NCBI GenBank assembly: GCA_030429205.1
Contig: JAUICZ010000001.1
Location: 548,806-612,805, forward strand
Source: Bacteroidia bacterium
Lineage (GTDB): Bacteria; Bacteroidota; Bacteroidia; Chitinophagales; Chitinophagaceae
Direction of reading: 5' to 3'
DNA: 64,000 nt
Positions 1 through 64,000 of the stretch are shown in pieces; position 1 is the stretch's first letter; each line of letters opens with the position of its first letter. The notes under the pieces are model-generated. The model saw only the letters and a list, made by a program, of their open reading frames with translations. It did not search any database and was not told the DNA's origin. The position numbers were made by a program, and so were the translations under genes.

Positions 1-318
1 GTGAGTTGTATGAACGATACGGTGAGTAAACTTGAAGTAGGGTCTGTATATGTTATCAACTACAACACCAACAAAGTGGTGAAAGTGATACAGGAAAAAT
101 TCTTTCAACCTAATGCACTGGCACTGGACGATGAAAAAGGCTTGCTATATGTGTTTAGCAGAAACGAAGATAAAAACGGACCTCCACCACACCATAGTTC
201 TCCATGCAATGGTCGCAATGGTTTTTACCAAGTATTCGACATTAATACCCTGGAACCTTATACAGGTGTGCGCTTTGAAGTAACAGTAGACCCTTATGCA
301 GCGGCGGCGCGTTATTAA
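1..318 (+). CDS. C-terminal part of a YVTN-type beta-propeller protein (truncated by window start)
   Basis: This is the 3' end of a gene that enters from the left edge, so the GTG at base 1 need not be the real start. The 105 visible residues contain one propeller blade-like unit: 'VYVINYNTNKVVKVI', then 'PNALALDDEKGLLYVFSR', then a final 'FYQVFDINTLEP'. This pattern is typical of YVTN/Lactonase-type propeller repeats, in which a value is stored, spent and read out along a strand. Such proteins are usually extracytoplasmic in Bacteroidota, but the signal peptide would lie outside the window. The stop overlaps by three bases the stop of the convergent small membrane protein gene. No enzymatic function can be assigned. 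Confidence 0.6.
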   Translation: MSCMNDTVSKLEVGSVYVINYNTNKVVKVIQEKFFQPNALALDDEKGLLYVFSRNEDKNGPPPHHSSPCNGRNGFYQVFDINTLEPYTGVRFEVTVDPYAAAARY

Positions 319-527
319 TTTTTCGCCTTCCTTATCTTATCTATCCATAGCCAACCCAGATCAACAACAAACATTAATGGTGCAAATACTATACCCATCA
401 TCCCACCTTCCTTCAATGCTTCATTAAAAGGCAGGTCATCCGTATACATAAGCATGGCAGTCATCCCTGCTCCAAACAGTAAACCTTGTACTATGTTTTT
501 AATGGGGTTAAGCTTTTTCTCGGACAT
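315..527 (-). CDS. Small two-helix membrane protein, third of a tandem trio
   Basis: A 70-residue protein with two hydrophobic stretches, roughly residues 12-28 ('VQGLLFGAGMTAMLMY') and 44-61 ('GIVFAPLMFVVDLGWLWI'), and a basic tail ('DKIRKAKN'). It has no signal peptide and no family I recognise. Its start overlaps the upstream gene by 20 bases, so it is the last gene of a three-gene overlapping operon read leftward. All three products are short, have two membrane segments and end in lysine-rich tails, which suggests a shared membrane role or an old duplication. The function is unknown. Confidence 0.6.
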   Translation of the reverse strand: MSEKKLNPIKNIVQGLLFGAGMTAMLMYTDDLPFNEALKEGGMMGIVFAPLMFVVDLGWLWIDKIRKAKN

Positions 528-747
528 CTTTTTTCTTTTTTACTACTCGGTACATAGTGTAATCGAGCACGGTGAATGTAATAGCAAAACCTAAGGCATC
601 GAATAAGCTACGCCCAATTGTTTTGGGTGTTTCGTCCGGAAAAACCAGATCGAAGAATAGTCTGTTCAAAAGAACGTGAAACAGAAAAAAGCAAATAAAT
701 GCCAGCAGTATTCTATATATAGGTTTTGTAGGTGGTTTAATTTTCAT
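508..747 (-). CDS. Small two-helix membrane protein, second of a tandem trio
   Basis: A 79-residue protein with membrane segments at about residues 10-29 ('IYRILLAFICFFLFHVLLN') and 45-65 ('SLFDALGFAITFTVLDYTMY'), followed by a basic tail starting 'RVVKKKK'. Its ATG overlaps the last base of the upstream gene's stop, and it overlaps the downstream gene by 20 bases, so the three are almost certainly co-transcribed and translationally coupled. The 'RSLFDALGFAI' segment resembles 'ESLLSGLFFGI' in the upstream product, hinting at paralogy. No known family was recognised. Confidence 0.6.
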   Translation of the reverse strand: MKIKPPTKPIYRILLAFICFFLFHVLLNRLFFDLVFPDETPKTIGRSLFDALGFAITFTVLDYTMYRVVKKKKDVREKA

Positions 748-950
748 TACTTCTTTTTGGGTTTGGCTATCATGATTATAGCAATCATAAATATACCAAA
801 AAACAAGCCGGATAGCAATGATTCAGTTACAGCGCCCTCTGCCCCACTACCGGCAAACTTCTTAAACAAATAGTGAATCACTCCATAGGCCAATCCGCAA
901 ATAATTAAAACCAGCAAATAGCTAACGAAGTATTTTCTTTTTGATGACAT
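747..950 (-). CDS. Small two-helix membrane protein, first of a tandem trio
   Basis: A 67-residue protein with two membrane segments, residues 8-29 ('VSYLLVLIICGLAYGVIHYLF') and about 43-62 ('LLSGLFFGIFMIAIIMIA'), joined by a short 'KKFAGSGAEGAVTES' loop and ending 'KPKKK'. It opens the leftward trio. The start is the only sensible ATG and lies 46 bases from the divergent DUF6263 lipoprotein gene at 997. No perfect TAnnTTTG box was found upstream. The function is unknown. Confidence 0.6.
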   Translation of the reverse strand: MSSKRKYFVSYLLVLIICGLAYGVIHYLFKKFAGSGAEGAVTESLLSGLFFGIFMIAIIMIAKPKKK

Positions 951-996
951 ACTGCAAGTAAATAAAAAACTATCTTACGCACCCAAAATTAGTCTT

Positions 997-1947
997 ATGA
1001 AAAATACACTTTTGCTCATCACCACGTTGCTTTTTGTGATATCGTGCGGTACTAAGAGTGAGCCTCAAAAGGTTCAGTTGAACTTAGTCAATGGAAATAC
1101 CTATAAAATGGCACAAACCTCTAATATGGATATTCACCAAGAGGTTAACGGACAAAAAATTGATATGGACATGAAGATGGTTGGTATCATGTCTTTTGAA
1201 GTAGCAGATGTGCAAGACGATACTTATACATTAAACACTATGTATGATAAGATGACCATGAAGATAAAATCTCCATACATGTCTATTAATATAGATGGTG
1301 ACGATGAGTCTGAAGAGGACAACCCTGTTTATGCTATAATGAAAAAGATGCTCAAAGGTATGCAAGGCAAGGTCTTTACTTTAAAGATGAATAAACAGGG
1401 AGAAATATTAGAAGTAGATGGATTTGAAGAGATGATCACAGGAGTAATAACAGAAATAGCAGACGAGTTAGGCGATGTAAATGAACAAATGCTGAATGCT
1501 GCAAATAAACAGATGAGTCAGGCATATGGTAAGGAGGCTTTGAAAGGTAGTTTTGAGATGTTGTTTAAAGTATATAATGATAAGCCTGTAAGTGTGAATG
1601 ATAAGTGGACTCAAAGTATTCCGTTGCAAACAGGAATGGAAGGAGAATACGATGTTGAATATACTTTGAAAGAGAAAACAAATAATGAAATTAAGATAAG
1701 AGCAGAAGGTAAATTAAAAACTGCAGATAAAGACGCGTATGTACAAATGAATGGCATGGATGCTAAGTATTTGCTTGACGGAGAATACACAGGAGATTAT
1801 ACTCTTGATGCAGAAAGTGGTTGGATCAAGACGGCAACGCTAAATTTTGAGGCAGGAGGAACTGTTGAAATAAAAGCAAATGAACAAATTCCTGATGGGA
1901 TGTCAATACCTATGAACTTAAAGGGTAAAACAACAATAAATAACTAA
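997..1947 (+). CDS. DUF6263 family lipoprotein
   Basis: A 316-residue protein with a lipoprotein signal (hydrophobic 'LLLITTLLFVISC', lipidated Cys17). It is therefore probably anchored in the inner or outer membrane facing the periplasm. The body alternates beta-type segments rich in Met, Asp and Lys ('KMVGIMSFEVADV', 'KVFTLKMNKQGEILEVDGFEEM') and matches the pattern I know from the DUF6263 family of Bacteroidota, whose function is not established. A strong hairpin with flanking A/T runs follows the stop by a few bases and separates this gene from convergent purL. The assignment rests on recognition of the family pattern only. Confidence 0.7.
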   Translation: MKNTLLLITTLLFVISCGTKSEPQKVQLNLVNGNTYKMAQTSNMDIHQEVNGQKIDMDMKMVGIMSFEVADVQDDTYTLNTMYDKMTMKIKSPYMSINIDGDDESEEDNPVYAIMKKMLKGMQGKVFTLKMNKQGEILEVDGFEEMITGVITEIADELGDVNEQMLNAANKQMSQAYGKEALKGSFEMLFKVYNDKPVSVNDKWTQSIPLQTGMEGEYDVEYTLKEKTNNEIKIRAEGKLKTADKDAYVQMNGMDAKYLLDGEYTGDYTLDAESGWIKTATLNFEAGGTVEIKANEQIPDGMSIPMNLKGKTTINN

Positions 1948-1950
1948 TTA

Positions 1951-1976
1951 AAAAGGGCTGCATTTGCAGCCCTTTT
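1951..1976. terminator. Bidirectional rho-independent terminator
   Basis: A perfect 12-bp inverted repeat (AAAAGGGCTGCA / TGCAGCCCTTTT) with a 2-nt loop lies between the convergent DUF6263 and purL genes. The A run on one side and T run on the other let it work in both directions. Confidence 0.85.
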
Positions 1977-1996
1977 TAATTATGTCATCTGGGCAA

Positions 1997-4216
1997 TTAG
2001 CCTTGTATCAATTTTTCTATTGCGGTATCATAAGCTTCTTTCCATTCGCTAATGTTACCCCATTGCTCACCACCAACGGTAATACTTCCGTCTTCCTTCA
2101 CAGTACCTATCTCAGTATATGGATGCCCTTCAATTGCAGCTTCAAAGTTCTTCTTCATGTGGTGGCTTACACTCACTACCACTCTGCTCTGAGATTCGCC
2201 AAACAACCACGCATCTTTACGTACGTTAGGGTTGTAAATGACATCAAAGCCCATATTCTGTTGGAAACAGCTTTCCAAAAGGTTAACGATCAATCCACCT
2301 TCAGAAATATCGTGCGCACTGTGTACCAATTTACTTCTTACGATCTTCAGTACACGTTGCTGTAATTCATACTCTTCCTGCATATCAAAAGACGGTGCAG
2401 GACTGTAATCAACATTACAAACCTTATGCAGATACTCAGAACAGTTGATATCGTTTCTATTATGACCTAATACATAAATGATATCTCCTTCATTTTTGAA
2501 GAACATGGTCATTTTTTGGTTCAAGTCATCCAATACACCTACCATACCAATAGTTGGTGTCGGGTAAACCGGACGTTCTGTACCGGCCTCTTGAGTTTGG
2601 TTGTAGAAACTTACATTACCACCTGTTACAGGTGTGCTCAATTTCAAACAAGCCTCACCCATTCCTTTAATTGCCTGCTCAAATTGATAGTAAACTTCAG
2701 GATTATACGGGTTACCAAAGTTCAGGCAGTTAGTAATGGCCACAGGCTCACCACCGCTACAAACTATATTACGCGCTGCCTCACTCACAGCCATCATTCC
2801 TCCTTTATAAGGATCTGCAAATACGTAGCGACTGTTACAATCTGTTGTTACAGCCAACCCTTTTTTGCTGCCATGCACACGTACAACAGGTGCACTACTC
2901 GGCGCATTGGTATTTGTATTCACAGTACCTACCATACTATCGTACTGCTCGTATACCCAACGCTTAGACGCAATAGTAGGCAGTGTTACCAATTGCTTAG
3001 CAACAGCCTTTAGGTCTGTTGGTTCTGCAACACTATCAGGGTTAAATGCTTTTATTTGTTCGAAGTATTTAGGTACTGCTGTTTCACGAGTATATACCGG
3101 AGCACCTCCTCCTAAACACAGGCTGGCTGCAGGCACATCTGCCACCAACTCACCATTCATGTAGTACTTCAGGTTGGTATCTTCTGTTACCTCACCAATT
3201 TGCTCACAGTGGATATCCCATTTTTGGAACACATCTAATACTTCTTGCTCACGGCCTTTCTTCACTACGATCAACATACGCTCCTGGCTCTCGCTCAGTA
3301 GCATTTCCCAAGGCAGCATGTTATCCTGACGGGTAGGCACTTTATCCAAGTGGATGATCATACCATGCTCGCCCTTTTCACTCATCTCGCTACAAGAGCA
3401 AGTAATACCCGCAGCACCCATATCCTGCATGCCTATCAGTGCACCGGTTGGTATCACTTCTAAACAAGCTTCTAGTAGTTTCTTTTCTTCAAAAGGGTCA
3501 CCCACCTGTACAGCCGGTAAATCTTGCGCGCTGTCTTCTGTAATATCAGCCGATGCGAATGATGCACCACCAATACCATCTTTACCAGTTGCAGCACCTA
3601 CTATGAATACGCTGTTACCTGCACCGTGAGAGGTAGCAGACACCATTAGCGTAGGGTCTATCACTCCAACACTCATGGCGTTTACAAGCGGGTTGGTTTG
3701 GTAACAATCCTCAAAATATATTTCACCACCAACTGTTGGTACACCAAAACAGTTACCGTAGTGGCCAATACCTTTTACTACACCCTTTAATAACCACTTG
3801 GTTTTAGGGTTCTCTAAACGGCCAAAACGTAGTGAGTTCAACGCCGCTATCGGGCGTGCACCCATCGTAAATATATCGCGGTGGATACCACCTACACCTG
3901 TTGCAGCACCCTGAAAAGGCTCAATTGCAGACGGGTGGTTATGACTTTCTATTTTAAATACGCAGCCTAAACCATCACCTATGTCTACCAATCCGGCGTT
4001 TTCTTCACCAGCTTTTACCAGTAGTTTATCGCCATCGCGCGGTAAGGTTTTTAATAATCTTATTGAGTTTTTATAACTACAGTGCTCGCTCCACATTACA
4101 GAGTACATAGCCGTTTCGTTGAAATTCGGTGTGCGGCCCAATATCTGTTTGATCTGCTCAAACTCTTCTTCTAGTAGCCCCAGCTGCTGGGCTTGTTCTA
4201 ATGTTGCTTCCTGCAT
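1997..4216 (-). CDS. purL: Phosphoribosylformylglycinamidine synthase, small-type PurL subunit
   Basis: This enzyme makes formylglycinamidine ribonucleotide in the fourth step of de novo purine synthesis, in the cytoplasm. At 739 residues it is the small PurL type (as in Bacillus), which needs separate PurS and PurQ partners; neither gene is in this window. The N-terminus carries the family signature 'TAMYSVMWSEHCSYKNS' (about 36-52) with the conserved His45, followed by 'FKIESHNHPSAIEPFQGAATGVGG'-type ATP/PurM-like motifs and a second AIRS-like half with 'GGNVSFYNQT' and 'SAHDISEGGL'. The ATG start directly precedes the family's normal N-terminus. A minus-strand TAGTTTTG box lies 37 bases upstream. 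Confidence 0.95.
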   Translation of the reverse strand: MQEATLEQAQQLGLLEEEFEQIKQILGRTPNFNETAMYSVMWSEHCSYKNSIRLLKTLPRDGDKLLVKAGEENAGLVDIGDGLGCVFKIESHNHPSAIEPFQGAATGVGGIHRDIFTMGARPIAALNSLRFGRLENPKTKWLLKGVVKGIGHYGNCFGVPTVGGEIYFEDCYQTNPLVNAMSVGVIDPTLMVSATSHGAGNSVFIVGAATGKDGIGGASFASADITEDSAQDLPAVQVGDPFEEKKLLEACLEVIPTGALIGMQDMGAAGITCSCSEMSEKGEHGMIIHLDKVPTRQDNMLPWEMLLSESQERMLIVVKKGREQEVLDVFQKWDIHCEQIGEVTEDTNLKYYMNGELVADVPAASLCLGGGAPVYTRETAVPKYFEQIKAFNPDSVAEPTDLKAVAKQLVTLPTIASKRWVYEQYDSMVGTVNTNTNAPSSAPVVRVHGSKKGLAVTTDCNSRYVFADPYKGGMMAVSEAARNIVCSGGEPVAITNCLNFGNPYNPEVYYQFEQAIKGMGEACLKLSTPVTGGNVSFYNQTQEAGTERPVYPTPTIGMVGVLDDLNQKMTMFFKNEGDIIYVLGHNRNDINCSEYLHKVCNVDYSPAPSFDMQEEYELQQRVLKIVRSKLVHSAHDISEGGLIVNLLESCFQQNMGFDVIYNPNVRKDAWLFGESQSRVVVSVSHHMKKNFEAAIEGHPYTEIGTVKEDGSITVGGEQWGNISEWKEAYDTAIEKLIQG

Positions 4217-4253
4217 AAACGCAGTATGTTTTTATTAGGAATAAATTGAGCTG

Positions 4254-4261
4254 CAAAACTA
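4254..4261 (-). promoter_or_regulatory. Candidate -7 box for purL
   Basis: The minus strand reads TAGTTTTG, a full match to the Bacteroidota -7 consensus TAnnTTTG, 37 bases before the purL start. A clear -33 TTG was not found. Confidence 0.5.
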
Positions 4262-4298
4262 CGGTTTTTAGCAGAAGTTTTTAGTGCAGGGTTTTGCA

Positions 4299-4306
4299 TA
4301 AATTTG
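4299..4306 (+). promoter_or_regulatory. Candidate -7 box for the outer-membrane-like protein gene
   Basis: TAAATTTG matches TAnnTTTG and lies 23 bases before the ATG at 4330. A T-rich stretch around 4277-4283 may act as a weak -33 element. Confidence 0.5.
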
Positions 4307-4329
4307 TATTCGCCAGTTAAACCTATGTT

Positions 4330-5004
4330 ATGAAACCTTTAGCACTAATTATCATGTTAATTACAGTACCAATGGTGGTCTTGGCAAAAAGTGGCAAGCC
4401 ATACCCTAGTTACTGGGCTGTAAAGTGGGTACCTTCATCTTTTACCACTCCTATTTTACCACATTTTCGTTTCGCGGTAGAAAAACGTTGGAACCATATA
4501 GCAATAAATTCACAGGCTGGCATTACTGTTCCCCGTAGATATACTATTGATAATACAATTAAAGGTAATACCCAGGGCTATGCTTGTAGGCTCGAAATAA
4601 GGCGATACAAAAAAACAAAAGCGATAAACGGTAGAGTGGATTTTTTTTTAGGAGGGGAGGCATACTACTATTATGGGCATGAGTACCAAGAAAACGAGTT
4701 TACGGGAGATAGCCCAGCTCCAATTTCAGGAGGAAATTATTATACAGATCAGTATACATATACCAAAAATATATGGGGCGCTGTTAGTAAATGGGGGTTT
4801 GTAATGGATGTTACCCCTGAGTTCTTCATAGAGTTCAGCACAGGATTAGGATTTAAAATCAGAAATGTTACCGAGCAACACAGGGACAATCTATCTCATG
4901 TAGAAAGACCTAATCAGGATTTTTCTAAATGGGGTATATCTCCTGTTGAAAACCAATTTTGGGTAGCGATCCCTGCATTATTTGCTGTAGGCTATCGTTT
5001 TTAG
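4330..5004 (+). CDS. Secreted protein, probable outer-membrane beta-barrel-like
   Basis: A 224-residue protein with a Sec signal peptide ('LALIIMLITVPMVVLA', cleavage near residue 19). The mature part is rich in aromatic and alternating polar/hydrophobic residues ('LEIRRYKK', 'VDFFLGGEAYYYYG', 'FFIEFSTGLGFKI') and ends 'FAVGYRF'. Alternating strands and a terminal Phe are typical of small outer-membrane barrels, but no family was recognised. It is transcribed divergently from purL behind its own -7 box. The ClpP-like lipoprotein gene follows 37 bases later and may be co-transcribed. Confidence 0.6.
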   Translation: MKPLALIIMLITVPMVVLAKSGKPYPSYWAVKWVPSSFTTPILPHFRFAVEKRWNHIAINSQAGITVPRRYTIDNTIKGNTQGYACRLEIRRYKKTKAINGRVDFFLGGEAYYYYGHEYQENEFTGDSPAPISGGNYYTDQYTYTKNIWGAVSKWGFVMDVTPEFFIEFSTGLGFKIRNVTEQHRDNLSHVERPNQDFSKWGISPVENQFWVAIPALFAVGYRF

Positions 5005-5041
5005 CCACTGCTTTATATCTTAGTAATATAAATATGAAGTC

Positions 5042-5683
5042 ATGAGGTACCTGAATCGCTTTTATATACTGCTGATAGCACTTACCCTGTTTGCATCTGC
5101 TTGTAATAAAGACACTACAGAGCCTGACGGCAGCATCAATACTATCAGTTTACCTAATAATAACCCCAGTGTTACAGGCTATGGTATTTTCTCGGTAGAT
5201 GGTAACGGCGATTTAAAGATAGACGGGGTTATTACGACTAATACACCGTACCATTTTGATAATATTTTGAAGGATAACCCTAATGCTAAATTGTTGACCA
5301 TGTTCAATTGTCCAGGATCGGATGATGACGAGGCGAACTTGTTAGCAGCTCGTAAAATTCGCAATGCGGGACTGAATATTCATGCTACTGCCACGTCAGA
5401 GCTGGCTAGTGGAGCTGTAGATATGTTTTTTGCAGGAGTAAAAAGAACAGCAGATAAAGGAGCCAGGTTTGGTGTACACTCGTGGAGCGACGGCCAAAAC
5501 GAAGCGACAGATTTCCCCAAGGGGCATACACAGCACCAACCATATATTAATTATTTTAAAGGGATGGGACTGAGTCAGCAACAGGCAGAAGATTTTTATT
5601 ACTTCACTATATATGCTGCACCATCAGCAGACATACATTGGATGACCGATGCAGAGATTACACAGTATGGGCTGTTAAACTAA
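5042..5683 (+). CDS. Lipoprotein with ClpP/crotonase-like fold, possible serine peptidase
   Basis: A 213-residue protein with lipobox 'LFASAC' (Cys21), so it should be membrane-anchored in the periplasm or at the surface. The body follows the ClpP/SppA-like order seen in periplasmic COG3904 proteins: a helix after the 'NCPGSDDDEANLLAARKIRN' segment (the usual 'N-PGG' region), then 'SELASGAVDMFFAG' with candidate nucleophile Ser123, then 'GARFGVHSW' with candidate His146, and a C-terminal 'HWMTDAEITQYGLLN', which mirrors the ending 'WMTAEEALEYGLID' of this fold. The usual Gly-Gly of the oxyanion region is changed to Pro-Gly-Ser. Whether it is an active peptidase is inference. The beta-helix membrane protein gene starts four bases after the stop, so the two are probably one operon. 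Confidence 0.65.
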   Translation: MRYLNRFYILLIALTLFASACNKDTTEPDGSINTISLPNNNPSVTGYGIFSVDGNGDLKIDGVITTNTPYHFDNILKDNPNAKLLTMFNCPGSDDDEANLLAARKIRNAGLNIHATATSELASGAVDMFFAGVKRTADKGARFGVHSWSDGQNEATDFPKGHTQHQPYINYFKGMGLSQQQAEDFYYFTIYAAPSADIHWMTDAEITQYGLLN

Positions 5684-5687
5684 TATC

Positions 5688-7571
5688 ATGAGTACTAAAC
5701 CATTAGATGAAAAACCTATAGAAATTTTTGGTAGTGACTTCATAGAGATCTGGAGTGGCTTATACAGAGGACATGAAGGTTATGAGCAATATTATAATGA
5801 TTCAAGAAACCCTCGTTTTGTCGTTTTTCGTAACCATAAAATTATCGATGATATAGATTGTCATGAGTTAAAAAACCTACCCGGGCTTTATCTTGCAAAT
5901 ACAAGATGTGAAAATATATTTATATCTAATTGCGAGCTTAGCTCAATTTTAGTCGATGAAAAATCGAGTATAAATTATATAGATATTGAAAAAAGTAAAA
6001 TAAACTTACTTAAAACGATTCGTTCATCACAACTGAATAGTATTTCTGCACATGAATCAAGTATTCAGTCTTTGTTTACTTCATTAAAGTCGCATGTTGG
6101 CGATATAGAACTATCTGATTCAACGCTTTATCAAATAAGAATTGACAAGGAATCTGTAGTAGATAGTATTGATTTATATAAGTCAAGTAGTCAAAAACTT
6201 TCTGTACTAAGAAATTCTACACTTAAATATTTACATACTCAAGATGTAGAGATTAGAGACATTAGATACCAAGACAGTATAAATACTAATTCTATTTATC
6301 TAAACAAAATAAAAAGTCATACAATAAACTTAAGTAGTTCCAGTATTGACGATTTGATAATGAATGAATCACAAGTTGATTCATTGTATTTAATCAGAAG
6401 TGAGATCAACAAAGTTAAAATACACTTTAGTCATGTACTCAATACACTCGTTGACAACAAATCTCAAGTTGGCCTGTTTTCTCTTTCCTATTCTGACATG
6501 AATAATACCAGTGTACAAAACGGTACAAAAATAAAAGTATTTGATATCCATGATCTGACCGATAAAAGCCAAACACTTACTATCGAAGGCTGTTGCATAG
6601 GAGAAATGTCTGTTGATATTAAGAATCCATTTAGCATATCTGTTAAGGAATATAGTAAAAATAAAAAGAAATTAACATCACAGATTGACTGCCTTGATCT
6701 TGATAGTACTGTTTTTCCTCAAGGAGCCTATTTACATTTATCAGGAGTATCGATTAATGATATAAACTTTGTTTCATTTATCAATGAAGGGACAATCATA
6801 TTAAATGGAATAATACCAAGTGTTGGAAAAGGTGTGGGTGATGATAAATTGTCTACTCTTGAAGTTCATAATAATTTTTCAATAATAGAAATTACAGATT
6901 CTGATTTAGGAAACACACAATTTATTGGATGCGATCTTGCTGCATTTGATGATTTTGAGTTTAGAAATTCGAAGATGCTTAATGCATTCTTTGCAGATAC
7001 AACATTACCAAAAAGGAAAAAAATTACAACCGACATACCAGAGAACACTTCAAGTAAAAACGAAAGGATAAAAACTCTTGAGCAACAAAAATTGGCTATG
7101 AGTCAGTTTAAAAAAGTATATGAAAATCAGGGTGATATAGTCAATGCTACTAAGTTTAGAGGCCAAGAGCTCGAGGCTTACAGCCGATATTTAGTTAAGT
7201 CAGGATTTTTAAAGAATATCATTGAAATAGCTAACCTATGGATGAATAAATTGTCTGGTAATTATGCCAACAACTGGGCACTTGCTGCTTGTGTTTCGCT
7301 AACAGTGAACTGGTTATTCTTTTGGTGGTACTGTTCTGAATTAGGTTTTACTATAGGTGACGATAAAGCACTTTTTCGTGAACTTTTTTCATATTCATTT
7401 GAGTTTTTAAATCCCATTAGACGCCATTCGACATTAGTGCCTGATGTTGTAAAAGATGGTGATATTACTTCAACTGCAAGAGTTATTGATTATGTGAGTA
7501 GAATATTCATTGCATACTTCGTGTATCAAACGATTCAGGCGTTTAGAAAGTTTGGTAAAAAGAGTGTATAA
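5688..7571 (+). CDS. Membrane-anchored beta-helix protein with ten-residue repeats
   Basis: A 627-residue protein without a signal peptide. Residues about 85-270 form a regular ten-residue repeat, hydrophobic-x-x-hydrophobic-x-hydrophobic-x-x-Ser-x ('INYIDIEKSK', 'VDSLYLIRSE', 'INKVKIHFSH'), with about 18 units. This is a variant of the pentapeptide-repeat (quadrilateral beta-helix) pattern. A linker ('QFKKVYENQGDIVNATKFRG') of the kind seen in Bacteroidota pentapeptide-repeat membrane proteins precedes two membrane segments at about 529-549 and 600-617 and a basic tail. The repeat domain is probably cytoplasmic. The gene is far more AT-rich than its neighbours (16 of 60 G/C at 6121-6180), which suggests recent acquisition. 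The function is unknown; coupling to the ClpP-like lipoprotein suggests a joint role. Confidence 0.75.
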   Translation: MSTKPLDEKPIEIFGSDFIEIWSGLYRGHEGYEQYYNDSRNPRFVVFRNHKIIDDIDCHELKNLPGLYLANTRCENIFISNCELSSILVDEKSSINYIDIEKSKINLLKTIRSSQLNSISAHESSIQSLFTSLKSHVGDIELSDSTLYQIRIDKESVVDSIDLYKSSSQKLSVLRNSTLKYLHTQDVEIRDIRYQDSINTNSIYLNKIKSHTINLSSSSIDDLIMNESQVDSLYLIRSEINKVKIHFSHVLNTLVDNKSQVGLFSLSYSDMNNTSVQNGTKIKVFDIHDLTDKSQTLTIEGCCIGEMSVDIKNPFSISVKEYSKNKKKLTSQIDCLDLDSTVFPQGAYLHLSGVSINDINFVSFINEGTIILNGIIPSVGKGVGDDKLSTLEVHNNFSIIEITDSDLGNTQFIGCDLAAFDDFEFRNSKMLNAFFADTTLPKRKKITTDIPENTSSKNERIKTLEQQKLAMSQFKKVYENQGDIVNATKFRGQELEAYSRYLVKSGFLKNIIEIANLWMNKLSGNYANNWALAACVSLTVNWLFFWWYCSELGFTIGDDKALFRELFSYSFEFLNPIRRHSTLVPDVVKDGDITSTARVIDYVSRIFIAYFVYQTIQAFRKFGKKSV

Positions 7572-7602
7572 ACGGATATTATAATACGTACTGTTTAACT
7601 AA

Positions 7603-8346
7603 TTACTTGAATTTGAAAATACCAGTCAGTTCGTCTTTATAATTTCTGCCTACTGGTATTGTCTGACCATTAATGGTTACTTCATTCTCGGTAAAGCTGT
7701 CTATATGGTTGGCATTAACACAATGAGAGCGGTGTATACGTACAAAGAAGTTCCGTTTTAAAATGTCAATGGTTTTAGTGAGTGTCTTTCTGAGTAAAAA
7801 GCTTTTCTCTTCTGTTACAATACGCACGTAGTTGTCTTCTGCAGAGATGTACAGTATATCGTTCAACAGTATTTTAATGAACTTGTGTCCGTCTTTAATA
7901 AATACATGGTTTTGTTTCAGGTAGATGTTGCCACCATCCTGCATTTTTTCTTGTTCAGGTTCTTCGTTTTGGTAAGCAAAGTTATGTAGCGCCAGCTCTA
8001 TAGATACTAATAAAGAGTTGGTTGTAAAAGGCTTAATGATATAAGCAGCGGGAAATGTTTCTTTGGCGCTGTTTACAGTCATAGCATCAGCATGTGCTGT
8101 AATATAGATGAATGGCGTAGGCTGTATTTCTGTAATGGCGTGTGCAATATCTATGCCTGTGCGCTTACCTTTTATAGATATGTCCAGCAACACAAGGTCG
8201 GGTAGTTGTTCTTTAAACGAGGTTACAGCATCATCCATATTATCAGTAATGCTCACCACTTCGTAACCAGCTTGCCTTAGTCTAGCTGCCAGATCTTGGG
8301 CTACCAGCAACTCATCTTCTACTATTTGTATTTTAAATGATTCCAT
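7603..8346 (-). CDS. LytTR-family response regulator
   Basis: A 247-residue two-domain regulator. The receiver domain (1-120) has acidic pocket residues near 10-11 ('VEDE'), phospho-acceptor Asp55 ('LVLLDISIKG'), the conserved Thr in 'YITAHAD' and Lys in 'IIKPF'. The C-terminal LytTR DNA-binding domain (about 145-245) has the family segments 'ILYISAEDNYVRIVTE' and 'FFVRIHRSHCVNANHI'. It lies eight bases downstream of the TPR histidine kinase gene on the same strand and is its likely partner. The target genes cannot be read from the sequence; the T9SS genes across the divergent gap at 10.3 kb are only a possibility. Confidence 0.92.
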   Translation of the reverse strand: MESFKIQIVEDELLVAQDLAARLRQAGYEVVSITDNMDDAVTSFKEQLPDLVLLDISIKGKRTGIDIAHAITEIQPTPFIYITAHADAMTVNSAKETFPAAYIIKPFTTNSLLVSIELALHNFAYQNEEPEQEKMQDGGNIYLKQNHVFIKDGHKFIKILLNDILYISAEDNYVRIVTEEKSFLLRKTLTKTIDILKRNFFVRIHRSHCVNANHIDSFTENEVTINGQTIPVGRNYKDELTGIFKFK

Positions 8347-8354
8347 TGTTTGTA

Positions 8355-10256
8355 TTATGCAGTATAAGGCATGGTGAGTGTGAAAATAGATCCCTTGTCG
8401 ACAACAAGAGAAAGGTAACCATTCAACTGCTTTACAAATGTCTGTATCAGCTCTTTACCAAATGACCCTTGTTTGTCTTTCCACTCTGCTAAGTTGACTC
8501 CTTTGCCATTATCCGCCACTACCAGCTCCAGATTACTGTCTTTTCGTTTTAGTGTAATGTTCAATTCGGGATTGTTATTGTCTTCGTAAGCGTATTTAAA
8601 AGCGTTGGTCACTAGCTCGTTGATAATAAGACTTAGGGGTATGGCCTGGTCAACATTCATCAACTCGTCATCAATATTCATAGTAGTAGTAATATCATCA
8701 GGCCCGAAACCATAAGCACTTTGTAAACTGTCCACCAAGTCGTTGATGAACTCTCTGATGTTTATCTCGGTGATGTTATCGCGTGTATACAAGCGTTGGT
8801 GTATCAGGCTCATAGCTTCTATGCGTTGTTGCCCTTCGCGCACGGCTTTTGATGCAGCGCTGTCTTTTATCTTGAAAGACTGTAAGCTCAACAGGCTGGA
8901 TATGATCTGTAGGTTGTTCTTTACACGGTGGTGTAACTCTTTCATCAAAAAGGTTAGCTTATCGCTTTGTTGCTGTATGGTTTTGTTGGCCTTGCGTTGT
9001 TTAAGGTATTGCATCAGTATCAGTGCAGCTAATACACATGCTATAGCAATACCTATGGTCAGATACTTATTATCTCTTTTTTGTTGTACAATACGTTGGT
9101 CTTTTTTGTCAGACTCATATTTTTCGCGAATGTCAGCGATAGCTCCTTGCACATCCGCATTGGTCAAGCTATCGTCTAAAGTGTTATACTTTCTCAAGTA
9201 CAGATATGCGTCCTTATAATTACCTGTTATAGCGGAGAGCTCTGCACGAGTTTTAACAGATTTGGTTTGTAGTTTAATCAGCTCATGTTCTTTTGACATG
9301 GATATAGCCTTGTCAAGATACTTGAGGGCTCCTTTATTATCTCCCGTTGCTTGCAGGGCATTAGCATACAGCATCCATAGTTTTGTTTTCGATTGTGGCG
9401 TAGAGATATTGTCTATATACTGGTCAGCTTTTTTAAGGTAATACTTCGCAGAGTCGAAGTTTTTTAGCTGTGTATGGCACTCGCCCAGCAGCATAAATGC
9501 AGTAGCCGCTTCTCTAACAGACTTAAATGCATCTTCGCTATAGTATATTGCCTGACGACAATAGGGTAGTGCTTTTTCAGGCTCTTCAGCCTTTAACAAT
9601 AAACTGCCTAAGTTAGCAAGTACAACTGTTCTATTGATAGCATTATTTGTTTGTTCGTTTAGTAATAGTGCTTGTTTTGCATACTTGATAGCTTCGGGTA
9701 AATTGTCTTGCATCTCGTATATAGCACATAGCATGGTGTATGAATTTGAGATGCTCAGAGTGTCTTTAAGTTCAGTAGCAGCTTCTAATTGTTTTAGCCC
9801 GTACTCCAGTGCTTCTTTAGCCTCGCCCCTGTTTAAATAGTAACCTGAAATAGTGTTGAGTGCATAAGTATAGTACACTCCTTTTTTGCCATCATGGTCG
9901 TAACTCTCAATTACTTTGTGTGCGTAATATTTTGCAGAGTCGTTAGCATCAAACACAAAATGAGCGTAGGAAAGTGCAAAGTAAGCATTGGCACGGTGCA
10001 CATAATCCTCGCTTTGCATACTCAATGTCAAGGCTTTTCTGGCATAGGTAAATGTCTTGCCTGTATCACTTTCTCGCAAGGTGCGCATAGATGCCCATGC
10101 GTAATTGTCTGCGCTATCGCCTGCTGTGGTGGCTTTAGCCAGGTCGTTGATGTACTCATCTGCCAACTGTGCATTTGCTGTTGTCGCAATACAAAGGGCT
10201 GAGAGTGTAATAGAAGTAAAGAATTTTAAAAAAGATACTCTTGATATAAATATCAT
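8355..10256 (-). CDS. TPR-containing sensor histidine kinase (HWE/HisKA_2 type)
   Basis: I place the start at the ATG at 10256 (633 residues), because a signal peptide ('SITLSALCIATTANA') begins there and the 16 codons upstream look like untranslated DNA. The order is signal peptide, periplasmic TPR-like helical repeats (about 30-380), a membrane helix (about 397-415, 'IGIAIACVLAALILMQYL'), an H-box 'MKELHHRVKNNLQIISSLL' (His442/443) of the HisKA_2 class, and a HATPase domain with 'NELVTNAFKYAY' and 'VVADNGKGV'. This class phosphorylates partner LytTR regulators. The -7 box TATTTTTG ends four bases before the ATG, so the transcript would be nearly leaderless. Confidence 0.9.
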   Translation of the reverse strand: MIFISRVSFLKFFTSITLSALCIATTANAQLADEYINDLAKATTAGDSADNYAWASMRTLRESDTGKTFTYARKALTLSMQSEDYVHRANAYFALSYAHFVFDANDSAKYYAHKVIESYDHDGKKGVYYTYALNTISGYYLNRGEAKEALEYGLKQLEAATELKDTLSISNSYTMLCAIYEMQDNLPEAIKYAKQALLLNEQTNNAINRTVVLANLGSLLLKAEEPEKALPYCRQAIYYSEDAFKSVREAATAFMLLGECHTQLKNFDSAKYYLKKADQYIDNISTPQSKTKLWMLYANALQATGDNKGALKYLDKAISMSKEHELIKLQTKSVKTRAELSAITGNYKDAYLYLRKYNTLDDSLTNADVQGAIADIREKYESDKKDQRIVQQKRDNKYLTIGIAIACVLAALILMQYLKQRKANKTIQQQSDKLTFLMKELHHRVKNNLQIISSLLSLQSFKIKDSAASKAVREGQQRIEAMSLIHQRLYTRDNITEINIREFINDLVDSLQSAYGFGPDDITTTMNIDDELMNVDQAIPLSLIINELVTNAFKYAYEDNNNPELNITLKRKDSNLELVVADNGKGVNLAEWKDKQGSFGKELIQTFVKQLNGYLSLVVDKGSIFTLTMPYTA

Positions 10257-10260
10257 GGGG

Positions 10261-10268
10261 CAAAAATA
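10261..10268 (-). promoter_or_regulatory. Candidate -7 box, four bases from the kinase start
   Basis: The minus strand reads TATTTTTG-CCCC-ATG. The box fits TAnnTTTG exactly and supports the start at 10256. If used, transcription begins at or next to the start codon. Confidence 0.45.
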
Positions 10269-10377
10269 ATTGAGGAGTATACCATCATAAAACCATTCGC
10301 CCACAAAGTTTTGTTGTTCACCACAAGAATTTAGCGGCTGGCAAATACGCTCGTACTATTGATGAAAACTTTAAATT

Positions 10378-11544
10378 ATGAAAAAATCACTACTCTTAAT
10401 TGCAGGCTTCGTATTGCCGCTTTGCTCGCAAGCACAGATTACTCTGGACTATTCTAACGCACCATCAATTGCACAATGTCAGATACCAGATACAACAGAC
10501 AGAATCAAATTTAACACACTTCCGGATGTATCACCAAAAGCTAACGCTACATGGGACCTAACTACTGCTTCAGATTCTAGTATATATTCATATGTCACAA
10601 ATTACGCTGCTAATTCATCAGCCTTTCCTACAGCAACATTTGTTATTCCAAGACTGTATGTCATAAACGCAGGGCTCATGTACGCTTTTGAAGCAATGAA
10701 GGATGTAACGAATAACGGAATTGTTATTCTAGGTGAGCATATTGACCATCAAGGTATACCGTTAGGTAGTATAACTGGTAATGTTAATGATTCACTAGTG
10801 TTTACAAATCAGGACATTGTCTACAATGTGAGTGAGTATTATATAAAATATCCATGCACAATGGGGACAAAATGGACAGATAACGTAAAGTTCAGCACAA
10901 ACTTCAGCCTTACAGTAACTTCATCAGGTTTGAATAATACGCCGGGTGCAAGAAAAAGCCATAGAATAACAACGAATGAAGTAAAAGGCTGGGGTAAGAT
11001 GCGTGTGAATGACCATAAAGGAAACCCGACAGGATACACAGATGTTCTAGTAATGGATAGAGTAGAAACTACAACTGATAGTTTTTTTCTGGGAGGAATG
11101 CCGGCACCTGCATCTTTGCTAGCTGCTTTTGGCCTAACTCAAGGTCAGACGGTTAACATTTGTAAGCGCTTTTTCTTTAGGGCAGGAGAGTACCGCGGAC
11201 TGTTGGAATTGAGGTACGAAGATGCTTCTTTCACTAAAATCACAGAGATATATAAACACAGCCAGCGCCTTAAACCTACATCTGTACAAACTATTAATAA
11301 AGAGCAGATCAATATTTACCCTAACCCTGTAACAAATGGCTCATTTACCGTTAAGGTTGATGGCGCTCATAAAAATATGAGTTACCAGTTATTCAATATG
11401 ACAGGGCAAAGAGTAGCAACAGGCGCATTGCCACAAAACGGTAAAGTATCGCTGCATAGCAATTTACCCGTTGGTAATTACGTTATTAAATTAATATCTG
11501 AAGATGGTGCTTACGGCACACAACAAATAAACATTATCCAATAA
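10378..11544 (+). CDS. Secreted protein with T9SS type A sorting domain
   Basis: A 388-residue protein with a signal peptide ('LLLIAGFVLPLCSQA'), a beta-rich body of about 280 residues that I do not recognise ('ITLDYSNAPSIAQCQIPDTT' near the N-terminus), and a C-terminal type A T9SS domain from about residue 312 ('NIYPNPVTNGSFTVKV' ... 'LPVGNYVIKLIS'). It should cross the outer membrane through the type IX system. The sorting domain is closely related to that of the next gene at both protein and DNA level, and both genes end in the same two-hairpin 3' element. The substrate or role is unknown. Confidence 0.85.
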   Translation: MKKSLLLIAGFVLPLCSQAQITLDYSNAPSIAQCQIPDTTDRIKFNTLPDVSPKANATWDLTTASDSSIYSYVTNYAANSSAFPTATFVIPRLYVINAGLMYAFEAMKDVTNNGIVILGEHIDHQGIPLGSITGNVNDSLVFTNQDIVYNVSEYYIKYPCTMGTKWTDNVKFSTNFSLTVTSSGLNNTPGARKSHRITTNEVKGWGKMRVNDHKGNPTGYTDVLVMDRVETTTDSFFLGGMPAPASLLAAFGLTQGQTVNICKRFFFRAGEYRGLLELRYEDASFTKITEIYKHSQRLKPTSVQTINKEQINIYPNPVTNGSFTVKVDGAHKNMSYQLFNMTGQRVATGALPQNGKVSLHSNLPVGNYVIKLISEDGAYGTQQINIIQ

Positions 11545-11549
11545 TTCTT

Positions 11550-11600
11550 CTATCTAATCAGATAGTGTATGCAAACAGGCAGCCTTTGGCTGCCTGTTTT
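11550..11600 (+). terminator. Two-hairpin 3' element and terminator (copy 1)
   Basis: A small hairpin CTATCT-AATC-AGATAG (11550-11565) is followed by TGTATGC and a 12-bp stem AAACAGGCAGCC / GGCTGCCTGTTT (11573-11599) with a T run. The same arrangement follows the neighbouring T9SS gene. Confidence 0.8.
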
Positions 11601-11766
11601 ATTTTGTATTGTCATGCTAATGGTGACACTTACCACCATTTTACGGTTTTATCTCCTGTCTGTGTCAAACAAAGCCTAACAAAACTTAAACCTGTTTTAC
11701 AGTTTCTAATGAAGTGATTAATTGCATACTGAACAAAAAGAATTCAGTCAATTAATCTATTCAATT

Positions 11767-13155
11767 ATGAAAGCTACTTACTACTTAAGGCTCTTTACAC
11801 TTTTGCTATTACTCCCGTTATATGCCAATGCTCAAACATGGAGTGATATGTTCAATAATCAAGGTTTTAACGGACAAGTATTATCTCTGTATGCTGACAC
11901 GCCTAACAATGTGTTGTATGCAGGCGGGCAGTTTACAACTGTAGACGGTACTACCGTTAATGGTATTGCCAAATGGGACGGTACAAGATGGAATGCCATG
12001 GGAGATGGTTTTGGCGGAAGCAGACCTTATGTATTCTGGATCACCAAATACAAAAATGATATTTATGCTGCGGGATCATTCAGCGCATCAGGCACAGATA
12101 GTATGCATGGCATCGCAAAATGGAATGGTACCAAGTGGGAAAAGATCGGAGGTGATTTGAAGTTCACCACACAAAACGAATACATAGCAGCGATGCATGA
12201 ATTTAATAATGAACTGTACGTTGGCGGCAACTTTGATACCATAGGTACAAACGCAATAAAGAATGTGGCAAAATGGGATGGCACTAAATGGTCGGCTGTA
12301 GGTACAGAAACAGATGATGTAGTATTAGTGATCAACAGCCATAATAATGAGTTGTATATAGGAGGTTATTTTGTGTTTGCAGCTCCATCAGGATTTCAAT
12401 ACCGCATCGCTAAACTAAATGGCAACAAGTTTGAAACGGTAGGTAGTAAAGGTTTGGGCGATGCAACCCAAAGGTGGGTTGTGGAAACCTTGGCAACTTA
12501 CAAAGGCAAACTTTATGCAGGTGGCGCTTTCAATGTTTTAGAATCAGGAACTACACAAGCCAACCATGTGGCAATATGGGATGGCACTAAATGGTCGGCA
12601 GCCGGCGCAGGGGTTGTAGGTTTAAATCCTCCGGCTATAGTCCCGGTACGTACTATGGTAGTTTATAACGGACTGCTGTATGCGGGTGGCGGCTTTGTTA
12701 ATGCGGGGCAAAAGTCTGCCTATAATATCGCTACATGGGACGGTGCTACGTGGGACAATGTTCATCTGGGCACGAACGATGTCATCAATGCCATGGCTAT
12801 ATACGATGGTAACATAATTATGGGCGGTAATTTTACAACGGCTGGTGGGCAAACTCATAAATACATTGTGAAGTTCAAACCCACTACCAGTGTAGGCAAA
12901 GTGAAACAAGAGAAAGTGTTTACACTTTACCCAAACCCGGTAACAAATGGTTCATTCACTATATCCACCAGAGATGCGGCAAAAGACCTTAACTATAAAC
13001 TATACAATTTGAAAGGACAGCAAATAGCTAAGGGTGCAGTACCATTAAATGGTATAATATCACTGGCAAAAAAATTACCTACAGGTAATTACATTATCAA
13101 TATAACCTCAAATCAAAAAGATTACGGTCAACAACAGATCAGCATCAAACAATAA
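11767..13155 (+). CDS. Kelch-like propeller protein with T9SS type A sorting domain
   Basis: The preferred start is the ATG at 11767, just before a clear signal peptide ('LRLFTLLLLLPLYANA'); the reading frame opens 45 bases earlier at a TTG. The 462-residue product carries about six propeller-like repeats with the motif 'LYAGGxF' followed by 'IAKWDGTxWxAxG'; examples are near the N-terminus ('VLYAGGQFTTVDG'), the middle ('LYVGGNFDTIGTN') and before the end ('IIMGGNFTTAGGQ'). The last 80 residues are a type A T9SS domain ('TLYPNPVTNGSFTI'). It is predicted to be secreted and attached to or released from the cell surface. Its ligand is unknown. No perfect -7 box was found upstream. Confidence 0.87.
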   Translation: MKATYYLRLFTLLLLLPLYANAQTWSDMFNNQGFNGQVLSLYADTPNNVLYAGGQFTTVDGTTVNGIAKWDGTRWNAMGDGFGGSRPYVFWITKYKNDIYAAGSFSASGTDSMHGIAKWNGTKWEKIGGDLKFTTQNEYIAAMHEFNNELYVGGNFDTIGTNAIKNVAKWDGTKWSAVGTETDDVVLVINSHNNELYIGGYFVFAAPSGFQYRIAKLNGNKFETVGSKGLGDATQRWVVETLATYKGKLYAGGAFNVLESGTTQANHVAIWDGTKWSAAGAGVVGLNPPAIVPVRTMVVYNGLLYAGGGFVNAGQKSAYNIATWDGATWDNVHLGTNDVINAMAIYDGNIIMGGNFTTAGGQTHKYIVKFKPTTSVGKVKQEKVFTLYPNPVTNGSFTISTRDAAKDLNYKLYNLKGQQIAKGAVPLNGIISLAKKLPTGNYIINITSNQKDYGQQQISIKQ

Positions 13156-13160
13156 TTGTT

Positions 13161-13211
13161 CTATCAGTAATGATAGTGTATGCAAACGGGCTGCCATTTG
13201 GCAGCCCGTTT
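13161..13211 (+). terminator. Two-hairpin 3' element and terminator (copy 2)
   Basis: Hairpin CTATCA-GTAA-TGATAG (13161-13176), then TGTATGC, then a 13-bp stem AAACGGGCTGCCA / TGGCAGCCCGTTT (13184-13211). Stem bases differ from copy 1 in a compensatory way. The strong stem may also stop the convergent gene. Confidence 0.8.
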
Positions 13212-13232
13212 ATAGATAGAAGTATATTATGT

Positions 13233-14630
13233 CTATTCTATAACAAGTTTCTCTGTATGGGTTTTAGTACCCATAGTAACAGTAGCTATATACATGCCGG
13301 CACTTAGCTTAGGCAATCTGATTGTTGCCTTACTAGTAGTTTTATTATCTGATAAGTTAACAACTACCTTACCTGTTATATCAGTTATTACTATTTGATA
13401 TGCGTTTGTTACTACACCAAAATCAATAGTTAGTTCTGTAGTAGCAGGGTTAGGGTATAACGATAATTTGTATTGCCTTACTATATCATTAACAGATACA
13501 ACATAGTCAGGGTTTTTAAGTCTAATGATCTCAGCATCAGACGTCACTATTCCGGGCTGGCTAACATCTAGGTTTGCCCGGTCTCGTACAATCAGATATA
13601 TTTCTCCTGTCGGGCTGGTACATATATCTCTGATTCTACCTGTTCCTGACAAGCTGTATGTTTCGTGACCGATAATAGAGTTCTGTGTGGCGTTTAATTT
13701 TGCTACAGAGATAGAATCTCCCGTAAATAACCTGCCAGTTATTATTGAGTTCTCTAATTCAGGAATCGCCGGATGATTGTAGTAATCCATCCCTGCGGGT
13801 GGGAAGCCCCAATCCAAATCAATAATAGGTGGCTCGTGGTTGGCAATAAATGTAGCAGAGTTACACGAGTCAATAGCTATGTTAGTACAGTTATTAGCAT
13901 CAAAAGCAGGCCAGCCATAGTTGCGTCTCTCTTTCAAATGATTGATCTCATTCTGTATCTGTCCGTGTTCAGAAATGAAGATTTCTCCACCTGGCAGGCA
14001 TACCATACCCTGCGGGTTTCTGTGTCCTGATGTGTATGTATGGTCACCTCTGTAGTTATCGTTGGGTACGCTTCCGTCAATGTTCATTCTTAATACTTTG
14101 CCTAACTTTTGGTGCAACGTATCGATATATGTATAATCTGCAGTGGTTAAATATATTTTCTCATCTTTTCCGATAACAATTCTACCACCTGAGTGCTCAC
14201 CATGGTGTTCATATTCTAGAATGAGCGTTCTGTTGATGAGTGTGTCATTATTTGCATCATAATCAAACCTGAACAACTGCGCCCAGCTGGATGTTGAATA
14301 ATAGGTTCCTGTATCATACACCGCATATACATATGTTTTCCCCGATATTGGTTTTTTTTCAGGTACGCATAAACCCAATGCGTTGCCCTTAGGTATTGTA
14401 TATAGTACTTTTAGTGCCTTGGATGTTGTATCCCAAACAAGGATTCTTTTGATGTCAGATATCCATAACCTGTTGTCAAATCCCCAATCTATATCCCATG
14501 GGGCGTCTAGGAGAGCAGAATCAACAACAACGGTTTTGTCTAATTTTGTTGAATCAAGAGTAATCTGCGTTTGACTATAACTTTCAGTTACAAAAATGGT
14601 GATAATGAAGGCGAGTAATATTTTTTTCAT
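13233..14630 (-). CDS. Secreted PQQ-type glucose/sorbosone dehydrogenase-like protein with T9SS domain
   Basis: I start the gene at the ATG at 14630, where a signal peptide begins ('KKILLAFIITIFVTESYS'); the 42 codons upstream look non-coding. The 465-residue product has the six-bladed GSDH/sorbosone dehydrogenase fold: 'APWDIDWGFDNRLWISD' near the start, 'SGHRNPQGM', 'EHGQIQNEINHLKERRNYGWP' and 'IDLDWGFPPAGMDYY'. The conserved His in 'YTSGHRNPQG' fits the catalytic position of soluble PQQ glucose dehydrogenases. The end is a type A T9SS domain ('SLYPNPATTELTIDF') that is not close to those of the two neighbours. It probably oxidises a sugar outside the cell; many family members are uncharacterised. 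Confidence 0.85.
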   Translation of the reverse strand: MKKILLAFIITIFVTESYSQTQITLDSTKLDKTVVVDSALLDAPWDIDWGFDNRLWISDIKRILVWDTTSKALKVLYTIPKGNALGLCVPEKKPISGKTYVYAVYDTGTYYSTSSWAQLFRFDYDANNDTLINRTLILEYEHHGEHSGGRIVIGKDEKIYLTTADYTYIDTLHQKLGKVLRMNIDGSVPNDNYRGDHTYTSGHRNPQGMVCLPGGEIFISEHGQIQNEINHLKERRNYGWPAFDANNCTNIAIDSCNSATFIANHEPPIIDLDWGFPPAGMDYYNHPAIPELENSIITGRLFTGDSISVAKLNATQNSIIGHETYSLSGTGRIRDICTSPTGEIYLIVRDRANLDVSQPGIVTSDAEIIRLKNPDYVVSVNDIVRQYKLSLYPNPATTELTIDFGVVTNAYQIVITDITGKVVVNLSDNKTTSKATIRLPKLSAGMYIATVTMGTKTHTEKLVIE

Positions 14631-14714
14631 GTGATTTTTTTTCTGCGAAGACCCTTTTAAGCCATTTGATGGTTGGGTGAATGGCATTTTTTGTTGTAGT
14701 TGTATTTCTATGGA

Positions 14715-14743
14715 TTGAAGATGGATAATTTTATGTATATTTG
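14715..14743 (+). promoter_or_regulatory. Strong candidate promoter with no obvious gene
   Basis: TTG (14715-14717), an 18-base spacer and TATATTTG (14736-14743) match the Bacteroidota -33/-7 pattern on the plus strand. The first likely gene downstream is the dehydrogenase at 15088, about 340 bases away. Confidence 0.5.
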
Positions 14744-15001
14744 CTATGATAAGCAAACCTGAAAACCCTTACCATTTATGTGTAAACCATACCCTGTAAT
14801 TACCGCTGTTTTGTATCCCCTGTTATCAGTTCTGCTTCGCTTTTACTGCCAAATAGAAAATCTTACTCAGAATTTGCTGTCAACTTGTCAAAACTGCATT
14901 TTCTTGCAAAACCTCTATTTCTGAAACATTATAGAACAAATAGAAGGGTGTTTTTTAAAAACGAACTGTTATACATAACAAAACTTAACAACTCTGCATC
15001 T

Positions 15002-15045
15002 CCCCTCCTGTTATTAGGAGGGGTGCCCAAAGGGTGGGGTGGTCA
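15002..15045. repeat. Intergenic hairpin repeat-like element
   Basis: CCCCTCCT / AGGAGGGG forms an 8-bp stem with a 6-base loop (15002-15023), followed by a GGGTGGGGTGGT tract. Its composition is unlike the AT-rich surroundings, and I recall similar C/G-rich intergenic units scattered in Bacteroidota genomes. Only one copy is in this window. Confidence 0.4.
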
Positions 15046-15075
15046 TGCGAACCTCTATTATTCCCCTCATAATGT

Positions 15076-15083
15076 TACTTTTG
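15076..15083 (+). promoter_or_regulatory. Candidate -7 box, four bases from the dehydrogenase start
   Basis: TACTTTTG matches TAnnTTTG and ends four bases before the ATG at 15088. No -33 TTG was found, so it is weaker than the promoter at 14715. Confidence 0.35.
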
Positions 15084-15087
15084 CTAC

Positions 15088-16545
15088 ATGGATCTATCAG
15101 CACCAAAACATATAGAGAACTATATTGGCGGCGAATGGCACAAACCGCAGAACGGTAAATACATGGATAATGTAAATCCGGCAACAGGCGAGGTATATAG
15201 CCATACCCCGGCCAGCGATCTGCAAGATGTAGACGCGGCAGTGGTAGCAGCTAAGGCAGCTTTCCCAAGCTGGAGTACAAAGCCGGCAGAAGATCGTTTT
15301 AAAGTGCTGAATAAAATAGCCGAGCTGATAGATGAGAACCTGGATGCATTGGCACTGGCAGAAACCAATGACAATGGCAAGCCTTTGTGGTTGAGTAAAA
15401 AGGTAGACATTCCGCGTGCCTCCAGCAACTTCAGGTTTTTTGCTACAGGGCAAATGCACTTTGCATCAGAAAGCCATATGACGGAAGATCGCGCTATTAA
15501 TTATACCCTACGCCAACCGATTGGTATAGTAGGCTGTATCTCTCCGTGGAACTTGCCTTTGTATTTGTTTACATGGAAGATAGCACCAGCTTTGGCAGTA
15601 GGTAACTGTGTTATTGCCAAGCCGAGCGAGGTAACACCTATGACCGGCTATCTGCTGACTAAAATATGTAAAGAGGCAGGCTTGCCTGATGGTGTGCTGA
15701 ACATCATTCATGGTGATGGGCCGGATTGTGGTAGTGCCATTGTAGAGCACCCTGAGATAAAGGCAATTTCTTTTACGGGTAGCACTCGTGCAGGCAGACA
15801 GATTGCTGCCACTGCTGGGCCAATGTTCAAAAAAATATCATTAGAGCTGGGCGGTAAAAACCCGAACATCATATTTGCAGATTGCGATTGGGATAAGGCC
15901 ATGCGCACTACATTACAATCGTCTTTTGCCAATCAGGGACAGATATGCTTGTGTGGTAGCCGCGTGCTGATAGAAGAGAGCATTTATGAAAAGTTCAAAG
16001 CAGAGTTTATAGAGCGTGCTAAAAAGCTAATACCCGGCGACCCGCTGGAAGATACCAGCAAGCAAGGAGCTGTGGTGAGCAAAATGCACTACGATAAAAT
16101 ATTAAGCGCGATAGAGGTAGCCAAAGAAGAAGGCGGCAAGGTGATACTTGGTGGTGAGGCAGTGAAGGGAACAGGACGTTGTGAGAACGGATACTTTGTA
16201 CAGCCAACAATAATAGAAGGGCTAGGGCCACAGTGTCGTACTAATATGGAAGAGATATTCGGACCAGTGGTGACCATACAGTCTTTTAAAACTGAAGAGG
16301 AAGCACTAGAGCTGGCGAACATTAGCGATTATGGTCTGGCAGCAACCATATGGACACAAGACATCAGTCGTGCCAACCGTGTGGCAATGAAAGTAAAGAG
16401 TGGTATCATTTGGGTGAACTGCTGGTTGATGCGCGATTTGCGTACACCGTTTGGCGGGTTCAATAACTCTGGTGTTGGCCGCGAGGGTGGCTGGGAAGCG
16501 TTGCGCTTCTTCACCGATCCTAAAAATGTTTGTGTGGAGTTGTGA
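15088..16545 (+). CDS. Aldehyde dehydrogenase, 2-aminomuconic/2-hydroxymuconic semialdehyde type
   Basis: A 485-residue NAD-dependent aldehyde dehydrogenase. It has the coenzyme motif 'SFTGSTRAGRQIAA', the catalytic Glu in 'SLELGGKNPNIIF' and the catalytic Cys in 'FANQGQICLCGSR'. The local sequences 'ADCDWDKAM' and 'QGQICLCGSR' are characteristic of the 2-hydroxymuconic / 2-aminomuconic semialdehyde dehydrogenase branch (ALDH8-like). A RidA-family protein of the 2-aminomuconate deaminase type is encoded two genes downstream. Together they would oxidise 2-aminomuconate semialdehyde and deaminate 2-aminomuconate in kynurenine (tryptophan) breakdown. The other pathway genes are not in the window, so the substrate remains an inference. 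Confidence 0.8.
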   Translation: MDLSAPKHIENYIGGEWHKPQNGKYMDNVNPATGEVYSHTPASDLQDVDAAVVAAKAAFPSWSTKPAEDRFKVLNKIAELIDENLDALALAETNDNGKPLWLSKKVDIPRASSNFRFFATGQMHFASESHMTEDRAINYTLRQPIGIVGCISPWNLPLYLFTWKIAPALAVGNCVIAKPSEVTPMTGYLLTKICKEAGLPDGVLNIIHGDGPDCGSAIVEHPEIKAISFTGSTRAGRQIAATAGPMFKKISLELGGKNPNIIFADCDWDKAMRTTLQSSFANQGQICLCGSRVLIEESIYEKFKAEFIERAKKLIPGDPLEDTSKQGAVVSKMHYDKILSAIEVAKEEGGKVILGGEAVKGTGRCENGYFVQPTIIEGLGPQCRTNMEEIFGPVVTIQSFKTEEEALELANISDYGLAATIWTQDISRANRVAMKVKSGIIWVNCWLMRDLRTPFGGFNNSGVGREGGWEALRFFTDPKNVCVEL

Positions 16546-16547
16546 TA

Positions 16548-16865
16548 ATGGAATATCTAATATTAATACCATTCTTTTTACCATTTGCCGCCTACATTAG
16601 GTTGATGTATATGCGAGAAGATTGTGTTTATTTATTAGATATAGAAGAAGACAAACAAGAAAGTGAAAAGAGCGTTGATAAATGGGTTAATTGGTCAAGT
16701 AACTACTTTTCTAAAAGGTTGTTGATACCAATAGCTCGAAAATCAGAAGATGAGAAAACAAACAAGCTAATAAGAAAATACAATAGATACGTTAGTATAT
16801 TATGGTGGTCATTATTGGCATTAGTAATAGGAGTAATAATATTGATAATAGTAATTAATCTATGA
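16548..16865 (+). CDS. Small membrane protein between dehydrogenase and deaminase genes
   Basis: A 105-residue protein with a membrane segment at each end, about 1-20 ('EYLILIPFFLPFAAYIRLMY') and 83-105 ('WWSLLALVIGVIILIIVIN'). A charged middle ('DIEEDKQESEKSVDKW') lies between them. I start it at the ATG at 16548, two bases after the dehydrogenase stop, instead of an upstream in-frame TTG/GTG-type start that would overlap it. Its stop overlaps the RidA gene start as ATGA. The tight spacing puts all three in one operon. The gene is AT-rich compared with both neighbours and I do not recognise a family; it could have inserted in the operon. Confidence 0.65.
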   Translation: MEYLILIPFFLPFAAYIRLMYMREDCVYLLDIEEDKQESEKSVDKWVNWSSNYFSKRLLIPIARKSEDEKTNKLIRKYNRYVSILWWSLLALVIGVIILIIVINL

Positions 16866-17287
16866 GCGATAAACTTTCAACAGATAAAGCACCAAAGCCG
16901 GTAGGCTTATATCCGCATGCACGCCGTGTAGGTAATCTTTTATTCCTTTCTGGTATTGGTCCGCGCCAGGCGGGTGAGAATGATACGATAGTGCCGGGTT
17001 TGAAACTGGACAAGAACGGTAACTTCCTGGAGTTTGATTTTGAAGCACAGTGCCGCAACGTGTTCGATAATGTAAAGATCGTTTTAGAAGAGTGTGGTAG
17101 TAGCTGGGATAATTTAGTGGATGTGACTACTTTCTTAGTGCACATGAAGCGCGACTTTGCTACTTACAATAAAGTATATGCAGAGTACTTTAAGGATAAC
17201 CAACCTTGCCGCACAACAGTAGAGATCAGTTCTTTGCCTACACCGATAGCTATAGAGCTAAAGTGTATTGCTACTATAGACGATTAA
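16862..17287 (+). CDS. RidA/YjgF-family protein, probable 2-aminomuconate deaminase
   Basis: A 141-residue RidA-like protein. The N-terminus 'KPVGLYPHARRVGNLLFLSGIGPR' and the inserted loop 'IVPGLKLDKNGNFLEFDFEAQ' fit the 2-aminomuconate deaminase subgroup better than the general imine deaminase RidA, which is about 128 residues. The helix 'CRNVFDNVKIVLEECGSSWDNLVDVTTFL' and the end 'EISSLPTPIAIELKCIATI' are family features. It is translated from an ATGA overlap with the small membrane protein gene and follows the semialdehyde dehydrogenase, which supports the pathway reading. Generic imine deaminase activity remains possible. Its stop overlaps the convergent lipoprotein gene by four bases. 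Confidence 0.78.
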   Translation: MSDKLSTDKAPKPVGLYPHARRVGNLLFLSGIGPRQAGENDTIVPGLKLDKNGNFLEFDFEAQCRNVFDNVKIVLEECGSSWDNLVDVTTFLVHMKRDFATYNKVYAEYFKDNQPCRTTVEISSLPTPIAIELKCIATIDD

Positions 17288-18156
17288 CGTTTTACGGGAA
17301 CATCTATTCTTAACTGGCGTTGGAAAGGTCGGCCATTGGCATCTTTACCCGTTACTTTCCACATCACAGCACGTAGTGCTACGTCCAATGGTTTTTGAGA
17401 AGTGTTGCGGGTGTTACGTACCAGCCTTAACCATTGGTTCTGTCCACTACGGCTCCAATTGCGGCTGCGCGCATCGCGTTGTACAGCGCGGCGTATAGCT
17501 TTGTTGGACACCTTAATGCGTTCCAGGTTCTTTTTATCGAGTCCGTCTATTGTATATACTCCGTCTTGTCCGCTGATCTTTTTCCAGTCGGTGGTTTTAC
17601 GCAGCGACTCAAGCGGTAGTGTGCCTAAATCGGCACGGGCTACAATAATAGTTTGGTAACGCATGTACACATTCTCTACCTGTACCCCTTCAATAATGAT
17701 CTTGTTACCACGCAGGTTGCCTTCTGTTATCTCATAACTGGCGCCATAGTCTGTTTCAAGATTAGGTTTTTTGTAGTAGCGTGTTTCTATATTAGGTATA
17801 AAGAACCTCACCTGAGGGAAAGGCACATCCAGCCCTTTGCCTGCCAGCAATTTTTGTTTTGATGCAGAAGCAGGTGTTGGTTGTGGTTTGTCATTATTAG
17901 CAACGGCAGGTGTAGTATCGTTTGTTGTGGTTTGTTGAGGCTCCGGTTTGTCATCTTTAATGGTTACCGGTCTGCTGATGTTCATATTCAGGTCTTGCAC
18001 CACATCTACCAAATACTGAGAGTCTGTTTCTGTTACAATGGTGGTTGGGTCTCCCATTTCTATTGGTGGTGGCTCGTTATTGGGCATATCTTCGCCACAA
18101 GACATCAACAATATTACAGGAAGTGCGGTTAAGAAACTTGTCTTATAAATATTCAT
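17284..18156 (-). CDS. Lipoprotein of unknown function
   Basis: A 290-residue protein with lipobox 'ILLMSC' (Cys20). A Pro/Thr/Asn/Asp-rich flexible linker runs from about 21 to 100 ('DDKPEPQQTTTNDTTPAV'). A folded basic domain follows (about 105-290), with strands such as 'VRFFIPNIETRYYKK' and 'GNKIIIEGVQVENVYMRYQ' and an Arg-rich helical part ('NKAIRRAVQRDARSRNW'). It ends with a strand-rich 'LRAVMWKVTGKDANG'. The architecture suggests a membrane-tethered domain reaching across the periplasm, perhaps contacting peptidoglycan or the envelope. No family was recognised. It converges on the RidA gene with a four-base overlap. Confidence 0.7.
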   Translation of the reverse strand: MNIYKTSFLTALPVILLMSCGEDMPNNEPPPIEMGDPTTIVTETDSQYLVDVVQDLNMNISRPVTIKDDKPEPQQTTTNDTTPAVANNDKPQPTPASASKQKLLAGKGLDVPFPQVRFFIPNIETRYYKKPNLETDYGASYEITEGNLRGNKIIIEGVQVENVYMRYQTIIVARADLGTLPLESLRKTTDWKKISGQDGVYTIDGLDKKNLERIKVSNKAIRRAVQRDARSRNWSRSGQNQWLRLVRNTRNTSQKPLDVALRAVMWKVTGKDANGRPFQRQLRIDVPVKR

Positions 18157-18229
18157 CAGCTGCTCGTTTCAACACGAAAATAATAAACACAGTGGCTAAT
18201 ACCGTTTCTGCTTAGGTAATATTAACAGA

Positions 18230-20209
18230 TCAGTAGTTTACCAGCTTTTGTACACTCTCATGCAATCTGCTTTTGGCTAAGAAGTTTTGCTCCAGCTCCA
18301 GCGCAAAAGGTATAGGCGTATCCATGCTGGCACAACGTATAATAGGTGCGTCCAACAAGTGGAAACAGTGCTCTGTGATCCATGCGCTGATCTCGCCACC
18401 AATACCACCGAAGAGGTTATCCTCGTGCAGTATCAATACTTTACCCGTACGCTCTACACTGGCTTGTATCGCGTCATAATCTATTGGAGATAGGCTGCGC
18501 AGGTCTACAATATCAAAGGATAGGTCTGTGTGCTCCTGTGCATATTTTGTCGCCCAGTGTACTCCACTACCGTAAGTTATAATGCTAATATCTTCACCCT
18601 CTTGCACTTGTCTGGCCTTCCCTATCTCAATAGTGTAATAATCGTCTGGCACCATACCACTAATACTTCTATATAACGCCTTATGCTCAAAGTACATTAC
18701 TGGGTTGGGGTCGTTAATAGCAGCTATCAGTAAGCCCTTAGCATCTTCAGGGGTAGACGGGTATACAACTTTTAAACCTGCTGTATGTGTAAACCAAGTC
18801 TCGTTACTTTGCGAGTGGAATGGGCCTGCACCTACCCCCGCACCTGTAGGCATACGTACCACTACATCGGCGTTTTGCCCCCAGCGGTAGTGTATCTTGG
18901 CCAGGTTGTTCACTATCTGGTTAAAGCCTACGGTTACGAAGTCTGCAAACTGCATCTCCATCACGGCTTTGTGCTTTTTAATAGACAGTCCTAACGCGGC
19001 ACCTACAATAGCACTTTCACATATAGGTGTGTTACGTATACGTTCCCTCCCAAACTCATCAACAAAACCTTCCGTCACTTTAAATGCTCCGCCGTACTCT
19101 GCAATATCCTGCCCCATAACAATAAGGTCTGGGTGTTGTTGCATAGACTGGCGCAAACCATCGCTAATGGCTTGTATAAACTTCTTTTCCGATTTTTTGT
19201 CAGACTCAGGCTGTATGGGTTTATTGTCAAAAGGTGCAAATACATCGTTCACCTCTTCATTAGTATCAGGTTCTATCACCTTAGCCGTAAACCCTTTTTT
19301 GATGCCTGCTTCTATTTCTTCCTGAATCTCTTCCCGAATGTTTTTTATGACAAACTGGGACAGTACATTCTGCTCCAGCAGATATTCTTCGTACCTGCGT
19401 ACCGGATCTCTTTTCTCCCATTTCTCGAACAACTCTTTTGGCACATACTTTACCCCGCTGGCTTCTTCGTGCCCGCGCATCCTGAAGGTTTTACACTCTA
19501 TGAGCATCGGCTTTTGCTGACTGCTACAGTACTCTCTTGCTTCTTTTATAGCGCTGTGTACCTCCAATATATTATTACCTTCTATGGTAATACCCTTCAT
19601 CCCATAACCGATAGCACGGTCTGACAATTGCTTACAGGCGTATTGCTCTTTGGTGGGTGTGCTTAACCCGTAACCGTTATTCTCAATCAAAAAAATCACG
19701 GGCAAATCCCATACTGCAGCTACATTCAGCGCCTCATGAAAATCACCTTCACTGGTACCCCCTTCTCCTGTAAATGCCAGTGCTATCTTCTTTTCGTTCT
19801 TGAGCTTGTGCGCAAGGGCAATACCATCTGCAATAGCCAGTTGTGGCCCCAGGTGCGATATCATACCACAGATATGATAATCGTTCGTTCCGAAGTGGAA
19901 AGAACGCTCACGACCTTTACTAAAGCCCTCTTTCTTTCCCTGCCACTGTAGAAATAACTTATCGAAAGGGATGCCTCTTGCCGTAAACACACCTAGATTA
20001 CGGTGCATCGGCATAATGTATTCATCTTTATCTAATGCCAGGGTTGCTCCTATGGCTATGGCCTCTTGCCCTATTCCACTGAACCACTTACTCACTTTAC
20101 CCTGTCTGAGCAATACCAGCATTTTCTCCTCTATCATACGAGAGCGGAGCATATGTGTATATAACTCAATTAGTTGTTCAAAACTATAACCTGTTTTGTC
20201 GAAATGCAT
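18230..20209 (-). CDS. 2-oxoacid dehydrogenase E1, fused alpha and beta subunits
   Basis: A 659-residue thiamine diphosphate enzyme in which the alpha (about 1-325) and beta (about 335-659) chains, usually two proteins, are one polypeptide. The alpha part has 'WFSGIGQEAIAIG', 'SFHFGT' and the ThDP/Mg motif from 'GEGGTSEGD' to 'IENNGYG' (about 148-180). The beta part has 'VMGQDIAEYGGAFKVTEGF', 'TPICESAIVGAALGL' and 'GAGPFHSQSNE'. It resembles branched-chain or general 2-oxoacid E1 of Bacteroidota; E2 and E3 genes are not in the window. Length and motifs are complete. Branched-chain 2-oxoacids versus pyruvate cannot be distinguished here. Confidence 0.85.
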   Translation of the reverse strand: MHFDKTGYSFEQLIELYTHMLRSRMIEEKMLVLLRQGKVSKWFSGIGQEAIAIGATLALDKDEYIMPMHRNLGVFTARGIPFDKLFLQWQGKKEGFSKGRERSFHFGTNDYHICGMISHLGPQLAIADGIALAHKLKNEKKIALAFTGEGGTSEGDFHEALNVAAVWDLPVIFLIENNGYGLSTPTKEQYACKQLSDRAIGYGMKGITIEGNNILEVHSAIKEAREYCSSQQKPMLIECKTFRMRGHEEASGVKYVPKELFEKWEKRDPVRRYEEYLLEQNVLSQFVIKNIREEIQEEIEAGIKKGFTAKVIEPDTNEEVNDVFAPFDNKPIQPESDKKSEKKFIQAISDGLRQSMQQHPDLIVMGQDIAEYGGAFKVTEGFVDEFGRERIRNTPICESAIVGAALGLSIKKHKAVMEMQFADFVTVGFNQIVNNLAKIHYRWGQNADVVVRMPTGAGVGAGPFHSQSNETWFTHTAGLKVVYPSTPEDAKGLLIAAINDPNPVMYFEHKALYRSISGMVPDDYYTIEIGKARQVQEGEDISIITYGSGVHWATKYAQEHTDLSFDIVDLRSLSPIDYDAIQASVERTGKVLILHEDNLFGGIGGEISAWITEHCFHLLDAPIIRCASMDTPIPFALELEQNFLAKSRLHESVQKLVNY

Positions 20210-20227
20210 GCATTAGAAATTACGTGT

Positions 20228-20235
20228 CAAAGTTA
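20228..20235 (-). promoter_or_regulatory. Candidate -7 box for the E1 gene
   Basis: The minus strand reads TAACTTTG, a full match to TAnnTTTG, 18 bases before the ATG at 20209. A weak TTT lies 18 bases further upstream. Confidence 0.5.
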
Positions 20236-20239
20236 ATGA

Positions 20240-22577
<2,338 letters not shown>

Positions 22578-22578
<1 letters not shown>

Positions 22579-23399
22579 TACTTGGGTAGGTTTATTTGTT
22601 TTGAATGTACGGTTGCACCAAAAAACTGTGTGGCATTTTCATCAAACACCTGTGCATCGTCTGTAGTAAAAAATTGTATTTGTTGGTTCTTGCTAATGCG
22701 CTCTTCCATTGCAGGATGTCTGGACAAATAATTCTCCAACTTATCAGCAACTATGTCTCCCTGTATCACTATGTTGATATGCTCCGGTACATGGTTTTTT
22801 ATACTATCAATCAAAAGCGGGTAGTGGGTACAACCTAAAAGCAGGGTATCAATATCGCTCGATTGTCCCAATAGCTTTTGAATATCTTGCTGTACTTGTA
22901 TATCTGCCTGTGGCGTATGCTGCTCGTTATTCTCAATAATAGGCACCCACATAGGACAGGCTTGTTGGTGCACAGTTATGTCAGGGTAAGACTTCTCAAT
23001 CTCTAAAACATAACTCTGAGAGTTGATAGTGCCCCTTGTACCAACAATACCGATGTGTTTTGTTTGTGTATGCTTGCCTATCTCTTCAGCAGACGGGCGG
23101 ATGACACCCAGTATCCTATTTCCATTACCCAGTTGCGGCAGATCCTTCTCTTGTATCTGCCTGAGTACTTTTGCAGAGGCAGTGTTACAGGCTAAAATAA
23201 TAAGCGGGCATCCTGCATTGAACAGGTACTTAACGGCCTGCAATGTATACTCGTACACCGTTTCAAAAGAGCGGTCGCCATAAGGGGCGCGGGCATTATC
23301 ACCTAAATAGATATAATCGTATTGCGGTAACTGTTGCCTGATAGACTTAAACACTGTAAGCCCCCCGTAACCAGAATCGAAAATACCTATTGGATGCAT
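22578..23399 (-). CDS. murI: Glutamate racemase
   Basis: The enzyme interconverts L- and D-glutamate for peptidoglycan synthesis. I start it at the ATG at 23399, where the family N-terminus 'MHPIGIFDSGYGGLTV' begins; the frame is open 51 bases further up but that stretch carries a promoter. The 273-residue product has the two catalytic cysteines in 'IILACNTASAK' and 'LLLGCTHYPLL', the Asp in 'IFDSGYGG' and 'YLGDNARAPYG'. A -7 box TATATTTG ends four bases before the ATG, so the message may be almost leaderless. The next gene in the operon is the RibD-C protein. Confidence 0.95.
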
Positions 23400-23403
23400 G
23401 GTC

Positions 23404-23411
23404 ACAAATAT
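23404..23411 (-). promoter_or_regulatory. Candidate -7 box, four bases from the murI start
   Basis: The minus strand reads TATATTTG-TGAC-ATG. The box matches TAnnTTTG and supports the start at 23399. No clear -33 TTG was found. Confidence 0.45.
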
Positions 23412-23452
23412 AGTTGAAAAAGACAGTCGTTTTTTTTCACGAACTTGCATTT

Positions 23453-25480
23453 ATGTTCAGTATCAATCGTCCATACGCTCCTGCAGGAGATCAGCCACAT
23501 GCTATTAAAGAACTGGTAGCAGGTGTTAATGATGGAGAACAATTCCAAACACTGCTGGGTGTTACGGGTAGCGGTAAAACATTTACCATGGCCAACGTGA
23601 TACAGGAAACCCAAAAGCCCACATTAGTACTGACGCATAACAAAACACTCGTAGCACAGCTGTATGGCGAGTTCAGACAGTTCTTTCCCGATAATGCAGT
23701 GGAATATTTTGTGAGCTACTACGATTACTACCAACCCGAAGCGTATATACCCACCAGCGATACATATATAGAAAAAGACTTGTCGATAAATGAGGAGTTA
23801 GATAAACTACGTTTACGCGCAACCAGTAGTTTGCTGAGTGGTCGCAGAGATATAATAGTTGTAGCATCCGTATCCTGCATATACGGTATGGGTAACCCTA
23901 CTGAATACAACAATAATATTATCCGTTTTAAAACGGGTGACAACATTGGGCGTAATGGTTTTTTACATCATTTGGTAGGGGCACAATATCATCGCAGTCA
24001 GGGGGATTTTACCAGAGGTACTTTTCGTGTAAAAGGAGATACAGTAGACATCAACCTACCTTATGTAGACTATGGTTACCGCATTACATTTTTTGGTGAC
24101 GAGGTAGAAGAAATAGAGAGCTTTGAAACTGATACCGGTAAGCGCATTGGTGTAATGCAGAATGCAGCCATCTTCCCTGCCAACCTGTACTTAGCACCAA
24201 AAGACATGTTGGGGCAGATCATCCATGAGATACAGGATGAGATGACGGCACAGCATGAGTACTTTAAAAGTATTGGCAAACCACTGGAAGCACAGCGTAT
24301 TAAAGAGCGAGTGAGCTACGATCTGGAGATGATACAGGAGTTGGGCTTTTGTAATGGTATCGAAAACTACTCTCGCTTTTTAGATAGGCGCGAGCCGGGT
24401 ACTCGTCCGTTTTGTTTACTAGACTATTTCCCGGATGATTTTTTGATGGTGATAGACGAGAGCCACGTGACCATACCACAGGTCAGTGGGATGTATGGTG
24501 GTGATAGAAGCCGTAAACTGAATTTAGTAGATTTTGGTTTCAGACTGCCGAGTGCATTGGATAACAGGCCACTGAACTTCCACGAGTTTGAAGGCTTGTT
24601 GAACCAAGTGATATTTGTGAGTGCCACACCGGGAGATTATGAGCTGCACCGCACACAAGGTGTAGTAACGGAGCAAGTGGTACGCCCAACAGGATTATTA
24701 GATCCGCCGATAGAGATACGCCCGAGTGTGAACCAGATAGACGACCTGCTGGATGAAATAGATAAACGCATCAAAAAAGGAGACCGTGTGCTGGTGACCA
24801 CACTCACCAAACGCATGGCAGAGGAACTGGACCAATACCTGAAACGCATCGATATAAAATCTAAATACATACACAGCGAGGTAGATACACTGGAACGTGT
24901 AGAGATACTCCGCGACCTGCGCTTAGGTACAATAGATGTATTGGTAGGTGTGAACCTTTTGCGTGAAGGACTTGACCTACCCGAGGTATCACTAATGGCG
25001 ATACTGGATGCGGACAAAGAAGGCTTTTTACGTAACGAGCGTTCGCTGACACAGATGGCGGGACGTGCTGCCCGTAATGCAGAGGGACTCGTAATATTTT
25101 ATGCAGACAGGATGACCGAGAGCATGCAACGAACTATTGACGAAACAGACCGACGCAGGGAAAAGCAGATCAAGTATAACGAAGAGCACAATATTACCCC
25201 AATGACCATTAAGAAAAGTACGGACGAGGTATTTAAGCAAACATCGGTACTGGATATTAAGGGTTACGATGAGGACAGCCAATATGCAGTACACGACGAA
25301 CTGAAGAGTGTAGCTGCAGAAGATGAGGTAGAGTACAAAACAGCAGCACAACTAGACAAAGCCATTACCAAAACCAAAAAGGCCATGGAGAAAGCAGCCA
25401 AAGATTTAGACTTTATGGAAGCTGCCCGCCTGCGCGATAAAATGCTGGCCATGCAGAAAGAGCTGGAGGAGATGAAGTAA
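23453..25480 (+). CDS. uvrB: Excinuclease ABC subunit B
   Basis: The damage-verifying helicase-like subunit of nucleotide excision repair. The ATG at 23453 opens the family N-terminus ('FSINRPYAPAGDQPHAI'); an in-frame TTG 39 bases upstream is not needed. The 675-residue product has Walker A 'GVTGSGKT', the beta-hairpin region 'YYDYYQPEAYIP', the DExH-like 'DESHVTIPQ', helicase motifs 'HSEVDTLERVEILRDLR' and 'QMAGRAARN', and a C-terminal UVR motif ('KDLDFMEAARLRDKM') for UvrC contact. The gene is divergent from murI and more GC-rich than much of the window (31 of 60 at 24961-25020). Confidence 0.97.
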   Translation: MFSINRPYAPAGDQPHAIKELVAGVNDGEQFQTLLGVTGSGKTFTMANVIQETQKPTLVLTHNKTLVAQLYGEFRQFFPDNAVEYFVSYYDYYQPEAYIPTSDTYIEKDLSINEELDKLRLRATSSLLSGRRDIIVVASVSCIYGMGNPTEYNNNIIRFKTGDNIGRNGFLHHLVGAQYHRSQGDFTRGTFRVKGDTVDINLPYVDYGYRITFFGDEVEEIESFETDTGKRIGVMQNAAIFPANLYLAPKDMLGQIIHEIQDEMTAQHEYFKSIGKPLEAQRIKERVSYDLEMIQELGFCNGIENYSRFLDRREPGTRPFCLLDYFPDDFLMVIDESHVTIPQVSGMYGGDRSRKLNLVDFGFRLPSALDNRPLNFHEFEGLLNQVIFVSATPGDYELHRTQGVVTEQVVRPTGLLDPPIEIRPSVNQIDDLLDEIDKRIKKGDRVLVTTLTKRMAEELDQYLKRIDIKSKYIHSEVDTLERVEILRDLRLGTIDVLVGVNLLREGLDLPEVSLMAILDADKEGFLRNERSLTQMAGRAARNAEGLVIFYADRMTESMQRTIDETDRRREKQIKYNEEHNITPMTIKKSTDEVFKQTSVLDIKGYDEDSQYAVHDELKSVAAEDEVEYKTAAQLDKAITKTKKAMEKAAKDLDFMEAARLRDKMLAMQKELEEMK

Positions 25481-25494
25481 GTTTATATGTAGTA

Positions 25495-25857
25495 ATGGAA
25501 AAGATAGTTGATTTACACGACCTATATTGGCACGACTCTGTTTTAAAGGAAATTCATATTGACCGAAACCAACCCGGAGAAAACGACGTTATTAGTTTGC
25601 GCGTAAAATGGTGGGATACCGATGTTGAAAACGATGTAGAGTTTCAAGGTGTGTATTGGGCAAACTTGAATTTGAACTTTGGTTTTTCAGGCAATGAAAC
25701 GATCTACAATGCAGAACTACTATCTGATGATGATGAGGACTTTCAACGAATTAAAAAAGAGATTGGCAGCAAGAGCGTTTATAGTAAGCTCAACTGTTAT
25801 TTAATAAAAACCAATAGCGATATTAAGATAATAGCCGAGCGGTTTGTTTTGAAATAA
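25495..25857 (+). CDS. Small acidic hypothetical protein
   Basis: A 120-residue acidic protein starting 14 bases after uvrB, so possibly read from the same transcript. The N-terminal 'LHDLYWHDSVLKEIHID' and the alternating strands that follow ('VISLRVKWW', 'VEFQGVYWANLNLNFGF') resemble small stand-alone immunity-like or SMI1-unrelated proteins that are common in Bacteroidota. I do not recognise the family and no toxin gene lies nearby. It ends exactly next to the convergent Rossmann-fold gene. A role with UvrB is unsupported. Confidence 0.55.
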   Translation: MEKIVDLHDLYWHDSVLKEIHIDRNQPGENDVISLRVKWWDTDVENDVEFQGVYWANLNLNFGFSGNETIYNAELLSDDDEDFQRIKKEIGSKSVYSKLNCYLIKTNSDIKIIAERFVLK

Positions 25858-26511
25858 TTACCCCGCCAACTCATTAATATCCTTGTTCTCCAAATGGGTT
25901 TTGTCGCTACCGTTAAGCGCTACCTGTATCATGGCTTTACCTACTTTAATGGTATCAGTTACTGAAGAAGACATCGCCATTAGCGGGAAGAACGGGCGCA
26001 GTATCACATAAAAGAAATTGTATAATCCTGTTTTAGACTTAACACCTCTTTTAGGCAGTATCACTCCAGGGCGGAACATGTATGCTTTTTTGAACGGCAT
26101 TTTTAGTAAGGCATTTTCTGTTCTGCCTTTTACCCTTGCCCACATCATACGCCCCTGTTCTGTACTATCGGTACCGATACCAGATACATAGGTGAAAATC
26201 ATGTTCGGGTTCACTACCGTTTCTGCAAAATGAATCGTCAGGTCGTAAGTAAGTTGTGTATACTTCTCTTCGCTCATACCTGCGGCAGAAACACCTAAGC
26301 AAAAGAAACAAGCATCGTACCCTTGTAGCTGCTCTTTAATAGCAGACAGGTTGTAAAAGTCTTTATGTATGATCTCCTTGAGTTTAGCATGTTCTATGCC
26401 TAAAGCAGAACGGTTCACTACTAATACCTCTGTAATACTTTCGTTATCCAGACATTCCAGCAAAACACCTCTGCCTACCATACCTGTACTACCTGTGATG
26501 ATGACTTTCAT
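25858..26511 (-). CDS. NAD(P)-binding Rossmann-fold protein
   Basis: A 217-residue atypical short-chain dehydrogenase-like protein. The N-terminal 'VIITGSTGMVGRGVLLECL' is a GxxGxxG nucleotide-binding loop. 'VLVVNRSALG' follows, then 'CFFCLGVSAAGMSEEKYTQLTYD' and 'IFTYVSGIGTDSTEQGRMMWARVKGRTENAL', where Lys replaces the usual YxxxK arrangement. It belongs with the NAD(P)H-binding / HTATIP2-like epimerase relatives, mostly of unknown substrate. It is transcribed away from the ArsR terminator and meets the small acidic gene tail to tail with no gap. A weak TACCTTTA box sits just before the start. Confidence 0.8.
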   Translation of the reverse strand: MKVIITGSTGMVGRGVLLECLDNESITEVLVVNRSALGIEHAKLKEIIHKDFYNLSAIKEQLQGYDACFFCLGVSAAGMSEEKYTQLTYDLTIHFAETVVNPNMIFTYVSGIGTDSTEQGRMMWARVKGRTENALLKMPFKKAYMFRPGVILPKRGVKSKTGLYNFFYVILRPFFPLMAMSSSVTDTIKVGKAMIQVALNGSDKTHLENKDINELAG

Positions 26512-26530
26512 AGTAATAAAGGTATAATAA

Positions 26531-26556
26531 AAAAGCCCTCATATAATAAGGGCTTT
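26531..26556 (-). terminator. Terminator of the SRPBCC-arsR operon
   Basis: An 8-bp stem (AAAGCCCT / AGGGCTTT) with a 9-base loop is followed on the minus strand by a T run. It lies six bases after the ArsR-like gene stop. Confidence 0.75.
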
Positions 26557-26561
26557 GAAAC

Positions 26562-26894
26562 TTATGTTTGATCGAGAAACTTGCCGAGGTCATCGAGCTT
26601 GGTATCCCAAAACTTGTCGTAAAAGGCTATCCAGTCTTTCACTTGTTGCAGTTGTTGCGGGTACGCAATACAAAAACGCTCCCTGCCTTTGGCTCGTGTT
26701 TTCACCAGCCCGGCATCTTCCAACATTTTGATGTGCTTTGTCACACCCTGCCTGCTGATGTCGAACTGTTCTGATATTTGCGTCATGGACATGGCTGTAC
26801 CCGCCATTACCAATACATGAAATATCTCTCGCCTGTTGGCATCTGCTATTGCTTTGAATATTTTATTTACCGTGTGCTGCTTCGACTTCTTCAC
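26562..26894 (-). CDS. ArsR-like winged-helix transcriptional repressor
   Basis: A 110-residue winged-helix protein with 'FKAIADANRREIFHVL' (helix 1), 'SMTQISEQFDISRQGVTKHIKMLEDAGLVKT' (recognition helix region) and 'RAKGRERFCIAYPQQLQQVKDWI'. No metal-binding cysteine pair is seen; the single Cys is in the wing-strand region, so metal sensing is unlikely. The gene overlaps the upstream SRPBCC gene by 32 bases in another frame. SRPBCC-ArsR pairs are a known arrangement in which the repressor controls its own operon. Two palindromes over the operon promoter at 27323-27380 are the probable operators. Confidence 0.88.
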   Translation of the reverse strand: MKKSKQHTVNKIFKAIADANRREIFHVLVMAGTAMSMTQISEQFDISRQGVTKHIKMLEDAGLVKTRAKGRERFCIAYPQQLQQVKDWIAFYDKFWDTKLDDLGKFLDQT

Positions 26895-27306
26895 CAGCTA
26901 AATATTTATCAAGATGTTCAATACATTTATCCCAACCGCCATTGAAGCTCTCAAACATCTTAATGGCTGTTTCTTCGTTCGGATAACCACTCACGCCGGA
27001 GTGCTCCAAAGTTAATAATGTACCACCATCTTTTTCTTCCAGCTTCCATGTTACAGTAGTTACCGTCTCGGTACCTGCAACTATCCAGGTATACACCAGT
27101 TCATTCACGGGGTTTACTTTTAGTATCTCCCCGCCTATTTGTTCACAATTGTCATTCTCGCTCAGCAAACTGTATCTGTAGCCTACCTCTGCTTTGAAGT
27201 TACACTTAATGAACCATTGAGATATTTTTTCCTGTTCTGTAATTGCTGCCCATACATCGTTGATGGGACTGTTGTAATGATGCTGTTTCGTTAATACGTC
27301 TTTCAT
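26863..27306 (-). CDS. SRPBCC/AHSA1-domain protein of the ArsR operon
   Basis: A 147-residue protein of the START-like SRPBCC fold: 'INDVWAAITEQEKISQWF' at the start, 'GEILKVNPVNELVYTWIV' in the middle and 'GGTLLTLEHSGVSGY' plus the C-terminal helix 'SFNGGWDKCIEHLDKYLAG'. The fold has a deep cavity for a hydrophobic ligand, and AHSA1-type members often sit beside ArsR regulators. The ligand is unknown. It is the first gene of the operon and its promoter is covered by two palindromes. Confidence 0.87.
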   Translation of the reverse strand: MKDVLTKQHHYNSPINDVWAAITEQEKISQWFIKCNFKAEVGYRYSLLSENDNCEQIGGEILKVNPVNELVYTWIVAGTETVTTVTWKLEEKDGGTLLTLEHSGVSGYPNEETAIKMFESFNGGWDKCIEHLDKYLAGEEVEAAHGK

Positions 27307-27322
27307 TGTTTTATAGTTTTAC

Positions 27323-27338
27323 GCAACTGATTGGTTGC
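27323..27338. promoter_or_regulatory. Putative ArsR operator O1
   Basis: GCAACT-GATT-GGTTGC, an imperfect palindrome (5 of 6 pairs) preceded by TAC. It overlaps the end of the -7 box of the SRPBCC-arsR promoter. The second copy is centred 42 bases away. Confidence 0.6.
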
Positions 27339-27368
27339 AAATATAGATTGAACATTCTTAATACGCAA
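27338..27368 (-). promoter_or_regulatory. Promoter of the SRPBCC-arsR operon
   Basis: On the minus strand TTG (plus 27366-27368), a 20-base spacer and TATATTTG (plus 27338-27345) match the Bacteroidota pattern, 31 bases before the ATG at 27306. Confidence 0.65.
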
Positions 27369-27380
27369 CTTTTTAGTTGC
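27365..27380. promoter_or_regulatory. Putative ArsR operator O2
   Basis: GCAACT-TTTT-AGTTGC, a perfect 6-4-6 palindrome sharing the flank TACGCAACT with O1. It covers the -33 TTG of the promoter. Centre-to-centre distance to O1 is 42 bases, about four helical turns. Confidence 0.65.
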
Positions 27381-27471
27381 CTATTTTTATTATTGACTAA
27401 GAATTCACCGGTACGAATACTTATCCTTAGCCTTAAAAATTTATATCTTGTTGCTTCCAAAACAGATTTAG

Positions 27472-28593
27472 ATGTCAGTAACGATAAAGCCTTGTGATAC
27501 GGTCGCAGACCTGAAGAAATTTGTACAATTCCCATACAATCTGTATAGCAGTAATAAGTACTGGGTACCACCGATGAAGAAAGATGAGCTTAACTCATTA
27601 CAACCATCTACCAACCCTGCATATAAGCATTGCGATGCACAATTTTGGATAGCGCTGAAAGATGGTAAAGTAGTCGGCAGGATCGGTGCCATTATCAACA
27701 AAGCCTATAACGAGCAGGTGGGCACTAAACTGGGCCGTATCTCCCGCCTAGAGTTTATCGACGATAAAGAAGTAAGCAAAGCATTACTGAATACTGCTGA
27801 AAGCTGGATAAAAGAGCGTGGTATGGAAGGCGTGCATGGTCCGCTGGGCTTTACCAACTTAGACCACCAGGCGGTAATGATAGAAGGACACGACCATTTA
27901 CCATCCATCGCATCAGAATACCACTTACCCTACTATAAAGAGCATTTAGAAGCGGCAGGCTACGAGAAAGAGATGGACTGGGTAGAGTTTCGTTTGAAGC
28001 TGGCAGATGCTATACCTGAGAAGGCGCTGAAGCTGAATGAGATGATCAAGAAGCGCTATAAGCTGAAAGTGGTACACTTTACCACGCAACAACAATTGAA
28101 AGAACAGGCATCGCGCGCGTTCGATTTGTTGAACAATGCTTTTGGCGAGCTCTTCAGCTTTGTGAAGATGGACAAGGAGCTTTCTGATTTTTACATCAAT
28201 AAATACTTCAGCATACTAAACCCTAAGTTTGTGAAGATGATCGAAGATGAGAACGGCGAACTGATCGGGTTCATTATCAGCCTTCCGTCGCTTAGCGAAG
28301 CCATGCAAAAAGCAAAAGGGAAACTATTCCCGCTGGGTTGGTGGCATATTATGCAGGCATTAAAAAAGCCAAAAGTGGTAGACTTACTGTTAACAGGTAT
28401 TCACCCCGACTGGCAGGCAAAAGGTGTGAGTGCCATACTCATTACCGAGCTGCAAAAAGTAATGTTCGAACATGGTGTAACGCACGTAGAGACTACCGGT
28501 ATTATTGAAACGAATGAAAAGGCCATCAGCCACTGGAAAAACTACGACCATATACAGCACAAGCGCAAACGCTGCTTTAAGAAAATGTTTTAG
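27472..28593 (+). CDS. GNAT-like acyltransferase-fold protein (BcerS-like)
   Basis: A 373-residue protein that resembles the large BcerS-like GNAT proteins: 'YWVPPMKKDELNSL' and 'NPAYKHCDAQFWIALKDGKVVGRIGAI' at the start, 'GISRLEFIDDKEVSKALLNTAESWIKERGM'-type helix (residues 80-120) and 'GVHGPLGFTNLDHQAVMIEG'. A second GNAT-like half has 'LIGFIISLPSLSEAMQKAKGK' and 'LLTGIHPDWQAKGVSAILITELQ', the usual acyl-CoA loop position. The substrate is unknown. The 3' end of the gene is partly repeated 628 bases downstream as a pseudogene remnant. Confidence 0.75.
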   Translation: MSVTIKPCDTVADLKKFVQFPYNLYSSNKYWVPPMKKDELNSLQPSTNPAYKHCDAQFWIALKDGKVVGRIGAIINKAYNEQVGTKLGRISRLEFIDDKEVSKALLNTAESWIKERGMEGVHGPLGFTNLDHQAVMIEGHDHLPSIASEYHLPYYKEHLEAAGYEKEMDWVEFRLKLADAIPEKALKLNEMIKKRYKLKVVHFTTQQQLKEQASRAFDLLNNAFGELFSFVKMDKELSDFYINKYFSILNPKFVKMIEDENGELIGFIISLPSLSEAMQKAKGKLFPLGWWHIMQALKKPKVVDLLLTGIHPDWQAKGVSAILITELQKVMFEHGVTHVETTGIIETNEKAISHWKNYDHIQHKRKRCFKKMF

Positions 28594-28608
28594 AGCCTTA
28601 ACCTAATA

Positions 28609-29049
28609 ATGAAAACCCTTTATACAACAATTATTATTTTAACTACATCACTTATCATTAGTGCATGTGGCTCTGGTACTATTGAAACAACATCTGAAAC
28701 TATGAAAAAAATTGAAGCCTTTAAGGATAAAGAAAAGTTTATTGAAGACGATGAGGTGTTTTATCCTGGTATTTCAGACAAATCACTACAATCAAATTTA
28801 TCAGAAAAAATAAATCTTGCAGCAGATGATTTTGCAGTGCTGGCAAGCAAGAGCAGTGTATCAGAAATTGAATACCAAAATGCCATTAAGAAAGGACTTG
28901 AACGCTTTCGTGACGATTACCTGAATATTGACACGGAGGACCGTGAAAGGATATGCATGTATTTTGAAGAGCTTATGGATATTGTAGGGTTAGAAAGCTC
29001 CGGAGGGCATTTGAATACGTTTATGTACGGTGACGAATATATGAATTAG
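28609..29049 (+). CDS. DUF4844 lipoprotein
   Basis: A 146-residue protein with a lipobox 'LIISAC' (Cys20). The conserved C-terminal block 'YQNAIKKGLERF' followed by 'DTEDRERICMYFEELMDIVGLESSGG' is what I recognise as DUF4844, a family of unknown function in Bacteroidota. It starts 15 bases after the GNAT-like gene. The gene is AT-rich and sits between the full GNAT 3' end and a degenerate second copy of it, so it may have arrived with a duplication or replaced the body of a second GNAT gene. Confidence 0.75.
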   Translation: MKTLYTTIIILTTSLIISACGSGTIETTSETMKKIEAFKDKEKFIEDDEVFYPGISDKSLQSNLSEKINLAADDFAVLASKSSVSEIEYQNAIKKGLERFRDDYLNIDTEDRERICMYFEELMDIVGLESSGGHLNTFMYGDEYMN

Positions 29050-29116
29050 CCACAACGATATCCTAAAGGACGAATTTTCGAAGCGAATACAAATAAAGAA
29101 ATAATCACTTCTCGAG

Positions 29117-29137
29117 ATGCTGAATCAAGTTCAGCAT
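29117..29137. repeat. Intergenic hairpin ATGCTGAA/TTCAGCAT
   Basis: A perfect 8-bp stem with a 5-base loop. The surrounding phrase (CTCGAGATGCTGAA ... TTCAGCATGACG) looks like a dispersed intergenic unit, but only one copy is in the window. Confidence 0.45.
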
Positions 29138-29145
29138 GACGGATT

Positions 29146-29205
29146 GACTACTATAAACCAGTGGAAAAACTACGACCATATACACCACAAACGCTGCTTT
29201 AAGAT
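29146..29205 (+). pseudogene. Remnant of a second GNAT-like gene (3' end only)
   Basis: Bases 29162-29184 are identical to 28534-28556 inside the GNAT-like gene (23 bases), and 29189-29204 are identical to 28567-28582 (16 bases). Between them six bases, two codons, are missing, so the frame is kept: the remnant reads WKNYDHIHHKRCFK against WKNYDHIQHKRKRCFK in the intact gene. This fits the tail of a diverged tandem paralogue whose body has been lost. The stop codon of the minus-strand gene at 29199 lies inside it. Confidence 0.75.
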
Positions 29206-29618
29206 GTCAATTCCTTTAATCTGATAAAATCATTATCATTACCTTCTATGTATGCCTCTGATTCATGAGTAATAGAAATGAATATAGGAGTATCATTCTT
29301 ATAGAAACAAATGTCTTCAGGTAAATTTGGCTCAATCCAGTTACTCAGTACTTTCTCGAAATGTACTAGCAACAAGGCTGTCTCCTCATTAAAATGGTAA
29401 GTATATAATTTAACCGTACTGTCTAATAATACTGTTCCTGGCCAACTATTAGTATCTACTATATTAACTAAATAGATAGAAAGACCTTTTATTAATTCTT
29501 TCCCTTGTTCTGAAAGTTTACTTACATCCCGTACTACAAATGAAAATGTATCTGCATAGTTTAGTAATACAGATGTGATTTGTTGTAGATCGCTTGTATT
29601 TACGTCTTTAGTTTTCAA
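29199..29618 (-). CDS. Hypothetical protein, 139 residues
   Basis: An AT-rich gene for a 139-residue protein without a signal peptide or membrane segment. Features are 'LLNYADTFSFVVRDVSKLSEQGKELIKGL' (helix), 'TVKLYTYHFNEETALLLV' and 'WIEPNLPEDICFYKNDTPIFISITHESEAYI'. The 'W-x-P-NLPEDICFY ... HE' pattern recalls small stand-alone proteins found beside toxin or immunity genes, but I cannot name a family. It lies downstream of nuoN on the same strand, 57 bases apart, and its last codons are in the GNAT remnant. Confidence 0.55.
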   Translation of the reverse strand: MKTKDVNTSDLQQITSVLLNYADTFSFVVRDVSKLSEQGKELIKGLSIYLVNIVDTNSWPGTVLLDSTVKLYTYHFNEETALLLVHFEKVLSNWIEPNLPEDICFYKNDTPIFISITHESEAYIEGNDNDFIRLKELTS

Positions 29619-29675
29619 CTTGAATAACCCGTAAGGAATAGTAATACTGCTTCTGCTATAATTTAGAAAGTAGCC

Positions 29676-31049
29676 TTACCCAATAAACAACTGAGGAGCG
29701 ACACCTATTAGTATCACCAATGCGCAGGTAATGCCTAATAGTATCTTGTCTGCGGCTGTTACTTCGTGGTTCAGTTCTGCATCCCCTGTTTTGAAGTACA
29801 TGGCAATGATCACTCGGAAGTAGTAGTACACACTAATAGCTGCCATCAGTAATGCAAAGATCACTAACCACAACATACCGCCTGCCTGTACGGCGGCATT
29901 CAGCACAAAGTACTTAGCCATGAAACCACCGGTTAGTGGTATACCTGCCAGCGATAATAAGAATATGGTAGTGAAGAAGGCGAGAGCCGGCTCTTTCTTA
30001 GCCAGTCCGTTAAAGCCATCGTAAGTGTAATCTTTCATTTTTACCAGCACAGCAAACATACCTATAGTAGCTACAGTATAAGCTACAGCATAAATGGTCA
30101 TTCCCTGCCATGCTGTTGCGTTTACAGATGCTACTGCAAACAGCATAAAGCCTGCCTGCGCAATAGATGAGTATGCCAGCATACGCTTAACACTCTGCTG
30201 GAATACCGCGGTAACGTTACCTACTAATAAAGTAGCTGCCGTTATTATAGCTACCAGCATCATCCAATGGTCGCTTAAAGAACCGAATGATATATGGAAT
30301 AAACGTAAGAAACCAACAAAAGCACCTGCCTTAACTATGGTAGACATGAAGGCTGTGAAAACGGTAGGAGAACCATCGTACACATCAGGTGTCCACATAT
30401 GCATAGGTGCTGCAGATACTTTAAATGCAAAAGCAATGAGCACAAATATAATACCTGCTAAAGCCAGCGGATTTAAAGTAGTTGATTGTAAGAATGTAAA
30501 GCTGGTGATGTAGAACGAGCCCGTTGCACCATACAATAGTGTAATACCCATTAACAGGATACCTGTTGTGAAGGCACCCATCAAAAAGTACTTCAACGAT
30601 GCTTCGTTACTCTTCAGGTTGCGCTTATCACTACCTGCTAAAATGTATTGAGGTATAGACATGATCTCTATACCAATGAACAACATCAATAAGTTGTTGT
30701 AGCTCGTAAGTAAAAATATACCGCAAAGGATAAAGCTGATGAGTGTGAAGTATTCTGCTACGTGGTTACCCACGCTGATGAATCGTTTACCCATCAATAA
30801 CACATACAAGAAGGTGCAACCTGCCATCAGCATATTGAACCATAGCGCGTAGTTATCGATACGCAATAAATTATTGAACAGTTCTTGTGGTGCAGTTGGG
30901 TCTGCTGTACTATACTCCCATATAGATACACCGAACAATGCCAGCATAGCTACGATCGCTATGCTTACCACAGACTTCTTGTCTTTCACAAAAAGCCCTG
31001 TGAACATCAAAACTATTCCCAATATTGTAGCAGCAATAATTGCCTTCAT
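29676..31049 (-). CDS. nuoN: NADH-quinone oxidoreductase subunit N
   Basis: A 457-residue antiporter-like membrane subunit of complex I with about 14 helices. The proton-channel signatures are present: the TM5-type Glu in 'FIGIEIMSIPQYIL', the helix 'FKVSAAPMHMWTPDVYDGSPTVFTAFMST' and the Lys in 'RMLAYSSIAQAGFML'. It is the last gene of the nuoA-N operon. The gap to nuoM is 31 bases. The length is normal for NuoN of Bacteroidota. Confidence 0.95.
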   Translation of the reverse strand: MKAIIAATILGIVLMFTGLFVKDKKSVVSIAIVAMLALFGVSIWEYSTADPTAPQELFNNLLRIDNYALWFNMLMAGCTFLYVLLMGKRFISVGNHVAEYFTLISFILCGIFLLTSYNNLLMLFIGIEIMSIPQYILAGSDKRNLKSNEASLKYFLMGAFTTGILLMGITLLYGATGSFYITSFTFLQSTTLNPLALAGIIFVLIAFAFKVSAAPMHMWTPDVYDGSPTVFTAFMSTIVKAGAFVGFLRLFHISFGSLSDHWMMLVAIITAATLLVGNVTAVFQQSVKRMLAYSSIAQAGFMLFAVASVNATAWQGMTIYAVAYTVATIGMFAVLVKMKDYTYDGFNGLAKKEPALAFFTTIFLLSLAGIPLTGGFMAKYFVLNAAVQAGGMLWLVIFALLMAAISVYYYFRVIIAMYFKTGDAELNHEVTAADKILLGITCALVILIGVAPQLFIG

Positions 31050-31080
31050 TACGTATTCAGTATTACGTTCAAAACTCTTA

Positions 31081-32517
31081 TTATGGCATCATCGCAAAAC
31101 CACTTGTTAAGTCTAACAGTGGTTTAGGATATACCCCTAAAATTATGATCAAGGCTATAATAATAGCCAAACCTAAATATTCATTTGCTGTCAGGTCGCC
31201 CTCTTTCTTCATCGCCACAGCCTCTCCGTAAGCAGTGCGTTGTATCATGTTCAGCGTATATACCGCACCTAGAATGATACCCAAACCTGCTATTACCATA
31301 AAGGTAGTACTGTATGCAGATGCACTGCTGAACAAACCATTGAACAACATAAACTCACCAATGAATCCATTAGTCAATGGTAATGCAATATTCGCCAGTG
31401 ATATGATCACTAATGCTATCGCCATTTTCGGAGCCGTGCTGGCCATGCCACCCAACTCTCTCATATTACGTGTTCCCCAGCGCTGTTCTACCATACTCAC
31501 TATCACCCACATACCTGCTATGTTGATACCATGGTTGAACATTTGCACCGCAAGCCCGTGTGTACCGATATTAGTACCTGCAAATGCAGCTGCACTCATC
31601 AAGCCCATATGCGCTATAGAAGAATATGCTATCAAACGCTTGATGTCTACCTGAACGATCGCAACCAATGATGCATATACAATACCTATTACAGAAAGCC
31701 AGATCACAAAGTCTGACCAGTAAGCTACCCCTTCGGGCAGTACCGGCAACAACCAGCGAAGTACTGCGAACAAACCCATCTTCACCATCAATGCACTTAA
31801 GATGATGGTTACCGGTGTTGGCGATTGCTCGTAAGCATCGGGCTGCCAGGTATGGAATGGGAATATCGGCATCTTAATAGCAAAGGCTATAAAAATCAGC
31901 CAGAACATCCACTGCTGCTCACTTGCAGGAAGTGATTTACCCGCGCGAATGATGTTATCCATTGCGAAAGCATCTGCTCCCTGGTTTTGTAAGGACAAGT
32001 ATATTAAACCCGCTAAAAGCATTAAGCTACCAACGAATGTATATATGAAGAATTTGAAAGTAACGGCGATACGTCTTTCACCACCCCAGCGAGAGCAAAG
32101 GAAATAGACAGGTATCAATGCCAGCTCCCAGAAGAAGTAGAACAACAAAGCATCGGATGCTAAGAAAACACCAGTGATACCCGCCTGAGATAATAACATC
32201 AGCCCGTAGTAGCGGTTATCATTCTCTACCTCTTTGTTCCAGTTGGTAATAACAATCACAGACATCACTATACCCGTCAACAAACAAAGCATAGAAGCCA
32301 TACCATCTGCCAACAGGCTAACCGATGCACCTAACTGCGGTATCCATGGCATACCCCATTCAATAAACCCACCTTCGTAGGCAGTCATACTGATGAGTGC
32401 CGAAACACCGACAGTTGTAACAGAACTTAATAAAGCGAGGCCCTTAGCAGCACCTTTCAGCGCCATGCTGAAGATACCTGCCAATAAAGGAACCAATATG
32501 AGTAATATCAATACCAT
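31081..32517 (-). CDS. nuoM: NADH-quinone oxidoreductase subunit M
   Basis: A 478-residue antiporter-like subunit. 'LLFYFFWELALIPVYFL' carries the conserved Glu, 'FAIKMPIFPFHTWQPDAYEQSPTPVTIILSALMVKMG' covers the broken helix region, and 'DIKRLIAYSSIAHMGLM' holds the channel Lys. It pumps protons in the membrane arm together with NuoL and NuoN. It lies between nuoL and nuoN in the same operon. The start is the only one that gives the first membrane helix 'LILLILVPLLAGIF'. Confidence 0.95.
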   Translation of the reverse strand: MVLILLILVPLLAGIFSMALKGAAKGLALLSSVTTVGVSALISMTAYEGGFIEWGMPWIPQLGASVSLLADGMASMLCLLTGIVMSVIVITNWNKEVENDNRYYGLMLLSQAGITGVFLASDALLFYFFWELALIPVYFLCSRWGGERRIAVTFKFFIYTFVGSLMLLAGLIYLSLQNQGADAFAMDNIIRAGKSLPASEQQWMFWLIFIAFAIKMPIFPFHTWQPDAYEQSPTPVTIILSALMVKMGLFAVLRWLLPVLPEGVAYWSDFVIWLSVIGIVYASLVAIVQVDIKRLIAYSSIAHMGLMSAAAFAGTNIGTHGLAVQMFNHGINIAGMWVIVSMVEQRWGTRNMRELGGMASTAPKMAIALVIISLANIALPLTNGFIGEFMLFNGLFSSASAYSTTFMVIAGLGIILGAVYTLNMIQRTAYGEAVAMKKEGDLTANEYLGLAIIIALIIILGVYPKPLLDLTSGFAMMP

Positions 32518-32545
32518 AATACTAAACGTAGTATCGTTGTCTTAA

Positions 32546-34426
32546 TTATTGTATCCAAAAATAACTGATGACGAAAAGTATCGTCATACCCAGCACCATT
32601 GCAAAAATGTATAGTCCTACTTGTCCGCTCTGCATCAAGCGTATTTTACCGCTTCCCCAGTTCACCGTTTTACCTATACCGTTTACAATTCCGTCAATTC
32701 CCAGTTTTTCTATAATGTTGTTCAACACTTTCGATAGTGCACCTAATGGTTTTACGATCACGGCATCGTACAACTCATCCACATACCATTTGTTCTCCAA
32801 CGCTTTTGCAATGCCTGTATTCGGCTTAAAGTTTGGATTCTTGGTGCGCACATACGCAAACACGATCATTACTATCACCAACACAGTTGATAATCCCATC
32901 AACATCCATTCTGTTGCATGCTCCAGGTGATGCACACCGTGATTACTCACTACAGGTGCCAGGTAAGCATTCAGAATATGATGCTCGCTCATTACCGGAG
33001 GCAAACCAACATAACCACCAATGATAGACAGTATCGCCAATATAGCTAACGGAATAGTGATAGCTGCAGGGCTTTCGTGTACATGTTTTTCTTGTTCTTC
33101 CGTTCCGCGGAACTTACCTAAGAAGGTTAAGAAGTATAGACGGAACATATAGAAGGCAGTCATCAATGCAGCACCTAATGTCAGGTAGTACATCAACGGG
33201 CTATGACCATATACAGATGCCAGTATCTCATCTTTAGAGAAGAAACCTGCAAAACCCGGTATACCTGCAATTGCCAAACAGCCTATCAGGAAGGTTGTAG
33301 ATGTGATCTTCATTTTCCTGGACAAACCACCCATCTGGCGGATGTCCTGCTCACCATGCATAGCATGTATCACACTACCCGAACCTAAGAATAATAATGC
33401 TTTAAAGAAGGCGTGCGTCATTACGTGGAATACCGCTGTAGTATAAGCGCCTACACCCAAAGCAATGAACATGAACCCGAGCTGGCTCACTGTAGAGTAT
33501 GCCAGTACTTTCTTAATATCATATTGTTTGATAGCAATAGACGCTGCAACGATCGCTGTTGCCAAACCTATCCATGCTACTAAATGTTGTGCGTTTTCTG
33601 CAAGATTATATAATACACTGCTACGGGCGATCATATAAATACCTGCTGTTACCATGGTAGCCGCGTGTATCAATGCAGATACAGGGGTAGGACCCGCCAT
33701 CGCATCGGGCAACCAGGTATATAATGGTATCTGTGCACTCTTACCCATAGCACCGATGAAGAAGCAGATCGCTATCCAGTTATATGTAGAAGAACTAACA
33801 GCAGCACCTTCATTTATTTGACCGAAGAAATCCTGGTATGTAAGTGTACCGAAGTTCAGTAACACCAATAACATACCTACCAAGAAACCTAAGTCACCAA
33901 TACGGTTCATCACAAATGCTTTCTTGGCAGCATCTGTAAAATCTTTTCTCTTATACCAGAAACCGATGAGCAGGTAAGAACATAGTCCTACACCTTCCCA
34001 ACCGATAAACATGATCAGGTAGTTTGAACCCAATACTAAAAGCAGCATTGAGAATACGAACAGGTTCAGGAATGCAAAGTATTTCACCATGCCCTCGTCA
34101 TCGTGCATGTACGATGTTGAGTAAACATGTATCAAAAAGCCTACACCTGTAATGATGAGTAAGAATAAAGATGATAAAGCATCTACCTGGAAAGCAAATG
34201 GAATATTCAGATTACCCGATTGGATAAAGTCGAATAGTTGTACAGTGGTTGCAGTGCCGGCAGACCTCACCTCGAAGAAGATGCCTAATGATACTGCAAA
34301 AGATGCCAGTACAGCAGCGCTACCTACTATACCGCCAACAGATTTCGGTAATTTTCTCCAGCCGATACCATTGATAAGAAAACCTATCAACGGAAATAAT
34401 GGTACTAAATAAACTAAATTCGTCAT
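32546..34426 (-). CDS. nuoL: NADH-quinone oxidoreductase subunit L
   Basis: A 626-residue subunit, the largest membrane subunit and the distal end of the membrane arm. It has the usual 'MFIGWEGVGLCSYLLIGFWY', 'GKSAQIPLYTWLPDAMAGPTPVSALIHAATMVTAG' and 'DIKKVLAYSTVSQLGFMFIALG' segments, and a C-terminal extension with a long amphipathic lateral helix ('ATEWMLMGLSTVLVIVMIVFAY' region onward). The length is normal. It is followed 28 bases later by nuoM. Confidence 0.96.
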   Translation of the reverse strand: MTNLVYLVPLFPLIGFLINGIGWRKLPKSVGGIVGSAAVLASFAVSLGIFFEVRSAGTATTVQLFDFIQSGNLNIPFAFQVDALSSLFLLIITGVGFLIHVYSTSYMHDDEGMVKYFAFLNLFVFSMLLLVLGSNYLIMFIGWEGVGLCSYLLIGFWYKRKDFTDAAKKAFVMNRIGDLGFLVGMLLVLLNFGTLTYQDFFGQINEGAAVSSSTYNWIAICFFIGAMGKSAQIPLYTWLPDAMAGPTPVSALIHAATMVTAGIYMIARSSVLYNLAENAQHLVAWIGLATAIVAASIAIKQYDIKKVLAYSTVSQLGFMFIALGVGAYTTAVFHVMTHAFFKALLFLGSGSVIHAMHGEQDIRQMGGLSRKMKITSTTFLIGCLAIAGIPGFAGFFSKDEILASVYGHSPLMYYLTLGAALMTAFYMFRLYFLTFLGKFRGTEEQEKHVHESPAAITIPLAILAILSIIGGYVGLPPVMSEHHILNAYLAPVVSNHGVHHLEHATEWMLMGLSTVLVIVMIVFAYVRTKNPNFKPNTGIAKALENKWYVDELYDAVIVKPLGALSKVLNNIIEKLGIDGIVNGIGKTVNWGSGKIRLMQSGQVGLYIFAMVLGMTILFVISYFWIQ

Positions 34427-34438
34427 ACCCTATTGGGC

Positions 34439-34738
34439 TTAATGCTTTAACCTGTTTAAAATATTGATATCTACCGAATGTACTTTTCTGTACATCATCA
34501 CAATTATCGCCAAGCCTACTGCTACCTCTGCCGCTGCTACCACCATAATAAAGAACACAAATATCTGTGCAGAAGCATCGTTGTACATTTTTGAAAATGC
34601 AACCAACAACAAGTTCACTGCATTCAGCATTAACTCAATACACATGAAAATGATGATGGCATTTCTGCGCATCAGCGTACCCATGATACCAATGCTGAAT
34701 AACGCAAGGCTTAAGAATAAATAATATTGTATCGGCAT
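34439..34738 (-). CDS. nuoK: NADH-quinone oxidoreductase subunit K
   Basis: A 99-residue subunit with three membrane helices. '[21 protein letters not shown]' carries the conserved Glu of helix 2 and '[19 protein letters not shown]' the one of helix 3, which belong to the E-channel. It lies between nuoJ and nuoL, as in other operons of this type. Confidence 0.95.
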
Positions 34739-34772
34739 AACCTTATTAAAAGTTCAATATTCAAAAATCCAA

Positions 34773-35294
34773 CTAACTGTTTTCAGTGTTGGGGTGTGGT
34801 GTTCCTTTTTTACCCAATACTACCGCACCTATCATCGCACTCAAGAATAACACACTACTTATTTCAAAAGGCAATACAAACTTCGTAAAGAGTGTTTTAC
34901 CTAAGTTTTTAATCAATCCAATGTCTGTTGCTGTTTGCTCCAGCGTTTTTACGGTTGAAGATTTCAACGCGGCCAAAACCACTAAGAACAATATACCACC
35001 CGATATAACGCCTGCCAGCTGCACCAGTTTATTCTTCTGGGGTTCAGTATCTGCATTCAGGTTCATCAACATGATGACGAACAGGAAGAGTACCATGATA
35101 GCCCCCGCATATACTATGATATTAACGATAGCCAGAAACTGTGCATTCATTAATATATAATGCCCGGAGATAGCAAAGAAAGTTGCTATCAGGAACAATA
35201 CACTACTAACAGGGTTACGACTTAATATCACACCCAGTGCGCAGCTCAACGCCACCACAGTAAGAAACCAAAATATAGCCTCGTATGCACTCAT
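34773..35294 (-). CDS. nuoJ: NADH-quinone oxidoreductase subunit J
   Basis: A 173-residue subunit with five membrane helices. The third has the conserved 'AIVNIIVYAGAIMVLFLFVIML' that forms the pi-bulge region of the membrane arm. Its ATG overlaps the last base of the nuoI stop, which suggests coupled translation. The C-terminal tail 'GAVVLGKKG' followed by a short polar end is typical. Confidence 0.95.
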   Translation of the reverse strand: MSAYEAIFWFLTVVALSCALGVILSRNPVSSVLFLIATFFAISGHYILMNAQFLAIVNIIVYAGAIMVLFLFVIMLMNLNADTEPQKNKLVQLAGVISGGILFLVVLAALKSSTVKTLEQTATDIGLIKNLGKTLFTKFVLPFEISSVLFLSAMIGAVVLGKKGTPHPNTENS

Positions 35295-35806
35295 TACTTG
35301 TCGCTTTCGTGTTTTTTAGGATGAGGTATTAACAGATCGTCTTTTTTGTACACCATTGTTTCTCTCTTATAATGCGTAGGCATCAAAGTCTCACTCAGGT
35401 ATACCGCATCTTTAGGGCAAGCTTCTTCGCAATAACCACAGAAGATGCAGCGCAACATATTGATCTCATACTTAGCCGCATACTTCTCTTCACGATACAA
35501 ATGCTCTTCTCCCGGCTTACGTTCTGCCGCTTCCATTGTAATCGCCTCCGCAGGGCATGCTAATGCGCACAAACCACAGGCCGTACAACGTTCGCGACCT
35601 TCTTCATCACGGTTCAATATATGTAAACCACGAAATACCGGGCTAAACGGACGTTTTTGCTCAGGATATTTTACCGTAGCTTTCTTTTTAAAGATGTGGC
35701 CAACAGTGATGGTCAACCCCTTTAGGATGGCAGGCAGATAAGCCTTTTCGCCTAGCGTCATCGGGCTGCGATCTACTGAAACCGATCTGTTTGTTAGTTT
35801 TTCCAT
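35294..35806 (-). CDS. nuoI: NADH-quinone oxidoreductase subunit I
   Basis: A 170-residue ferredoxin-like subunit that carries clusters N6a and N6b. The eight ligands are C74/C77/C80/C84 ('CTACGLCALACP') and C120/C123/C126/C130 ('CIFCGYCEEACP'). The N-terminal 'LKGLTITVGHIFKKKATVKYPEQ' anchors it on the membrane arm. It lies between nuoH and nuoJ. Confidence 0.96.
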   Translation of the reverse strand: MEKLTNRSVSVDRSPMTLGEKAYLPAILKGLTITVGHIFKKKATVKYPEQKRPFSPVFRGLHILNRDEEGRERCTACGLCALACPAEAITMEAAERKPGEEHLYREEKYAAKYEINMLRCIFCGYCEEACPKDAVYLSETLMPTHYKRETMVYKKDDLLIPHPKKHESDK

Positions 35807-35813
35807 TTTCTCA

Positions 35814-36884
35814 TTAGTTAAGTGCCCACAATATCACTGCACCTGTTATCAGCATGTTTATTAATGCCAAAGGTATCAGCGATCTCCATCCCAATCTCAT
35901 TAGTTGGTCGTACCTGAAACGTGGTAACGTCCAACGAACGAACATGAAAAACAATATGATACAAATTACTTTAGTCAATAGTACCAGTACACATATTATT
36001 GTGTACAGTAGCGGGTTCACTGCTTCTGCTACCGCATCCATGAACGGGAAGTTGTAGCCACCGAAGTACAAAGTTGCTATTACCGCAGAGGTAATGAACA
36101 TATTGATGTACTCTGCAAACAGGTAAAAACCCAGTTTCATTGAAGAATACTCCTGATGATAACCCATGTTCAACTCACTCTCACACTCTGCCATATCAAA
36201 AGGTGCACGGTTCAACTCTGCGAATGAACATACTAAGAATATCAAAAAGCCTAATGGCTGTTTAAAGAAGTTCCATGTAAAATAACCGTCAGCCCAAAAA
36301 CCATGTTGTTGACCAACAATCTCTCTCATACTTAAAGAGCCGGTCATCATCAACAAGGCAACAAGGCTGATACCCATTGCCAACTCATAAGATACTGATT
36401 GTGCCGCTGCACGGATACTACTCAGTAGCGAGAACTTATTGTTAGAAGCCCAGCCACCCAACATCACACCGTATACACCTAAGCTCACTACACCAAATAT
36501 GAACAGGATACCTATATTAATATCTGCTACCTGTAAAGAAACAGCATGTCCTGATTCAGTAATATAATCAGGCCCCCATGGTATTACGGCACTGGTCATA
36601 CATGCTGTAAGCATGGCTAAACCCGGACCTAGTATAAATAAGAATTTGGTAGAAGAGTCCGGAATGATCTCTTCTTTAAAGAAAAGCTTACCACCATCTG
36701 CAAGTGGTTGTAACAAACCCAGCGGGCCCGCACGGTTAGGGCCTACACGGTCTTGCATTACTGCAGCTACTTTACGCTCACCCCATGTAGCATACATGGC
36801 CACACCCAAAGAACCCAGCAAGATCACTGATGCCAAGATCAGTTTTTCAATTAAGAATGCTATATCAATTTCTAATAACAGCAT
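35814..36884 (-). CDS. nuoH: NADH-quinone oxidoreductase subunit H
   Basis: A 356-residue membrane subunit that forms the quinone channel with NuoB and NuoD. It has 'GERKVAAVMQDRVGPNRAGP', 'FAELNRAPFDMAECESELNMGYHQEYSSMKLGFYLFAEY' and eight helices. The acidic loop in 'NRAPFDMAECESEL' is the family signature. It starts 32 bases after the nuoG stop. Confidence 0.96.
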   Translation of the reverse strand: MLLLEIDIAFLIEKLILASVILLGSLGVAMYATWGERKVAAVMQDRVGPNRAGPLGLLQPLADGGKLFFKEEIIPDSSTKFLFILGPGLAMLTACMTSAVIPWGPDYITESGHAVSLQVADINIGILFIFGVVSLGVYGVMLGGWASNNKFSLLSSIRAAAQSVSYELAMGISLVALLMMTGSLSMREIVGQQHGFWADGYFTWNFFKQPLGFLIFLVCSFAELNRAPFDMAECESELNMGYHQEYSSMKLGFYLFAEYINMFITSAVIATLYFGGYNFPFMDAVAEAVNPLLYTIICVLVLLTKVICIILFFMFVRWTLPRFRYDQLMRLGWRSLIPLALINMLITGAVILWALN

Positions 36885-36916
36885 AGTGGCGCAAAAGTAA
36901 TTAGTAGTTTAAATAT

Positions 36917-38014
36917 TTACTTGTCTTTATTTTCAAAATCATCAGAATGTGCAGGGCCTTTTATTTCAGACAAGTGCACATTCGGCTTATTCACATCACT
37001 CACCTTGTGTATATCCAGCAACATTCGCGGCTCTTTACCGATCACTTTGTCTATCAATACAGGTTGTTTCTTCGTATTCACGTAATGACCTTGTGATATT
37101 ACACTATGGCGACTGATATTCGCCGGACCTTCTATCACCCAGTCTTTAGTTTCTTTCTTTTCAAAACGACACTCGTTACAGATCCAGTCTTCTACCTCAC
37201 CCCATTCATCCTTACGGGCCGTTACGCGGAATACCTCATCACCACGCATCCATAAACGAACCTTACCGCAACATTTAGGGTTATCACAATCACGATGTGC
37301 ATTCATTGGTTTAGTAAACCATACACGATTCTTAAATCGGAATGTTTTATCTGTCAATGCACCAACAGGGCAAACATCAATTACATTACCTATAAAATCG
37401 TTCTTCAGGTTCTTACCTAATAATGTACTGATCTCTGCTTTATCACCACGTTCCAATACACCATGCTCACGGTCACCATCAGCAATTTGGTTCGCAGTAT
37501 ACACACAACGGTAGCACAATATGCAACGCGTCATGTGTAGTGATATATAATCACCAATATCTTCTTTCTCGAAAGTTCTTCTGTCAAACTCGTAGCGTGT
37601 ACCTTCTGTACCGTGCTCGTAGCTCAGATCCTGCAAGTGACACTCACCTGCCTGATCACATACAGGACAATCCAGCGGGTGGTTGATCAACAACATCTCT
37701 ACCACACCTTTACGTGCTTCCAACACCCTCGGCGAAGTAATATTCTTCACCTCCATACCGTCCATCACACCTGTACGGCAACTAGCCATTAGTTTAGGCA
37801 TCGGGCGCGGGTCTTTCTCAGAGCCCTTGCACACTTCTACCAAACATGTACGGCACTTACCACCACTACCTTCCAGCTTGCTGTAATAGCACATAGCCGG
37901 CGGCGTTACATCACCACCAATCTTGCGGGCAGCCTGTAAAATGGTTGTGCCCGGATCCACCTCTACGGTGATGTTATCGATTGTTACTTTAAACTTTTGT
38001 GCCTGTTCAGACAT
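36917..38014 (-). CDS. nuoG: NADH-quinone oxidoreductase subunit G, short form
   Basis: A 365-residue NuoG that has the iron-sulfur part but not the large molybdopterin-type domain; the classical subunit has about 700-900 residues. Ligands seen are N1b C42/C54/C57/C79, N5 H112/C116/C119/C125, and N4 C164/C167/C170/C215. A small remnant of the third domain follows, with C243/C248/C249 and C279/C282, then about 80 residues of unique tail. I recall short NuoG in other Bacteroidota, so this is probably lineage-typical and not a broken gene. No stop or frameshift is seen. It lies 15 bases after nuoF. Confidence 0.93.
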   Translation of the reverse strand: MSEQAQKFKVTIDNITVEVDPGTTILQAARKIGGDVTPPAMCYYSKLEGSGGKCRTCLVEVCKGSEKDPRPMPKLMASCRTGVMDGMEVKNITSPRVLEARKGVVEMLLINHPLDCPVCDQAGECHLQDLSYEHGTEGTRYEFDRRTFEKEDIGDYISLHMTRCILCYRCVYTANQIADGDREHGVLERGDKAEISTLLGKNLKNDFIGNVIDVCPVGALTDKTFRFKNRVWFTKPMNAHRDCDNPKCCGKVRLWMRGDEVFRVTARKDEWGEVEDWICNECRFEKKETKDWVIEGPANISRHSVISQGHYVNTKKQPVLIDKVIGKEPRMLLDIHKVSDVNKPNVHLSEIKGPAHSDDFENKDK

Positions 38015-38029
38015 ATTCGTTCTTGTATT

Positions 38030-39385
38030 TTAAGCATCTGCTTCCACTACCGGTGGTAATGGGTCTGCATAATGCGCTAAACCAAAATTTCTTTTTTGCG
38101 ACTCCTCAGGATTGTTCACGTGCCATTCAAACTCATCGCGGAAGTGACGGATAGCAGCTGCTACCGGCCATGCTGCCGCATCACCTAACGGGCAGATAGT
38201 ATTACCTTCTATCTTACCTTGTATATCCCAAAGTAATTCTATATCGCTCATCTTGCCTTTACCAGACTCGATGTTCTTCAATATTTTGTACATCCAGCCT
38301 GTACCCTCACGGCACGGGCTACACTGTCCGCAACTCTCGTGGTTGTAGAAATGTGCCAATGTCATTGTATGCCTTACCACACACTGATCTTCGTCCATTA
38401 CAATGAAACCGCCAGACCCCATCATGGTACCTGTTTGGAAACCACCATCAGACAAACTCTCATAGTTCATATAACGGGTTTCACCTTTTGCAGTCTTCAA
38501 CAACAAGTTTGCCGGTACTATCGGCACTGACGATCCACCGGGGATACAAGCCTTCAAACGTTTACCATTAGGTATGCCACCACAATACTCATCAGAGAAG
38601 ATAAACTCTTCTACAGAGATGGTCATATCTATTTCATATACACCAGGCTTATTGATATTACCACATGCAGATATCAACTTAGTACCTGTAGAGCGGCCTA
38701 CACCTATTTTAGCATACTCTTCGCCACCCATATTAATAATAGGTACTACTGCTGCTAATGTCTCTACGTTGTTAACCACTGTTGGTCTGCCCCATGCACC
38801 TTTTACGGCCGGGAACGGAGGTTTGATACGCGGGTTACCACGCTTACCTTCTAAACTTTCCAACAATGCTGTTTCCTCACCACAGATGTAAGCACCTGCA
38901 CCACGTTGCACATATATTTCACAATCAAAGCCTGTACCCAGAATGTTTTTACCTAACCATCCGTTGGCTTTAGCTTCTTCAATTGCCTGCTCTAAAATAT
39001 CTACTATCCACGCGTACTCTCCACGAATGTATATGTACGTCATGTTACTGCCCAACGCAAAACTGCTGACGATCAAACCCTCTATCAATAAGTGAGGGAT
39101 GAACTCCATTAAGTAGCGGTCTTTGAATGTGCCCGGTTCAGATTCATCCGCATTACATACCAAGTGACGCGGCACACCTTCCGGCTTAGCCAGAAAGCTC
39201 CATTTTAAACCAGTAGGGAAACCTGCACCACCACGACCACGCAAGCCGCTTGCCTTCACCTCTTCCACTATTTCTTCAGGCGTCATCTTCAACGCCTTTT
39301 CTACTGAGCGGTACCCGCCATTCTTGCGATAAGCATCGTAATAACGAATGCCCTCAACATGTGCGTGTTCTAATAGTAGTTTCAT
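38030..39385 (-). CDS. nuoF: NADH-quinone oxidoreductase subunit F
   Basis: The 451-residue NADH- and FMN-binding subunit. Glycine-rich NADH/FMN sites are 'SGLRGRGGAGFPTGLKW' (47-63) and 'CNADESEPGTFKDR' (77-90), with 'GAGAYICGEETALLESLEG' at 162-180. Cluster N3 ligands are C352/C355/C358 ('SCGQCSPCREGTGW') and C398. It is preceded by two unrelated genes where nuoE would normally be, with a 29-base gap. The length is normal. Confidence 0.96.
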   Translation of the reverse strand: MKLLLEHAHVEGIRYYDAYRKNGGYRSVEKALKMTPEEIVEEVKASGLRGRGGAGFPTGLKWSFLAKPEGVPRHLVCNADESEPGTFKDRYLMEFIPHLLIEGLIVSSFALGSNMTYIYIRGEYAWIVDILEQAIEEAKANGWLGKNILGTGFDCEIYVQRGAGAYICGEETALLESLEGKRGNPRIKPPFPAVKGAWGRPTVVNNVETLAAVVPIINMGGEEYAKIGVGRSTGTKLISACGNINKPGVYEIDMTISVEEFIFSDEYCGGIPNGKRLKACIPGGSSVPIVPANLLLKTAKGETRYMNYESLSDGGFQTGTMMGSGGFIVMDEDQCVVRHTMTLAHFYNHESCGQCSPCREGTGWMYKILKNIESGKGKMSDIELLWDIQGKIEGNTICPLGDAAAWPVAAAIRHFRDEFEWHVNNPEESQKRNFGLAHYADPLPPVVEADA

Positions 39386-39414
39386 ATTTACTTAAAGCCC
39401 TGTTACGGGGCGGT

Positions 39415-39891
39415 TTATTTCTCGTTAGATATGCTTTGCCTGTTCAGCAGCTGCCACCTTCCTTTTTCAAATATCCATGTCTGCATCACATGCAGATCGA
39501 ACACCAAATGCTCATGCTCTTTATAATCTACATCAAAAATTCCATCGCCACGTACTGTTGCTATATTATCATGTAGTATCACCTCCAATTTAGGCTGGTC
39601 TACTTTATGATATATCAACGTACCATTATAAAGATCATCTTTCAGTTCCTGCTTGTTCTCTATCCAACCGTTACTATGCCCGTACGATAGCTTTTTGTGC
39701 AGCAAGTTGTTAAGAGCGCCGGTATCTCTGCTTACTAATGCAGCATTAAACTTAAGTGCCGTTTCCTGAACATCACCACGATTATGAGTAATAGCCCCTA
39801 CCAATTTAGCAGATTCCGGCTGCTCTGTGGCTTCACCACAAGCTGCCAGTAATATGAGTAATGATATGGTTGCTATATACCTCAAAGTCAA
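39415..39891 (-). CDS. DUF4440/SnoaL-like lipoprotein inside the nuo operon
   Basis: A 158-residue protein with lipobox 'LILLAAC' (Cys18), then an NTF2-like fold: 'VQETALKFNAALVSRDTGALNNLL' (helices), 'LSYGHSNG' and 'HVMQTWIFEKGRWQLLNRQ' (end strands). This is the DUF4440 / SnoaL-like family, whose members bind small ligands or are enzymes. It is a lipoprotein, so it cannot be a subunit of the cytoplasmic arm. Its start overlaps the end of the SRPBCC gene by four bases. Function in respiration is not shown. Confidence 0.8.
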   Translation of the reverse strand: MTLRYIATISLLILLAACGEATEQPESAKLVGAITHNRGDVQETALKFNAALVSRDTGALNNLLHKKLSYGHSNGWIENKQELKDDLYNGTLIYHKVDQPKLEVILHDNIATVRGDGIFDVDYKEHEHLVFDLHVMQTWIFEKGRWQLLNRQSISNEK

Positions 39892-40292
39892 ATACTGTTT
39901 TCTAATAAATAGGTTTCTATCGGCCCGAAGAAATGTTCTGTCCAGCCAGAGGCATGTCCGTCCATTTCTTTTTGGTTTGGTAAACCTATATGTCTCAATT
40001 CTACTTTCGTCGAACCGTTTTCTTCTATCAATTTATAATACACTTCAGACGGCTTTACCTCATTTTCCCAATCGCTACTCTTCCATGTATATGCCAACTC
40101 GTTATCTCCTACCTTCAATATTTCGCCACTCACCCATCCATCAAACATCTCAAACTTTCCACCTACCTGTTTTTCTATCACTGCATCTCCGCCTCCCCAT
40201 ACTTTTATTTGTTCAGGCTCTGTCAGCAACTGCATTACTTTATCCGGCGTTACCGGCAAATAAAACTCTAATGTCAGGTCGTAAGCCATCAT
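39888..40292 (-). CDS. SRPBCC/AHSA1-domain protein inside the nuo operon
   Basis: A 134-residue START-like (SRPBCC/AHSA1) protein: 'FYLPVTPDKVMQLLTEPEQIKVWGG' at the start, 'GEILKVGDNELAYTWKSSDW' in the middle, and 'VELRHIGLPNQKEMDGHASGW' at the end. Its ATG overlaps the nuoE stop as TAATG, so translation is probably coupled to nuoE. It is the first of two unrelated genes that separate nuoE from nuoF. No ArsR gene lies next to it, unlike the SRPBCC gene at 26.9 kb. The ligand is unknown. Confidence 0.82.
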   Translation of the reverse strand: MMAYDLTLEFYLPVTPDKVMQLLTEPEQIKVWGGGDAVIEKQVGGKFEMFDGWVSGEILKVGDNELAYTWKSSDWENEVKPSEVYYKLIEENGSTKVELRHIGLPNQKEMDGHASGWTEHFFGPIETYLLENSI

Positions 40293-40792
40293 TAGTTAGT
40301 TGCTGCTGCTCTTAGCTCATCTATCAGTTCGTCTATCTTCTCCTTCGTCAAAAATTCTTTATAGTGTTTACCCAACTGCATCATAGGAGCATATCCGCAA
40401 GCTCCCAAACATTCTGCAGGTTTCAAAGTAAACAAGCCATCATCTGTAGTTTCTCCTGCCTGTATGCCCAACTTCTCTTTCACATAGCTAATGATCTCGT
40501 CGCTGCCATTCAACATACAAGGGCCTGTCTGGCAAATCTCTAAAACGTATTTACCAACCGGCTTCAGGTTGAACATGGTATAGAAAGTAGCTACTTCGTA
40601 CACCTCTATCGGCGTGATATCTAGAAGCTCTGCTACGTAATCCATAACAGGCACATCCAACCAACCGTCAAACTCTTCCTGCGCAACATGCAATACAGGT
40701 ATCACAGCACTTTTCTGCTTCCCCTCAGGGTAGCGCGCCATGATCTTTTTTACTTCGTTCAGTTTTTCTTCGCTAAACTTTACCATATTCAA
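40292..40792 (-). CDS. nuoE: NADH-quinone oxidoreductase subunit E
   Basis: A 166-residue thioredoxin-like subunit with one [2Fe-2S] cluster (N1a). The ligands are C87 and C92 ('CQTGPC') and C128 and C132 ('ECLGACG'). The helical N-terminus 'LNEVKKIMARYPEGKQKSAVIPVLHVAQEEFDGWL' is split here only for description and matches residues 11-45. It lies 28 bases after nuoD. Confidence 0.96.
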   Translation of the reverse strand: MNMVKFSEEKLNEVKKIMARYPEGKQKSAVIPVLHVAQEEFDGWLDVPVMDYVAELLDITPIEVYEVATFYTMFNLKPVGKYVLEICQTGPCMLNGSDEIISYVKEKLGIQAGETTDDGLFTLKPAECLGACGYAPMMQLGKHYKEFLTKEKIDELIDELRAAATN

Positions 40793-40820
40793 AACCTCAA
40801 AGGCTTTCTAAATTATTTAC

Positions 40821-42065
40821 TTAAGCATCCAGCTCACCTGCAATTACATTCAGGCTACTCAATGCAATGATCGCATCACTCAACAAACCACCTTGAATTA
40901 TCTCAGGGAATGCCTGATAATAAATAAAGCATGGCCTGCGGAAATGCAGACGGTAAGCACAACGGCCACCATCACTAATTAAATAAAACCCTAGTTCTCC
41001 ATTTGCACCTTCTACCGAATGATATACCTCACCCGGAAGCACGTCTATTTCGCCCATCACCATTTTAAAGTGATAGATCAATGCTTCCATCTTAGTATAT
41101 ACATCTTCTTTTGGTGGTAGATGATATTTATCTGCTTCCTCAGCATAGAATACATCCTTCTGCGTCGGATCGTCTTTTTCCAGTTGTTGTATTTTCTCAA
41201 CCGCTTGTTTTACGATGCTCAGGCTTTCCCATATCTCTATGTTACGCACTAAGTATCTATCGTAAACATCACCGGTTGTACCGGTTGGTATCTTGAAATC
41301 AAAATCTTCGTAAGAACTGTAAGGATGCGCCACACGTACATCGTAATCAACACCTGCTGCACGAAGGTTAGGGCCTGTAAAGCCATAGTTCAATGCGCGC
41401 TCTGCACTGATAGGACCAGCACCAATGCACCTGTCCATGAAAATGCGGTTACGCGTTAGCAGGTCTTCAAACTCCTTCATCACAGCAGGGAAACCCTCTA
41501 TGAACTTGTCTATCTTCTGCCATGCTACATCAGTAAAATTACGCTCAAAACCACCGACACGACCCATGTTTGTGGTTAAACGAGAACCACATATCTCTTC
41601 ATATATCTCATAAATCAGCTCACGCCATTGGAAGACATATGTAAATGCTGTTAATGCTCCTGTATCCACACCTACTACAGAGTTACAGATCAGGTGGTCT
41701 GCAATACGTGCCAGCTCCATCACCAGCACACGCATATAATCAACACGCTTGGGGGTTTTAATACCCAATAGCTTTTCGATCGTCATGTGCCACCCCATAT
41801 TGTTGATAGGTGCCGAACAATAGTTCAGCCTATCGGTAAGCGGTGTTACCTGATAGTATGGGCGACGCTCTGCAATTTTCTCAAACGCACGGTGTATGTA
41901 CCCGCAAGTTTGCTTGGCACTGTACACACGTTCACCATCTATCTCCAATATATTCTCGAAGATACCGTGCGTGGCAGGGTGTGTGGGACCAAGGTTAAGC
42001 GTTGTGGTTTGCTTATTGATGGCCTCGTCTGCCAGTTGAATATTTTGATGTTCTTGCTCAGACAT
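40821..42065 (-). CDS. nuoD: NADH-quinone oxidoreductase subunit D
   Basis: The 414-residue 49-kDa-type subunit that forms the quinone site. 'LGPTHPATHGIFENI' holds the conserved His pair, 'GYIHRAFEKIAERRPYYQ' and 'AARAIDHLI'-like regions follow, and the C-terminus has 'GEVYHSVEGANGELGFYLISDG' and 'DAIIALSSLNVIAGELDA'. NuoC and NuoD are separate genes here. It starts 27 bases after nuoC. Confidence 0.96.
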   Translation of the reverse strand: MSEQEHQNIQLADEAINKQTTTLNLGPTHPATHGIFENILEIDGERVYSAKQTCGYIHRAFEKIAERRPYYQVTPLTDRLNYCSAPINNMGWHMTIEKLLGIKTPKRVDYMRVLVMELARIADHLICNSVVGVDTGALTAFTYVFQWRELIYEIYEEICGSRLTTNMGRVGGFERNFTDVAWQKIDKFIEGFPAVMKEFEDLLTRNRIFMDRCIGAGPISAERALNYGFTGPNLRAAGVDYDVRVAHPYSSYEDFDFKIPTGTTGDVYDRYLVRNIEIWESLSIVKQAVEKIQQLEKDDPTQKDVFYAEEADKYHLPPKEDVYTKMEALIYHFKMVMGEIDVLPGEVYHSVEGANGELGFYLISDGGRCAYRLHFRRPCFIYYQAFPEIIQGGLLSDAIIALSSLNVIAGELDA

Positions 42066-42092
42066 TATTGCCTTAAGTCAGTTTTATACGTT

Positions 42093-42608
42093 TTAAAATG
42101 CATCTCCGCGACCAAACATCTCGTCGTCCTTATCGGTACGGGTTGGGTCTTCCATCGGGAACTCTTTCCTCATCGGGAAGTGTTCCATCTCATCTACATT
42201 CAAAATCCTTCTCAAATCAGGATGCCCAACGAAATTGACACCAAAGAAATCATAAGTTTCACGTTCCATCCAGTTGGCTGCCGAAAACAGCTCTACAGAC
42301 GACTGTATATCAGGCTGCTCTACAGGTACATAAGCCTTTAACCTTATGCGAAAACCCGCCACCATATTATACATATGGTATACAACACATAGCTCCTCGC
42401 CCTTTCTATCCGGGTAATGCACCCCTGTCAAATCAGTCATGAAACGAAAAGCCAGCTCATCATCATCGTGTAGAAACTGCAATACCTGCATATTGATATC
42501 AGCAGGCATAGTACACGTCAACAAGCCATACTGCTCTTCCCATTCAGTGAGCGACTCACCAAACTTATCCGTTAAACGCTTTTTTACTATTTCGTTGGTC
42601 AATGCCAT
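42093..42608 (-). CDS. nuoC: NADH-quinone oxidoreductase subunit C
   Basis: A 171-residue 30-kDa-type subunit. Features are 'FRFMTDLTGVHYPDRKGEELCVVYHM' in the middle and the signature 'WMERETYDFFGVNFVGHPDLRRIL' near the end, with 'HFPMRKEFPMEDPTR' after it. It contacts NuoD in the cytoplasmic arm and has no cofactor. It lies 16 bases after nuoB. Confidence 0.95.
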   Translation of the reverse strand: MALTNEIVKKRLTDKFGESLTEWEEQYGLLTCTMPADINMQVLQFLHDDDELAFRFMTDLTGVHYPDRKGEELCVVYHMYNMVAGFRIRLKAYVPVEQPDIQSSVELFSAANWMERETYDFFGVNFVGHPDLRRILNVDEMEHFPMRKEFPMEDPTRTDKDDEMFGRGDAF

Positions 42609-42624
42609 TATCTATTCAAATATC

Positions 42625-43188
42625 TTATTGTATGCCGTAGCTTTCTAGTAATGCCTTGTATGGTTCACTGTTTCTGCGGCGCAAACTTTCGTTATGAGCC
42701 AGCTTCTGCACATGCATAATGCCTTCCAGTATAGCCTCCGGACGCGGAGGGCAGCCTGAAACATATACATCTACCGGTATTACCTGATCTATACCCTGTA
42801 GCACAGAGTAAGAATCGAATATCCCACCGCTGGATGCACAAGCACCTATTGCTATAACCCAGCGAGGTTCTGCCATTTGCAGATATACCTGGCGCAATAT
42901 CGGAGCCATCTTCTTAGCTATAGTACCCGCTACAAGTAAAACATCGCACTGGCGCGGGGTAAAACCCATACGCTCCGACCCGAAACGTGCCAAATCGTAG
43001 TTGGCTCCCATAGTTGCCATAAACTCAATACCACAACAAGATGTGGCAAAAGGTAATGGCCATAACGAGTTACTACGTGCCAGACCGATGATCTTATCAA
43101 ATTTGGTCGCCATGAACCCCTCTCCGGAATACCCTTCAGGTATCTCCGACATCTTCACATTGCTATTATACTGTACCGGACGTCCCAT
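42625..43188 (-). CDS. nuoB: NADH-quinone oxidoreductase subunit B
   Basis: A 187-residue PSST-type subunit with the terminal cluster N2. The ligands are C51/C52 ('TSCCGIEFMA'), C117 ('IGACASSGG') and C146 ('VSGCPPRPEA'). The two adjacent cysteines are characteristic. It lies 52 bases after nuoA. Confidence 0.96.
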   Translation of the reverse strand: MGRPVQYNSNVKMSEIPEGYSGEGFMATKFDKIIGLARSNSLWPLPFATSCCGIEFMATMGANYDLARFGSERMGFTPRQCDVLLVAGTIAKKMAPILRQVYLQMAEPRWVIAIGACASSGGIFDSYSVLQGIDQVIPVDVYVSGCPPRPEAILEGIMHVQKLAHNESLRRRNSEPYKALLESYGIQ

Positions 43189-43240
43189 TATTAAATATGT
43201 TTTTGGTTCATTAGAACTAACAATTCTCCTAAATCAAAGT

Positions 43241-43633
43241 TTAGTCTTCCCACTCTAATGCACCTTTTTTTACAATATATATAAAGCCGCACAAGAAAAA
43301 ACTCACAAACATTACAACAGCCCAAAAGCCTTGCGTGCCCAGCTCTTTAAAGTTTACCGCATACGGGTAAAAGAAAATCACCTCAACATCGAACAACACA
43401 AACAATATTGCTACCAGGAAATACTTAATGGCCATTGGCTGGCGGGCATTACCTACAGACGGGATACCACTCTCAAAGTTGATGAGTTTATCAGAAGTTC
43501 TTCTTTTAGGGCCAAGAAAGTGAGTGGCCGCAATTGTAACAACAACGAAGCCTATCGCCACAAAAAGTTGAATGGCTACAGGCAAATAATTGATCGGCGT
43601 ATTTTGCTCAGCCGCCAATAAGAGAATATCCAT
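43241..43633 (-). CDS. nuoA: NADH-quinone oxidoreductase subunit A
   Basis: A 130-residue subunit with three membrane helices. 'YESGIPSVG'-like 'FESGIPSVGNARQPMAIKYF' is the conserved loop next to the quinone site, and 'FLVAILFVLFDVEVIFFYPYAV' is helix 2. It is the first gene of the nuo operon and follows the strong promoter at 43673-43702. Confidence 0.95.
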   Translation of the reverse strand: MDILLLAAEQNTPINYLPVAIQLFVAIGFVVVTIAATHFLGPKRRTSDKLINFESGIPSVGNARQPMAIKYFLVAILFVLFDVEVIFFYPYAVNFKELGTQGFWAVVMFVSFFLCGFIYIVKKGALEWED

Positions 43634-43672
43634 AATTTTTTAGTAGGCCTTGTGCTTATTAAATAAGTATAG

Positions 43673-43702
43673 CAAAGTTAAGTGTATAGCCGAAAATAAC
43701 AA
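43673..43702 (-). promoter_or_regulatory. Promoter of the nuo operon
   Basis: On the minus strand TTG (plus 43700-43702), a 19-base spacer and TAACTTTG (plus 43673-43680) match the Bacteroidota consensus, about 39 bases before the nuoA ATG. It is the best promoter match in the window. Confidence 0.7.
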
Positions 43703-43874
43703 GGGTTATCAGCCCTAAAACATATATAAAAAACACACAGTTGAATGACGTTTGTTGTATGAAAGCCATAATTGGTATGACCAAAGTTCTATTTTGTGTA
43801 ACGAGGTGAACTAAAGTAAGTTTACAGCTTATATTTCACTAGCTTCTGTTTGCCGTACACTAAACGTATACCTA

Positions 43875-46800
43875 GTGCTAAAAACATTATTTGCCTTCCT
43901 TTTCATATTCATTTCGGGCATTGTTATATGTCACGGGCAAAATCATATGGTGTATAACTTAAACAGCCAAAACGGGCTTACCACCAACCATGTTTACTGC
44001 ACACATGTAGATAGGTTAGGTTACTTATGGTTAGGTACCGATGATGGTGTATATAGATATAACGGCTATGATATTGAGCGGTATACATATGAAGATGGAC
44101 TACCCAATGTTGATGTTTGGCATTTTTATGAAGATCGAAAAGAACGTTTATGGACTAAATCTATCTCACCACAAATAGGTTTTTTTAAACACGGCACATA
44201 CCACGTAGCTAAAATGCATGATTATGATTCAACTTTCCAGATATACCCGAGTCAATTCTATGAGATAAATGACACTCTTACTTTCCTTAATGGCATTATT
44301 AATAAGAATGGCAACATGACTTTGTGCCTGATAGTCGGGGACACTATACATAACCATATATTACAATATCCATATTTGTATGGTAGCAGTAAGCTGCTGA
44401 TTAATGATAAATACATACTGAGGTTTGTACCGGAAAATACCATACAAATACAAAAAAGAAACAATGCCGCAATAACAATTAATAAAGAACCTGATACTGT
44501 AATACGCACTAGATATTCGTTATTAGACTCACTTTCTTTCAATCATATAAAAGGTTTTTTTTCTAACAACTATATTTACTACACAAACCCAAAGCGAAAG
44601 CATTTTTTACTATTCAATATCAAAGATTGCCATGATACATTAATAAAATTCAAAACCTGCGACGAGGTTGTACACCTATGCTACCCTTTACAAGATTATT
44701 TATATGTCCTTACAAATAAGAGCGTATACATATATGACACATTGTTAAATTCAGTAAGTTATGATATTGAGGATTATTTCCTCGGAGCTATTAATGAAAG
44801 TACCGGATATACTCATTTCATAAACAATGATTTTTGGGGTAAATGCCTATCAACTGATGGTCTAAATACATTTATCAGCTTTCCTGAAAAAAGTCACTTT
44901 AAGAAGATAAAAACATACCTTAGAGGATATCGCTTATTTGGCACTGCCAGTGATAGTTTAGGGTTTTGGTTGAATAATGAAAATAATATTCTGGCAACTG
45001 TAGCAAATGGAACAGTACTACATACAACCCGATTAGCACCTTCAGTAAATGTAAGCAGTATTGCACAATCTAATTCTGACAGATCTAGAGTATTCACTTC
45101 AAACGAAGGTTTTTGGCTAGATCATAAAACCGGAAATACCAGCAATGTACTTGAACACTATGAACATATTTACGTTAAAAACACAGATACCACTTATGAT
45201 ATAAATAGTACAGACCGGACAAGTATCACAGGTGGTATTCTTGTTGGAAGAAATGCTGTGTTTTTACAAGAAAACGAATATTATATCTGCGGAACGGGGT
45301 TCAGCGGAGTCAATTATGTAAAAAAAGACCCTGGCAGCAGGACAATTACCATAGAATATATATATGATGGTCGTTTTTCGGGTGTAACATACAGTAAAAA
45401 AGATTCTTCGATCATTGCATACAATAAGAATAATATTGTTTTCATAGACTTAGAGAACAATATTAAAAAACATCTGACACCAAACAGGCTTAAGGCTATC
45501 GGAATTCAATCGATTGAAAATATATATGCCGATCATTATGGAAACCTTTTTATTAAAGATTATGCTCATCTTTATCTTTATAACAGTAAAGACAACTCAG
45601 CCAAAAGAGTTTTTACAAGTTTCAATTTAGAAAAAGCACAGGTAAAATACTGTAATTCAAAAATATGCATTGCCGGTGGTTTTGGGGTATTACTAGCTGA
45701 TGTTACAGGCGTTGGAGAAGTTAACAATACAAGAGTATTCCCTAATACCAAAAGGGTACTATATAAAAATGTATCCGACCTTCAGTTTTCTAACAGTTAT
45801 ATTTTAATAAATACCGACAATGGCTTCTACGCAATAGATAATGGCAGAGCCGCATACAAACATATTAACAATAACAACTACAAAGTAGCCATTGCATATG
45901 AAGACACCTCTTTTAACCTAAATAAAAATGATACAATACATATAAAACCCAATACCAACTCGCTGCATATAGATATTATAAAACCTACCGGCACAGGTGA
46001 ATTAAAAATCGATTATATACTAAACGGCAAAAGACTGCCTAAGTCGGGCAAGCAGTTGGTTTTACCCCATTTAGCTGTTGGCCAATACTATGAACTGACT
46101 ATCTCTGCATTTGATGATGTATGGTTGGGACATCCTGTCAATTATTACATTTATGTTCAACCTAAATGGTGGCAGACAACTACAGCCAAAACAGGCTTTG
46201 TCATTATAGGTATTATTATTGTTGCCCTTATTATCGTTATAGTAGCCAACACTACCCGTAAAATAGTGAACCGAAATAATGAAAAGCGTACAAGAGAGCG
46301 AGAACTTGAACTGAAATCTATCTACTCTCAGATAAACCCGCATTTTATATTCAATACACTGAGTACGGCTCAGTACTATGTTCGCAAAAAGCAAAATAAA
46401 GAGGCAGAAAACCACATCAGCAGATTTTCAGAACTGCTTCGTGCATATATTTCATCATCAAGAAATAAATACATTTCTATAAGCGAAGAGATCGATAACC
46501 TAAATAATTATTTAGAACTACAGCTAAACAGGTTCGATGATAAATTTGAATATGAAATTATAGCTGATGATAGTGCGAAACAGTTAAAAATACCGTCTAT
46601 GCTGTTGCAACCAATTGTCGAAAATGCGATCAATCATGGGCTGTTCCATAAACATAGTAAAGGTTTTTTAAAGATCTTCTTTGTTGAAGAAAAAAGAAAG
46701 AACCAATTGGTTTGTACTGTTGATGATAATGGCATTGGCAGAGCAAAATCTAAAGAGCTGAAAACAGCTCAAATGAAAAAAACCACTTCATATGGTACCA

Positions 46801-46937
46801 TACTCATTAAGGAGCTTATTGATACACTCAACAAGTACGAACAGATCAATATAGATCTAAAGTACATTGATAAAAAACAACCTGATACCGGTACTACTGC
46901 AATAATTACAATACATAATTATCAATATGTCCAATAA
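43875..46937 (+). CDS. Propeller-type sensor histidine kinase (LytS-like)
   Basis: A 1020-residue membrane sensor with a GTG start, chosen because a signal peptide ('LFAFLFIFISGIVICHG') begins there. The periplasmic part starts with 'NSQNGLTTNHVYCTHVDRLGYLWLG', a typical Reg_prop propeller repeat, continues through a long degenerate propeller and ends in a Y_Y_Y-like beta domain (about 690-760). A membrane helix (about 775-795, 'GFVIIGIIIVALIIVIV') and a LytS/YehU-type kinase domain follow, with His in 'SQINPHFIFNTL' and the ATP site 'IVENAINHGL' and 'VDDNGIGRAKS'. It overlaps the LytTR regulator gene by 11 bases. Unlike hybrid two-component systems it has no receiver or AraC domain. The ligand may be a glycan, by analogy only. 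Confidence 0.9.
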   Translation: MLKTLFAFLFIFISGIVICHGQNHMVYNLNSQNGLTTNHVYCTHVDRLGYLWLGTDDGVYRYNGYDIERYTYEDGLPNVDVWHFYEDRKERLWTKSISPQIGFFKHGTYHVAKMHDYDSTFQIYPSQFYEINDTLTFLNGIINKNGNMTLCLIVGDTIHNHILQYPYLYGSSKLLINDKYILRFVPENTIQIQKRNNAAITINKEPDTVIRTRYSLLDSLSFNHIKGFFSNNYIYYTNPKRKHFLLFNIKDCHDTLIKFKTCDEVVHLCYPLQDYLYVLTNKSVYIYDTLLNSVSYDIEDYFLGAINESTGYTHFINNDFWGKCLSTDGLNTFISFPEKSHFKKIKTYLRGYRLFGTASDSLGFWLNNENNILATVANGTVLHTTRLAPSVNVSSIAQSNSDRSRVFTSNEGFWLDHKTGNTSNVLEHYEHIYVKNTDTTYDINSTDRTSITGGILVGRNAVFLQENEYYICGTGFSGVNYVKKDPGSRTITIEYIYDGRFSGVTYSKKDSSIIAYNKNNIVFIDLENNIKKHLTPNRLKAIGIQSIENIYADHYGNLFIKDYAHLYLYNSKDNSAKRVFTSFNLEKAQVKYCNSKICIAGGFGVLLADVTGVGEVNNTRVFPNTKRVLYKNVSDLQFSNSYILINTDNGFYAIDNGRAAYKHINNNNYKVAIAYEDTSFNLNKNDTIHIKPNTNSLHIDIIKPTGTGELKIDYILNGKRLPKSGKQLVLPHLAVGQYYELTISAFDDVWLGHPVNYYIYVQPKWWQTTTAKTGFVIIGIIIVALIIVIVANTTRKIVNRNNEKRTRERELELKSIYSQINPHFIFNTLSTAQYYVRKKQNKEAENHISRFSELLRAYISSSRNKYISISEEIDNLNNYLELQLNRFDDKFEYEIIADDSAKQLKIPSMLLQPIVENAINHGLFHKHSKGFLKIFFVEEKRKNQLVCTVDDNGIGRAKSKELKTAQMKKTTSYGTILIKELIDTLNKYEQINIDLKYIDKKQPDTGTTAIITIHNYQYVQ

Positions 46938-47646
46938 TTACAACTGCATCATAATAGACGATGAACCTAAAATTTTAGAATTACTTTCTGAGTATATAAG
47001 TGAGCTATATCCTGAAATTTTTATTGAAGAAAAGTGCAACGACTGGAAATCTGCATATAATGCACTTAAACAAAACAGTTACGATATTATTTTTCTCGAC
47101 ATTTCTATGCCTGAAAAAACCGGGTTTGACCTGCTGGAACTTTTACCTGATGTAGGTAGTGAGGTCATCTTTGTTACAGCACATACAGAGTTTGCATTAG
47201 ACGCATTTAACTTTGACGTATGTGGATATATATTGAAACCGGTTACAGAAAAAAGCCTGGTTAAATCTATAAGCAGGGCAATAAAGCGTATAGAGTCGAA
47301 AAGCACTGCAATTCATGCTGATAGCAGCAAAGTAGGCATACCTGATAACGACGGAATCCAATTTATAAATGTTAATGATATAATATACTGTAAGACGAGT
47401 AACAGGTATACAAAAGTAGTTACAAAAAGTACTGAGATATTAAGTTCTTACAGCTTAGGTAAGTTTAAAGAAGTGTTGGTGCAGGATTTTTTCTTTCAAC
47501 CACACCGGTCATATGTTATCAATGTTCACCATATCAACCGTTACGACAGTTCGGGCATGATCTCTATGATTGACGGTACTAATGTGCCGATCTCCAGAAA
47601 ACTCAAAGACGATTTTCTAAAAATGTTTAGTCGTATTAGAAAGTAG
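46927..47646 (+). CDS. LytTR-family response regulator
   Basis: A 239-residue regulator with a receiver domain (Asp11/12 pocket 'IIIDDEPK', phospho-acceptor Asp58 in 'DIIFLDISMPEKTG', 'FVTAHTEFAL', Lys in 'YILKPV') and a LytTR DNA-binding domain ('IIYCKTSNRYTKVVT', 'FFFQPHRSYVINVHHI'). It overlaps the propeller kinase gene by 11 bases, so the two are coupled partners. The glycosyltransferase gene follows 19 bases later and may be in the same transcript, which makes surface-glycan genes possible targets. Confidence 0.92.
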   Translation: MSNNYNCIIIDDEPKILELLSEYISELYPEIFIEEKCNDWKSAYNALKQNSYDIIFLDISMPEKTGFDLLELLPDVGSEVIFVTAHTEFALDAFNFDVCGYILKPVTEKSLVKSISRAIKRIESKSTAIHADSSKVGIPDNDGIQFINVNDIIYCKTSNRYTKVVTKSTEILSSYSLGKFKEVLVQDFFFQPHRSYVINVHHINRYDSSGMISMIDGTNVPISRKLKDDFLKMFSRIRK

Positions 47647-47665
47647 TCCTATTTTCAAGGCTTCA

Positions 47666-48877
47666 ATGCATAACTTAACTAAAATAAAGCTCTTCAGGGT
47701 ACTGTTGTATATCTGTTACCCTATCGCGTTAATTGTATTATACCCTATTGTGTTGTTAAAGAAAAAGCACCGCAGTGGGCTGTTCTTTTTTTTCGACAGA
47801 TATGCCATAGGCGGGGCGCAACGCATACATTTAGACCTGCTGGCCGCCATCCCTGATATTAACAAGCGAGTGTACTTCACCCGCTTTTCTGCAAACGATA
47901 AACTGAAAGATGAATTTTACAGCATTGAAAACAGCACATCGAAAGATATACATTTTTGGTGCGATAATTTGTTGATACGACTTTTTACCGTGCATTATTA
48001 CTGCTTTTACATAAACCGCCACAAATGCGCACATGTATTCAGCTCTAACAGCACCTTTTTTTACGATATGTTGCCTTTTTTGAATAAAGGCAATGTAACT
48101 ACCACAGAGTTGCTACATAATTTCACACATGGTAAAAACGGTATGGAGTTCTTCGGGCTGGCAAATCATCAATATCTGACCAACCGCATTGTTTATGATA
48201 GCTACACGCTTTCTAATATTAAAAAGCAATACCAATCGTATCATGTTGGTAGTGAGTATTTAGATCGTATACATTTTATAGAGCCAGGTGTAAACATGCC
48301 CGACAGCATCCCTGCTAAACAATTCGCAGCACCTTTAAAAGTATTGTATGCAGGCAGGGGGGGAGCTCAAAAACGTATTCATCTACTAAACAAAGTGGTG
48401 CAACAATTAATTGAGAATAAGGCTCCGCTTGAGTTTCATTTTGCAGGTTCAATAGCAGAAGATCTTTCTGAGTATGTGCAGCAAAATGCTGTCATGCACG
48501 GAGAGATCAGCAGCCCCAAAGCCATGTACGAGCTGTATAAAGGCTCACATATTATATTAATGACCTCTGCTTATGAAGGTTTTCCGATGCTGATAAAAGA
48601 AGGTATGGCCAATGGCTGTGTACCTGTTGTTACTGCACTGGAGGGTAATAAAATGCACTTAACCCACAATGAAAATGCCCTGCTGATAGGCAATATAGAA
48701 GACGAAGACTATGTTGTACATACAGCTGTACAGCTGTTAACAGAGGTTTGCGCTCATAAATACAATATTGAAACATTATCGAACAATGCTTATGAATATG
48801 CAAAAGTGTATTTCGATAAAAATAAGTTCAATGAAAAATACCGTGCATTTTTTAACCACGCCCAACCCAACTTATAG
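47666..48877 (+). CDS. Glycosyltransferase, GT4-like
   Basis: A 403-residue GT-B glycosyltransferase of the GT4 group. An N-terminal hydrophobic segment ('LLYICYPIALIVLYPIVLL') may attach it to the membrane, followed by 'RYAIGGAQRIHLDLLAAI', which is the usual acceptor loop start. The C-terminal half has 'VLYAGRGGAQKRIHLL' and the nucleotide-sugar motif 'MTSAYEGFPMLIKEGMANG' with its EX7E-type acidic residues, followed by 'CVPVVT'. Donor and acceptor cannot be told. It ends six bases into the convergent methyltransferase gene. It belongs with the next genes to a surface-glycan cluster. Confidence 0.85.
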   Translation: MHNLTKIKLFRVLLYICYPIALIVLYPIVLLKKKHRSGLFFFFDRYAIGGAQRIHLDLLAAIPDINKRVYFTRFSANDKLKDEFYSIENSTSKDIHFWCDNLLIRLFTVHYYCFYINRHKCAHVFSSNSTFFYDMLPFLNKGNVTTTELLHNFTHGKNGMEFFGLANHQYLTNRIVYDSYTLSNIKKQYQSYHVGSEYLDRIHFIEPGVNMPDSIPAKQFAAPLKVLYAGRGGAQKRIHLLNKVVQQLIENKAPLEFHFAGSIAEDLSEYVQQNAVMHGEISSPKAMYELYKGSHIILMTSAYEGFPMLIKEGMANGCVPVVTALEGNKMHLTHNENALLIGNIEDEDYVVHTAVQLLTEVCAHKYNIETLSNNAYEYAKVYFDKNKFNEKYRAFFNHAQPNL

Positions 48878-49597
48878 TTCAGGCTTTTTCACCACTATCA
48901 CATTACTCAAATAATAATCAGAACGCTTAACTCTTTTGGGCAATATTGCTGCAAATATTAAAGTCAGCAATAAAAACGGAGTGATGAATATGGTGAAAAA
49001 TATCGCTTCTAAAAACTTAGGCTTGTGCGGGATAAAGCAGTATAAATAGAAGATAAAGCCCTGAGCAAGTGTTTCAAAAAACGAACCTGTTTTATCGTAT
49101 TCAACTACTTCAAACCCATGTCGCTCCATCAGATTTTGAATAGCAAAAGAGCTGTATCGTGCAAAATCATATGGCTGCTCATGCTCCGGCCAAAAGAAAG
49201 GACAGGTAAGCAACAGGTGTCCTCCCGGCTTCAACACACGATATATCTCGGGTATTATTTCGTCCGGATTAAAAACATGCTCTAACACCTCTGACGAAAA
49301 GGCACTGTCAAATTCATTATCCTTGAAAGGAATAGTCTTACCGTCATAAAATACATCTGCTGCCAGTCGCTCATTACTGTTACTCACTTCTGTTTCATAG
49401 TCCACACCAATGTATTCATCGTAATTAAACACGCTAGTATACGGTTTAGAGCCGCAACCAAAGTCCATTACTTTACCTTTTATGTAGCCTTTATTTTTAG
49501 TAATGCCTTTGAACAACCCGCTCCTCATCAAATAAAAAGGGTTGAAAAAAACACTGTACCACCTCGGCGCAAATTCTTCTCTGACAGACTGGGACAT
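48872..49597 (-). CDS. SAM-dependent methyltransferase with C-terminal membrane segment
   Basis: A 241-residue class I methyltransferase. The SAM site is 'GKVMDFGCGSKPYTSVF' (about 41-57), 'EYIGVDYE' is motif II, 'FDSAFSSEVLEHVFNPDEII' and 'VLKPGGHLLLTCPF' follow. A hydrophobic stretch near the C-terminus ('AIFFTIFITPFLLLTLIFAAI') suggests attachment to the membrane. The gene is on the strand opposite to its neighbours, but lies inside the glycan cluster. The substrate may be a lipid-linked sugar, which is inference. Confidence 0.82.
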   Translation of the reverse strand: MSQSVREEFAPRWYSVFFNPFYLMRSGLFKGITKNKGYIKGKVMDFGCGSKPYTSVFNYDEYIGVDYETEVSNSNERLAADVFYDGKTIPFKDNEFDSAFSSEVLEHVFNPDEIIPEIYRVLKPGGHLLLTCPFFWPEHEQPYDFARYSSFAIQNLMERHGFEVVEYDKTGSFFETLAQGFIFYLYCFIPHKPKFLEAIFFTIFITPFLLLTLIFAAILPKRVKRSDYYLSNVIVVKKPEL

Positions 49598-49714
49598 ATT
49601 ACTGCAATACTAATGCTCTAGAAAGATTATTCATACAGATGAGCGTACAAATTATGAAAATGAAAACAATTATATTTACCAACTTTATTGTACAACGCTG
49701 TTCTGTTGGGAATT

Positions 49715-50824
49715 ATGGCTGAAAAAGAATACGATTATTTGATTGTTGGTTGCGGATTGTTCGGATCTGTATTTGCACGGGAAATGACTAATGCAGGTTA
49801 TAAATGTGTCATCATTGACAAAAGACCGCATGTGGCCGGCAATGTTTATACAGAGAATAAAGACGGTATCAACGTACACAAATACGGACCACATATTTTT
49901 CACTGTTCTGATGATACAATATGGGAATATGTAAACAGCCACGCTAAGTTCAACAACTTCAGATATGAACCAATAGCTAATTACAAGGGCGAATTATATA
50001 ACCTGCCATTTAACATGAATACCTTTTACCAGTTTTGGGGTGTAACCACTCCCGCGCAGGCAAAAGCAAAAATAGAATCTCAAAAAGTACCCAATAACAA
50101 CCCGCGCAGTATGGAAGAATTTGCGCTGGCCAATGTAGGTAGAGATATTTACGAAAAGCTGATATACGGGTACTCATATAAACAATGGCAGATAGACCCT
50201 AAAGATTTACCTGCGTCTATCATCAAACGCTTACCGCTCAGGTTCAGGTACGATAACAACTATTATCGTGATAAATACCAAGGTATACCCGAAGGCGGCT
50301 ATACCAAAATGGTAGAAAGCATATTGGGCGACATTGAGGTAAGACTGGATACAGACTTTTTTGAGCAAAAAGAACATTTTGAAGGCCTGGCAGACAAGAT
50401 CGTTTACACGGGCAAAATAGATGAGTTCTTTAATTATGAGTTGGGAGATCTTGAGTATCGCAGCCTGAGGTTTGAAACAGAGACCTTAGACATAGAGAAC
50501 TATCAGGGTATTGCCGGGATGAACTACACAGACGTAGAAACGCCTTATACACGCATCATTGAGCATAAGCATTTTGAGTTTGCAGAAACCAGGCATACCA
50601 TCATAACAAAAGAATACTCAGAGACCTTCAACAGAAAGAACGAAGCATATTACCCCATAAACGACAATCGTAATAATGGAATCTATGCTCAATACAAGGC
50701 CAAGGCAGAGGCACTGGACAATTATATTTTTGGGGGCAGGCTGGCAGAGTATAAATATTATGACATGCATCAGGTGATAGGAGGTGCGCTGGCAAGAGCT
50801 AAGAAAATACTTAACAAAGCATAA
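49715..50824 (+). CDS. glf: UDP-galactopyranose mutase
   Basis: The enzyme converts UDP-galactopyranose to UDP-galactofuranose, the precursor of galactofuranose residues in surface glycans. I start it at the ATG at 49715, just before the FAD-binding 'YDYLIVGCGLFGSVFAREM'; a TTG 27 bases earlier is not needed. The 369-residue length is normal. 'NVHKYGPHIFHCSDDTIWEYV', 'YGYSYKQWQIDPKDLPASII', 'RLPLRFRYDNNYYRDKYQGIPEGGY' and 'YTGKIDEFF' are all family signatures. Presence with a flippase and glycosyltransferase indicates a galactofuranose-containing polymer. Confidence 0.96.
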   Translation: MAEKEYDYLIVGCGLFGSVFAREMTNAGYKCVIIDKRPHVAGNVYTENKDGINVHKYGPHIFHCSDDTIWEYVNSHAKFNNFRYEPIANYKGELYNLPFNMNTFYQFWGVTTPAQAKAKIESQKVPNNNPRSMEEFALANVGRDIYEKLIYGYSYKQWQIDPKDLPASIIKRLPLRFRYDNNYYRDKYQGIPEGGYTKMVESILGDIEVRLDTDFFEQKEHFEGLADKIVYTGKIDEFFNYELGDLEYRSLRFETETLDIENYQGIAGMNYTDVETPYTRIIEHKHFEFAETRHTIITKEYSETFNRKNEAYYPINDNRNNGIYAQYKAKAEALDNYIFGGRLAEYKYYDMHQVIGGALARAKKILNKA

Positions 50825-50860
50825 ACTGATTACTTTACAACAGTAAAGTAGCTTTACATA

Positions 50861-52348
50861 ATGGGCATAGTTTTCAGACAGTCTGTAAAAACCAGCATTG
50901 TTACCATAACAGGTGCGGCGCTTGGTGGTATTGCCACCTATATTTACAGTCATGTATTGTCTGATGCAGAATTTGGCCTTGTTACCAGTATTATTTATGC
51001 CGGGGCACTGATACAGCTTGTGGTGATGTTGGGGATGCCCAGTACCATTGCTATTTACACACAGAAGTATGACACCCATAGCGACAAAAGAAAAGCACTG
51101 CTTACTATAGGCTTAGTTGTTACTTTAATAGTCTCATCAATATTCGCGCTACTTTTTTTCATATTTAAAGATGCTGTCGTATCCATATTCAAGCCGGAAG
51201 ACCAGACACTTATTAGCGAGTACTTCTTTTTAATTCCTGTATTAATAGCTATTTGGGCAAGTACTACTATTCTAGACCATTACCTGATAGCCAATGTAAA
51301 AATTGCTATTTCTGCTTTTGCCAGAGAGGTATTATTAAGAATCTGCAACCTAACATTACTGGGGCTGCTGTTTTTTGATATAGTTACGATAGAACAATTT
51401 ATTTACGGTAGCGTACTGATCTATTTGGTGCCGCTGATCATGTTGTTCATTGTTTCTTCTAGAGTAGAGGGTTTTGGTTTTAGTACCAACCTGAAAGCCT
51501 TTACGAAAAAAGAATACAAAGACATCATTCACTTTGCCTGGTATCATTTATTGATGGTCGTATCTATCAACGCATTACACTATATCGATACACTCATGCT
51601 GGGGCCTTTGGATAAAGAAGGTATCGAATCTATACCGGCATACAGGGTTGCCATGTATGTAGCTACTATTATGTATATCCCGTTCAGGGGTATGGCAACA
51701 TCGTCTTTACCTGTACTTAACGATGCATATATCAATAATGATCATAATAAGGTAAGCGACCTCTTCACGCGCGCAGGAGTAAACACGTTAATCGTAAGTG
51801 TAGCCATGTTCGTACTAATTGCTTTGAACCTGGATAATGCGGTAGCTATTTTGCCCGAAGGGTATGAAAGCGTAAAACCACTTGTGCTTATACTTATTAT
51901 AGGTAAGCTTATAGACATGGCTACCGGATTGAATAACGAGCTCATCAGCATATCCAAATACTACAAGTTTAACTTCTGGGCTGCGGGATTGCTATTGGTG
52001 ATGGTGTATTTTCTGGACAGGAGGTTCATACCTATATACGGCACCTATGGTGCTGCGTGGGTGGCTACAGGCTCATTAGCCGTCTTCAATATCATGAAAA
52101 TGGTATACCTGTACCAGAAAATGAAGCTACACCCGTTTACCAACAAGTCTCTACTGGTTGTAGTAGCCGGGCTGGTTGCGGCAGGTATATGTTATTTTAT
52201 CCCTTATATATATCAGCCTGTTGTTGATGCAATAGTACGTAGCACCGCCATTGTTGTTATTTACACGGGTATGCTACTTCTGCTTAAACCTTCCGAAGAT
52301 CTGGTTGTTTTTCTTAAAAACGTAAAAGAAAACAAGCGCCTTTTCTAA
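50861..52348 (+). CDS. Polysaccharide flippase (Wzx-like, MATE/MOP superfamily)
   Basis: A 495-residue integral membrane protein with about 12-14 helices. It starts 'RQSVKTSIVTITGAALGGIATYIYSHVL', which is the usual Wzx N-terminal helix, and has 'YRVAMYVATIMYIPFRGMATSSLPVLNDAY' in the middle and 'YGTYGAAWVATGSLAVFNIMKMVYLY' towards the end. Members move lipid-linked oligosaccharide across the inner membrane. It follows glf by 36 bases in the same orientation. No Wzy polymerase is recognised in the window. Confidence 0.87.
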   Translation: MGIVFRQSVKTSIVTITGAALGGIATYIYSHVLSDAEFGLVTSIIYAGALIQLVVMLGMPSTIAIYTQKYDTHSDKRKALLTIGLVVTLIVSSIFALLFFIFKDAVVSIFKPEDQTLISEYFFLIPVLIAIWASTTILDHYLIANVKIAISAFAREVLLRICNLTLLGLLFFDIVTIEQFIYGSVLIYLVPLIMLFIVSSRVEGFGFSTNLKAFTKKEYKDIIHFAWYHLLMVVSINALHYIDTLMLGPLDKEGIESIPAYRVAMYVATIMYIPFRGMATSSLPVLNDAYINNDHNKVSDLFTRAGVNTLIVSVAMFVLIALNLDNAVAILPEGYESVKPLVLILIIGKLIDMATGLNNELISISKYYKFNFWAAGLLLVMVYFLDRRFIPIYGTYGAAWVATGSLAVFNIMKMVYLYQKMKLHPFTNKSLLVVVAGLVAAGICYFIPYIYQPVVDAIVRSTAIVVIYTGMLLLLKPSEDLVVFLKNVKENKRLF

Positions 52349-52619
52349 TCATATTTTGGCAGGATATAATATTTCGATAATTTGCGTATGCCTTACCAGT
52401 CAATAGTTTGGGCAATGTTTTAATATGCAGGTAAACCATATTAATCAGCAGTTGAATTATAGGCTGGTTTTGTCATGATATTGAAAGAAGTTGGGCAGCC
52501 AACACTATTTCGGTATTTGTCGTCTATTTTTAATAATAATGAGTGTGGCAGTATTAGTGAATATATTAAAAAGGACATCTTCCTTAATCACAATTGATCG
52601 CAAAATAGGTTCTTCAAAA

Positions 52620-55600
52620 ATGAAAAACTTCTTTGCAGCCTTTTGCTGCATGATGCTGGTGTTATTTACTAACACAACTAATGCATCGCATATTTACGGC
52701 GCAGAACTGATATACACGCATATTTCAGGCAATACTTACCAGGTGAGTATGAATATATACGGAGACTGTGGTGGAGGTTCTTTCCCCGGTTTACCCAGTG
52801 CGCCTCAAGTACGGGTATTAAACGGCAACTCTTTATATGCAACCTTAACGCTCATTCCACAAAGTCCTACATCAGGGGTAGAAGTAACTCCTGTTTGTCC
52901 TTCACAAATCAATAATACTAAATGTTCTAACGTCAACAATACATTGCCCGGGGTAAAACGTTTTACCTACGTACGTAATGTAACATTGAATACTACCTCT
53001 GCAAACTGGCGTTTCCGTTTCGAAGGAAATATGGGTACGGGTAACCCTCAGGCAGGACGTAGTAACAGCATCACAAATATTCCTATCCCTTCGGGCGTGG
53101 GGTCGTTAATGACATTAGAAGCTACACTAAACAACACATCAGGTCCTAACTCTTCGCCTACATACACCACCATACCAACACCTTTCTTCTGTATCAATAA
53201 GGCTGCAGGATACAACCCGGGGACTGTTGACCCCAATGGTGATAGCTTGTATTATAACCTGGTACCTGCATTATTGCCTACCAGTACAGTAACCTACCTG
53301 ACAGGGTATTCTGCCACATCACCATTAGCATATACTACAGGTACCTTCAGCTTTAGCAATACAAGCGGACAGCTAAACTTTACCCCCAACATTGTACAGC
53401 AATCTGTAGTAGTAAATAGGGTAGACGAATATAAAAATGGAGTAAAGGTTGGCAGCAGTATGCGCGAGATGACTTTTGTTGTGATCAATAACTGTAGCAA
53501 TAATGCACCCGGAGGTATCATCAGCAGTAGTACTGCAGGCAGTGTAAGTACCAATGGTTTAGAAATAGATGTATGTAAATCTGCCGGCAACTTTACTTTC
53601 AATATTAACGCTACAGACCTTGATAATGACAAGATAAATGTAACTGCTAATGGCCTGCCTGCAGGTGCTACGTTTACCGTTACAAATAATGGAACCACAT
53701 CACCTGTTGGTTTATTTTCCTGGAACGTAACTAATGTTGCTACGGGTACTTATACTTTCTTCATCACATTTATTGATGAAGGTTGCCCGCTATCCAGCAA
53801 GCAGACTGTTGCTTATACTATAAAGGTTTTGCCCAATGCAGAGGTTGGTATTACCATTGACTCTTTAGCCACTTGTGTTAAAAAAGCGGTTTACACTATG
53901 ACACCATCTGTATCGCCTTCTCCTTGGCGATTACAGGTTTTTCAGGGCGCAACACAAATACGCAACTTCACAAATGTTACCGGACCACAAACCGATAGCC
54001 TTAGCCCGGGTACATACATTGTACGGGTAACAAATAACGATACTTGCTTTAAAGACACTACATTGGTTATCGACCCTCCTCCAACTGTCAATATAGGGTT
54101 GGAAGTAACCCCTATTACATGCCATAACGATACAAATGGTAAAGTAGTAGTGAAAGCAAGCGGCGGTAAGCCAAGTTTTGTTTACTCAGTAAATACCGGT
54201 GCTTATACAACTGACAGTACTTTCGATAACTTGCCTGCAGGGTTTTATACATTTAAAATAAAAGACCAGAACGAGTGCGTAAAAGACACGCTTATATCTA
54301 TTGTAAACCCTCCTGCTATCGGAGCTGACATTAACTATCTTCAACCACCATGTAATTTCTTTAGCAGTGGTGTGATCACTGTACAGGGAACCAACGGAAC
54401 AACGCCATATCTATATGCCTTCAACGGTGGTACTTATAGTAGTGTAGATAGTTTCTTCGGATTACCTTCCGGCGTATACAGCATCAGCATAAAAGACAGT
54501 AACGATTGTAAACTGGATACTGCAGCTGTATTGCAAGACTCAATAAAAGTTAAAGCAAATGTACTGCTAACACACATCCTATGTAACGGAGATAGTACCG
54601 GGGCTATTACACTAAATGCTTACGACGCCACAGCACCGTATAAGTATCAAATTACAGGAGGTCCGTTATCTACAGCAAACACTTTTAATGGTTTACCGGC
54701 TACTACGCATAACTTTCATATAGAAGACTCCAACAAATGTTATTTAGATACAGCTATCACACTTAACCAACCAACTGCAATTACCCATAGCTCTAACGTA
54801 ACCAATGTGCTCTGTAATGGAGATACTACAGGCGGCATTAGTATTGTACCTAATGGTGGCGTAATACCATATACATACGCAATAGGTGCAGGGGCATATG
54901 GTCCTTCAAATAGCTTTTCTCCACTAACGTCAGGTACTTATACCTTGCACATAAAAGACGATAACGGATGTGTTAAAGACACCACTATTACCATTACAGA
55001 ACCTACAGAGTTAAAAATGGATAGCTTGTTAGCAACAGAGCCATCATGCTATAGTGGTAATAACGGACAAGTAGTTATTAAAGGTAGCGGTGGTGTAACC
55101 AGCTATACATATGCTATAGGTACCGGAACATTCGGTGCCAGCAATACATTCGGCACATTGGCAGCAGGTACTTATACTTTCAGAATAAGAGATAATAATA
55201 ACTGTGAGGTTGACTCTACTTACCAGCTAACACAACCAACCAGGATAGTACCAAGTGCTAGTGTTGACATATCTACCTGTATACCACTGAACGACGGACA
55301 GATAACAGTGGGTGCTACAGGCGGCACACCGGGGTATACCTTTGCAATTGGTACAGGTGCATACTCTACTAATCCTGTATTCTCGTCATTAGCATCAGGT
55401 ACATATACCGTGCATGTGCAGGATAAAAATAATTGCGTGCAAGACAGTATACTGGTAGTACTAGATTCACTAGATGTAACCGGCAATATGAACATCACCG
55501 ATGCAAAATGTTTTGACAGCAGCAGTGGTAGTATTGTTATCGTTCCTGCTGGTGGTGTTAACCCGTATACATTCGCTATCAATGCAGGCGCATATGGTGC

Positions 55601-57152
55601 CTCTAATACCTTTGGCAATCTTAAAGCCGGAACTTATACCATACACATAAAAGATAATATCGGTTGCGAGCTGGACACAAATATCTCCGTTACAGAGCCC
55701 ACCGCTGTTGCTACCACTGCTGTAGTTACAGAACCTAGTTGTAATAGCTATAACGACGGTGCGGTACAATTATTAGCAACAGGCGGTACACCGGGCTATT
55801 TACACAATGTCAACAACGGAACGTTTAGTCCTCCTAATACCTTCCCTAATCTTACTGCAGGTACGTACTTGTTCTCTGTAATGGATAATAACGGTTGTAT
55901 AAAAGACACCTCTATTATACTTAATGAACCTACCGCTCTTAACTATACATTCAATGTTACTAATGTAAACTGTAACGGAGACAGCACGGGAACTGTATTA
56001 GTAAATGGCTCCGGCGGAACACCCGGTTATTTATATGCGTATGGTACAAATGCATTCCAAACTAATCCGCTGATCAGTAATATCCCTGCAGGGCAGCACA
56101 TTATTAAAATGAGAGACACAATGGGTTGTATAAAAGACAGTACGATCTTTATTACAGAACCTGCAAAATTATTTATCACTAACCCGTTTATTGAAAACCC
56201 AACTTGTGAGGGTTTCCCCGACGGGGCTGTTACTGTATATGGAAATGGTGGAGTGAAGCCTTACTCATTCTCGGTTAACAATGGAGGGTTAGGAAGTTCA
56301 AATGTATTTAATAGTCTTACAGAGGGCACCCACCGCTTTACCGTTAAAGATGCAAATGGTTGTACTTACGACACCAGCATTACATTAACAGGTTATCCGC
56401 ACATATTATATGACGGTGCACAGATAGAAGATGTAAGCTGTTTTGGATTTGCAGATGGTGCTATACAGCTATACGCATCCGGAGGGGTACAACCATTGCT
56501 TTATAAAATTGAGGGCGGCTTGCCTGTAGACAGTACTTATTTTGACGAGCTAAAAGCCGGCGATTACAGATTTACGATCATTGATAGTGCTGGTTGTGAA
56601 AAGGATAGTGTATTTAGTGTAGGCACACCTGATATCATCAAACTATCAACAAAGATTACTCCTAACGATTGCGAAGGTTATGACAATGGCGGATCTATTG
56701 AAGCTTTTGTTGAGGGTGGTACCGGACCTTTTGAGTATCGTTGGCAAACAGAGCCGGAGCAATATGGGTTCAGACTATCCGGTGTAGAGAATGGCACTTA
56801 CAAAGTATTAGTTACAGATTTTAATAACTGTACAGACTCTATAGAAGCAACCGTGGTATACGACAACTGTTGTAAAATATTTGTTCCGGATGCATTTACA
56901 CCTAACGGAGATGGTGTGAACGACGTCATCCATGTAAAGCTAAAAGGAGATTTCAAGCTCAAAACATTTTCTATATATAACAGATTCGGAGAACTTGTTT
57001 TTGAGACCAGTAACATAAGCGACGGCTGGGATGGCGTATACAACGGTATAAGACAAAACCTAAGTACATTCAATTATTTTGTAACAGGTGTATGTGGTAA
57101 TGCCAGCAGCGAGGAAGTAATGTTTAAGGGTACAATACAACTAATACGATAA
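52620..57152 (+). CDS. SprB-repeat surface protein with T9SS type B (gliding-motility) C-terminus
   Basis: I start the gene at the ATG at 52620 (1510 residues), which opens a signal peptide ('FFAAFCCMMLVLFTNTTNA'); the 129 bases upstream in frame look untranslated. The N-terminal domain begins 'SHIYGAELIYTHISGNTYQ', a known start in Bacteroidota surface proteins. About 12 SprB-like repeats of about 70 residues follow (plus one degenerate), each with one Cys near its start ('LCNGDTTG', 'PSCYSGNNG') and one before 'xDT' ('NNGCIKDT'), ready for disulfides. The last 90 residues, from 'CCKIFVPDAFTPNGDGVND', are the type B sorting domain. It is probably a cell-surface adhesin or mucin-like fibre; gliding is not proven. 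Confidence 0.9.
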   Translation: MKNFFAAFCCMMLVLFTNTTNASHIYGAELIYTHISGNTYQVSMNIYGDCGGGSFPGLPSAPQVRVLNGNSLYATLTLIPQSPTSGVEVTPVCPSQINNTKCSNVNNTLPGVKRFTYVRNVTLNTTSANWRFRFEGNMGTGNPQAGRSNSITNIPIPSGVGSLMTLEATLNNTSGPNSSPTYTTIPTPFFCINKAAGYNPGTVDPNGDSLYYNLVPALLPTSTVTYLTGYSATSPLAYTTGTFSFSNTSGQLNFTPNIVQQSVVVNRVDEYKNGVKVGSSMREMTFVVINNCSNNAPGGIISSSTAGSVSTNGLEIDVCKSAGNFTFNINATDLDNDKINVTANGLPAGATFTVTNNGTTSPVGLFSWNVTNVATGTYTFFITFIDEGCPLSSKQTVAYTIKVLPNAEVGITIDSLATCVKKAVYTMTPSVSPSPWRLQVFQGATQIRNFTNVTGPQTDSLSPGTYIVRVTNNDTCFKDTTLVIDPPPTVNIGLEVTPITCHNDTNGKVVVKASGGKPSFVYSVNTGAYTTDSTFDNLPAGFYTFKIKDQNECVKDTLISIVNPPAIGADINYLQPPCNFFSSGVITVQGTNGTTPYLYAFNGGTYSSVDSFFGLPSGVYSISIKDSNDCKLDTAAVLQDSIKVKANVLLTHILCNGDSTGAITLNAYDATAPYKYQITGGPLSTANTFNGLPATTHNFHIEDSNKCYLDTAITLNQPTAITHSSNVTNVLCNGDTTGGISIVPNGGVIPYTYAIGAGAYGPSNSFSPLTSGTYTLHIKDDNGCVKDTTITITEPTELKMDSLLATEPSCYSGNNGQVVIKGSGGVTSYTYAIGTGTFGASNTFGTLAAGTYTFRIRDNNNCEVDSTYQLTQPTRIVPSASVDISTCIPLNDGQITVGATGGTPGYTFAIGTGAYSTNPVFSSLASGTYTVHVQDKNNCVQDSILVVLDSLDVTGNMNITDAKCFDSSSGSIVIVPAGGVNPYTFAINAGAYGASNTFGNLKAGTYTIHIKDNIGCELDTNISVTEPTAVATTAVVTEPSCNSYNDGAVQLLATGGTPGYLHNVNNGTFSPPNTFPNLTAGTYLFSVMDNNGCIKDTSIILNEPTALNYTFNVTNVNCNGDSTGTVLVNGSGGTPGYLYAYGTNAFQTNPLISNIPAGQHIIKMRDTMGCIKDSTIFITEPAKLFITNPFIENPTCEGFPDGAVTVYGNGGVKPYSFSVNNGGLGSSNVFNSLTEGTHRFTVKDANGCTYDTSITLTGYPHILYDGAQIEDVSCFGFADGAIQLYASGGVQPLLYKIEGGLPVDSTYFDELKAGDYRFTIIDSAGCEKDSVFSVGTPDIIKLSTKITPNDCEGYDNGGSIEAFVEGGTGPFEYRWQTEPEQYGFRLSGVENGTYKVLVTDFNNCTDSIEATVVYDNCCKIFVPDAFTPNGDGVNDVIHVKLKGDFKLKTFSIYNRFGELVFETSNISDGWDGVYNGIRQNLSTFNYFVTGVCGNASSEEVMFKGTIQLIR

Positions 57153-57190
57153 GATTTTTCAGACAAAGGAGCATATTTAACAAAAACCGT

Positions 57191-57198
57191 TATTTTTG
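57191..57198 (+). promoter_or_regulatory. Candidate -7 box for the DUF5606 gene
   Basis: TATTTTTG matches TAnnTTTG, 18 bases before the ATG at 57217. No clear -33 TTG was found. Confidence 0.45.
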
Positions 57199-57216
57199 TC
57201 GCCTTTCAGATTTATT

Positions 57217-57648
57217 ATGGAATACAAAGAAATAGTTTCAGTAACAGGTTTGGGTGGTTTGTTTCACCTTTTGACGACTAAGAGTGATGGTGCGATCGTT
57301 CGCAATATTACTGACGGATCAACAAAATTCATTTCTGCTCGTTCACACAACGTAACTCCGTTAGAAAGTATCGAGGTGTATACAGTGGAAGATAATGTTC
57401 GCTTAGCAGAAGTTTTTCAAAAGATGAAAGAAACTGAAGCGAATACTGCACCTGTAGATGCGAAAGCAAGTGCAGATACTATTAAAGAATATTTTACTTC
57501 TATATTCCCGTCTATGGATATGGATCGCGTATATGTCAGCGATATGAAGAAAATGTTGAAGTGGTATCAGCTTCTTAAAGATAACGATATCGTCAACTTT
57601 GAGGCTGAAGTAGAGGAACCTGCAGAAGAAAGTAAAGAAGAAGAATAA
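57217..57648 (+). CDS. DUF5606 family protein
   Basis: A 143-residue cytoplasmic protein; the ATG at 57217 is preferred since 'MEYKEIVSVTGLGGLFHLL' is the family's N-terminus and the frame above it carries a -7 box. 'GAIVRNITDGSTKFISARSHNVTPLESIEVYT' is the conserved central part. The C-terminus is Glu-rich ('AEVEEPAEESKEEE'). I recall the family as DUF5606, widespread in Bacteroidota without a known role. A strong terminator follows directly. Confidence 0.8.
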   Translation: MEYKEIVSVTGLGGLFHLLTTKSDGAIVRNITDGSTKFISARSHNVTPLESIEVYTVEDNVRLAEVFQKMKETEANTAPVDAKASADTIKEYFTSIFPSMDMDRVYVSDMKKMLKWYQLLKDNDIVNFEAEVEEPAEESKEEE

Positions 57649-57669
57649 CCTTATTCTACACGATAATTA

Positions 57670-57699
57670 AAAGCAGGGTACAAACACCCTGCTTTTTTT
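57670..57699 (+). terminator. Rho-independent terminator after the DUF5606 gene
   Basis: A 10-bp stem AAAGCAGGGT / ACCCTGCTTT (57670-57695) with a 6-base loop and a run of seven T. Confidence 0.9.
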
Positions 57700-57747
57700 A
57701 TTCAGCTTTTCTATATGTACATTAGCAATAGAGGATAATTTTTACGG

Positions 57748-59262
57748 GTGAAATACCATATATCACGCTTATTTATTTTAGTGACCCTTTTTGTGGTGAC
57801 AGTCAATGCTGTAGCTCAGAACCCTAAACGAGAGCTTCGTGCAGCATGGATTGCTACAGTATCTAATATTGACTGGCCTTCCAAACCCGGCTTAACCTCC
57901 GATCAACAAAAGCAAGAGTTCATCAACAGACTGGATCAGCTGCAAAGCTTAGGTTGTAATGCAGTAATAGTACAGATACGCCCGGCTTGCGATGCTTTTT
58001 ACAATTCGGTACAAGAGCCCTGGAGTCGTTACCTGACAGGCAAACAAGGCAAAGCCCCCTTCCCTTATTACGATCCGCTATCTTTTATGATAGAAGAAGC
58101 ACATAAACGTAATATGGAGTTCCATGCATGGTTCAACCCATACCGCGCATTGGTCATCAAAACAAAAAACCCTAATCCGCCAGATCATGTTACCCGTAAA
58201 CACCCGGACTGGTTGGTGAACTATGGAACAAAGACGTATTTAAACCCTGGCTTACCACAAGTACGCAAGTATGTTATCGGTATTATTACTGATGTGGTAA
58301 AACGTTATGATATTGATGCTGTTCATTTAGACGATTACTTTTATCCCTACCGTATTGCCAAAGTAGAGTTTCCTGACCAATCTGCATATAATAAATACAG
58401 AAGGGGTTTTGACAATAAAGACGACTGGCGCAGGAATAATGTAGACCTGTTTGTATCTGAACTGAATCTACAGATCAAGCAAATAAAGCCCTATGTGAAA
58501 TTAGGCATCAGCCCCTTTGGTGTATGGCGCAATGCCAGCAAAGACCCCAAGGGCTCTGAAACCAGAGGGGGGCAAACCTGCTACGACGACCTGTACTCTG
58601 ATGTACTTTTATGGATAGAAAAAGGCTGGGTAGATTACCTGATGCCGCAGCTCTATTGGAAGCACCATCACCGTTTGGCAGCATTTGATGTGCTATTACC
58701 CTGGTGGGAACAACACGCACAAAAACGTCATATATATTATGGTTTAGGTGTTTACCGTATGCTCAACGCTACTAAACCTCCGTGGAACAGCCCGTCTGAG
58801 CTGATGTGGCAAATGAGAGACATCAGGGAAACAACCATAAACGCCGGTTACTCGCTTTACAGTACTTCTAACTTTGATAAGCTAAACAAATCGGTACAAG
58901 ACAGTATTAAAGCACATACAAGGCACCATGCTTTCCCGCCCACAATGCCGTGGCTGGACAACGAAGCACCTACCCCTGCTATATTACAGGCAGATGAGTA
59001 TACAGAAGGAATGTTACTAAAATGGACCGGGCAAAACCCTTCAAAAGAACCATTGAAGTTTGCTATTTACAGGTTTGAAAAAGGCGAACCTATAGATTTT
59101 AATAATCCTGAACATATTCTGGCTGTCGTGCAAAAACCTGAGTATTTTGATATAGAATACCATCAACACAAAAACTGCAAATACGCAGTTACCGTATTAG
59201 ACAGATTATGGAACGAAAGCTTACCCAGCAATATCGTATCCACTGCAACGAATAAAGATTGA
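57748..59262 (+). CDS. Secreted GHL10 / DUF187 glycoside-hydrolase-like protein
   Basis: A 504-residue protein with a GTG start at the beginning of a signal peptide ('SRLFILVTLFVVTVNAVAQ'). The catalytic-type barrel (about 28-345) has 'RELRAAWIATVSNIDWPSKPG', 'CNAVIVQIRPACDAFYNS', 'NMEFHAWFNPYRA', 'DIDAVHLDDYFYPYRI' (acidic residues at a barrel strand end) and 'VDYLMPQLYW'. This is the GHL10 family (formerly DUF187), thought to act on glycans, perhaps peptidoglycan-like. A fibronectin-type domain follows at about 405-500. No T9SS domain is present, so it is probably periplasmic. Confidence 0.88.
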   Translation: MKYHISRLFILVTLFVVTVNAVAQNPKRELRAAWIATVSNIDWPSKPGLTSDQQKQEFINRLDQLQSLGCNAVIVQIRPACDAFYNSVQEPWSRYLTGKQGKAPFPYYDPLSFMIEEAHKRNMEFHAWFNPYRALVIKTKNPNPPDHVTRKHPDWLVNYGTKTYLNPGLPQVRKYVIGIITDVVKRYDIDAVHLDDYFYPYRIAKVEFPDQSAYNKYRRGFDNKDDWRRNNVDLFVSELNLQIKQIKPYVKLGISPFGVWRNASKDPKGSETRGGQTCYDDLYSDVLLWIEKGWVDYLMPQLYWKHHHRLAAFDVLLPWWEQHAQKRHIYYGLGVYRMLNATKPPWNSPSELMWQMRDIRETTINAGYSLYSTSNFDKLNKSVQDSIKAHTRHHAFPPTMPWLDNEAPTPAILQADEYTEGMLLKWTGQNPSKEPLKFAIYRFEKGEPIDFNNPEHILAVVQKPEYFDIEYHQHKNCKYAVTVLDRLWNESLPSNIVSTATNKD

Positions 59263-59321
59263 TAAATAGGTATTTTCTATTCGTTTTTTGTATCTTCAAC
59301 GTCCATAAAACATTTGTTTGC

Positions 59322-59783
59322 ATGAATTCAGTTATGCTTAGTCGCGTTTTATTTTCAGTAGCACTCGTTGTAATTATAGGTACAGGGTGTAAAAAGTTAG
59401 AAAGCACTACAAGTGGCACAGAAGTTACCGTTACTCCTGATGGAGGAACGCCAAACATTGGTGGCAAAGGCGGTGGCGCCAGTATCAATATTACCCCCAA
59501 CCACGATGGGATTAACATAGATAGCTGCAAAGTATTTATTAAATACAACAGCTCTGTAATTCCTAAAGATGGTAATTACGATGACTCTGTTTGGGCAAGA
59601 CAAGTTGATGGTAGCCCTGTAGGTTCTTTCACGCATTTAAAAGCTGGTAAATACTATCTTTTTGCCAGAGGTTGGGATCTGATACGTTCGCAAAAAGTAA
59701 GAGGTGGTATACCATTTACTATTAGTGCGGCTCATGAATCCACAAACCATTATTTAACATTACCTATTCAGAATTACGAATAA
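59322..59783 (+). CDS. Lipoprotein of unknown function
   Basis: I use the ATG at 59322 (153 residues), from which a lipoprotein signal ('VLFSVALVVIIGTGC', Cys23) begins; an ATG at 59334 is also possible, and the frame extends upstream to a TTG that overlaps the previous gene. The mature part has a Gly-rich linker ('PNIGGKGGGASI') and a small beta domain ('INIDSCKVFIKYNSSVIP', 'GSFTHLKAGKYYLFARGWD') like the carboxypeptidase-regulatory fold. It may follow the GHL10 gene in one transcript. The function is unknown; a strong terminator lies 26 bases after it. Confidence 0.6.
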   Translation: MNSVMLSRVLFSVALVVIIGTGCKKLESTTSGTEVTVTPDGGTPNIGGKGGGASINITPNHDGINIDSCKVFIKYNSSVIPKDGNYDDSVWARQVDGSPVGSFTHLKAGKYYLFARGWDLIRSQKVRGGIPFTISAAHESTNHYLTLPIQNYE

Positions 59784-59808
59784 TATTATTTAACTATTTG
59801 AATATCAG

Positions 59809-59838
59809 CGCTGTATGTAATATTCATACAGCGTTTTT
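59809..59838 (+). terminator. Rho-independent terminator
   Basis: A 9-bp stem CGCTGTATG / CATACAGCG with a 7-base loop, followed by five T. It ends the transcript of the lipoprotein gene. Confidence 0.85.
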
Positions 59839-59909
59839 GTTTGTGCATAACTTGTGAATTTTTACAACGGCTTAACATTACTGCTATGGATTTGCAGTTG
59901 ATATTTCGC

Positions 59910-59917
59910 TACTTTTG
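59910..59917 (+). promoter_or_regulatory. Candidate -7 box for the TPR protein gene
   Basis: TACTTTTG matches TAnnTTTG and lies 17 bases before the ATG at 59935. TTTG occurs 15 bases upstream, a short spacer. Confidence 0.45.
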
Positions 59918-59934
59918 ATATAAATAGTGAGTCT

Positions 59935-61347
59935 ATGTTTGATGACTTTATGGAAGACGAATGGAACTCGCTGGACGAACTTTTGAGCAGGTATGAACAG
60001 GTGAAGAACGGCGAGGCGAGTGGGTTGATGGATGAAGAAGATTTCGAAAAGGTAATCGAATATTTCTTTCAAAACAGTAACGAAGAACAGGCGTTGTTGG
60101 CTTGCGATATAGCTGCGACATACTACCCCTTCTCTACAACAATATCTTTACTCAAAGCAGAGATACTGGTTCAGGGCCAAAAATATGGTCAGGCGCTACG
60201 TATACTTGACGATTTAGAAAAGAATGACAATCTGAATCTTGATGGAACGTTACTACGTTCTGATATTTATCTGGGTCAATTCAAATACGATCAGGCTGCA
60301 GCCTGGTTAGAAGAAAGTTCACAGCGTTTTCAGGGTAAAGAAAAGATGGAAGTACTGCTGGAGCTGACTGACGTATATGATGAATGCGAAGAGTTTGATG
60401 CAGTTTTTGATACTTTGAAAAAAGTAGTGGAGATAGATCATCGTAATGAAGAAGCTTTACAAAAGCTTTGCTTCTGGGCAGATTTTACCAAACGTCACGA
60501 TGAGAGTGTAACCATACATACTTTAATAACAGACGAAGACCCGTATAACGCACTAGCATGGTTTAACATGGGTGCTGCATACCAAAGTTTGAAGCTGTAT
60601 GAAAAAGCAATAGATGCTTATGAGTTTTGTGTGGCGATAGATGATAAGTTTGAGTTTGCATACCGCAATATGGCAGATGCACATATGCGTATGAAACACT
60701 ACCAAAAAGCAATAGAAGTTTTAGAAACACATATGGAACTGGCCAAACCTGAAGATGTGATCTTTGAGGCTATTGGTTATTGCTGGGAGAAGCAGAAAGA
60801 CTTTCAAAAAGCAAGGCATTTCTATCGCAAAGCTTCTCAGCTAAACCCGCAAGACGATACTATATTCTACAAAATAGGCGAAACATACGCCAGAGAAGAG
60901 CAATGGGAAAAAGCTGTAAAAGCATACTCTGTTGCGCTTCACCTAGATAAGACCAATGCCTCTTACTGTATGGCTATTGGCAACTGTTTAATGGAAATGG
61001 ATGCAAACAGCGAAGCTTTGGTTTGCTACTTAAACGCAGTTAAGTTAAAACCAAACAACAAAACTACCTGGGTAGCTCTTATCAAAGGTTTATACATTGC
61101 TAATTATTATGACGAAGCACTAACACAGATAGAAGTAGCTAAAGAAAACTGTGGCGATAAAGCAGATTTCAGATACTACAAGGCAGCTGTGTTATTTGAG
61201 TTAGGTAAATCCAAAGAAGCATTAATACAATTGGAAGATGCGTTGAAACTTTCTCCTACAAAACTAAGGACTTTTACTTCGCTTAATTCTGAGTATTTAC
61301 GCCGCTCTGCAGTGAATGACCTGATCGCTAAATACAAAAAGAAATAA
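59935..61347 (+). CDS. Tetratricopeptide repeat protein
   Basis: A 470-residue, all-helical cytoplasmic protein with no signal peptide. It begins with an acidic region ('MFDDFMEDEWNSLDELL') and carries about ten TPR-like repeats; clear ones are 'ALAWFNMGAAYQSLKLYEKAIDAYEFCVAI', shown here in parts, and 'EFAYRNMADAHMRMKHYQKAIEVLE'. TPR proteins of this kind are protein-interaction scaffolds, and this one is conserved in Bacteroidota as far as I recall. It sits alone with its own -7 box, and no partner can be named. Confidence 0.85.
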   Translation: MFDDFMEDEWNSLDELLSRYEQVKNGEASGLMDEEDFEKVIEYFFQNSNEEQALLACDIAATYYPFSTTISLLKAEILVQGQKYGQALRILDDLEKNDNLNLDGTLLRSDIYLGQFKYDQAAAWLEESSQRFQGKEKMEVLLELTDVYDECEEFDAVFDTLKKVVEIDHRNEEALQKLCFWADFTKRHDESVTIHTLITDEDPYNALAWFNMGAAYQSLKLYEKAIDAYEFCVAIDDKFEFAYRNMADAHMRMKHYQKAIEVLETHMELAKPEDVIFEAIGYCWEKQKDFQKARHFYRKASQLNPQDDTIFYKIGETYAREEQWEKAVKAYSVALHLDKTNASYCMAIGNCLMEMDANSEALVCYLNAVKLKPNNKTTWVALIKGLYIANYYDEALTQIEVAKENCGDKADFRYYKAAVLFELGKSKEALIQLEDALKLSPTKLRTFTSLNSEYLRRSAVNDLIAKYKKK

Positions 61348-61349
61348 GC

Positions 61350-62999
61350 TTAGTTTTTCAGCTTTACATATTTAACGTCTATCAGGTTCATCGGAGTACT
61401 CTTGAACCCTGATACTCTTTTGGAGGTAAAGTGCGTCATCTCATCGTAGAACAGAGGCATTACAGGTGCACTTCTGGTAACAAGGCTATCCATCTTTCTA
61501 TACAGATCCCAACGAAGAGAATCGTTTCTAGACAGCATTGCTTCATCGTACCACAAATTAAACCTTGCATTGTTGAATCGGGTGTAGTTTGGTGGTGCCG
61601 GTAAGTTTCCATTAAAAAATACCAAGTAAGTTTCTGCATCCGGATAATCTGCTATCCACTGCGCGCGAAAAAACACTGCTTCTGATTTGCTCATTTGTTG
61701 TCTTAGTATATTCGACTGCATGATCTCTACCTGTACAGGAATACCAACATCATTCAACTGATTGGCAACAAAGTTTACGATGTCTGCATAAATATCAGGA
61801 GTTAATACTTTTATTGTACTGATACCTTCTCCATTGGGGTAACCTGCTTCTGCCAGTAATGCTGTTGCCTTCTGCGGATTGTAATAGTAACCATAACTAT
61901 TAGTGCTATCGTAGCCCGGCATGCCCTGCGGAATAAAACCTGAGTTTGCAGGAACGCCTATTCCATTTCTGAAATAGGTGACAATTTTTTTTCTGTCTAT
62001 TGCATAGTTCATCGCCTGACGAACCAACACATTTTTAAGTGGAGAGTTTTTTAATAGTTTATTTGTTGTATCTGTTAAAAAGCCTAGATACTCTGTATTC
62101 AGGTAGGTCTTTTTGTTCAGATTGATCTTGTCTGTAAACTCTTTTTTCAGTGCTCCTTTTTTAGTCAACACAAGATCTTTAAATGAACCATCTAGTTCAT
62201 TCACAAAGTCCAGCTTGCCTTGCAGGAATAAAAAAAACTCTGTGGCTTTACTATTAGCAAAACTAACTTTCACTGCATCCACATAGGGTAGTTGTATCCC
62301 TTGCTCATCTTTCTGCCAGTAGTTTTCATTTTTATGTAGCACCAGTACTGTTCCTTCAGACCAGGTATGATATTTAAAAGGTCCTGTACCACAAGGGTGT
62401 GTACGAAAGTCTTTCCCCCATTTTTCTGCCACCTCTCTCGGTACAATACTACAATAAGGCATACTAAGTATCTCTGGTAATGGGCGGAAAGGCTTATTTA
62501 GTCTGATCTGAAAAGTGGTATCGTCAACCGCAACGAAAGGATACTCTTCAGTTACCCTATCATTAAATATCCATGCACCCGGCGATGCCGTCTTGGGGTT
62601 GATTATCCTTTCGAAGCTGTACACCACATCCTGCGCTGTCATCTTACGACCTGCACCATCTGTGAAAAGCGGATTGTCCTGAAAATAAACATTGCTCCTT
62701 AAATGAAATGTATGTACCAGACCGTCTTTACTTACCTCCCAACTCTTTGCTAAAGATGGTACTAAATGTAAATGCTCATCAGACTCTACAAGTGTATTAT
62801 AGATCATATGCGCTGACCACATGGTATATTGGTCTTTTGCAAAAGCAGGGTCTAATGATTCTAATGCCTTGCCCGACATATTGAAGCGAAACACATCAGC
62901 TTCATCTGATTTTGTACTGCCACAAGATGAAAGAATACTAACTACCAATAGTAGCGAGCACATAAGTTTTAAACAGTAAAAACTTTTACGGCAATACAT
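61350..62999 (-). CDS. ABC transporter substrate-binding lipoprotein, family 5 (peptide type)
   Basis: I start the gene at the ATG at 62999, since the frame upstream of it would run into the pdxJ gene; the 549-residue product has a lipobox 'VVSILSSC' (Cys26). The body is the family 5 (DppA/OppA) fold: 'LDPAFAKDQYTMWSAHMIYNTLV', 'PSLAKSWEVSKDGLVHTFHLR', 'TAQDVVYSFERI', 'LRQAMNYAIDRKKIV' and 'SEAVFFRAQWIADYPDAETYL'. It would bind peptides or nickel-like ligands and pass them to an ABC importer. No permease or ATPase genes are next to it, so it is an orphan in this window. An ATG at 62963 is also possible. Confidence 0.88.
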   Translation of the reverse strand: MYCRKSFYCLKLMCSLLLVVSILSSCGSTKSDEADVFRFNMSGKALESLDPAFAKDQYTMWSAHMIYNTLVESDEHLHLVPSLAKSWEVSKDGLVHTFHLRSNVYFQDNPLFTDGAGRKMTAQDVVYSFERIINPKTASPGAWIFNDRVTEEYPFVAVDDTTFQIRLNKPFRPLPEILSMPYCSIVPREVAEKWGKDFRTHPCGTGPFKYHTWSEGTVLVLHKNENYWQKDEQGIQLPYVDAVKVSFANSKATEFFLFLQGKLDFVNELDGSFKDLVLTKKGALKKEFTDKINLNKKTYLNTEYLGFLTDTTNKLLKNSPLKNVLVRQAMNYAIDRKKIVTYFRNGIGVPANSGFIPQGMPGYDSTNSYGYYYNPQKATALLAEAGYPNGEGISTIKVLTPDIYADIVNFVANQLNDVGIPVQVEIMQSNILRQQMSKSEAVFFRAQWIADYPDAETYLVFFNGNLPAPPNYTRFNNARFNLWYDEAMLSRNDSLRWDLYRKMDSLVTRSAPVMPLFYDEMTHFTSKRVSGFKSTPMNLIDVKYVKLKN

Positions 63000-63026
63000 T
63001 AACTGCAATTTAACTGATATAGTCGC

Positions 63027-63034
63027 TATTTTTG
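63027..63034 (+). promoter_or_regulatory. Candidate -7 box for pdxJ
   Basis: TATTTTTG matches TAnnTTTG, 20 bases before the pdxJ ATG. No clear -33 TTG. Confidence 0.5.
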
Positions 63035-63054
63035 AACAAAATAAAAACAATTGT

Positions 63055-63774
63055 ATGCCTGCAAAACTTTCGGTGAACATAAACAAGATAGCTACGTTGA
63101 GAAACAGCAGAGGAGGCAATGTACCTAACGTATTACAGGCTGCAATAGACTGCCAAAAGTTTGGAGCAGATGGTATTACAGTTCATCCACGCCCGGACGA
63201 AAGGCACATCAGATATAACGATGTAAGAGAGATCGCCCCCATCATTACTACCGAATTTAACATTGAGGGTAACCCCAAAGTAGACAAGTTTGTACAATTG
63301 GTGCTTGATGTAAAACCGGCACAAGTAACACTCGTACCGGATGAAGATAGGCAACTCACATCAGACCATGGCTGGAACACCATCAAAGAAGCTGATTACC
63401 TGAAGCAGATAATAGAAGTATTTAAGCGTGCAGGTATCAGGGTGTCAATTTTTGTAGACCCTGATGCAGAACTAGTTGCCGCTGCCGCTGACACCGGTAC
63501 AGACCGCATAGAACTATATACAGAAAGCTATGCCGGTAATTATATCTCCAACAAAGAACAGGCTATAGCCGATTACATCAAGGCTGCAGAAATGGCTAAT
63601 GAAAAGAAGCTGGGCATCAACGCCGGACACGATCTGGATAGGAATAACCTACGCTATTTTGCATCACACATCCCGGGTCTTCAAGAGGTATCAATAGGAC
63701 ATGCACTTATTGCCGATACATTATATTATGGATTAGAAAATACTATCCAATTGTATCAACAGTGCCTCAAATAG
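63055..63774 (+). CDS. pdxJ: Pyridoxine 5'-phosphate synthase
   Basis: The enzyme joins 1-deoxyxylulose 5-phosphate and 3-amino-2-oxopropyl phosphate to pyridoxine 5'-phosphate, the last ring-forming step of the DXP-dependent B6 pathway. The 239-residue TIM barrel has the family motifs 'LSVNINKIATLRNSRGG', 'ADGITVHPRPDERHI', 'EFNIEGNP', 'LGINAGHDLDRNNLRYF' and 'VSIGHALIADTLYYGLENTI'. The length is typical. It is divergent from the family 5 lipoprotein gene. Confidence 0.96.
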   Translation: MPAKLSVNINKIATLRNSRGGNVPNVLQAAIDCQKFGADGITVHPRPDERHIRYNDVREIAPIITTEFNIEGNPKVDKFVQLVLDVKPAQVTLVPDEDRQLTSDHGWNTIKEADYLKQIIEVFKRAGIRVSIFVDPDAELVAAAADTGTDRIELYTESYAGNYISNKEQAIADYIKAAEMANEKKLGINAGHDLDRNNLRYFASHIPGLQEVSIGHALIADTLYYGLENTIQLYQQCLK

Positions 63775-64000
63775 TCGTTAACAAGCCGTTAACATTTCAT
63801 TAACAATGATGAATTAATTCATTTTCTATCTAAGTGACTAGTAATCAGTATATTTACAAAACAATATTTTGTATATGCTATAAAACTTTACAATAAGTTT
63901 ATCCACAAAAGGGCAGCATTTATCCACCGCCCGTTAACATTTCATATCTTTATCATAGGATAAAGAAGAGCAATTACATACTCCCCATCATCGTATTTAT
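63775..64000. other. AT-rich gap with repeats and DnaA-box-like sites
   Basis: No gene was found. The 15-base word CCGTTAACATTTCAT occurs twice (63786-63800 and 63931-63945), ATGAATTAATTCAT is a perfect palindrome (63809-63822), and TTATCCACA (63899-63907) and TTATCCACC (63920-63928) resemble DnaA boxes. The gap runs off the end of the window. Confidence 0.5.

Follow-up and report, generated by a model that had tools for sequence, protein, structure and literature searches.

How is a two-gene operon that encodes an SRPBCC protein and an ArsR-family repressor switched off and on, and what do the two palindromes in front of it contribute? The question arose in a 64,000-nucleotide stretch of DNA from a Bacteroidia genome, referred to below as the window. 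A sequence-only reading had described the two palindromes as paired operators of a self-controlled operon and had proposed that the encoded repressor binds them cooperatively. The features on which the argument depends are as follows.

26863..27306, minus strand: SRPBCC/AHSA1-domain protein of 147 aa, first gene of the operon (Pfam AHSA1, 77.5 bits, cut-off 22.1)
26562..26894, minus strand: ArsR-family winged-helix repressor of 110 aa with a GTG start, second gene (HTH_20, NF033788)
26532..26556, minus strand: intrinsic-terminator-like hairpin directly 3' of the ArsR gene, from the terminator scan
27365..27380, minus strand: operator 1, GCAACT-N4-AGTTGC, right arm containing the -33 TTG; predicted binding site
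27323..27338, minus strand: operator 2, read as GCAACC-N4-AGTTGC along the operon strand and spanning roughly -5 to +11 relative to the predicted start; predicted binding site
27338..27345, minus strand: -7 box TATATTTG of a Bacteroidota-type promoter, read from the sequence, with the consensus from PMC6847099
27366..27368, minus strand: -33 TTG, 20 nt before the -7 box, read from the sequence
27333, minus strand: predicted transcription start inside operator 2, placed by the usual distance from -7 box to start

The operon runs from the SRPBCC gene to the ArsR gene and on to the hairpin, and the two genes overlap by 32 nt. The terminator scan of positions 26300-27700 marked two terminator-like sites, compared with 0.9 expected from shuffles. 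The product of the first gene is a member of the SRPBCC/AHSA1 family, and its relatives by sequence in the PDB were CalU16 (the best), BH1534 and YndB. CalU16 is a protein from the calicheamicin gene cluster. The product of the second gene belongs to the ArsR/SmtB class of winged-helix repressors: it scored 49 bits against HTH_20 (cut-off 27) and 64.8 bits against NF033788 (cut-off 55), 3f6o was its best PDB match by sequence and by fold, and CzrA was also among the best folds. With 48.6 bits against a cut-off of 100, it was below the curated threshold for SdpR (NF033789). The structure model of the ArsR protein was of moderate confidence (mean pLDDT 67.8), with about 83 around a predicted helix at residues 48-60. 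The neighbours of the operon in the window are a GNAT gene, which is divergent and starts at 27472, 91 bases from operator 1, and NAD(P)-binding genes.

Re-reading of the sequence confirmed the palindromes, their coordinates, their common flank and their 42-bp distance. On the operon strand the palindromes read GCAACTAAAAAGTTGC (27380-27365) and GCAACCAATCAGTTGC (27338-27323), each 16 bp long and 42 bp apart, and both share the flank TACGCAACT on the plus strand, at 27320 and 27362. The 6-bp arms of the site at 27365 are perfect, and the site at 27323 has one mismatched pair (ACT vs GGT). The available excerpt of PMC6847099 gives TTTG / TANNTTTG as the Bacteroidota promoter consensus, numbers the last G of the -7 box as -5, and describes a -33 motif far less evident than the -7 box in Flavobacterium data. 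The spacer between the -33 TTG and the -7 box in the window is 20 nt, and the last G of the -7 box (27338) is the first base of operator 2. These positions make the -33 TTG a part of operator 1 and let the G of the -7 box open operator 2; the earlier placement of one site on the end of the -7 box and the other on the -33 TTG thus matches the coordinates.

The ArsR protein very probably represses its own two-gene operon, with one dimer per palindrome, both promoter boxes blocked and release by a signal; judged from the sequence, occlusion of both boxes is the likely means of self-repression. Each 16-bp palindrome would hold one ArsR dimer: at operator 2 the dimer would cover the -7 box and the start site, at operator 1 the -33 box, and RNA polymerase would be excluded at both contacts. 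Release of the repressor, and with it synthesis of both proteins, would follow a putative signal; a small molecule, hydrophobic or reactive and also handled by the SRPBCC protein, is a plausible candidate. The operon would be its own whole regulon. The recognition helix would read the letters of the sites, Gln49 going with the C at arm position 2 and Lys53 with the C at position 5.

The word GCAACTN4RGTTGC occurred exactly in the 3.64-Mb genome at these two sites only, and 20 further places matched it with one mismatch. Counted by strand over the whole genome, exact and one-mismatch matches came to 35, compared with 2 when the pattern was reversed; this control includes CG pairs, and its count may be too low. 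Ten of the 20 one-mismatch places were read in context; nine fell within open frames 90 aa or longer, and one (L007) fell between frames. Within the window, four strand matches (the two sites) with at most one mismatch were found where 0.65 were expected, and 3 of 100 shuffles reached four. Pairs were also scored by a cost, the sum of mismatches within and between both palindromes. The window pair has a cost of 2; dinucleotide shuffling of 181 upstream regions, 3620 shuffles in all, never gave a pair that good. Commonness of the word pair at random positions had been set beforehand as the finding that would count against the operators, and there is no third exact copy genome-wide.

A search for further sites that might define a regulon had also been proposed. 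Of the 44 genomes that have the operon, 40 (all but G737, G815, G967 and G970) were searched for exact matches to the extended site GCAACYN4AGTTGCRTA. Of 57 occurrences, 56 were just upstream of the operon; the other, in G691, preceded a second SRPBCC gene. The reversed pattern gave none in all 40 genomes. Five of the 40 genomes had no exact extended site, and exact-match searches miss weaker sites. For exact extended sites, the regulon appears to be this one operon. The second SRPBCC gene of G691 (L199, G691:C4:181635-185653) is 57% identical to that of the window and has the exact extended site upstream. No ArsR gene was detected behind it at E up to 0.01, and a short ArsR-like start was visible by eye only. 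The operon proper of G691 (L159) keeps one site only.

Homologues of the ArsR protein were found in 189 of 294 genomes of its own family (f1) at E up to 1e-12; the best match listed after the window itself had an E of 4e-27 and 41% identity, and none listed exceeded 49%. The nearest relatives were in another family of the class (f5), where 43 of 397 genomes had a match at E up to 1e-28 with 50-64% identity. When the SRPBCC protein was searched against the 294 own-family genomes at E up to 1e-18, two matches were found besides the window, at 32-35%. A scan for relatives in the contigs of named genomes gave only two weak Nesterenkonia loci. The window and 42 f5 loci were treated as one group of 43 operons, which form one side of a branch on the ArsR tree (support 96; a quick tree with few columns and some long branches), where the window adjoins L159 (support 88). 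By tblastn the SRPBCC gene came first in all 43 loci, and a profile search found an SRPBCC gene upstream in 42 of the 43.

A site pair at a cost of at most 5 was found in 40 of the 43 group operons, at a distance of 42 bp in 29, 41 bp in 10 and 39 bp in one. L159 and L198 have one good site each and no good pair, and in L170 the second site has decayed. Among the 29 operons at 42 bp the mean pairwise identity was 0.88 for each operator, compared with 0.69 between them, 0.65 downstream and 0.37 in the upstream 30 bp. The sequence-only reading had made conservation before orthologous operons a test of its proposal, and the proposal withstood it, with 39 of the 42 f5 operons keeping the pair.

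Many of the fetched f5 stretches share a genomic place: 31 of 42 contain a divergent thioredoxin gene, and in 17 of 42 a dnaE-type gene (DNA polymerase III alpha) lies downstream on the opposite strand. On their thioredoxin side, 20 of the 42 f5 loci had a ClpP-type gene; L179, L176 and L168 are examples of the shared place. The GNAT and NAD(P)-binding neighbours of the window had no match in any of the 42 stretches, and the f5 place is not that of the window. Since the neighbours differ and the sites are kept, the sites travel with the operon and not with its neighbours. The window operon may plausibly have been acquired by horizontal transfer from a source resembling f5, given the lack of an equally close match in the 294 own-family genomes, the other neighbours and the position of the window next to L159; the alternative is loss elsewhere.

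The pairing of these two families has another possible explanation, in which ArsR and SRPBCC form a toxin-antitoxin-like or antibiotic-resistance module and the operators are the usual autoregulation of such a module. Makarova and others paired ArsR with COG3832 (Aha1) as toxin-antitoxin-like, although the available excerpt of their paper (PMC2701414) judges resistance likelier than a true toxin-antitoxin system, and CalU16 as the best PDB sequence match of the SRPBCC protein points in the same direction. However, most f5 copies sit at the shared place beside the thioredoxin gene, unlike mobile modules, and the same excerpt counts such pairs mostly on chromosomes. We regard the module explanation as unlikely and retain self-repression in answer to a signal.

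The wider family was used to see what fixes the distance between the operators. Besides the group, a pair at a cost of at most 5 was found at 80 of 111 f1 loci (29 listed loci besides the window, 80 more further down the list by score and two loci of the own genome) and at 18 of 27 phylum-wide loci; 2.5% of shuffles reached that cost. Loci at the ends of contigs, including G120:C506, G183:C34 and G967:C22, were skipped. All but one of the distances in these other pairs were 24-29 bp, mostly 26, and the exception (L113, 46 bp) looks spurious. Two of the 27 phylum-wide loci (L154 and L156) repeat f1 loci and were dropped; with these and the L113 pair removed, a pair was present in 95 of 136 other homologues. 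At some loci, such as L020, L024 and L033, a lone palindrome of this kind took the place of a pair. An SRPBCC gene was beside the ArsR gene at 93 of the 111 f1 loci and at all 25 of the others. The own genome contributed two further ArsR matches, L014, the nearer paralogue, and L015. L014 (G000:C4:526831-527130, outside the window) is a paralogous SRPBCC-ArsR operon whose pair, GAAACCAAAAGGTTTT and GTAACCTTTTGGTTTT, is 26 bp apart and has letters unlike those of the window pair.

Both classes of operon are anchored to the promoter boxes. In 39 of the 40 paired group operons and in 89 of 95 others, a TA begins 7 bases ahead of operator 2; two-base shifts of TA were also common in the others (45 and 56 of 95), as expected from TATATA runs. 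TTG is inside operator 1 in 39 of 40 group operons, whereas in the others operator 1 begins just after TTG, which occupies positions -4 to -2 before it in 80 of 95 and was found at most four times when shifted by 1-3 bases. The -7 box of the group was TAnnTTAG, one letter off the consensus, in 32 of 40 operons and the full TAnnTTTG in 7 of 40, including the window, and a looser automatic search placed it elsewhere in 5 of 40; the box assignment is therefore good but not perfect. The operator distance in the group equals the box spacer plus 22, with spacers of 20 (29 operons), 19 (10) and 17 (one). Spacers in the other operons were 20 (63), 18 (15) and 19 (4) among 82 scorable cases, 13 being not scorable. 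On the ArsR tree there is a single change of spacing class.

These distances bear on the proposal that two dimers bind cooperatively, with 42 bp placing them on the same face of the DNA and the distance kept for that reason. The distance is 41 or 42 bp in 39 of the 40 paired group operons, close to four turns. However, both sites lie on promoter boxes, and a 19-20 nt separation of the boxes is by itself enough to give 41-42 bp; the relatives at 24-29 bp, mostly 26, are at about 2.5 turns; and a gap of 26 bp between the palindromes would be a long reach for direct contact between small proteins. All 10 scorable cases with operators 28 bp apart retain a box spacer of 20, so the operators are set by the promoter boxes and whole helical turns are not needed. 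Because the distances follow the boxes, the "four DNA turns" are not evidence for cooperativity, and the argument drawn from 42 bp is weakened. Cooperative binding is thus rather improbable as the reason for the distance, and occlusion of each box by its own dimer is the arrangement that we prefer.

To relate the repressor to its sites, the ArsR recognition helices (residues 45-58, DISRQGVTKHIKML in the window) were aligned with the operators of 136 paired operons. L197 was unreadable at residues 49 and 53, leaving 135 operons for the counts. With Lys or Arg at residue 53, arm base 5 was C in 115 of 115 operons; with Leu, Gln or Val it was not C in 20 of 20, although two of these pairs (L113 and L119) are spurious or shifted. 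Pro at residue 49 went with T at base 2 in 58 of 59 operons and Gln with C in 57 of 58, and base 2 was mixed in the 18 operons with Thr or Ala. Taken together, Gln49 with Lys53 gave GCAAC arms (43 of 43), Pro with Lys GTAAC (51 of 52), Gln49 with Leu53 GCAAG (13 of 14) and Pro with Gln GTAAG (4 of 5). Gln49 and Lys53 were invariant in all 42 readable group proteins. The structure model places the two residues one turn apart at the start of predicted helix 48-60.

The residue-letter prediction was fixed before the results from 67 held-out loci of families f24 and f17 were seen. A pair was found at 42 of the 67, and the rule held in 39 of 42 for residue 53 and in 40 of 42 for residue 49. The misses were L245 and L286, whose pairs look spurious, and L273, with Asn53 and GTAGC arms. 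The test covered new operons and not new families, because the first set already included other f24 and f17 loci. In a tree from which the recognition-helix columns had been left out, supported branches gave only one independent pair per rule, and shared descent may inflate the residue-letter correlation. Arms of GTAG instead of GTAA were seen in L080, L271 and L273; residue 50 is Thr in L271 and L273, and L080 has Ala at 50 and Thr at 49. A third position of the recognition helix may also be read. Loci L274-L286, with the helix MPA(I/V)(S/T)KHLKVL, had no credible pair (12 of 13 had none, and one had a weak pair that is probably spurious).

The tracking of letters 2 and 5 by residues 49 and 53 ties the encoded ArsR protein to the sites. 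Ownership of the sites by another regulator or by the divergent GNAT gene is very unlikely: the GNAT start is 91 bases from operator 1 and the genome has two further ArsR matches, but the GNAT gene was matched in none of the 42 fetched f5 stretches and L014 has its own, different pair. That the palindromes are RNA hairpins or a terminator is an explanation we set aside almost entirely, since the scan does mark 27365-27380 on the plus strand as terminator-like, yet orthologs retain the arm letters despite drifting flanks, the letters follow the helix of the repressor, and operator 1, being upstream of the predicted start, would not be part of the operon transcript. The core of the earlier proposal, self-control by the ArsR protein that the operon encodes, is well supported by the conserved pair, the near-exclusive extended site and the letters that track the helix residues.

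As for the signal, Cys75, within GRERxCxA, was invariant in 42 of 42 readable group proteins and was Cys in 134 of 136 others, and it is a candidate thiol sensor. His26 and His54 were likewise invariant in 42 of 42, and His26 was found in 12 of 136 others. The SRPBCC partner is a candidate ligand handler, and its ligand may be the inducer, as the sequence-only reading had suggested.

We lean, by a small measure, towards a broader picture in which Bacteroidota carry a large set of insulated one-operon ArsR-SRPBCC switches locked at both boxes. Their specificity would be given by a two-residue, two-letter code (residue 49: Gln for C, Pro for T; residue 53: Lys or Arg for C, Leu or Gln for G), many copies would coexist without cross-talk, and the window would belong to a subgroup whose operator 1 became the -33 box. 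In the open-access literature searched, neither paired operators nor a residue code had a paper devoted to them for ArsR-SRPBCC regulators; relative to that literature the double-box architecture and the residue-letter rule appear new, and the kind of system is known. Such pairs are widespread, 280 adjacent pairs having been counted and their purpose called puzzling in the available part of PMC2701414. The comparative evidence defines precisely how operators and promoter are laid out in Bacteroidota ArsR-SRPBCC operons, and it predicts the ArsR residues that set the letters of the sites. If the code is true, sites could be predicted for many uncharacterised regulators, and mutually insulated Bacteroidota reporters could be designed.

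Several known systems resemble the window operon. The metal sensors CzrA and SmtB have the fold and the repressor class in common with the window ArsR protein. The usual metal sites of ArsR/SmtB proteins are a Cys pair and a His in the last helix. These were absent from the group, in which 41 of 42 proteins have a single Cys and no His is conserved beyond residue 54, and for this reason the group falls outside the usual definition of a metal sensor. The group may have an unusual metal site, with His26, His54 and Cys75 invariant.

The ArsR-COG3832 (Aha1) modules of Makarova and others (2009, PMC2701414) combine the same two families in a stable two-gene operon, and their ArsR proteins lack metal-binding motifs, as here; the excerpt of that paper gives no operator, promoter or recognition rule. 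The Bacteroidota ArsR operons with sites 24-29 bp apart belong to the same family, mostly have an SRPBCC neighbour and carry N4 pairs on the same boxes. They differ in being mostly ArsR first, whereas the window operon is SRPBCC first, and usually in the arm letters.

Rv2034 of Mycobacterium tuberculosis is an ArsR autorepressor that protects CCGTAAGT-N4-ACTTACGG, is not released by the metal ions tested and has a partner with a polyketide_cyc2 domain, according to the available excerpt of PMC3338718. By that account the Rv2034-Rv2035 operon has the ArsR gene first (by gene number), whereas the SRPBCC gene is first in the window; it has a single footprinted palindrome, in contrast to two predicted sites, one per promoter box; and Rv2034 is reported to activate other genes too, whereas the regulon in the window is apparently one operon. 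Both systems place an ArsR gene and an SRPBCC-type gene in one operon with an N4 inverted repeat at the promoter. The arms of Rv2034 are GTAAGT, and GTAAG is the arm of one of the four residue combinations described here. As far as that excerpt goes, Rv2034 is the nearest experimentally tested case and a precedent for the proposed self-repression, and the window operon is of a kind already known.
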